IMG/VR virus record: IMGVR_UViG_3300021964_000351
Span: 1 to 29,286 of that record
Direction: 5' to 3' (one strand)
Length of the DNA: 29,286 bases
Origin: a virus
The translations under genes were made by a program, and so were the position numbers. Below the pieces are notes generated by a model. The model saw only the letters and a program-made list of their open reading frames with translations, had not been told where the DNA came from and did no database searches. This document shows, in pieces, positions 1 through 29,286 of the stretch. Position 1 is the stretch's first letter. Each line of letters starts with the position of its first letter.

Positions 1-185
1 CTAAAAAAGGATTTACAATTATTGGAGATTATGATTATTCAGGTGTTATAGATCAGGGAAAATATCCTAATCCTCCTGTTAATGGGACTGGAAAAACAAG
101 AGGTGGATATAGTACACAATCACCTAAAGGTATGACTGAACCTACGCTGAATATGATTAGAAAGAAAATTAAGAAATTTATAGGG
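1..185. repeat. Direct terminal repeat, left copy (circular overlap)
   Basis: These bases match 29102-29286 with a constant offset of 29101. The only difference I find is A at 59 versus G at 29160, which is the third base of a glycine codon (GGA/GGG). The repeat lies inside a protein-coding gene that reads continuously across the join. It therefore marks a circularly closed assembly or a terminally redundant, circularly permuted genome. Confidence 0.95.
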
Positions 186-194
186 AGACTATAA
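1..194 (+). CDS. HK97 gp10-like neck/tail-completion protein, C-terminal part
   Basis: This is the end of the gene that begins at 28942 and crosses the circular join. The frame here uses codons from position 3 and stops with TAA at 192-194, overlapping the tape measure ATG at 194 (TAATG). The visible part ends in a basic helix (RKKIKKF). Joined to the right-hand copy, the protein is 117 residues. The full description is given with the 28942 entry. Confidence 0.8.
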   Translation, partial: KKGFTIIGDYDYSGVIDQGKYPNPPVNGTGKTRGGYSTQSPKGMTEPTLNMIRKKIKKFIGRL

Positions 195-2149
195 TGGCTA
201 TACCAATAAAAGCCGCATTAACATTATCAAGTAAAGCATTTAATTTAGGAATGAAAGGTGCTAGTAAGGCTGTAGGCGGTCTTGTATTTGCATTTAAGGC
301 TTTAGCACTAGCAATACCAGTAGCAACTGGATTGTTTACAGCCTTAATAGCCAGACAAACACAAATTATAGATCGTATTGGTAAGGTTTCTACAACTACA
401 GGTGTAGCAACAAGTACATTACAAAAATTCGGTTTTGCAGCCGAAATCGCAGGTGTAAGTACAGATCAGGCCCAAGTTGCATTACGTAGATTTAGTAGAA
501 GATTAGGTGAAGCTCAAAAAGGTACAGGAGAATTATTACCAGCACTTAAAAAGTTAGGAATAGAAACAAGAAAGAATGACGGCACATTTAAGAGTGCTGA
601 AGAGGTTTTATTAGAATTTGCAGATGGTATTGCAAACACAGAAGGCGCAAGTGCCAAATTAGCATTAGCATTTAAGGCCTTCGATAGTGAAGGCGCCGAA
701 CTTGTAGGAGTACTTAATGAAGGTAGTGCCGCTATGCTGGAAATGTTCGGTAAAGCAGAGGCTTTAGGTGCTGTACTAAGCAGATCAGCAATTCAAGGTG
801 TAGAAGATTTTAATGATTCTTTTACAGAACTACAAACATTATTAAATGGAGTTGCAAACCAACTGACAGCCGCATTAGCACCAGCATTAAAATTAGTTAC
901 AGATGAATTAATTGACTTTATAATGAAAGGTTCAAAAGAATTTGGCTCTTTTGAAAGTCTAGCAGAAGTAATGGCAGTAGGTATTGTAGATGCAGTAGAA
1001 TTAATTGTGACAGCATTTATGAATTTAACACAATCTGTAGTAGATTTCGTAAATGATTTTAGATTTTATGCAAAATCTCTAGGATTTAGAGATTTGACAG
1101 CTGAAGCACAGTTGTTTCAAGATGTGTTAGATACCACAAATGAAGAACTTACAAAAATAGGTGGCGGCAAACCTTTAGATAGATTAATCAGTAAAACAGG
1201 TTTAGCATCAGCGGCATTCGAAATATTAGAAAGAGCCATGGCTAGTGGTAGTTCAGTTGGCATGGGTATGATAGCTGAAGATATAATAAGATTCGTTGAA
1301 AATTTTGAGAAAATTAACAAAGCAGTAAATGAAGTACAAGCCAGCGGAGAAAAAAATGCATTTAGACAAAATGTAGCATTAAAAGAAGCCAATAAATTAG
1401 TACAAGAAAACCTTGATATAGTAAGAGACGCCTTAGCATCACAAGTATATGCAAATGATCAAATTACATTTAGCAAAGATACATATAACGTTATTTTAGG
1501 CATCCTTAAGAAAATGAGAGATGCAATTATTAAGAAAAATGAAGATACTGATGACGGTAATGAAGATTTAGAAAAAGAACTATCTTTATATGAAAAAATA
1601 TTAAATAAATTAAATCAAATTAATGGTGAAAAGATAGTAGATGATAATTTTGTTGAACGGTTAAAAGCAAGATTAGATCCAGTAGAAAGATTAGCAAAAA
1701 CATTAGAAGACGGACTAGTAGGTGCAGTAAACAAATTTGAAGATGCATTAGCACAAGGATTAATAGATGGTAAAGCAGATTTTGCCGCATTTGGTGACTT
1801 TATTAAACAAACACTAGCAAAAGCATTCGTGCAAAGATTTGTCACAGGACCTATATTAGCCGCATTTGGATTAGCAAGTGGTGGACCAGCAAAAGCAGGG
1901 CAACCATATATCGTAGGAGAGGAAGGACCGGAGCTCTTTATACCTAAAAATTCAGGAACGGTTATTCCTAATGATGAAACAATGAGTATAATGGGTGCTA
2001 GAGGACAGGGTATGAATGGTGGTAGCACCACTGTAAATTATAATATACAGGCAGTTGACGCACCTTCGTTCCAGCAACTAGTTGCAAGAGACCCAGAATT
2101 TATATTTAACGTAAGCAGAGCAGGTGCTCGTAGAACACCTGGAGGGTAA
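194..2149 (+). CDS. Tail tape measure protein
   Basis: A 651-residue protein that should set tail length and help deliver DNA. The N-terminal 60 residues contain a hydrophobic stretch (GGLVFAFKALALAIPVATG). The middle is long, charged and helix-rich. Near residues 562-590 lies the GGPAKAGQPYIVGEEGPELF segment typical of the C-terminal part of lambda gpH-like and related siphophage tape measures. By the usual rule of about 0.15 nm per residue, this suggests a tail of roughly 100 nm (an inference). GGGAG lies upstream of the ATG, which overlaps the preceding stop by one base. It follows the chaperone G/GT and gp10-like genes, as expected for a long-tailed phage. No lysozyme or peptidase domain is recognised. 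Confidence 0.93.
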   Translation: MAIPIKAALTLSSKAFNLGMKGASKAVGGLVFAFKALALAIPVATGLFTALIARQTQIIDRIGKVSTTTGVATSTLQKFGFAAEIAGVSTDQAQVALRRFSRRLGEAQKGTGELLPALKKLGIETRKNDGTFKSAEEVLLEFADGIANTEGASAKLALAFKAFDSEGAELVGVLNEGSAAMLEMFGKAEALGAVLSRSAIQGVEDFNDSFTELQTLLNGVANQLTAALAPALKLVTDELIDFIMKGSKEFGSFESLAEVMAVGIVDAVELIVTAFMNLTQSVVDFVNDFRFYAKSLGFRDLTAEAQLFQDVLDTTNEELTKIGGGKPLDRLISKTGLASAAFEILERAMASGSSVGMGMIAEDIIRFVENFEKINKAVNEVQASGEKNAFRQNVALKEANKLVQENLDIVRDALASQVYANDQITFSKDTYNVILGILKKMRDAIIKKNEDTDDGNEDLEKELSLYEKILNKLNQINGEKIVDDNFVERLKARLDPVERLAKTLEDGLVGAVNKFEDALAQGLIDGKADFAAFGDFIKQTLAKAFVQRFVTGPILAAFGLASGGPAKAGQPYIVGEEGPELFIPKNSGTVIPNDETMSIMGARGQGMNGGSTTVNYNIQAVDAPSFQQLVARDPEFIFNVSRAGARRTPGG

Positions 2150-2152
2150 GCA

Positions 2153-2797
2153 ATGAGCATCCAGAGTCTTATAGATATTGCTAGTGAAATAGAAATAGAT
2201 AGACGTGAGAATTATGCAGGTATTATAAGCAGAAGCGGAAAATACAAAACATCAGATACAAATATAAATGTATTTAGGTTTAACATATCTCCTTCACAGG
2301 GTTTAAAATACAGTGAAAATCAAGCTCTACTAGTAGATTGTGATCAAACAAATGTACTAACAACAAGTAATGTAAGTCTTAATAATAATACAGGAATGAA
2401 TTATTTAACAGCAAACATGCACGGTCAAACAAACAATGCTATATCAGTAGTAGGCTTTAATGGCAGAGACATATACTTAGATACTACTGGTGCAACAGGA
2501 TCAGGTCAGATATTTCAAGCAGGGGATTATTTACAACCGCTAGGAAACACAAACACTTATGCTTATACATATACAGTAAGACAAAGTGTTCCTTTTAGCA
2601 GTTCAGGCAGTAATGTATTAGTTCAATTACACAGACCTATACTAGAACAAGACGGTGTAACTATTATAGGCAGTGGATTAAGATTAGGTAATGATGTAAG
2701 ATTTAATGTAAAATTAGCAAATCCTGTACGTTATACTGTAAATCCAGGCGATAATTTAGTTATAGATACTATAGAACTTGTGGAGGTAATCACATAA
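2153..2797 (+). CDS. Minor tail protein, paralog A
   Basis: A 214-residue, beta-rich protein directly behind the tape measure, in the position of the lambda gpM / distal-tail region. It is clearly related to the next gene. Both carry GxYKTxD, a GDYLQP/GDFIQP block, a conserved middle (RPIL...GxTI), a late NDVRF/KNVRF block and the same C-terminal ending (ELVEVIT versus EMIEVIL). The pair therefore looks like a tandem duplication. Its stop overlaps the next start by one base (TAATG), so translation is probably coupled. The role as a tail-tip structural protein comes from position; I do not recognise a named domain. Confidence 0.75.
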   Translation: MSIQSLIDIASEIEIDRRENYAGIISRSGKYKTSDTNINVFRFNISPSQGLKYSENQALLVDCDQTNVLTTSNVSLNNNTGMNYLTANMHGQTNNAISVVGFNGRDIYLDTTGATGSGQIFQAGDYLQPLGNTNTYAYTYTVRQSVPFSSSGSNVLVQLHRPILEQDGVTIIGSGLRLGNDVRFNVKLANPVRYTVNPGDNLVIDTIELVEVIT

Positions 2798-3534
2798 TGG
2801 CAACATCACCAACAGGACTAATGAAGTTATTAACAAGACCAACTTATGTACAGTTCTATTTAAACAGGACGCCTGCTAAAACAACTTCAATGAGTGGACA
2901 TTATAAAACAAAAGACAATACTGGAAACCCGGTTTATACCTTTAAATTTGCAACACATGAGGGATTTCAGTACAGTACAGAAACAGGATTAAGACCTTTT
3001 ATAGAAGATTTATATGCCAGAACAGGTACTGAGAACGAAGAATTAATTGCATTATTTGACGATAATACAAGTACATATGATTTAACAACTTATAATGGTG
3101 CCTTAACTGAAGCACAACAAGCTCAATTAAGGGTAATTAATGTAGGAAATAGTTATTCTGTAAGCCTACCGCATCCATACGTTGAAGTAAATACGGACGG
3201 AGTTACAGGTTCTCCTAGTGGTTTATTGTTTAAAAAAGGAGACTTTATCCAACCTAGAGGTCCTATTGATACATATAGATATCCATATCAGGTTATTGAA
3301 GACATATCATACTCAGAAAATGCTAATATAGGAGTAATGGTTAATAGGCCTATAATATCACAAACAGGTATAACATTTGGTGGAGGTAGTGGTCCTTACT
3401 ATAGTGGCGGATTATGGGCAGGAAAAAACGTAAGGTTTATCACAAAAGTAACAAAGTTACCTACATACAGTATTGTACCGCATGACAGAGTCAAATTTAA
3501 TGGAGATTTTGAGATGATAGAGGTAATTCTATAA
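2797..3534 (+). CDS. Minor tail protein, paralog B
   Basis: A 245-residue protein that aligns with the preceding gene over most of its length (HYKTKDNTG, KKGDFIQPRGP, NRPIISQTGITF, KNVRF, EMIEVIL). It is longer because of an insertion around residues 60-115. Both copies are intact and diverged at DNA level, so this is an old duplication that likely gave two different rings or layers at the distal tail. It overlaps its neighbours by one base on each side. The function is inferred from position between the tape measure and the tail hub genes. Confidence 0.75.
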   Translation: MATSPTGLMKLLTRPTYVQFYLNRTPAKTTSMSGHYKTKDNTGNPVYTFKFATHEGFQYSTETGLRPFIEDLYARTGTENEELIALFDDNTSTYDLTTYNGALTEAQQAQLRVINVGNSYSVSLPHPYVEVNTDGVTGSPSGLLFKKGDFIQPRGPIDTYRYPYQVIEDISYSENANIGVMVNRPIISQTGITFGGGSGPYYSGGLWAGKNVRFITKVTKLPTYSIVPHDRVKFNGDFEMIEVIL

Positions 3535-4196
3535 TGGCTACAACAATAACACCAGTACAAGGTACACACATAAGCAGTTGTCTCTTGATTGAGTTAACAT
3601 TAGATGCAACAACATACTATATCAGTAGTGCATATAAGCCTGTCACGTACGACAGCAACACTTATACTGAATTAGGCTCTTTAATACAAGTATCAGACAT
3701 TGCAGAAGACGTTAGGACAACTAATGGTGATATAAGTGTTGTACTTAGTGGTATACCCAGCGAACAAGATTATTTAAGTCTTATATTAACTAGTAAAATT
3801 AAAGGTGGTGAAATAAAAATATACAGAGCATTTTATGATTTAATCACACACGAAATAGATACATCTGAAGTATATTTAAGATTTAGCGGAGTAATAACTA
3901 ATTTTGCAATATCAGAAGAATTTACACCAGGCACAGAATTAAGTAATAGTGTTACAATAACGTGTGCAAGTATAAACAGCCTTTTAGAAAACAGAATAAG
4001 CGGACAACGAACAAACCCTGACGACAGAGCAAGATTGTTCCCTAATGATGCAGTATTTGACAGAGTACCTGAATTATATAACATATCCTTTGACTTTGGT
4101 AAAGAGTATCAATCAGGTGGTGGCGGATATGGTGGCGGCGGTGGCGGCGGTGGCCGTGGCGGTGGTGGAAATAAACGTGCCGTGATGAGAAGATAA
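3534..4196 (+). CDS. Minor tail/hub-associated protein (gpL/DUF2163-like)
   Basis: A 220-residue protein in the position of lambda gpL or the DUF2163 hub protein. It shows a beta-rich N-terminus and an R(I)SGQRTNPDDRARLFPNDAVFDRVP segment around residues 155-180. That segment resembles the RRTNPxDHxxFFPGD pattern I associate with marine phage tail proteins. The last 30 residues are almost pure glycine, ending in a basic patch (NKRAVMRR). Such a tail could be flexible or partly disordered. It overlaps both neighbours by one base. The family call is moderate, resting on motif and gene order. Confidence 0.65.
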   Translation: MATTITPVQGTHISSCLLIELTLDATTYYISSAYKPVTYDSNTYTELGSLIQVSDIAEDVRTTNGDISVVLSGIPSEQDYLSLILTSKIKGGEIKIYRAFYDLITHEIDTSEVYLRFSGVITNFAISEEFTPGTELSNSVTITCASINSLLENRISGQRTNPDDRARLFPNDAVFDRVPELYNISFDFGKEYQSGGGGYGGGGGGGGRGGGGNKRAVMRR

Positions 4197-4651
4197 TGAA
4201 AGTCAGAAACGCAAAAATACAAGACTACGATGATATAAAGCGGTTAATGATAGATTTTGCTAACTTTAATCCAGTAGAAGATTTACAAAATCCACAATAT
4301 GATTACAATTATGTAAATCAAGTTATAGACCATATCCTTAAAACAGGAATAGCTCTGGTATGTGAGCATAATGGTGCAGTAGTAGGTATGCTATTAGCAA
4401 CTATACAGGGAGATTTGTGGTTACCACATGTTAAACGTATGACAGAAGTAGCATGGTGGGTAGAAGAACGATACAGAGGTACAAGTGCCGGAGCAAGATT
4501 ACTTAACAGATACATAGCAATAGGCATAGAAGCAAAAGATAAAGGACACATAAGTTCCTTTACATTAACAACACTAGCAAGTACACCTGATCTTAAATTA
4601 GATCAAAGAGGCTGGGAAGCAATAGATTACAACTGGTGTTATAGAGGATAA
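4196..4651 (+). CDS. GNAT-family N-acetyltransferase
   Basis: A 151-residue protein of typical single-domain GNAT size. Residues 85-102 give the beta4 strand plus the acetyl-CoA pyrophosphate loop (VAWWVEERYRGTSAGARLL), with RGTSAG as the R/QxxGxG/A-type loop at about 94-99. A central strand (ALVCEHNGAVVGMLLA) precedes it, as expected for the fold. It sits inside the tail-tip operon between the L-like and J-like genes, where lambda carries the K peptidase. It overlaps the upstream stop and is only 3 bases from the next start, so it is co-expressed with tail genes. The substrate is unknown: a tail protein, a host surface amine or a host protein are all possible. Confidence 0.85.
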   Translation: MKVRNAKIQDYDDIKRLMIDFANFNPVEDLQNPQYDYNYVNQVIDHILKTGIALVCEHNGAVVGMLLATIQGDLWLPHVKRMTEVAWWVEERYRGTSAGARLLNRYIAIGIEAKDKGHISSFTLTTLASTPDLKLDQRGWEAIDYNWCYRG

Positions 4652-4654
4652 ACA

Positions 4655-6775
4655 ATGGCAGTATTTACATACATAGCAACTACAATCGCAGGTGCATTAG
4701 GTGGCGGGTTTTTTGCTACATTGGCAGGTAGTATTATAGCAGGTGGTATAGCATATGGTACAGCAAGAGCATTAGGTGTATTTGAAGCACCTAAAATGGA
4801 TAATAATGATCCAGGCACAAGTATTCAGTTACCCCCAGCAACAGACAACAAATTACCTATATTATATGGCCAAGCATTTACATCAGGACCTATATTTGAT
4901 GCCGCTATAAGTAATGAAAACCAAACAATGACATACTGTATCGCATTGTCAGAAGAAACACAAACAGGTACATTTAGTTGTAGTCAAGTGTTTATGAATG
5001 ACGTAGAACTTATATTCTCTGGTAATACTGTAATAAGTCACAGAGACCCTAACCAAAGTACAGCAACTACATATAATGGTAAAGTCAGAGTTAATATATA
5101 TCAGGGTGGTAGTGCAGGATCAGATGTTATATTCCCAGTATCAGGCACAGGTAGTAGTACAGCCGCAAGTGCTATAGTACCGCATTGGGGAGTAAACCAT
5201 ACAGCCAATGCAATGGTATATGCTGTACTACAAATAGATTATGATGCTGAAAACGGATTAACTGGATTACCACAAATGACGTTTAAGATGAATAATAGTC
5301 TTAATAATCCAGGGGAAGTATTGCATGATTATTTAACATCAGATCGTTATGGTGCAGGTTTAAGTACAGCTCAATTAGATGTAAACACATTTACAGGCAC
5401 AGCCAACACACAAATGAAAGGATACTGTAATGAACTAGTAAGTTATACAAATAATTCAAATGTAAGCACAACAAATGCCAGATATCAAATTAATGGTATG
5501 TTAAGTTCATTTAACGCAGTTAGCAATAATATAGATGAAATATGTCAGGCAAGTGCTACTTTCTTTACATTTAATCCTAAAAAAGGACAATTTGCCGCAA
5601 TACCTAACAGAGCATTAAGTACTGCAGAATTAAATAATTGTTTAACATACAATGATGATAATATAGTAAGTAAAATAGATATTAGCAGTACAGAACTATA
5701 TTCTTTATATAATGGTGTTGAGGTATCTTTTATGGATAACACCAGGAAAGACCAAACAAATACAATTAAAGTTACTACACCTGGAAGTGACAGGAACTCT
5801 AATGAACCAGATAATACATTAACATATACATTAAATATGATTAATGACAATATAAGAGCAGAAAGATTAGCCAATATTGATCTTAATCAGAGCAGAGTAG
5901 GAACAGTTATACAATTTAGTGCAGATTTTAGTGGTATGCAATCAGATGTAGGAGATGTTATAAAGCTCACTAATAGTCTATATGGATGGACCGATAAGTT
6001 ATTTAGAATTATGAGAGTAACAGAAGTGCAAGGGGAATCTGGTATGATTTCAGCACAAATATCAGCATTAGAGTATAGTGCAGATTATTATACCAATCCT
6101 GTTAGTGTAGAAACGCCAGAATTAGGATTGGTAGATTTGCCCAGATTACCAATCATAGGGCCTATTTATATACCTGAAATGTATGGAGGCACATACTCTA
6201 ATGTAAGCGCCTTGCCAGGCGGTGTATTTGGTAATGTTATAGTAAATGATGTTATGAAAACATTTGGTGCAGGTACTCAGTTAGCAGATAATCCTGCCAA
6301 CAAAGCATTAGGTAACGCAGATAGTTCTTTTAATGTCCCACCTGCAAACATATTATTATCAGAAGAACTATATGATACAGATGGAGTAAATTTAGGAGAT
6401 TATGAATTAACTGTGGTAGCACAACCAGGCGGAACAGCAAGTGGTCTTAGTTATAACTATGGGCTCAGAGGCAACGTAGATGTTGTATGGGCAAATGCTA
6501 CAGCAACACATAATCAGAGTATATCAACAAGTATGGAATTTAATAGTATCCCAGACGGTAATCCGCCTACAAGTATAGGTTTAGCAAAAAAAATGACACT
6601 GACAAGAGATGGAGCTACTGGTGAGGGTAATCCACCTTTAGCAGATGATTACTTTCCTGCAAATGCCACAATTAAATTAGAAGGTTATAATGATTTAGAT
6701 ACAACTCCTGCAACAAGACAAATTGGTAATATGGGATATCAGTTCTTAAGAGTTACAAAAGGTGAGAAAGAATAA
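4655..6775 (+). CDS. Tail tip / host-specificity protein (J-like)
   Basis: A 706-residue protein with a hydrophobic, glycine/alanine-rich N-terminus (residues 5-42) that resembles the membrane-like start of lambda gpI-type proteins. It is followed by a beta-rich body (IQLPPATDNKLPILYGQAF, ISNENQTMTYCIALSEETQTG) of the kind seen in marine phage tail tip proteins. Its position behind the hub genes and ahead of the fibre agrees with a central tip protein. It overlaps the next gene by one base. The I/J-like combination is an inference; no enzymatic motif is visible. Confidence 0.75.
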   Translation: MAVFTYIATTIAGALGGGFFATLAGSIIAGGIAYGTARALGVFEAPKMDNNDPGTSIQLPPATDNKLPILYGQAFTSGPIFDAAISNENQTMTYCIALSEETQTGTFSCSQVFMNDVELIFSGNTVISHRDPNQSTATTYNGKVRVNIYQGGSAGSDVIFPVSGTGSSTAASAIVPHWGVNHTANAMVYAVLQIDYDAENGLTGLPQMTFKMNNSLNNPGEVLHDYLTSDRYGAGLSTAQLDVNTFTGTANTQMKGYCNELVSYTNNSNVSTTNARYQINGMLSSFNAVSNNIDEICQASATFFTFNPKKGQFAAIPNRALSTAELNNCLTYNDDNIVSKIDISSTELYSLYNGVEVSFMDNTRKDQTNTIKVTTPGSDRNSNEPDNTLTYTLNMINDNIRAERLANIDLNQSRVGTVIQFSADFSGMQSDVGDVIKLTNSLYGWTDKLFRIMRVTEVQGESGMISAQISALEYSADYYTNPVSVETPELGLVDLPRLPIIGPIYIPEMYGGTYSNVSALPGGVFGNVIVNDVMKTFGAGTQLADNPANKALGNADSSFNVPPANILLSEELYDTDGVNLGDYELTVVAQPGGTASGLSYNYGLRGNVDVVWANATATHNQSISTSMEFNSIPDGNPPTSIGLAKKMTLTRDGATGEGNPPLADDYFPANATIKLEGYNDLDTTPATRQIGNMGYQFLRVTKGEKE

Positions 6776-7161
6776 TGTATAGAACCGTATACGAAAAAGC
6801 AACAGGTAGAATAATAATTTGCAGAACTATGAGCGACGAATTACTTGCTGAAAGATTATCAAGAAATACAGATCAGGGTGCTTTAAATGTATTTACAGAA
6901 GATGTAAATAATTTTAAAGTAGATTTAGATACATTAACAATAGTTGCAAACCCTATAACTGAAGATTTAAATCACTGGTTAAGAACTAAACGCAAAGCAG
7001 ATTTAATGAGTTGCGATTGGACACAAACAACAGATGCACCTCTCACAGATAGTAAAAAAGCTGAATGGGCTACATATAGACAACAATTAAGAGATATGCC
7101 AGAGACATATCCAAATGTCACAGATAAAAATAATGTAACCTGGCCTAATAAACCTTCTTAA
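6775..7161 (+). CDS. Small protein with phage tail assembly chaperone-type C-terminus
   Basis: A 128-residue protein. The C-terminal half carries RKADLMSCDWTQTTDAPL followed by WATYRQQLRDMPETYPN. This matches the RxxLLxxCDWTQxxDAPL...WxxYRQxLRDxP signature of the Phage_tail_APC family (tail assembly chaperone of fibre or tip proteins). The N-terminal half is not recognised. It is translationally coupled to the J-like gene (TAATG) and lies just before the fibre block. That placement supports a role in assembling the tip or fibre. Confidence 0.75.
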   Translation: MYRTVYEKATGRIIICRTMSDELLAERLSRNTDQGALNVFTEDVNNFKVDLDTLTIVANPITEDLNHWLRTKRKADLMSCDWTQTTDAPLTDSKKAEWATYRQQLRDMPETYPNVTDKNNVTWPNKPS

Positions 7162-7170
7162 AAATTGTAG

Positions 7171-7246
7171 AAAAGGATAAATACTAGTACAAATTAAGGT
7201 TATATGCGAACACGCATATATCAAGTTCCAATAGGAGACGAGCATC
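7171..7246 (+). promoter_or_regulatory. Fibre-operon leader: GGATAAATA element and 8-bp hairpin
   Basis: The first gap of more than about 15 bases in the tail operon. GGATAAATA lies at 7175-7183. A perfect 8-bp stem follows (TATATGCG at 7201-7208, AACA loop, CGCATATA at 7213-7220), then an AGGAGA ribosome-binding site before the ATG at 7247. The 13-mer GATAAATACTAGT at 7176-7188 also occurs at 18419-18431 upstream of the large terminase. Promoter or RNA-processing function is an inference. Confidence 0.5.
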
Positions 7247-7753
7247 ATGAGTGGAAGACTACTATCATTCTCAAATTACGTGGGTGGGGCAGATAACGTA
7301 CAAGTTATCGAATTATTCCCATCTACTCAGCAAACATTTACATACGATTTCAATACCAGTATATCAGGATATACATTTGCGGCAGATTATCAAACAATCA
7401 TAGTTGACACTATGACATATAATACAACAGATGGGCAACCTAACTTTACAACAAGTGCTGTATTAGGAAGTTATGCAAATGCCGAAGTAGACGCCGCAAA
7501 TATCAATGTTTTAGATGCTAGTCTAGGTACTGTTAATTTAACAATTCCTGCTCAAAGATATACAGGTAATATTATACCAGATGCTCGAACAAATGTACCA
7601 ATCACGGTATTGTCTTTTAAATGGACCAATACAACACCTACACCTAATACAACAGAATCGCATAGATGGGCTATAATAGAACGATACGAACCAGATGTAG
7701 TTATAGGTGATCCAACATTAGGCGCAGGATTTACAGCAATACCAACTTCATAG
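7247..7753 (+). CDS. Putative virion structural protein
   Basis: A 168-residue, beta-rich protein rich in Thr, Asn and Ala. No named domain is recognised. It contains SGYTFAADYQTIIVDTMTY and a C-terminal SHRWAIIERYEPD segment. The first half resembles small structural proteins that sit before fibres in marine phages, but I cannot name the family. It begins a new unit after a leader with a hairpin and a GATAAATA element, and is followed after 9 bases by the giant fibre gene. A role at the fibre base is inferred from position. Confidence 0.6.
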   Translation: MSGRLLSFSNYVGGADNVQVIELFPSTQQTFTYDFNTSISGYTFAADYQTIIVDTMTYNTTDGQPNFTTSAVLGSYANAEVDAANINVLDASLGTVNLTIPAQRYTGNIIPDARTNVPITVLSFKWTNTTPTPNTTESHRWAIIERYEPDVVIGDPTLGAGFTAIPTS

Positions 7754-7762
7754 GGGACTATA

Positions 7763-10700
7763 ATGGCATTAAGCAATATCACAGTCACCTCAACAGAAGC
7801 AAACGTACAGGTTGACATAACAAATACTACTGTATCAGTAGGACAAACAATAAGCAATGTAAATGTAGGCATAGCGGCATTTGTCAGTAATGCAGATATA
7901 AGAAACGCTATAACATTTACCAATACATATGCCAGTAGCGGTTTAGATTATAACCAAAGCAATGGTGTTATAACATATAATTTAAGACCTAGCCTAGGTA
8001 TAGATTTGCCTACTACAGGTGCTGGTTCAGATCAAGGAAATATAAGTGTAGACTTCTCCCCTGATTTATTCGTTGAATCTACTACAAGTCCAGGCACTAT
8101 GAGTGTTTACACCACAGCAAGGGGTACTCAACTTGGCGATACTATTACTAGTTCGATTCCTGAAGGCACAACTACAAGAAATGGTAATGCATTCGTAGTA
8201 ACAAATAGTCTAGGTAACGCTAATATCGTAGGTAATTTATTTGTTCAAGATGGTGGAATAGGTACAGAATATAATACTAGAAGTAATTTTGAAGGTGACC
8301 TTAATTTAATATATGAACCTGGCACACAAAGCACAGCCCGTTTTAGAACTGGTAAACACGTAGAACAAGCTCATAATCCTACTTATGCCGCAGATTGGGG
8401 TATTTCTATACCTCCTGCTAATACTAGCTTTGGTACTGGAACAGTTGCTATGGTTGTTGATGGTGGTAATTTAATACTTAATGATTCTATTCTTGAATTA
8501 ACAGGCTCTGGACATATTGATACACCTTCTGTAACTACTGGAAGTATATATGCTGGTGGTTATTATGCTACTAGTGGTAATATAGACTTATTTGGTAATG
8601 TAGATGTAAAAACCACAGGCGGTTCTAAAAATTTAATTGTAGAGTATGGAAATTTAACTGTGGGAGGCTCAGGAACACCAGGTTTAAATAATGGCGGTAA
8701 TGTTACTGCCAAAAATATTTTAGTTGAACAAACAACAATGGCAAATGGCTCACTGAGAGCAGGTAATGTTAGTGCTAATGTAGTTATAGCCAATTATTTA
8801 TATGGTGATGGTAGTAATGTTACAGGTGTCAGTACATTAACAAACGCTCAAGCACAGACATTTATACAAGACAACGGACTAAACGGTAGTGGTGATATCA
8901 CTATGACTGGTTTAGCACAATTTGGTAATAGTGCTACACAAACCCATACATTTACAGGTAATCTAGACGTAACAGGTAATCTAGAAGTAAGTGGTAACTT
9001 AAATTACAGAAATGTAGAGGATCTATATGTAAGAGATCAGAGTATCACACTTAACGCCAATGCGGCAACAGATGCTACAGTAAGTATCATAGCAAACAGA
9101 CCAGTTGCAGGTAGTAATACTGTATTAAGATGGAACGAAACATCTGATGTATGGGAATTTACTAATGATGGTAGCACATACTATCCTATTCCTACATCAA
9201 CAAGTGATTTAGCAGAAGGCACTAACCTATACTACACAGATGGCAGAGCAGACGCTAGAGTTAATTTACAAACAGGCACAAATCTAGACCTTAGCAATAA
9301 ATCAACAACTGATTTATCTGAAGGCACAAATCAATATTATACAAATACTCGTAGCAGAGCCGCAGTAAGTGTAACACAGGCAAGTGCTAGTGGGTCAGGA
9401 ACATTAAGTTATGATAATGGCACAGGTGTATTTACATATACACCACCAGATTTAACATCATTTGGTTTGACAAACGCTCAAGCACAGGCATTTATACAGA
9501 CTAGCGGATTGGCAATGACAGCCAACGTTACAAGTAACAGTCTTATAAGCACAACAGGTAATTTACAAGTTAATCCAGATACCGTAGTAGGCGGACTTAA
9601 AGGGTTGACCTTTAATAGTGCAACTAACCGATTAGGTTTAGGAACCACAACACCAAGTGCAGGAATACACATGGTAAGTGATGACGATTATGATGCACAA
9701 ATATACCTGGAAGAATACAAAGATGATTTCTATGGACCTGACTTAAGGTTCTATAAGGGCAGAGGAACATTATCATCGCCCACCACGTTGTTTGCAGGCG
9801 ACAGAATGTCAGAGTATAGACCTTATGGCTATACAGGCTCAGGATATATCAACTCACTGGCAATGGTAACGGCAGTAGATAGCACTAGGATCGTTGATGC
9901 CAACACTATGCCAACAGTATATAGTTGGGAAGGTGTTAAAGACGGAGATATAACTACATCATATATGAGTCTTATGAAGTTGAGAGCAAATGGTGACTTC
10001 CAGATAGGTAATTTAGGATTTGGTGCTTCAAATAACGCACCTAATTTTGCTGTTACACACAGCGGAACAGTAGATGCTGTAGGTAATATTACTACAACAG
10101 CAAATATAAGCGGAAATTATATTTTAGGTGATGGATCACAATTAACTAATTTACCAGGTGGCGGTGGTGGTATATCCAACGCCCAAGCCCAGGCATTTAT
10201 AGAAGCAAATGGATTAGATATGACAGCCGCTATAACTAGCGACAGCAACATAGAAACCACAGCATTCTTTGAAGGTGATCTTAATGGTGCTGTAACAATT
10301 GATGTTTACAACAATACAGGTGCACAATTAGATAAAGGTGATGCAGTATACTTAACAGGCGGTAATACAGGAGATAATCCTAATGTTGCACTAGCAGATG
10401 CTGATGATGTAACAAAAATGCCAGCATTAGGTATAGTCAGAGAAAATATAAGTGATGGTGCTATAGGTCAAGTAGTAACATCAGGCGAAATGAACTTCAG
10501 TTCACATGGCTTTACACTAGGCGCAGATTTATTTATAAGCACAACAGCAGGTGCTTTAACAGAAACAGCACCCACAGGTGAAACAGGCCTTATACAAAAA
10601 ATAGGTAAAGTAGTAGGTGCAAATCACATACTGGTTCAGGGTGCATTCAGAACAAACGCAACACCTAACTTGGATGAAAATAAAATCTTTATAGGTAATG

Positions 10701-12679
10701 CGGCTAACAGAGCCACAACAGTAGCATTAGATAACCTAACAGCAAACATAAAAACAACTGGTAATCTACAAGTAAATCCAGACACAGTCGTAGGTGGACT
10801 TAAAGGATTGACATTTGATAGTGCAACTAACCGATTAGGATTAGGAACAACTACACCAAGTGCAGGATTACACATATACAGTGATGATGATTATGATGCA
10901 CAGGTATACCTGGAAGAATACAAAACAGATTTCTATGGACCTGACTTAAGATTCTTTAAGGCCAGAGGAACTAGTTCATCACCCACAGCGGCTCAGGGTG
11001 GCGACAGAATGGCAGACTATAAACCTTATGGCCATACAGGTAATGTATCTGCACCTTTCTCTTATAATGGATTTATTAACACGTTGTCAATGGTAACAGC
11101 AGTAGATATTACAAATGCCGTAAATGACACTACTATGCCAACATTATATAGTTGGGAAGGTTATAAAGACGGAGATTATACAGGCGCCACACCATATAAC
11201 AGCCTTATGAAGTTAAGAGCCAATGGTGACTTCCAGATAGGTAATCTGGGATTTAGTGCGTCAAATACAGCACCTAATTTTGCAGTAACAAACGGCGGTG
11301 ATGTAACTATAACAGGTGACACAACATTCACAAATGCCAATGTTATAAATGGTGTAGTAACAACTTCAGCAAATATAAACATAAACACTAGAACAGATAC
11401 GGTGGCTAGTAATGCCACAATAAGTGTAGCAGGTGTTCAGGCATATAACAACGGCCTTTTAACAGAAGATAGTATTGATTTTACTGGTGGACAAATATTT
11501 GATGACGGCACCGCAGTAACATACAGTGGCGCAACAAATGTAGATGTTACACCATTAAATGGATTAGTATTTTATCTTAAATGGAATAGTGGAGATGGCG
11601 GCAGATACGAATTATTTGATGATTCTGGATTCACAACAGGTTCAAGAAGAGTAACAGGCGGTCTGTTCTATAGCAGTGATTTGGGACAAATAGAGTATGT
11701 TAGTTCAACAGATGTAGCCGCAGGTGGTAATCTAAATGTAGGTGGCAGTAATGCTGTTATACAGAGTCTGGGTGGTAATATAACATCTGTTGGTAATATA
11801 TCAGGTAGTTATATCCTGGGAGATGGTAGTCAACTAACAAATTTACCCACAGGTGGTGACTCATTTGGCACTATAACAGTTGCAGGACAAACAAATATAC
11901 AAGCAACTCAGTCTAATGCTATACTTGATATAGCAAGTAGTGGTGCTATAACACTATCAACATCAGGTAACACACTAACAATTGGTGGCTCAGGTGGAAC
12001 ATATGGTAATTCAGATGTAGAAACCTTCCTGGGCAGTGACACTATGAGTGGTGATATAGTGTATACAGGTAATTTACAATTAAGTAGTGCAAACGTTACA
12101 ACAGCAGTAACAAATTATCAGGGTAATGCATATACAGCCACTGGAGACAGAATTATAGTAGGCAGTGACCCAGGCTGGTTTAATGGACAATATGTAACAT
12201 TTAGCGGCACAACAAATGGTAATTTAACATTCTTAAATGGTAATACATATCAGGTAGCAGGATCAGGAACCGCTTGGACCTTGTATACCAATTATCAAAC
12301 ATTTACTAAATTAGAAACAGCATTAAATGAGGAATCGCCCACAGGATTAACAACAAGTTATAGACAACCAGAAAATACTACAGCAAGAGTTCATGGTAAT
12401 GTATTCGTAGAGCAAGGTGGCACAATGCATACTGATTCCTTGGTGGCATCTACGCCAGGAAAAGTAATAACATTAAATGCAATCAGAGCCACAGACTTTA
12501 AGGTTAATGATCCATTAGGTATATATTCTGTAGCAAATAGTTCAATAAGTGGATTGACACCATTCACAGGAAGTATAATATATGTCACAGGAGATAGGCA
12601 TGGTGCCAGAGGAGCACCAGCATATTTTGACGGCACTGACTTTAGATATTTCTCGGATGACGCATTAGTAACAACATAA
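7763..12679 (+). CDS. Large repeat-built tail fibre protein
   Basis: The largest gene, 1638 residues, rich in Thr, Asn, Gly and Ser with no cysteine-rich or enzymatic region. It is assembled from repeated units: AEGTNLYYT / SEGTNQYYT near residues 485-520; TNAQAQxFIQ at about 360, 570 and (SNAQAQAFIE) 805; GDGSxLTNLP-type units at about 350, 790 and 1350. A unit of about 170 residues (NPDTVVGGLKGLTF...SDDDYDAQ...DFYGPDLRF) is present twice, near 597-765 and 998-1176. The C-terminus (IYVTGDRHGARGAPAYFDGTDFRYFSDD) looks like a terminal beta domain seen in marine phage fibres. It should bind the host surface. Confidence 0.9.
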   Translation: MALSNITVTSTEANVQVDITNTTVSVGQTISNVNVGIAAFVSNADIRNAITFTNTYASSGLDYNQSNGVITYNLRPSLGIDLPTTGAGSDQGNISVDFSPDLFVESTTSPGTMSVYTTARGTQLGDTITSSIPEGTTTRNGNAFVVTNSLGNANIVGNLFVQDGGIGTEYNTRSNFEGDLNLIYEPGTQSTARFRTGKHVEQAHNPTYAADWGISIPPANTSFGTGTVAMVVDGGNLILNDSILELTGSGHIDTPSVTTGSIYAGGYYATSGNIDLFGNVDVKTTGGSKNLIVEYGNLTVGGSGTPGLNNGGNVTAKNILVEQTTMANGSLRAGNVSANVVIANYLYGDGSNVTGVSTLTNAQAQTFIQDNGLNGSGDITMTGLAQFGNSATQTHTFTGNLDVTGNLEVSGNLNYRNVEDLYVRDQSITLNANAATDATVSIIANRPVAGSNTVLRWNETSDVWEFTNDGSTYYPIPTSTSDLAEGTNLYYTDGRADARVNLQTGTNLDLSNKSTTDLSEGTNQYYTNTRSRAAVSVTQASASGSGTLSYDNGTGVFTYTPPDLTSFGLTNAQAQAFIQTSGLAMTANVTSNSLISTTGNLQVNPDTVVGGLKGLTFNSATNRLGLGTTTPSAGIHMVSDDDYDAQIYLEEYKDDFYGPDLRFYKGRGTLSSPTTLFAGDRMSEYRPYGYTGSGYINSLAMVTAVDSTRIVDANTMPTVYSWEGVKDGDITTSYMSLMKLRANGDFQIGNLGFGASNNAPNFAVTHSGTVDAVGNITTTANISGNYILGDGSQLTNLPGGGGGISNAQAQAFIEANGLDMTAAITSDSNIETTAFFEGDLNGAVTIDVYNNTGAQLDKGDAVYLTGGNTGDNPNVALADADDVTKMPALGIVRENISDGAIGQVVTSGEMNFSSHGFTLGADLFISTTAGALTETAPTGETGLIQKIGKVVGANHILVQGAFRTNATPNLDENKIFIGNAANRATTVALDNLTANIKTTGNLQVNPDTVVGGLKGLTFDSATNRLGLGTTTPSAGLHIYSDDDYDAQVYLEEYKTDFYGPDLRFFKARGTSSSPTAAQGGDRMADYKPYGHTGNVSAPFSYNGFINTLSMVTAVDITNAVNDTTMPTLYSWEGYKDGDYTGATPYNSLMKLRANGDFQIGNLGFSASNTAPNFAVTNGGDVTITGDTTFTNANVINGVVTTSANININTRTDTVASNATISVAGVQAYNNGLLTEDSIDFTGGQIFDDGTAVTYSGATNVDVTPLNGLVFYLKWNSGDGGRYELFDDSGFTTGSRRVTGGLFYSSDLGQIEYVSSTDVAAGGNLNVGGSNAVIQSLGGNITSVGNISGSYILGDGSQLTNLPTGGDSFGTITVAGQTNIQATQSNAILDIASSGAITLSTSGNTLTIGGSGGTYGNSDVETFLGSDTMSGDIVYTGNLQLSSANVTTAVTNYQGNAYTATGDRIIVGSDPGWFNGQYVTFSGTTNGNLTFLNGNTYQVAGSGTAWTLYTNYQTFTKLETALNEESPTGLTTSYRQPENTTARVHGNVFVEQGGTMHTDSLVASTPGKVITLNAIRATDFKVNDPLGIYSVANSSISGLTPFTGSIIYVTGDRHGARGAPAYFDGTDFRYFSDDALVTT
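9551..10056 (+). repeat. Fibre module repeat, copy 1
   Basis: About 500 bases inside the fibre gene, repeated at 10754-11289 with high DNA similarity at both ends (for example ACTAACCGATTAGG, CTGGAAGAATACAAA, GGTGACTTCCAGATAGGTAA) and a more divergent centre. The frame is preserved. It is a within-gene duplication. Confidence 0.85.
10754..11289 (+). repeat. Fibre module repeat, copy 2
   Basis: Second copy of the 9551-10056 module, slightly longer because of a short in-frame insertion in the middle (residues such as GNVSAPFSYNG). The ends are strongly conserved and the centre has diverged. Confidence 0.85.
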
Positions 12680-12694
12680 TAAAAGGAGAACATT

Positions 12695-12766
12695 ATGCCA
12701 ATGGGTAAGGGACAAAGAGGCGGCAAAAAGAAAAAGAAGAAAGGTGGAAAAAGAGGCGGTAAATAA
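12695..12766 (+). CDS. 23-residue Lys/Gly-rich basic peptide
   Basis: ATG at 12695 behind a good AAGGAGA ribosome-binding site 15 bases after the fibre stop. The peptide is 23 residues with nine Lys, two Arg and eight Gly, including six Lys in a row, and starts MPMGKG. Similar tiny MPMGKG-type basic peptides occur beside structural genes in marine phages (from memory, not checked). It could bind nucleic acid or be a minor virion component. The next reading frame begins inside it, and that frame is open across the whole peptide gene. Confidence 0.6.
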   Translation: MPMGKGQRGGKKKKKKGGKRGGK

Positions 12767-13115
12767 CTGGCTACCATACTTTCAGAGTATCAGGAACAGT
12801 TGCCCCTGGAGTCTAAGAGCATATATGAGCGATAAAATACTATTCGTAGAAACAAACGCTAATTGCTTAAACACCTGGGCTAAATTGTTCCCATATACAA
12901 AACACGAGGCTTATGTGTATACTTGGCCTGGTAAAAGTGCAGAATGGCTCAGTACAATGAGCGAAGGATTGAATGACATATACCCAGATTCAGAATGGTT
13001 ATGGAGTCATCCAGCAGAAGGAGGCGAATCAACGCCCGTCGGCTGTTTAATTCAACAGGATGCACACCAACTTAACACTATAAGGGAGAAAATAGGATAT
13101 GTGGAACAAGATTAA
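12744..13115 (+). CDS. Hypothetical protein (CPWS motif)
   Basis: A 123-residue protein from a GTG at 12744, or 96 residues from the ATG at 12825. The GTG start is preferred because WLPYFQSIRNSCPWSLRAY upstream of the ATG reads like a structured, conserved segment. The sequence ahead of the GTG is purine-rich (AAGAAG) but not a classical ribosome-binding site. The protein is rich in Trp, with no signal peptide or membrane segment. No function is recognised. It overlaps the basic peptide gene by 23 bases in a different frame. Confidence 0.65.
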   Translation: MEKEAVNNWLPYFQSIRNSCPWSLRAYMSDKILFVETNANCLNTWAKLFPYTKHEAYVYTWPGKSAEWLSTMSEGLNDIYPDSEWLWSHPAEGGESTPVGCLIQQDAHQLNTIREKIGYVEQD

Positions 13116-13167
13116 AGGTCACTGTAGAGCATTATGTGACAAAATAAAAGAATTACTAGGAATGTAA
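13099..13167 (+). CDS. 22-residue amphipathic peptide
   Basis: ATG at 13099 with GGGAGA nine bases upstream, overlapping the end of the previous gene. The peptide has hydrophobic or cysteine residues at 2, 5, 9, 12, 16 and 19 (W, I, C, L, I, L), giving a clean amphipathic helix pattern, and carries several Lys/Arg on the other face. It sits among other tiny genes after the fibre. A membrane-active role is possible but not shown. Chance occurrence cannot be excluded at this length. Confidence 0.4.
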   Translation: MWNKIKGHCRALCDKIKELLGM

Positions 13168-13169
13168 AA

Positions 13170-13268
13170 ATGGATACTTATGAAGAAATAAGAGCAGAAT
13201 ACGATAATGGCATTATCTCCAGAGAGGAATATGAAAGAAGATGTTCAGTAATAGGAGTAGATGCCTAA
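13170..13268 (+). CDS. SHOCT-like small protein
   Basis: A 32-residue protein beginning two bases after the previous stop, with AGGA about eight bases upstream. The sequence YEEIRAEYDNGIISREEYER matches the SHOCT pattern (LxxLxxxGIITxEEFxxxK). SHOCT is a short helical oligomerisation domain common near C-termini of bacterial and phage proteins. Here it makes up the entire protein. It overlaps the next gene's start by eight bases. Confidence 0.55.
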   Translation: MDTYEEIRAEYDNGIISREEYERRCSVIGVDA

Positions 13269-13494
13269 AATGGCTAAACGAATAACAACACAAGAACTCC
13301 ATAGTGAGATTGAGCAGATCAAAAACAATCATTTGGCACACATAGAGAAGTCCATGGGTATTCTCGAAGACGATGTCAAAGACAACAGAAAATATTTTGA
13401 AACAAGATTAGATCGCCTAGACAATCGAATATGGGGTCTTGTGTTACTTACCATAAGTACACTGGGTGCAACAGTAGCCAGTATGATGATATAA
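13261..13494 (+). CDS. Coiled-coil plus C-terminal membrane protein (XhlA-like)
   Basis: A 77-residue protein. Residues 8-55 form a charged helical/coiled-coil region with heptads (LHSEIEQIKN, LDRLDNRIW) and residues 57-77 form one hydrophobic helix (GLVLLTISTLGATVASMMI). This layout matches haemolysin XhlA / small phage holin-accessory proteins. The start is uncertain: AGGAG lies 3 bases before ATG 13261 and 12 before ATG 13270. The overlap with the next gene (TAATG) indicates coupling. It is one of two candidate membrane lysis proteins in the genome. Confidence 0.65.
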   Translation: MPKMAKRITTQELHSEIEQIKNNHLAHIEKSMGILEDDVKDNRKYFETRLDRLDNRIWGLVLLTISTLGATVASMMI

Positions 13495-13799
13495 TGCCAG
13501 TAGCACCCGCAGATATCAGAAAAGTAGCCAGAGAGGCATTAGAAATACGCAGTACCTTACCTAAAAGTCGCCAAGCAGGTACTCTCGTAGGCTTGAGAAG
13601 AGCTAATCAATTAGCAAACGGTGACAATTTATCAGAACAAACCCTAATCAGAATGCGTAGTTATTTACTCCGTGCAAGAGAGGACTACAGAAACGCAAAG
13701 AGGCAGGGTTTAAACGCAAGTAATAGTCGCGCGATTCAGGCTTATATGCTCTGGGGCGGACCAAAAGCCCTGACCTGGGTAAACAGTCAATTAAGTTAA
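13494..13799 (+). CDS. Small conserved phage protein (WGG motif)
   Basis: A 101-residue protein starting at ATG 13494, overlapping the previous stop. An upstream in-frame ATG at 13431 lies inside the XhlA-like gene and is less likely. It contains AREALEIRSTLP, RRANQLANGDNLSEQTLIRMRSYL and IQAYMLWGGPKALTWVNS. These follow the order of a domain seen in phage accessory and protease-associated proteins (ALEWR..., RArDLsNGrxLSxeTvxRM..., WaLWGGdaGxxWa). The usual Gly-Gly-Asp is Gly-Gly-Pro here. Its biochemical role is not known to me. Confidence 0.65.
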   Translation: MPVAPADIRKVAREALEIRSTLPKSRQAGTLVGLRRANQLANGDNLSEQTLIRMRSYLLRAREDYRNAKRQGLNASNSRAIQAYMLWGGPKALTWVNSQLS

Positions 13800-13803
13800 A
13801 TTA

Positions 13804-13853
13804 ACGGAGAAATACTGTCTCCGTAGTCTCCGTAGTCTGATCGATCTCCGTAT
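13804..13853 (+). repeat. Tandem 9-mer (iteron-like) array
   Basis: From 13818, four consecutive 9-mers begin TCT: TCTCCGTAG, TCTCCGTAG, TCTGATCGA, TCTCCGTAT. Three are near identical and the third is degenerate. An inverted copy (ACGGAGA) lies at 13804-13810. The spacing of exact copies (9 and 18) fits a helical array bound by a repeat-recognising protein, either at an origin or an operator. The array sits just upstream of a perfect palindrome and a consensus promoter. Confidence 0.65.
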
Positions 13854-13870
13854 ATCCTGTTATTTACCTA

Positions 13871-13884
13871 TTTCTTGCAAGAAA
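13871..13884 (+). promoter_or_regulatory. Perfect 14-bp palindrome (operator candidate)
   Basis: TTTCTTGCAAGAAA is a perfect palindrome ending four bases before the -35 box. That position suits an activator or repressor dimer. The HTH-repeat protein at 14742, in the same operon, is an obvious candidate ligand (inference). Confidence 0.6.
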
Positions 13885-13888
13885 AGGG

Positions 13889-13916
13889 TTGACAAAGATA
13901 AATAAAAGTGTATAAT
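13889..13916 (+). promoter_or_regulatory. Consensus sigma-70 promoter
   Basis: TTGACA at 13889-13894 and TATAAT at 13911-13916 with a 16-base spacer; both boxes are perfect. It is the only such promoter I find in the genome. It would start transcription near 13923, about 28 bases before the ATG of the 13951 gene, which has AGGAGA upstream. It is likely an early promoter read by host RNA polymerase. Confidence 0.85.
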
Positions 13917-13950
13917 AATATTATATCATTAGACATTATAGGAGAAAAAA

Positions 13951-14730
13951 ATGGCAACACATAACGAACCACACACTTTAATTTTAACCAGAGAGAACCC
14001 TGAAGATGTTTTTGCATTATTAAATTATAATGGCAGAGATAGATGGGTTTTAAATGGTAAAATGACTACTCATTTAGCAAGATCATTAAAAAGACAGAGT
14101 AAAGGTAAAATTAAAATAACTGATTCAGGTAAAAAAATATACGCACTAGGTATAAAAGAATCTGATGTTGATTATATCACAGAAATTGAGAATAAACCTA
14201 TGTTTAAAATAGCATCAGGTAAAGCAATACATATTTTAGGTAAAATTAACTATAAAGAATTAGGTGAATATATAAACGAGTCTAATACATTATGGAGAGA
14301 TAAAAAATTAGACAGAAGTACAAAAACCCTTAAAGACGCAAGATCAATAGATACCTATGTTGATATATTGCAGGACGATATTAACCACAACACAAACAAA
14401 TTAAATGTTAAGGTAGGAGATATTGTAGCATTTAATCATAATGGTAAATCACGCGGTGATAGTATGTTTAATTTAATTTCTGAAGGAGATAGACAAGGTG
14501 CAGGTAGAGTAGTAGGTATAACAAAAACAGGCATCACAATAAATGAATTTATAGCATTAAGTGAATATGGTGAAAGACATTATGGTATGAATACTGATGT
14601 ATTAGCATTTACCATTAAAACAGAAAAAAGACACATAAAATTTACAAGAATATTAAGTAAAGAAAATGAAAATTATTTACCTAAAGACAAGTTCTTTACT
14701 TGGTTAGACACACCGTTAAATTTTAGTTAA
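13951..14730 (+). CDS. Hypothetical early protein, first gene after the consensus promoter
   Basis: A 259-residue protein of unknown family. It is Lys/Asn/Thr-rich with no membrane segment. The C-terminal part has KVGDIVAFNHNGK ... GRVVGITKTGITINE, which looks like a small beta-barrel (KOW/SH3-like) pattern. The N-terminal part has VLNGKMTTHLARSLKRQSKGKIKI, with many basic residues that could contact nucleic acid. It is the first gene behind the strongest host-type promoter and next to an iteron-like array. An early regulatory or replication role is therefore possible, but this is inference only. Confidence 0.75.
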   Translation: MATHNEPHTLILTRENPEDVFALLNYNGRDRWVLNGKMTTHLARSLKRQSKGKIKITDSGKKIYALGIKESDVDYITEIENKPMFKIASGKAIHILGKINYKELGEYINESNTLWRDKKLDRSTKTLKDARSIDTYVDILQDDINHNTNKLNVKVGDIVAFNHNGKSRGDSMFNLISEGDRQGAGRVVGITKTGITINEFIALSEYGERHYGMNTDVLAFTIKTEKRHIKFTRILSKENENYLPKDKFFTWLDTPLNFS

Positions 14731-14741
14731 GGAGAAATAAA

Positions 14742-15245
14742 ATGACATTAATAAACGGAAAATGGATAAATGGTTCAGGCAAATACACTGAATACAGGTA
14801 TAGACCAGAATCAGAAAAAAATTATACCACCAGACAACACAGTAACGCAACAATGAGTGAAAACCCAGAATCATTTTACAGTAAATGGGGTATTCATGCA
14901 GTAGACTTAGCAAAACAGGAAGGAGTTCATCCTGCTACTATTCATATGAGAGTGCAGAACTATGGCACACCCTTTCAGCGTAAAGCAAAACCCACACTAT
15001 GCGAAAAAATACATAACAAAACAGATTATGAACTGGCTATAGAAACAAATCTACACCCACAAAGCATCAGACGTAAAGTAAACAAGTATAAAGATGCATA
15101 TTATGAAAACCCACGTCAACAACATCCTCTGAGAGGCAAAGTAATCAGTGCCAAAGAAGATTGGAGAACACTGGTTAAAAAAACCAAGTTCTGGTTACAT
15201 CCACTACATCCTGATTATCCACACGCTGACAGGGAGGGACTATGA
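14742..15245 (+). CDS. DNA-binding protein with two HTH-like repeats
   Basis: A 167-residue protein with a good AAGGAG site. Two similar helix-turn-helix-like units are visible: DLAKQEGVHPATIHMRVQNYG near residues 52-72 and ELAIETNLHPQSIRRKVNKY near 92-112. Each has the LAxxxxxHPxxIxxRVxxY pattern. Tandem units suggest binding to a direct repeat, which fits the 9-mer array upstream of this operon. The start of the next gene overlaps the stop (ATGA). A transcription regulator is the most likely role. Confidence 0.65.
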   Translation: MTLINGKWINGSGKYTEYRYRPESEKNYTTRQHSNATMSENPESFYSKWGIHAVDLAKQEGVHPATIHMRVQNYGTPFQRKAKPTLCEKIHNKTDYELAIETNLHPQSIRRKVNKYKDAYYENPRQQHPLRGKVISAKEDWRTLVKKTKFWLHPLHPDYPHADREGL

Positions 15246-15763
15246 GCGTATCATTTAAGGACATACCTTTACACTCAGATAAAGAACAATATATAGAAAT
15301 ACCATTTAGAGAAAAGATATTACAAAATAGCAAAGCAAGTAAATATATATACACACACGCTGAAACAAAAGACTATATAATAGAAGGTTTACTACGATTT
15401 AGTGCAGAAATACAACAAATGGATCAGGCATTCCCTGATATTACAAGTTATGTGTATAAAGAAGATTTAGATTTACCTCGTAGTGGCGAATTTAAACATC
15501 CTATGTCTGAAAAGAAAAAAGCAGGTAATAGTATAATGAGCTATATAGGCGGTATTATCAGCAATTACTATAGAACAGGTAAAACACAAGACTTCAGTAA
15601 AAGCCAAATTAAACACCTGGAAAACATCTGGAATTACACAATAGTACCAGCATTTAATGGTGATTGGAGTTCTATAAATCCTAAATTGTTTGAAAATGGC
15701 TTTGATTATAAAACAAATACACCTAACGATCCGATGAAACGGATCAGATTTAGACGGTATTGA
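15242..15763 (+). CDS. Hypothetical protein, third gene of the early operon
   Basis: A 173-residue protein with a four-base overlap (ATGA) with the HTH gene. It is hydrophilic, helix-rich and without a recognised domain. The C-terminus is basic (MKRIRFRRY). Nothing in the sequence gives a function. Its tight coupling to the HTH protein suggests they act together or at the same time. Confidence 0.7.
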   Translation: MSVSFKDIPLHSDKEQYIEIPFREKILQNSKASKYIYTHAETKDYIIEGLLRFSAEIQQMDQAFPDITSYVYKEDLDLPRSGEFKHPMSEKKKAGNSIMSYIGGIISNYYRTGKTQDFSKSQIKHLENIWNYTIVPAFNGDWSSINPKLFENGFDYKTNTPNDPMKRIRFRRY

Positions 15764-15775
15764 TAAATAAAAAGC

Positions 15776-15834
15776 GAAGTAGATGCGGCCAGATAGACAT
15801 TGTGGTTGATTGAAATCAAAAACCCATCTGCTTC
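15776..15834 (+). promoter_or_regulatory. 10-bp stem structure in leader of the 15852 gene
   Basis: GAAGTAGATG at 15776-15785 pairs with CATCTGCTTC at 15825-15834 (one G-T wobble). An inner hairpin TTGAT-TGAA-ATCAA lies within the enclosed segment. A GATAAATA element is at 15762-15769. The long stem ends 17 bases before the ATG at 15852, so it could control translation. It looks tRNA-like in outline but lacks a T-arm. Confidence 0.45.
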
Positions 15835-15851
15835 CACCCAGGCAACTCATT

Positions 15852-16025
15852 ATGGCACAAGAAAAATTATATACAATAGAAGAATACTTAAATTCTCTTA
15901 AATCGCCTGCAGGCGGCTATAGTAAAGCAACATTAGATACATTAGGTGTTGCATGGCCTCCCAGAAAGGGCTGGAAACAAGAGATAATAGACAAATACTA
16001 CATAAGGTTGACGGGCCAGAAATAA
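15852..16025 (+). CDS. Small hypothetical protein (WPP motif)
   Basis: A 57-residue protein from ATG 15852; a TTG at 15810 would extend it, but that lies inside the leader stem. It contains SPAGGYSKATLDTLGVAWPPRKGWKQ, resembling short marine phage proteins with GGYxKxxLxxLGVxWPPxKGWK. The function is unknown. The ribosome-binding site is weak (AGG about nine bases upstream), which fits control by the leader stem. Confidence 0.65.
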   Translation: MAQEKLYTIEEYLNSLKSPAGGYSKATLDTLGVAWPPRKGWKQEIIDKYYIRLTGQK

Positions 16026-16372
16026 AATACCGTTGAGATCAAGGCTATATGAGACCCAGATAACTTGTATAGACTCATAAGGATTATAGTATTATCCGCA
16101 ACACACTGGACATAAACAGTATAACAATAGGAACGAAGTTATACATGCATCAGCATACCGTAGCAGGTTGGAGATAGTTACAAGATCCTTTGTCCCATAG
16201 TGTTAAATACCTGCTCATCTAGGCTGTGACTACTCACATCAAGAGGATGGAACCAGAAGTGGTTCCGTCTGACTGAAACAATCTACATCAAGTCGAAATA
16301 AAAATACTTACCGAAGTCCGCAAGGACTGAGGTATCGGTAATTGCGTAGCAATTGCCAGAACATAGTTAAAT
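16026..16372 (+). ncRNA. 347-base hairpin-rich non-coding segment (candidate structured RNA)
   Basis: No plausible gene. Stems found by eye: TATGAG/CTCATA (16048-16080), GTATAAC/GTTATAC (16119-16144), ATGC-ATCA-GCAT (16145-16156), AGCAGGT/ACCTGCT (16162-16215), GATGGAACCA-GAAG-TGGTTCCGTC (16246-16269, 10 bp), AGTCC-GCAA-GGACT (16315-16328) closed by TACCG/CGGTA (16309-16340), and GGTAATTGC-GTA-GCAATTGCC (16337-16357). The last two share bases 16337-16340 and cannot both form, as in a regulatory switch. The final hairpin ends 15 bases before ATG 16373. No known RNA family is recognised. Confidence 0.45.
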
Positions 16373-16681
16373 ATGTATATGGAAGTAACATCTGAGCAGA
16401 AAACACAGTTATTAAACACAAACAGAACAGCCGATCACTTGTTTAGATGGGTATATGATGTTATACATAGTGGCAATATATCAGTAAAACAATACAATAT
16501 ATTAATAAAAATACATGACATGCACCCACAAGAGCAATCAGGTTATATTATACACGAAGATGTGTTATGGCCAGTTCCTACTAAAGTAAAGAAGTATCAA
16601 CTCACACCACATGGTTGGGAACAACGCAAGATATTCACACCCAAACGCAACAGACCCAAAACCTACAAAAAGGATAAATAG
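16373..16681 (+). CDS. Hypothetical protein downstream of structured leader
   Basis: A 102-residue protein; ATG 16373 is used here, with ATG 16379 as an alternative. Neither has a clear ribosome-binding site, so initiation may depend on the structured segment upstream. The sequence is hydrophilic and ends in a strongly basic tail (PKRNRPKTYKKDK). No domain is recognised. The stop codon lies within a GGATAAATA element (16672-16680). Confidence 0.6.
   Translation: MYMEVTSEQKTQLLNTNRTADHLFRWVYDVIHSGNISVKQYNILIKIHDMHPQEQSGYIIHEDVLWPVPTKVKKYQLTPHGWEQRKIFTPKRNRPKTYKKDK
16672..16680 (+). promoter_or_regulatory. GGATAAATA element before the methyltransferase
   Basis: AAAAAGGATAAATA ends at 16680, 47 bases before the methyltransferase ATG, which has a perfect AGGAGG site. 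The same core precedes the fibre block (7175-7183) and the portal (22858-22866). It resembles the T4 late promoter TATAAATA in part, but no T4-type sigma factor is recognised here. Confidence 0.4.
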
Positions 16682-16726
16682 AGATACGCATACAGTAGCG
16701 ACGATACTGATATACAGGAGGACAAT

Positions 16727-18103
16727 ATGTCAACTGAAATAGAAATAAAACAATTAGATATAGGCGATATAAAGCCATATCCTAATAATCCCAGAAAGAA
16801 TGCTAAAGCAGTGGAAAAAGTTGCAGACAGTATAAGTCAATATGGATTCCAACAACCCATAGTGGTGGATAAAGATATGACCATAATAGTGGGTCATACC
16901 AGATATCAAGCATCCAGAAAGTTGGGACTAGAACAAGTACCAGTAGTGATAGCAGAACATCTCACAGAAAAACAAGCAGATAGTTATCGCATTATGGATA
17001 ACAAGAGCGGAGAATGGGCAGAATGGGACGAAAAGATGCTGTATCAGGAGTTAGATCAACTTATACAAGACAGTAATCTACAAGAATTAAGTTACGAAAC
17101 AGGATTTAGCGAAAACGAATTAAACAGGTTATTCGCACCACACGAAGATCCACTGGAAACATACGCACAAAGCACAAATTATCGTAGCAAAATAGGTGAT
17201 TTATGGACAATGGACAAACATAAATTATTATGCGGAGATAGTGCAGACTCAGATCACTTAGACCTATTATTAGGTGCAGAAACAATAGATTGTGTATGGG
17301 AAGACCCACCATACGGTATAAGTTATCAAACAGCAAACAGTATTAATTATACTAAAGAAGAAAACGAAGTTAGAAACCATAAAATCCTTAATGACGAACT
17401 ACAGGGCGACAAGTTAATAGAATTTCTGGATAAACATCTAAATATAGTAACAAACAAGTTAAAACCAGGCGGACCTCTGTACTGGTGTCATGATATAAGA
17501 ACAACAACAGAATTTAAACAACTACTAACAGATAACAAAATACATGTATCAGATACTCTAATATGGAGTAAGTATAACGCAAGTAATTGGCTAGCCAATT
17601 ACGCTAAATTTTACGAACCTATTCATTATGGTTGGAAAGAAGGGGCAGTACACCCTTGGTATGGTAAAGGAATGAACCCTAACGTACTAGAATTACACGA
17701 ATTAGAAGAATTTAGCAAAGAAGATCTAATTAAAATAATTAAAGGTGCAGATAAAAACATACACAAATTTAATAGAGAAGAGCGTAAAATAGCATCTCTG
17801 CACCCTACAGTAAAACCAGCAAAGTTGATATTATACCATTTAATAAACAGTACTAGACCTAACGAGATAGTATATGATGGATTTGCAGGCTCAGGTAGTA
17901 CTCTAATAGCATGTGAAAGAAGCGGCAGAAATGCTAGATGTATAGAAATAGAACCTAAATTTGTAGATATTATTATAAACAGATGGCAGGAAGAGACAGG
18001 ATTAGAAGCAGTAAGACAAGATGGTGTCAAATGGAATGACGTTATAGGTCAAGAAATAGATGATCTACTAGATAGTGCATATCAGGAGGCTCTAGATGGA
18101 TGA
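16727..18103 (+). CDS. ParB-domain DNA methyltransferase (beta class)
   Basis: A 458-residue two-domain protein. Residues 1-95 form a ParB/Srx-type domain (IKPYPNNPRKN near 15-25, GHTRYQASRKLG near 56-67). The C-terminal part is a SAM-dependent DNA methyltransferase with DPPY at 193-196 (catalytic motif IV) and DGFAGSGST at 384-392 (SAM-binding motif I). The order motif IV before motif I is that of the beta class (N6-adenine or N4-cytosine). The ParB part probably helps DNA recognition. It overlaps terS by eight bases, so modification and packaging genes are co-expressed. Protection of phage DNA from host restriction is the likely role. Confidence 0.92.
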   Translation: MSTEIEIKQLDIGDIKPYPNNPRKNAKAVEKVADSISQYGFQQPIVVDKDMTIIVGHTRYQASRKLGLEQVPVVIAEHLTEKQADSYRIMDNKSGEWAEWDEKMLYQELDQLIQDSNLQELSYETGFSENELNRLFAPHEDPLETYAQSTNYRSKIGDLWTMDKHKLLCGDSADSDHLDLLLGAETIDCVWEDPPYGISYQTANSINYTKEENEVRNHKILNDELQGDKLIEFLDKHLNIVTNKLKPGGPLYWCHDIRTTTEFKQLLTDNKIHVSDTLIWSKYNASNWLANYAKFYEPIHYGWKEGAVHPWYGKGMNPNVLELHELEEFSKEDLIKIIKGADKNIHKFNREERKIASLHPTVKPAKLILYHLINSTRPNEIVYDGFAGSGSTLIACERSGRNARCIEIEPKFVDIIINRWQEETGLEAVRQDGVKWNDVIGQEIDDLLDSAYQEALDG

Positions 18104-18476
18104 TTATAACAGAAAAAATAAGAAATGGGGCAAAATGACCAAAGAAGGTTTAGTAGTAGGCAGAGGAGATAACAAAAAAGTAGTACCACCAGATGAAGTA
18201 ATAAAATTAGCAAAATTATGGTGTAGTATGCAAGAAATAGCAGACTGGTTCGATATACCCAGAGAAACACTGAAATACAATTTTAGTGATTTAATTGCAA
18301 AAGGCCGATCAGAAACGAAACAGGCACTCAGAAGAGCACAAATAAAGAGTGCTCTTAGCGGAAACACCAGTATGATGATATGGTTAGGCAAGAATATCCT
18401 GGGTCAGAGCGATCAACCGATAAATACTAGTGAGGAGAAAATCCTCCCATGGTTAGAAGAATCTGGTGAATCCTAA
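18096..18476 (+). CDS. terS: Terminase small subunit
   Basis: A 126-residue protein with a consensus AGGAGG site and an overlap with the methyltransferase gene. An HTH-like segment is visible near residues 32-60 (VIKLAKLWCSMQEIADWFDIPRETLKYNF written in part). It is followed by ETKQALRRAQIKSALSGNTSMMIWLGKNILGQ, typical of phage small terminase subunits. It should recognise the packaging site and load the large subunit. Position directly before the large subunit supports the call. Confidence 0.85.
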   Translation: MDDYNRKNKKWGKMTKEGLVVGRGDNKKVVPPDEVIKLAKLWCSMQEIADWFDIPRETLKYNFSDLIAKGRSETKQALRRAQIKSALSGNTSMMIWLGKNILGQSDQPINTSEEKILPWLEESGES

Positions 18477-18589
18477 ATATGCATAGCAATATGCTGTTCT
18501 AATGATAGTTGCCAAACGTTCAATCACAGATTCTTTTATTAAGACAGGGCACCCTACCCCGGTGCCCGGTCACTTTTAGGGGTAAAGAT
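18477..18589 (+). promoter_or_regulatory. Terminase large-subunit leader with two hairpins
   Basis: GCATA-GCAA-TATGC at 18481-18494 (GNRA loop) and a GC-rich GGGCACC...GGTGCCC stem at 18547-18567. The second stands out in an AT-rich genome. Rare codons (CGG, CCG, GTC) would be needed if this stretch were coding. It could be a translational control element or part of a packaging (cos/pac) site. An AGGGG ribosome-binding site lies at 18578-18582. Confidence 0.4.
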
Positions 18590-19819
18590 GTGCAGTTAAC
18601 AGATATACAATCAGAAATAATCAATTCAGATTCAAGATTTAAAATAGTAATCGCTGGAAGACGTGGCGGCAAGTCCTTTGCCAGTATAGCCTATCTGGCT
18701 AAACACGCCAGATACCCTGGTAAAAAGTGTATGTATGTAGCACCCACATTTGCAATGTGTAAACAAATTATCTGGGAAGATCTTAAGGATATGCTCAGAA
18801 ACAGGAAATGGATTAAAAAAATTAACGAATCGGATTTAACTATAACACTGGTTAATGGCAGTACTATATTCTTGCGTAGTGCAGATACACCCGACCGTAT
18901 CCGAGGCATAGGTATTGATGCCTGTGTTATAGATGAAGCGGCAGATATAAGTAAATTGCGGGAAGTATGGATGGCAATTATCCGACCTACTTTGTCAGAC
19001 AGACAAGGAACAGCAATGATAATCAGCAGTCCTAAAGGTAAAGGATTCTTGTTTGATTTATATAATGACGCAAAGTATACAGAAGACTGGCAGAGCTGGC
19101 AGTATACCACAGAGCAAGGTGGTCTGGTACCATTAGAAGAATTAGATCAAGCAAAAAGAGATCTGGATGAAAGAACATACAAACAAGAGTATCAGGCAGA
19201 ATTTGTGGATTTTGCAGGGGCAATCTATTATGCTTTTGGCGATCACAATATAGTACAAAAGCCAGTACCTTTACAATTAGGTACTCCTATACATATAGGC
19301 TGGGATTTTAACGTATCGCCACAATGTGTAGTTATAGCATATAAAACAATGGCTGACCTACATATATTTGATGAGATAGAGATATATGGATCAGATACAC
19401 AAGAAATGTGTAATGAAATACGCCAGAGATACCCAGACCAACGATATATAGCCTATCCAGATGCTTCAGGTGCCAGAAGGCAGACCAGTAGCGGAGGACT
19501 AAGCGATCATATTATAATAAAAAATGCTGGATTTAAGTTGATCACAGGCAGTAAAAATCCTCCAGTAAAAGATCGTATAGCCAGTGTAAATAGTGTACTA
19601 AAACAGGACAATATTAGATTGACAATAGACCCTAAATGTGTTAAAGTTATAAATGGTTTAAGGAAACATACATATAAAGAAGGCACCAGACAACCAGAAA
19701 AGGATGGAGCAGTAGATTTCTCGCATTTTAATGATGCCGCTGGTTACTTAATTTATGCAAATTATCCAGTTAGACCAGAATTTAAGCAAACATATGGCAG
19801 AGTAAGTAGAACATTATAG
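18590..19819 (+). CDS. terL: Terminase large subunit
   Basis: ATP-driven DNA packaging motor and nuclease. Numbered from GTG 18590 (409 residues): Walker A AGRRGGKS at 22-29, Walker B CVIDEAA at 112-118 with Asp115/Glu116, motif III ISSPKGKG near 145, then the RNase H-like nuclease with GWDFN (Asp239), YPDASG (Asp291) and HFNDAAG (Asp382). An alternative TTG start at 18509 would add 27 residues but has no ribosome-binding site, directly follows a stop, and uses rare codons in a hairpin. GTG has AGGGG seven bases upstream. The end is certain, the start is not. Confidence 0.93.
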   Translation: MQLTDIQSEIINSDSRFKIVIAGRRGGKSFASIAYLAKHARYPGKKCMYVAPTFAMCKQIIWEDLKDMLRNRKWIKKINESDLTITLVNGSTIFLRSADTPDRIRGIGIDACVIDEAADISKLREVWMAIIRPTLSDRQGTAMIISSPKGKGFLFDLYNDAKYTEDWQSWQYTTEQGGLVPLEELDQAKRDLDERTYKQEYQAEFVDFAGAIYYAFGDHNIVQKPVPLQLGTPIHIGWDFNVSPQCVVIAYKTMADLHIFDEIEIYGSDTQEMCNEIRQRYPDQRYIAYPDASGARRQTSSGGLSDHIIIKNAGFKLITGSKNPPVKDRIASVNSVLKQDNIRLTIDPKCVKVINGLRKHTYKEGTRQPEKDGAVDFSHFNDAAGYLIYANYPVRPEFKQTYGRVSRTL

Positions 19820-19828
19820 GAGTAAAAA

Positions 19829-19999
19829 ATGGCAAATGTACACTATGTAATAAAAGTAATAGAACCTGAACGCGAATACTTAAAAACATTTATAGATCAG
19901 AAATTAGATAATTGCAGACAATTAGCACAGGAATACTTGTGGAGTTGTCCAGCAGAAACAAAATACATTTATGTAGCAACCAGGATAAAGAATGCATAA
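19829..19999 (+). CDS. Small hypothetical protein
   Basis: A 56-residue protein starting nine bases after the terminase stop, with TAGGAG upstream. It begins MANVHYVIKVIEPEREYLKTF and has a central helix (KLDNCRQLAQEYLW). It is soluble, with two cysteines. No family is recognised. It overlaps the next gene by eight bases, so it belongs to the same operon. Confidence 0.65.
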   Translation: MANVHYVIKVIEPEREYLKTFIDQKLDNCRQLAQEYLWSCPAETKYIYVATRIKNA

Positions 20000-20231
20000 T
20001 CCAGTATATAAAGTATGGGATGAGCAAGGTAAATATATGACTCGTTATCAGGAACAGGAATGTTATAAAATAACAGTCAGGTACCCAGGCACAGGCAGAA
20101 CATTAGAATTTATAGGTATGGATCGCGGCAGTTGTATACTACAAGCCGAAGTTGCAAAAGAAGAATCAGATACAGTTATGTTAATGGAATCAGAAGAAGC
20201 CGTGACATTATTAAAAAAGGAGAAAATATGA
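19992..20231 (+). CDS. Small hypothetical protein
   Basis: A 79-residue soluble protein with AGGA upstream. The sequence is partly beta-rich (YKITVRYPGTGRTLEFIGMDRGS) and ends in a helix. No domain is recognised. It overlaps both neighbours by a few bases, which supports a real, coupled gene. Confidence 0.65.
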   Translation: MHNPVYKVWDEQGKYMTRYQEQECYKITVRYPGTGRTLEFIGMDRGSCILQAEVAKEESDTVMLMESEEAVTLLKKEKI

Positions 20232-20413
20232 AATTACCAGAATATTTAAACAAAGAGAGTACGCACACAACTATAGGCGTAAACACAATGAGCCTGATAG
20301 GACTTAGCCTTATGTGGGGACATATGACAGATATGATATCACTATGGTTCTTACCGCTCACAATCATAACATTATTAGCAGGATTCGGTAACGAGATCCG
20401 TAAGAGGGATTAA
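20228..20413 (+). CDS. Two-helix membrane protein (holin candidate)
   Basis: A 61-residue protein from ATG 20228 behind an AAGGAGA site; a start further upstream lies inside the preceding gene. Two hydrophobic segments are visible (about 16-33, GVNTMSLIGLSLMWGHM, and 38-54, ISLWFLPLTIITLLAGF). The N-terminus is polar and the C-terminus basic (GNEIRKRD). Size and layout fit a class II holin, but no endolysin is recognised anywhere, so the lysis role is unproven. Confidence 0.65.
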   Translation: MKLPEYLNKESTHTTIGVNTMSLIGLSLMWGHMTDMISLWFLPLTIITLLAGFGNEIRKRD

Positions 20414-20415
20414 GT

Positions 20416-20676
20416 ATGGACGAATTTACAAGAAAGTCTACACAACATATGGATCAGAAGTTGGTAAAACAAGCAATTAAGGCTATAGATAAGTCTCCAG
20501 AACTTAAAAAGATCAGAAGTATCAAGGACGGTATGAGCTATAGTGAGATTAATTCAGGTGTAAACGACCAGCAATATAAAGATAACTATGATAATATAAA
20601 GTGGAATAAGGACAAACCTAAACCCAAGTTCAAAGTTCGTGTTAATGGCAAATTGATAAATCCAGATGAAGACTAA
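20416..20676 (+). CDS. Small hydrophilic hypothetical protein
   Basis: An 86-residue, highly charged protein (many Lys and Asp) without a recognised domain. It has the segment SGVNDQQYKDNYDNIKWNK and a basic stretch KPKPKFKVRVNGK near the end. It starts two bases after the holin candidate and its stop is immediately followed by the next ATG (TAAATG), so translation is coupled. Confidence 0.65.
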   Translation: MDEFTRKSTQHMDQKLVKQAIKAIDKSPELKKIRSIKDGMSYSEINSGVNDQQYKDNYDNIKWNKDKPKPKFKVRVNGKLINPDED

Positions 20677-21933
20677 ATGCAATACACTTTCCAAGACCTA
20701 AAGAACACAATTAATATACAAGATGTAGATTATAATACATTTAGAAAACAATTAAGTGTATTAGATATTTCAGATACAACAGGCACATTCAGCATAAAAA
20801 GTAATTTAGATACATTCCTCGATCGTGTAGCAACAAAAGACAATAGAAAGGAACTGGCAGAAGTATATTGTCAAAAAATGTACCAGATATTAGTTACAGA
20901 TGCTGAAAGCAGTCTTAAAACATTCTATAACAGTAAAGGTGCCTTACCAAATCCTTTAGAATATTATTTCAATTTACCTACTGGTAACTGTTTAGACGGC
21001 GAAACCTTTATGGGTATCAGTAACAGCAAGTATGGTAGAGTGTGTAAAAATATTAACTTTAATGACTTCTATAATACTAAAAAGTTATATACAAACGATA
21101 GTCAGTATGTGTTTGGATTAATAAAAGTGATGTATGAGCAGTTCCATATACGCAATAGTCTAGTTGGTCCTGCTTTCTTTGACCATATTATTAACACAGA
21201 AGATGACTATAGTCAATTTTGGTTAGACTTTTGGATAGGAGCAAACAAGGCAAGTATATTTAATCCATATACATTTAAGAGTATATTGGATACAGAATTT
21301 ACAGGAGATGTATTGTTTAGTCCTTGTATGGGTTGGAATGCATACCAACTAGGATTCTATAACAGTGAATTTAGTCATATGGTAGCAACAGATGTAATTC
21401 CTAATGTAGTAGACAATGCAAATAAATTACACAATAAATATGTAGTATGGAAAGAACAAGACTCTTTCCAACAATTCTTTGCAGAAGACAAAACCACTGA
21501 CTTCTACTGTTGTCCTAGCGAACAATTAGATGCTCGTCATGACTTTATAGAAAAGTATGCTAACAAAGTAGATGCAGTATTGTTTTGTCCGCCTTATTTC
21601 GATTTAGAACTATATCCAGGAGCAGAACAAAGCACAGACTCGTTTCCTGACTATGCAGACTGGCTCGTAGGATATTGGGAAGAAACAGTAAAGTTATGCG
21701 TAAGTGTCATGAAGCCTGGTGCCAAATTTGGATTTATTATAAGTAACTATAGGAATAATAACAAAGTAGATACTACAATAAGTCAGGATATGAAACAAAT
21801 AGTAGACAAACATTTAACATTTAACAAACATATGAAAGTTAAATGGAGTGGCTTAACAAGTAGCCGTCAAGCACATAAGCAAAGAGACGGTAACTATGAA
21901 GATTTATGGATATTTAACAATGAAGAAGAGTAA
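20677..21933 (+). CDS. SAM-dependent methyltransferase-like protein with CPPY motif
   Basis: A 418-residue protein. FSPCMGWNAYQLG at 214-226 followed by HMVATDVIPNVV resembles the SAM-binding motif I and acidic motif II of a family with DPCMGWGxRLxG. VLFCPPYFDLELYPG with Cys304-Pro-Pro-Tyr307 corresponds to the catalytic TSPPYFxxExY motif. QSxxxFPDYADW follows as in that family. The usual Ser/Asp before PPY is Cys here, a possible change in specificity or activity. DNA N4/N6 modification is likely; the target is unknown. It differs from the ParB-fused enzyme in motif order (motif I first). Confidence 0.75.
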   Translation: MQYTFQDLKNTINIQDVDYNTFRKQLSVLDISDTTGTFSIKSNLDTFLDRVATKDNRKELAEVYCQKMYQILVTDAESSLKTFYNSKGALPNPLEYYFNLPTGNCLDGETFMGISNSKYGRVCKNINFNDFYNTKKLYTNDSQYVFGLIKVMYEQFHIRNSLVGPAFFDHIINTEDDYSQFWLDFWIGANKASIFNPYTFKSILDTEFTGDVLFSPCMGWNAYQLGFYNSEFSHMVATDVIPNVVDNANKLHNKYVVWKEQDSFQQFFAEDKTTDFYCCPSEQLDARHDFIEKYANKVDAVLFCPPYFDLELYPGAEQSTDSFPDYADWLVGYWEETVKLCVSVMKPGAKFGFIISNYRNNNKVDTTISQDMKQIVDKHLTFNKHMKVKWSGLTSSRQAHKQRDGNYEDLWIFNNEEE

Positions 21934-22093
21934 CTGGCATGGTGGCAAAGGCTCAGCAAGACGCAATAGTAATGAACAAGCATATTCAGATAATTGGGAA
22001 ACAATATTTGGTAAAAGCAGACCTAACATAAACACCAGAAACAAGGAAGTAAAAAATGGCAAAAACAAAACAGGAAACAGTACAGACAAATAA
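21920..22093 (+). CDS. Small conserved phage protein (GGKGS)
   Basis: A 57-residue protein from ATG 21920, overlapping the end of the methyltransferase. It contains WHGGKGSARR and SDNWETIFGK, the two blocks of a short protein that is widespread in marine and other phages (GGKGSxxR...NWDxIFG). Its function is not known to me. The C-terminal third is low-complexity Asn/Lys. Confidence 0.7.
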   Translation: MKKSNWHGGKGSARRNSNEQAYSDNWETIFGKSRPNINTRNKEVKNGKNKTGNSTDK

Positions 22094-22313
22094 CAGATAT
22101 GGAGATATACCACAAGGTAGCCATATGGGTTTCTTCAAAACAGGTATAGCAGTAGCAGATGCACCAGTCACATACGGTTATAGTTACATTGTAGCACCCA
22201 GCAAAGAATACATGGATTTAGCAGTACTAAATTACATTACAAAGTATGGTATAAGAGAAATAGAATCAATAACACAGGAAGAATATGAAAGCAATACACA
22301 AATACAACAGTAA
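22056..22313 (+). CDS. Small hypothetical protein
   Basis: An 85-residue protein with AAGGAAG upstream, overlapping both neighbours in different frames. A soluble protein with no recognised domain; the centre is beta-rich (VTYGYSYIVAPSKEYMDLAV) and the C-terminus acidic. Context places it in the same operon as the GGKGS protein. Confidence 0.6.
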   Translation: MAKTKQETVQTNNRYGDIPQGSHMGFFKTGIAVADAPVTYGYSYIVAPSKEYMDLAVLNYITKYGIREIESITQEEYESNTQIQQ

Positions 22314-22521
22314 AACACCAGAAGGAGCAAGGAGAATTGCTCAGAGTATAGGGTATAAACACACAATATATGATGAACCTAAAATGATACAATTACTTGC
22401 TAGAGCAGGTATACATTTAGATGGTATAGACTATAGTAATAAAACAACATATGTTGACGATATGCCTTTTGAAAGTAATCCTGATTTAGTTGCAGATAGT
22501 ACAGAAACAATTAAATTATAA
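22285..22521 (+). CDS. Small hypothetical protein, last gene before the hairpin region
   Basis: A 78-residue protein with AGGA upstream, overlapping the previous gene by 29 bases. It contains GARRIAQSIGYKHTIYD and QLLARAGIHLDGIDY. No domain is recognised. It is the last gene before the hairpin and terminator region. Confidence 0.6.
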   Translation: MKAIHKYNSKTPEGARRIAQSIGYKHTIYDEPKMIQLLARAGIHLDGIDYSNKTTYVDDMPFESNPDLVADSTETIKL

Positions 22522-22693
22522 AGTTGTAAGTCCTGTGTGCGTCTAAAAGAGGTGATTGCCATTACCTTAATTCCAGCACACAGGCAACCGATAAATATAG
22601 TTACATTATAATATAGACGACATAAAGGATAGTGTGTCCATTAACCGTCGTCGATAGTAAAGATGGGTCTTTACATTATAAATGTCTTTCTTA

Positions 22694-22721
22694 AAGCCAG
22701 ATAAGTCAAACGATCTGGCTT
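22694..22721 (+). terminator. Terminator-like hairpin
   Basis: AAGCCAGAT at 22694-22702 and ATCTGGCTT at 22713-22721 form a perfect 9-bp stem with a 10-base loop, followed by a short T-rich run (CTTTAT). It is placed to end transcription of the terminase and small-gene operon. Confidence 0.6.
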
Positions 22722-22734
22722 CTTTATCAGTCAA

Positions 22735-22761
22735 AAAATACCCACATAGTGCGGGTATTTT
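22735..22761 (+). terminator. Rho-independent terminator
   Basis: AAAATACCC at 22735-22743 and GGGTATTTT at 22753-22761 make a 9-bp stem with A-run before and T-run after, so it may work in both directions. It lies between the early/packaging genes and the head operon. Confidence 0.75.
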
Positions 22762-22857
22762 ACTATTACTTTCGGTAATAGGCAAGTTAGGACAAGCCAG
22801 TATTAGTTATAATATGCTTTAATGATTGTCAACAAAAGTGGCCTAAATGGCTAAAAA

Positions 22858-22866
22858 GGATAAATA
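22858..22866 (+). promoter_or_regulatory. GGATAAATA element before the portal gene
   Basis: AAAAAGGATAAATA ends at 22866, 40 bases before the portal start. It shares its core with the elements at 7175 and 16672. A TATAAT box lies about 45 bases upstream (22808-22813) with only a poor -35 (TTAGGA, 15-base spacer), so the real promoter is not certain. Confidence 0.4.
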
Positions 22867-22905
22867 GTAATACCATAAGGGCAACATAGCGACTGGAGAT
22901 AACAA

Positions 22906-24612
22906 TTGGCTAAACAAAATTATCACGAATTTATAACTAGCAGAAATCCACTATACACAAAATATTATGATGACTGGCAGTTAGCAGTTCGTAGTTATTA
23001 TGGCGGACAAACATATCGCGATGGTAAATATCTAAAAGCATATGCTAGTGATTATAGTACTGGTGCTGAAACAATTAATACATATGATATAGATAGTGAA
23101 GGTAACACTATAGGCATCAGAAAAGCAGTAGCTCGTAATGTAAACACGCCACAAGAAGCAAACAACGGTGTTGATTTAAGTAACTATTATCAGGAAAAGT
23201 TAGCAAATGTTCCTGTATTCCCGTACACCAGATTATACATATCAGAATACAATGCAATGCTATTCAGAGTAGCACCACAAAGAACACTACCAGATACGCC
23301 AGAAGTAAACGCATTCTTAAACAATGCTGATGGTTCTCAAAATTCACTTAATGAATTTATGAGTCAGGTAGATACATTTACAAGTGCAATGGGAGTTGTA
23401 TGGGTAAGTTGCATTAAGCCCACAGACAGCCAGTATCCTAAATGGAGAATGCATAAACCAACAGATGTAACTAACTGGAGTTACAAGTACACCACGAGCG
23501 GAGATCTTGTACTAGATAAGATCGTAATACGCATAGCAGAAGATTATAACGCAGAAATTTATCAAGTAATAACAGACGATTACATAGACACTATATTTGT
23601 CGCAGTAGACCCGGACGAAGATATAATGGTACCAGAAGGTGCTGAATATATAGAAGGAGACGATGATTATGATGGATATCACAGAATACGCCAACCTAAT
23701 GAGTTAGGTACGGCCTCAATCGTAAGACCCGTGTATCAGAGCACGCCTATAGTACAAGGCATAGGGCATACGCCCATCTTTGATATCGCACAGATACAAC
23801 GTAGTGTTTACAGTCTCGCTGGAGAGCAATATAGTGCCGTGTCATATGGCCTACATGGTGTAAACGTAGTTGATGAAGAAACGTTTAATCGAAATGGATC
23901 AAGCGTGGGTGCAGAGCCTGGATCACTAGTGATAGTGGGTAGCAGTCTCGACGGGCAACCCAATTATACATATGAATTTGCAACACCAGATTTAAGCAGT
24001 CTGTCAGAAATAAGAACCATAATGGATCAGCAAATTGATAAGATGAACCAGGTTGCAATGATCAGATCAGAAGACCTAATCAAAGCAAGTAGAAGTGGTG
24101 CACAAATAGAGATGTACGACAGCAAATTAGAAGCATTTATCCGTAAAAAAGCAACAAGCCTGGAAAATGCAGAATATAACTTATGGAATATCTGGTTCGC
24201 CTGGATGGGACAAACAATGCCAGAGGATTTTGCAGTAAGTTATAACAGATTATACAATCTGAAAGGATTGGAACACGAAATTAAAGAAATAGATACATTA
24301 TTAAATGTATATGAAAGATACTCAGAAGTATTTGATGAAGAAGAATACACAATTAGAGACTATGAAACAGAAGCAGAAGCAGAGGCTGAAGCAAACAGAT
24401 TAGGAGGCACAGGCACTCACAGTCATACCAGAGAAGATGGACTGGTAACATATATGCCTTTTGCTACACATGAAGAGTATGAATTAAGATTAGAAATGAG
24501 TACAGGTGTTGATATGACAGAAGCACCAGAATTTAAGAAAGATTTACAAGATAAGTTGAAGACCAGATTAAAACAATTGGTAGATTCAACTTATACTAAT
24601 AATAGCCTGTAA
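22906..24612 (+). CDS. Portal protein
   Basis: A 568-residue protein, first gene of the head module. TTG start with GGAG seven bases upstream. The N-terminal part has mixed alpha/beta content, and residues about 375-420 form the long helical stretch with IRTIMDQQIDKMNQVAMIRSEDL (shown in part) typical of the portal stem and wing. The C-terminal region is acidic and helix-rich (EAEAEAEANRLGG) with HTHSH nearby. It forms the ring through which DNA enters. Identification rests on size, place between terminase and scaffold, and these features; no database search was possible. Confidence 0.8.
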   Translation: MAKQNYHEFITSRNPLYTKYYDDWQLAVRSYYGGQTYRDGKYLKAYASDYSTGAETINTYDIDSEGNTIGIRKAVARNVNTPQEANNGVDLSNYYQEKLANVPVFPYTRLYISEYNAMLFRVAPQRTLPDTPEVNAFLNNADGSQNSLNEFMSQVDTFTSAMGVVWVSCIKPTDSQYPKWRMHKPTDVTNWSYKYTTSGDLVLDKIVIRIAEDYNAEIYQVITDDYIDTIFVAVDPDEDIMVPEGAEYIEGDDDYDGYHRIRQPNELGTASIVRPVYQSTPIVQGIGHTPIFDIAQIQRSVYSLAGEQYSAVSYGLHGVNVVDEETFNRNGSSVGAEPGSLVIVGSSLDGQPNYTYEFATPDLSSLSEIRTIMDQQIDKMNQVAMIRSEDLIKASRSGAQIEMYDSKLEAFIRKKATSLENAEYNLWNIWFAWMGQTMPEDFAVSYNRLYNLKGLEHEIKEIDTLLNVYERYSEVFDEEEYTIRDYETEAEAEAEANRLGGTGTHSHTREDGLVTYMPFATHEEYELRLEMSTGVDMTEAPEFKKDLQDKLKTRLKQLVDSTYTNNSL

Positions 24613-24624
24613 AAAGGCAAGGTA

Positions 24625-24656
24625 GGGGGTAACCCCGTAAACGAAAATACGTTTAC
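24625..24656 (+). promoter_or_regulatory. Two abutting hairpins in scaffold leader
   Basis: GGGG-GTAA-CCCC (24625-24636, GNRA loop) is followed without a gap by GTAAACG-AAAATA-CGTTTAC (24637-24656). They lie between the portal stop and the AAGGAG site of the scaffold gene. Similar tandem hairpins precede the capsid gene. Confidence 0.6.
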
Positions 24657-24676
24657 TTCTACGATTAAAGGAGATA

Positions 24677-25522
24677 ATGATGGAAGCATCAAATGACACG
24701 GCAGTTCAGCCCGAAATAGTTGAACCAGTAACAGATTCTGCAAATCCTGTCGCTACTGAGCAATCAGTTGCAACTGAGACTAAATCTGATAATAACACAA
24801 CACCCAGTGTTGAGGTCAAGGACGGAAAGACTTATGTTAATGGCATAAGACAATACAGCAGAGATGATGTAAATAAAATATCCGCTAATGCTAAAAACGA
24901 AGTTCAAAAGAATATTCTTAATGAGCTTAATGTAGATAGCATAGACCAAGTGAAACAAGTTGTTTCTACCCTTCAAGAGGTAAATCCTAATGAAGGTAGT
25001 AGCCTAAACGTTGACTCATTGAGAGATGCAGTTAAAAAACGTGAAGCCACAGTAGAAGAACTTAAATCACAAGTAAACAGTCTTAAGACTGACTTGATGT
25101 TGAAAGACCATATGGGTCAATTGCAAAATGCTATGCCAGGTAACTGGTCAGCACAACAGAAAGAATCTGTAATCAAATTAATGAAAGCAGATGGTATGTT
25201 AGCAGTAGAAGGTGATACATTTGCTATAAGAAACGGAAACGACTTCTTAACAACAGATGGAGAAACACCAGATTATGCTAAAGCAATTGAACTTGTAGGT
25301 AAGGATAAATTAGGTCTATCTTTTGGTAAAAAAGGTGTTGACGTACAGTACGGTGAAACAGGGTTAACTGATTCAGGACAAGGTCCTAAAGCATATAGCA
25401 CTGATAAAGTAAACACTGATACTGAATACAGATCGGCGTATATGAGAATACGTCACAATCAGCCTGGTTTAGCAAAATCCAGTATAACCGACGCAATGGT
25501 TAAAAAGGAAATGCAAAGATAA
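24677..25522 (+). CDS. Capsid scaffold-like protein
   Basis: A 281-residue protein between portal and capsid genes. The N-terminal 50 residues are acidic and low in hydrophobics. Residues about 115-140 form a coiled coil (DAVKKREATVEELKSQVNSL in part). The C-terminus is basic (IRHNQPGLAKSS...KKEMQR). This is the usual plan of a scaffolding protein that fills the procapsid and leaves or is cleaved. No protease catalytic motif is seen, and no separate prohead protease gene is recognised. The start is MM, with AAGGAGA upstream. Confidence 0.75.
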   Translation: MMEASNDTAVQPEIVEPVTDSANPVATEQSVATETKSDNNTTPSVEVKDGKTYVNGIRQYSRDDVNKISANAKNEVQKNILNELNVDSIDQVKQVVSTLQEVNPNEGSSLNVDSLRDAVKKREATVEELKSQVNSLKTDLMLKDHMGQLQNAMPGNWSAQQKESVIKLMKADGMLAVEGDTFAIRNGNDFLTTDGETPDYAKAIELVGKDKLGLSFGKKGVDVQYGETGLTDSGQGPKAYSTDKVNTDTEYRSAYMRIRHNQPGLAKSSITDAMVKKEMQR

Positions 25523-25534
25523 GGCAGGATAACC

Positions 25535-25592
25535 GAATTAGATTAATCTAATTCAGACGATAAAATAAAAATACTTAAAACAATTTAAGTAT
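25535..25592 (+). promoter_or_regulatory. Capsid gene leader: 20-bp palindrome and 9-bp hairpin
   Basis: A perfect 20-bp palindrome at 25535-25554 (GAATTAGATT and its complement) is followed by ATACTTAAA-ACAA-TTTAAGTAT (25571-25592, perfect 9-bp stem). AGGAGA follows at about 25597. Stable 5' stems like these can protect a highly expressed capsid mRNA. The 15-mer AAATAAAAATACTTA at 25563-25577 also occurs at 16296-16310. Confidence 0.65.
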
Positions 25593-25608
25593 CTACAGGA
25601 GAAATATT

Positions 25609-26508
25609 ATGGCCTATTCAACAGGTTCAGATACAATTGCTCAAATGTATGCAGACATCGTTCAAGATTTAGTACCGTACTATCTTGACAAAACGTTACT
25701 ACAGAACTCTGCTATCATCAGAATGCAATTAAACGTAGAAGGACAAGGCGGTGGACAAATTAGAATTCCAGTTGCTAACCTTCCTACAGGTGCGGCTACT
25801 GTGGCAGAAGGTGCTAGTATATTAGCGGCTTCAAACAGTAATTTAACACCAACAGCGGCAAATATCGTATTTGCTAAAAGAGGTTCTGCTTCAGACATAA
25901 CACAAGAAGCAGTAGAAGATGGATTATTTGATAACGTAGTTGGTTCAACACTAGACAGACTGTCAGGTGTTTTAGCAACAAGCACAGATAGTGCTGGTAC
26001 GGCTCAGATGAAAACATCTTTCACGAACAACGATGGTGTAACAGGTGCTAACGCAGACTTTACACAATCATTCATTATGTCACCAGACGCAATGGCATTC
26101 GGTTCAACTAGAACACCTACAGTCAACACATGGTTTAACCCTAACCTTGACCTACATGAGTTCAGAGCAACAACTAGAAATGGCTTTACAGTACTAGATG
26201 ACAGATTTGGTAGAACAATTAAATCAGCAGTATTAGGCGGAACAGAAGCAGAAGCAAACGTACAAGCAGTAGCACAAAGTGTTGCACATTTACGTTCAGT
26301 TAATGCACCAGTTGGCGCAGACGGAAATTACGTTGGTGTAATTGATGCAGGGCTGGAGCTCTCCATTAATAAACAAATTTCTGGAGTTGGTGGAGCAACA
26401 ATTGGAGCACTAAGTGATATCGGTAATAATGCATTGAGAAACGCATTTGCATCAGTATTAGCAGGATGTACTCTATATAGAAGTAATCTATTACCAGACG
26501 CATCTTAA
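25609..26508 (+). CDS. Major capsid protein
   Basis: A 299-residue protein behind a strong leader, with AGGAGA upstream. N-terminal SGSDTIAQMYADIVQDLVPYYLDKTLLQNSAI-type helix (shown in part) then PVANLPTGAATVAEGASI, a glycine-rich loop and a domain resembling the P-domain, as in HK97-fold coat proteins. It lies directly after the scaffold and before the connector. Codon use is the most regular in the genome, which fits high expression. The HK97 fold is inferred from size and gene order. Confidence 0.85.
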   Translation: MAYSTGSDTIAQMYADIVQDLVPYYLDKTLLQNSAIIRMQLNVEGQGGGQIRIPVANLPTGAATVAEGASILAASNSNLTPTAANIVFAKRGSASDITQEAVEDGLFDNVVGSTLDRLSGVLATSTDSAGTAQMKTSFTNNDGVTGANADFTQSFIMSPDAMAFGSTRTPTVNTWFNPNLDLHEFRATTRNGFTVLDDRFGRTIKSAVLGGTEAEANVQAVAQSVAHLRSVNAPVGADGNYVGVIDAGLELSINKQISGVGGATIGALSDIGNNALRNAFASVLAGCTLYRSNLLPDAS

Positions 26509-26525
26509 TTGAGGAGTAAATTGAT

Positions 26526-27098
26526 ATGGCATTTATAACAGACGGCGGAGGTAATGTAATCTCTTTTGCAGAATACACCGATGTAGTACAAAAAGACCAA
26601 CGTATATTCGAGAGTAATAACCTTAAGATACCAGAGGAATCAGGTTTCGTGAGTGTACAAGACTATGTAGAAAATATGTTGCAAAAAAGTACTGATCGTA
26701 TACTGTTAAAAATGAAAACATCAGCATGGTGGGCCACTTATAACAATTATACAGGTAATACCTTTGAATTTAACAACTTGCCTAGTGTAAACCCAAATCG
26801 TATAGATCCAGGTAACACATTAGGTAGACAGCAACAATTTACAGATATGACTGTTTACTATTGTATTAAGGAATACATCGCGCCACTGTTTGCCGAATTC
26901 GGTAATGACGAGTCACCAGAAGTAGCAAAAATAACATATTATGACGCAAAATTTAATGATATCTTTACAGAATTATTAAGTGTAGCAGATTTCTATGATG
27001 CGGATGGAGACGGCACCGTAGAAGCCGATGAGAAGTTAACTACTTTCGTGCGTACAAGACGTTCAAGATCTAAAAATACTATAGTGGTGGTTAGATAA
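26526..27098 (+). CDS. Head-tail connector protein with EF-hand loop
   Basis: A 190-residue protein in the position of the adaptor (gp6/gp15-like) that sits below the portal. The C-terminal part contains DADGDGTVEADE at residues 158-169, an exact canonical EF-hand calcium loop (Asp1, Asp3, Asp5, Gly6, Glu12). The rest is helical with a WWATYNNYTG segment. The stop overlaps the next start by one base. Calcium binding at the neck would be unusual; it is a prediction from the motif. Confidence 0.75.
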   Translation: MAFITDGGGNVISFAEYTDVVQKDQRIFESNNLKIPEESGFVSVQDYVENMLQKSTDRILLKMKTSAWWATYNNYTGNTFEFNNLPSVNPNRIDPGNTLGRQQQFTDMTVYYCIKEYIAPLFAEFGNDESPEVAKITYYDAKFNDIFTELLSVADFYDADGDGTVEADEKLTTFVRTRRSRSKNTIVVVR

Positions 27099-27496
27099 TG
27101 TCAGTAAGATCAGATTTAATAACTCAGATCACTACTAATTTATCTGGGCACTCAGATATTAACATATCACAAGAGTTACCGTTCGATTCGGGCGGTAACC
27201 CTTTATATGAAAAGAACCCGAACGTTGTGTATGTAGATGAGCAAGACATAGTCGTAGAACAGTTATACAGAACCCTGGATCAGGGCAATGTTAACCAGAC
27301 TACTACTACTGTAAATGCTTATTTAAGTACAGATGCTAAAAATCAATTTACAGATATAAACACCGTTGTTTCTAATCTTCTTATAGCCAGAAACGTTGTC
27401 ACAAATGTTACTGATAGTAATAGTGATTATGAGACTGATATAGAAGACGACACAATAACGTATACGTTCGCGTATACATTTACAACTACCATATAG
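27098..27496 (+). CDS. Putative tail terminator / tail completion protein
   Basis: A 132-residue protein between the connector and the major tail protein. It begins with a helix (VRSDLITQITTNLSGH) and then beta strands, ending with a Thr-rich strand (TITYTFAYTFTTTI). Gene order matches lambda gpU-type tail terminators or HK97 gp10 neighbours. No decisive motif is seen; the function is from context. Confidence 0.6.
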   Translation: MSVRSDLITQITTNLSGHSDINISQELPFDSGGNPLYEKNPNVVYVDEQDIVVEQLYRTLDQGNVNQTTTTVNAYLSTDAKNQFTDINTVVSNLLIARNVVTNVTDSNSDYETDIEDDTITYTFAYTFTTTI

Positions 27497-27506
27497 GAGA
27501 AATACA

Positions 27507-27989
27507 ATGGCAGTAATAAACGTAACAAACGGTACACAAGCAATCCTCACATTAGGGTATGATCTAGCAACCTCAGTTCCTGGAAACGCAGGCGGACTAG
27601 TAGTCCCTTTCGTACAGGATATCACAGTAAACGCAACACCTGGAACAGTAAGATATTCAACACTGGATTCTACAAGTTCTAGTGCATTTACAACAGTAAA
27701 CGAAAATAGTATTTCACTCAACTTATTAGTTGATGAAACAGTCATGTTCGGTGATAGTAGCGGAAACGTTAACACCGTAATTGACAAAGGACTATTCGGT
27801 ACAAGTACTTCTAAAGACGAAATATTCTTTAGTGTTTCTGTAACAGGAACAGGTAACTCTGGTGATATCTACATAGCAGGAAAAGGTTTTATTGGTGGAT
27901 TGGCACCTACAGCATCTATTGACGGTGCAGTATGGCTATCCCCTTGCGAAATCATCGTTAATGGTGAATTGACAAAAACCGTAGAGTAA
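27507..27989 (+). CDS. Major tail protein
   Basis: A 160-residue beta-rich protein with AGGAGA upstream. It begins AVINVTNGTQAILTLGYDLAT and has several Thr/Val/Gly-rich strands, as expected for a tail tube protein. It is followed at once by a strong terminator, which would give high levels of this transcript. It forms the tube rings; position before the chaperone and tape measure genes supports the call. Confidence 0.8.
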   Translation: MAVINVTNGTQAILTLGYDLATSVPGNAGGLVVPFVQDITVNATPGTVRYSTLDSTSSSAFTTVNENSISLNLLVDETVMFGDSSGNVNTVIDKGLFGTSTSKDEIFFSVSVTGTGNSGDIYIAGKGFIGGLAPTASIDGAVWLSPCEIIVNGELTKTVE

Positions 27990-28005
27990 TAACTTTATAA
28001 CTATG

Positions 28006-28036
28006 ACACCCTCATTATTTGGGGGTGTTATATTTT
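28006..28036 (+). terminator. Rho-independent terminator after the major tail protein
   Basis: ACACCCTC at 28006-28013 pairs with GGGGGTGT at 28021-28028 (one T-G), loop ATTATTT, followed by TATATTTT. It would end most transcripts coming from the capsid and tube genes and lower expression of later tail genes. Confidence 0.8.
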
Positions 28037-28046
28037 AGGAGAAAAT

Positions 28047-28298
28047 ATGGAACACAGATGGATGAAATTATTCGTAAATGGTGTATGGACCAGACCTGAT
28101 AGAACTATTAAGGTTAATGGTGTAGAACACGATATGGATGAGTATGCAAAACAGCACGGTATTGAACTACCAGATGCTAAAAAAAGCAAAAAAACAATAA
28201 ATACAGATGTAGAGGATAAACATGAAGATATGGAACGATCACACGACACCAGAAATACTGAAGTCGATGGAGATGGAGATAGCGAAGGCACAGAATGA
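28047..28298 (+). CDS. Small hypothetical protein of the tail operon
   Basis: An 83-residue protein directly after the terminator, with AGGAGA upstream. It has a folded-looking start (LFVNGVWTRPDRTIKVNGVEHDMDEYAKQHGIELP in part), which resembles short marine phage proteins with VNGVEHDxDEYAxxHGIELP. Its C-terminal half is charged and probably disordered. The function is unknown. It overlaps the next small gene by 77 bases in another frame. Confidence 0.65.
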   Translation: MEHRWMKLFVNGVWTRPDRTIKVNGVEHDMDEYAKQHGIELPDAKKSKKTINTDVEDKHEDMERSHDTRNTEVDGDGDSEGTE

Positions 28299-28398
28299 AG
28301 TAAAGTGTGCCAAGCGAGATGTTGAAAAAGCATCAAACAGATTAGCATTCGTAAGTAGTGCTATACAACATTTAAACAATAGAGATATACAGGAGTAA
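28222..28398 (+). CDS. Small coiled-coil protein
   Basis: A 58-residue protein from ATG 28222 with AGAGGA upstream. It is one long helix with heptad-like charge and hydrophobic spacing (EILKSMEMEIAKAQNEV, VEKASNRLAFVSSAIQHL). It overlaps the 28047 gene by 77 bases and ends three bases before the chaperone start, where its own stop region supplies the ribosome-binding site (AGGAG). Function unknown. Confidence 0.6.
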   Translation: MKIWNDHTTPEILKSMEMEIAKAQNEVKCAKRDVEKASNRLAFVSSAIQHLNNRDIQE

Positions 28399-28401
28399 GA
28401 T

Positions 28402-28698
28402 ATGAAATTATCAGAATTAGCGGCAAAACCCCAATTAAAAGAAATCCAAATAGATGACAAGGACATCGTAAAAGAATACGGTGATGTATTGTCATTCTTC
28501 GTTATGGATAGATTACCAATAGAAACATATACAAAATTAGCCAGTGTAAAGACTGAAGATCCTGGTGAAATGTATAATGTTATAAAAGATCTAATTTTAG
28601 ACGAAGATGGTATGCCAGTTATGGCAGATGGTAATGTATTACCTATGGATGTAATGACAGCCGCAGTATTAAAAGTAACTGAATCGCTGGGAAAGTAA
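28402..28698 (+). CDS. Tail assembly chaperone, G-like short form
   Basis: A 98-residue protein located before the tape measure, the position of lambda gpG. It begins MKLSELAAKPQLKEIQIDD and contains YGDVLSFFVMDRLPIETYTKLA. It is the unshifted product of a programmed frameshift pair; its last sense codon is AAG directly after the slippery site and before TAA. It should bind the tape measure during tail assembly. Confidence 0.8.
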   Translation: MKLSELAAKPQLKEIQIDDKDIVKEYGDVLSFFVMDRLPIETYTKLASVKTEDPGEMYNVIKDLILDEDGMPVMADGNVLPMDVMTAAVLKVTESLGK

Positions 28699-28964
28699 CA
28701 GAAACGCCGTTTCTTGATAAAAGAGAAAGCCAGTTAATAGTAGTTATTAACGATATGGCTCAGGCATATGGTATGTTGCCTAGTGAAATACTAGAAAAAG
28801 CAACTACACAAGATTTAATGATATACAATAATGCTAATATGATTAAATATAGAGAAGATAAAAAGTCAAGAGGTGAAAGCATATCAGATACATTTAGCCA
28901 ATCACAGTTAGATGATATTTGGAATAAAACAAAGGGACAAGATGGCCTTAAAAGTAAACGATAG
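28402..28964 (+). CDS. Tail assembly chaperone, GT-like -1 frameshift fusion
   Basis: A -1 shift at GGGAAAG (28689-28695) joins the 98-residue G-like part to a downstream frame that is open from before 28698 to TAG 28962-28964, giving 187 residues. The downstream frame has no ribosome-binding site before its first ATG (28755), which argues for production by frameshifting. The T part (MAQAYGMLPSEILEKATTQDLMIYNN in part) matches the YGxLPSEIL...T.xxD pattern of T-like domains. Lambda uses the same heptamer for its G/GT pair. Confidence 0.85.
28689..28695 (+). promoter_or_regulatory. Programmed -1 frameshift slippery site GGGAAAG
   Basis: Zero frame reads CTG-GGA-AAG-TAA. The heptamer G-GGA-AAG allows both tRNAs to slip back to GGG-AAA, avoiding the stop at 28696-28698. 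It is identical to the heptamer at the lambda G-T junction. Confidence 0.85.
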
Positions 28965-29286
28965 AATATATAAACGTAAAATTAAAAAGTTAAGAAAATA
29001 TATTGCTACTCGTTTGCCTAAAGAGACATTAGATGAATTTAAAAAGAACACTCCAGTAGATCGAGGAAATGCTAGAAGAAAGACTAAAATTAAAAATAAG
29101 TCTAAAAAAGGATTTACAATTATTGGAGATTATGATTATTCAGGTGTTATAGATCAGGGGAAATATCCTAATCCTCCTGTTAATGGGACTGGAAAAACAA
29201 GAGGTGGATATAGTACACAATCACCTAAAGGTATGACTGAACCTACGCTGAATATGATTAGAAAGAAAATTAAGAAATTTATAGGG
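28942..29286 (+). CDS. HK97 gp10-like neck/tail-completion protein, N-terminal part
   Basis: ATG at 28942, overlapping the T frame stop (28962-28964) by 23 bases. The gene runs off the end and continues at the left end of the window, giving 117 residues across the join. The motif TPVDRGNARRKT (about residues 37-48) is the typical TPVDTGxLRxS pattern of gp10/HK97-like tail-completion proteins. It is followed by a DYDYSGVIDQG strand region and a basic C-terminal helix. In lambda-like order such a gene usually lies before the major tail protein; here it is after the chaperone and before the tape measure. Confidence 0.85.
   Translation, partial: MALKVNDRIYKRKIKKLRKYIATRLPKETLDEFKKNTPVDRGNARRKTKIKNKSKKGFTIIGDYDYSGVIDQGKYPNPPVNGTGKTRGGYSTQSPKGMTEPTLNMIRKKIKKFIG
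29102..29286. repeat. Direct terminal repeat, right copy (circular overlap)
   Basis: Copy of 1-185, identical except for one silent base (G at 29160 versus A at 59). It shows that the window is one full circular unit plus overlap. Confidence 0.95.

Follow-up and report, generated by a model that had tools for sequence, protein, structure and literature searches.

Comparative analysis strongly supports the presence of a structured non-coding RNA, outside the known families, in an intergenic segment of a small phage genome. The window (the whole stretch of DNA analysed, 29,286 nucleotides) is a virus record that holds a siphovirus-like genome of ~29.1 kb. Across relatives of this phage, the RNA holds its shape although its letters differ, and whole sections of it have been swapped; we therefore regard it as a real new RNA rather than a simple gene switch. 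With moderate confidence, we favor a reading in which one phage transcript spans 15762 to 16372 and contains, as its 3' part (16001-16360), an autonomous structured non-coding RNA that serves as a scaffold in trans.

Architecture and genomic setting

A first-pass annotation had described 16026-16372 as non-coding and structured, and folding bears this out: the predicted fold of the + strand was better than those of 100/100 shuffled sequences (z -3.4), whereas that of the - strand was not special relative to shuffles (z -1.0). Three stems named in that annotation are real and conserved, namely the long hairpin (16246-16254/16261-16269), the GNRA stem with its GCAA cap (16315-16319/16324-16328), and the 9-bp terminal stem (16337-16345/16349-16357). 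The proposed extent of 347 bases does cover structured sequence, but its boundaries were too narrow: domain A starts near 16001, within the 3' end of the 57-amino-acid (aa) open reading frame (ORF), whose final codons overlap the domain, and a further hairpin lies 5' at 15776-15834. The parts of the element are as follows.

15762-15769, + strand: GATAAATA box, promoter-like, 5' of the element; this box type precedes the element in relatives
15776-15834, + strand: 5' hairpin P0, arms 15776-15785 and 15825-15834, 10 bp in the window
15852-16025, + strand: optional 57-aa ORF, with an unrelated ORF or none at the same place in other phages
16001-16099, + strand: domain A, type A1 (nhmmer E 1e-22, from a profile that had the window among its members)
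16010-16014/16030-16034 and 16045-16050/16067-16072, + strand: domain A helices, each covarying in 6 sequences
16081-16084/16094-16097, + strand: third domain A helix, identified by inspection
16104-16214, + strand: domain B, type B1, a pseudoknot domain, from covariation and the held-out relative L013
16104-16107/16199-16202, 16108-16112/16191-16195, 16119-16125/16138-16144, 16145-16148/16153-16156, and 16160-16162/16179-16181, + strand: B1 helices
16163-16168/16209-16214, + strand: B1 pseudoknot, in which the loop of 16160-16181 pairs with 16209-16214
16225-16291, + strand: domain C, with stems 16225-16229/16234-16238 and 16246-16254/16261-16269 and direct repeat ACATCAAG
16309-16334, + strand: domain D hairpin (16309-16312/16331-16334 and 16315-16319/16324-16328), with a tandem GA internal loop and a GCAA loop
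16337-16360, + strand: domain E, 3' terminal hairpin, GGTAATTGC-GTA-GCAATTGCC followed by AGA
16366-16373, + strand: GTTAAATA box, 5' of the downstream gene; a TAAATA box stands ahead of the conserved start in relatives
16379-16681, + strand: downstream gene, 100 aa from ATG 16379, of a small-protein family that usually adjoins the RNA

Since the window ends in a direct terminal repeat of 185 bases (1-185 and 29102-29286, 99% identical), the genome is probably complete and either circularly permuted or circular. Genes for the large terminase (18509-19819), small terminase, portal, major head, tape measure, and tail proteins were recognised; the searches made turned up no replication gene. The element lies ~2 kb away from the terminase genes. 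The genome is compact, as had been remarked earlier, and the gap is indeed unusual: by our gene list 5.8% of the genome is intergenic, and the gap holding the element is one of two longer than 350 bases. A second long non-coding stretch (22522-22905, 384 bases) carries two GATAAATA boxes, several hairpins, and what appear to be two terminator hairpins, and is probably another small RNA gene region. Elsewhere, a 1638-aa gene contains long repeats (9545-11298) of 239, 110, and 108 bases that are 80-86% identical.

Covariation and exchange of domains among relatives

Starting from the terminase, the upstream and downstream proteins, and DNA patterns taken from the element, we found ~20 distinct homologous elements in IMG/VR contigs, flanked by the same kinds of genes; these relatives are metagenomic contigs, and several are near-duplicates. 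BLAST searches of isolate phages (with the window stretch and the elements of two relatives) and of a plasmid collection (with the window element) gave short chance matches or none, and the terminase had only distant relatives among isolate phages. A pattern scan of bacterial genomes returned ten matches, approximately the chance expectation, without the flanking structure.

Bulges put the strands out of register when domain B is aligned plainly with MAFFT, so that RNAalifold recovered only 9 pairs from such an alignment, and B1 was therefore aligned by hand. In the resulting alignment of 12 sequences, which leans to the structure and omits one unpaired T of L033, 331/331 cells pair across six helices including the pseudoknot, and 20 of the 29 pairs have changed on both sides. 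The covariation score was 0.594, compared to 0.161 for shuffled and at most 0.12 for slid alignments. Because this alignment had been fitted by hand, we added two checks. In an unfitted MAFFT alignment of six elements with the A2 type of domain A, 93.5% of cells pair and 19 pairs have changed on both sides, a count reached in 0/500 shuffles and no higher than 7 when the alignment was slid. The second check was L013 (large terminase ~53% identical), whose RNA was detected by a sequence profile match (E 8e-9) after the structure had been fixed. All 11 helices are kept in L013, one imperfectly: a1, h1a, h1b, h3, h4, h5, the pseudoknot, C2, D outer, and D inner pair at every position and do so through new base pairs, and hairpin E pairs at 7/9 positions, the partner strings having been chosen by eye in the expected order.

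Compensatory changes were seen in all domains. For stems P0, A1, C2, D inner, and E, complementarity was 0.92-1.00 within a phage and fell to 0.35-0.46 when strands were paired across phages. In P0, eight strand pairs differ among eight sequences, each fully complementary, compared to 0.44 with partners swapped. The second stem of domain C occurs as five strand-pair types, each complementary, with an additional type in L013. The outer stem of domain D pairs at 4/4 positions in 12 sequences and the inner stem has eight strand-pair types. The domain E pattern was present in 21 viral contig stretches, and pairs of the aligned E stems have changed on both sides. The covariation that the first-pass annotation had looked to as a check is thus present above controls in the hand-made, MAFFT, and held-out comparisons. 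Both copies of the domain C repeat (~16236-16243 and 16284-16291) co-vary between phages, with variants CATCAAG, CATGATG/A, and CATAATG/A in L010, L013, L036, L046, L050, and L051; no pairing partner was found for this repeat. A closing helix between leader motif CATTATGGCA and a 3' end CATAATG fits several phages and fails in L038, L044, L046, and L047; we did not retain it.

The relatives share a common plan: a GATAAATA-type box, a 5' hairpin (in most), a leader with CATTATGGCA, and the optional ORF, followed by domains A, B, and C, hairpins D and E, a second TAAATA box, and the small gene. Conservation of the element does not extend to a reading frame, as the same site can hold the ORF, a different one, or none: the ORF has 57 aa in the window, one of 65 aa occupies the site in L006 and L041, others do so in L005, L026, L044, and L047, and it is missing or very short in L007, L010, L019, L025, L033, L038, and L043. 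In L038 (~bases 390-480 of the examined segment), the 5' hairpin and box lie in inverted orientation. In L006, the RNA is separated from the small downstream gene by an inserted ATPase-like gene and a homing-endonuclease-like gene (1790-3276), accompanied by a sigma-70-like promoter.

Domain A occurs as types A1, A1b, and A2 and domain B as B1 or an unrelated B2, whereas the D-E end is shared. The combination A1 with B1 was found in the window, L038, L046, and L010, and A1 with B2 in L002; A2 pairs up with B1 and A1b with B2. The domains have thus been exchanged as units. Relative to L019, the window is 98% identical in DNA over the B-C part, compared to 75% identity for the neighbouring proteins; relative to L002, it is 97% identical over the ORF and domain A, while the B domains are unrelated. 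The module map built from these sequences shows a cassette-like swapping of whole domains between phages by recombination.

The downstream gene and other readings of the element

In almost all relatives whose 5' end was read, GATAAATA, TATAAATA, or a close variant stands ahead of the element. Within the window, GATAAATA occurs seven times on the + strand (7176, 13897, 15762, 16673, 18419, 22590, and 22859), mostly at gene junctions, and not at all on the - strand; five of the seven fall within the 5.8% of DNA that is intergenic (binomial p ~1e-5). We infer that the box is a putative promoter. Similar sequences serve as late promoters in T4 (TATAAATA) and cyanophage S-PM2 (NATAAATA) (PMC2984593), and the likeness extends to the placement of GATAAATA and TTAAATA boxes before transcription units; unlike those phages, however, the one studied here is siphovirus-like with a 29-kb genome. 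Since GATAAATA also resembles a relaxed sigma-70 -10 box, we do not claim a T4-type system. A leader behind the GATAAATA box at 16673 (16673-16726, with TACGCATACAGTAGCGA..ATACTGATATACAGGAG) recurs after the small gene in L050, L051, and L052.

The downstream gene had been placed at 16373 without a clear ribosome-binding site. No such site was found, but the start is probably ATG 16379: ATG 16373 overlaps the TAAATA box, and close relatives share MEVT at the equivalent of 16379. With the start directly after the box, the absence of a ribosome-binding site is expected, and the promoter-like box together with the lack of a Shine-Dalgarno sequence suggests a leaderless message. The TAAATA box precedes the conserved start in the window, L002, L005-L007, L010, L013, L019, L022, L023, L033, L036, L041, L043, and L050-L052. 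The small-protein family (16 relatives aligned) adjoins the RNA in most loci, divergent ones included, which makes it a candidate partner of the RNA; in L022 and L023, the protein and its box are present and the RNA was not seen adjacent. The protein had no significant match or known domain in Pfam or PHROG, and its predicted model (pLDDT 78) matched no fold and resembles no RNA-binding fold.

The position of this gene directly 3' of the RNA in most relatives, and its want of a ribosome-binding site, would fit a cis-acting leader, a riboswitch or attenuator that controls the gene through alternative folding. The first-pass annotation had taken two stems sharing 16337-16340 as the alternatives of such a switch, and this did not withstand comparison. 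The alternative pairing is full in the window, whereas the other sequences can form 0-3 of its 4 pairs, and in 12/12 sequences (the window and 11 relatives) hairpin D closes with the equivalents of 16331-16334, just before ATCGG. In none of the 11 relatives does the strand that closes hairpin D fully match the start of hairpin E, so that the alternative pairing looks like chance in one sequence rather than a switch. No intrinsic terminator was found in the region of the element, and no expression platform that sequesters a ribosome-binding site was recognised: the gene lacks a Shine-Dalgarno sequence, and the box directly before its start codon offers a leaderless start. Moreover, L006 and L005 have intervening genes with their own promoter-like sequences, and in L022 and L023 the gene retains its box where the RNA is not adjacent. 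We consider control in cis unlikely.

The ORF and the RNA lie in one predicted transcript, and hairpins at both ends could block exonucleases; the RNA might then be a structured 3' untranslated tail that, with the 5' hairpin, stabilises the mRNA of the small variable ORF. However, the structure persists in many relatives that lack the ORF, and a pseudoknotted domain with several covarying helices far exceeds what stability needs. We give this reading the same low probability as control in cis.

Only 4 of the 331 B1 cells are G-U pairs, and pair types alone are compatible with folding as single-stranded DNA. A replication origin or a packaging or recombination site might be sought in this genome, given that no replication gene was recognised, that the terminase genes are ~2 kb away, that the domains recombine, and that the 5' hairpin is inverted in L038. 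Yet the element has features typical of RNA (the pseudoknot, the GNRA loop, and the tandem GA loop), the strand to be transcribed folds better, and the orientation matches that of the genes in the loci compared, so that a DNA-level element is quite improbable. A divergent self-splicing group I or II intron, which the length, pseudoknots, optional ORF, and homing-endonuclease-like gene near the element in L006 might recall, is highly implausible, as searches of the window stretch and of 11 relatives gave no group I or II match even at relaxed thresholds, and complete ORFs flank the element in the loci read, with no split gene seen. A group I core likeness of domain A2 was likewise unsupported by models.

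Under the favored reading, a trans-acting scaffold, transcription would start just 3' of the GATAAATA box, the 5' hairpin would cap the transcript, and the small optional ORF may be translated from it. As covariation shows, the RNA then folds into domain A, pseudoknotted B, C, tandem-GA hairpin D, and terminal hairpin E. During infection it would serve in trans as a scaffold, made of RNA or of ribonucleoprotein, perhaps together with the adjacent small protein.

Relation to known RNAs and implications

The earlier statement that no known RNA family is recognisable stands: Rfam gave no match in the window at gathering level, and nothing relevant at relaxed thresholds for the element and 11 relatives. 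The covariance models of GOLLD, ROOL, and OLE likewise had no match at those levels in the same sequences. No tRNA or tmRNA gene was found by ARAGORN in the window or 19 related loci, so that a tmRNA (a tRNA-like domain with a tag ORF) was rejected as a candidate.

The phi29 packaging RNA is a phage RNA, and the element, itself placed near terminase genes, resembles it in this; it differs in having no Rfam match and in lying in a genome with its own small and large terminase genes, and nothing points to packaging. GOLLD and ROOL are large, heavily structured phage RNAs whose function is unknown (PMC12286853). Like GOLLD, the element is a large structured phage RNA with one conserved end and a variable remainder (PMC12286853), but it spans ~360-550 nt (GOLLD is often >800), lacks a GOLLD match in Rfam, is not beside tRNA genes, and has whole domains replaced by unrelated ones. 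ROOL is likewise ornate, has multiple pseudoknots, and occurs in phages or prophages (PMC12286853); the element differs from it in lacking a match to the Rfam model and a tRNA island. Self-assembly into RNA cages and frequent proximity to tRNA genes are features of GOLLD and ROOL. OLE, an ornate large RNA, has been shown to bind proteins (references in PMC12286853). The element is comparable to OLE as an ornate large RNA and has no Rfam match. OLE is a bacterial RNA and is not known from phage terminase regions. No description of the element was found in the literature searched, the coverage of which omits many journals. The element is comparable in kind to GOLLD and ROOL and is a member of neither by the tests made here.

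More tentatively, the element may represent a new class of phage RNA with exchangeable domains and a slot for a small cargo gene, which would join the adjacent small protein in a ribonucleoprotein and act on the host or on virion production. If so, domain swapping would reflect selection, for example for escape from host defence or adaptation to host factors. Few RNA classes are as poorly understood as the large ornate RNAs of phages such as GOLLD and ROOL, and the element is a further one, absent from Rfam and from the isolate phage and plasmid collections searched and carried by small compact phages. Its relatives provide direct evidence that domains of structured RNA, like those of proteins, can be exchanged. 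A testable structure comes from the covariation model, and the adjacent small-protein family offers a first candidate partner.
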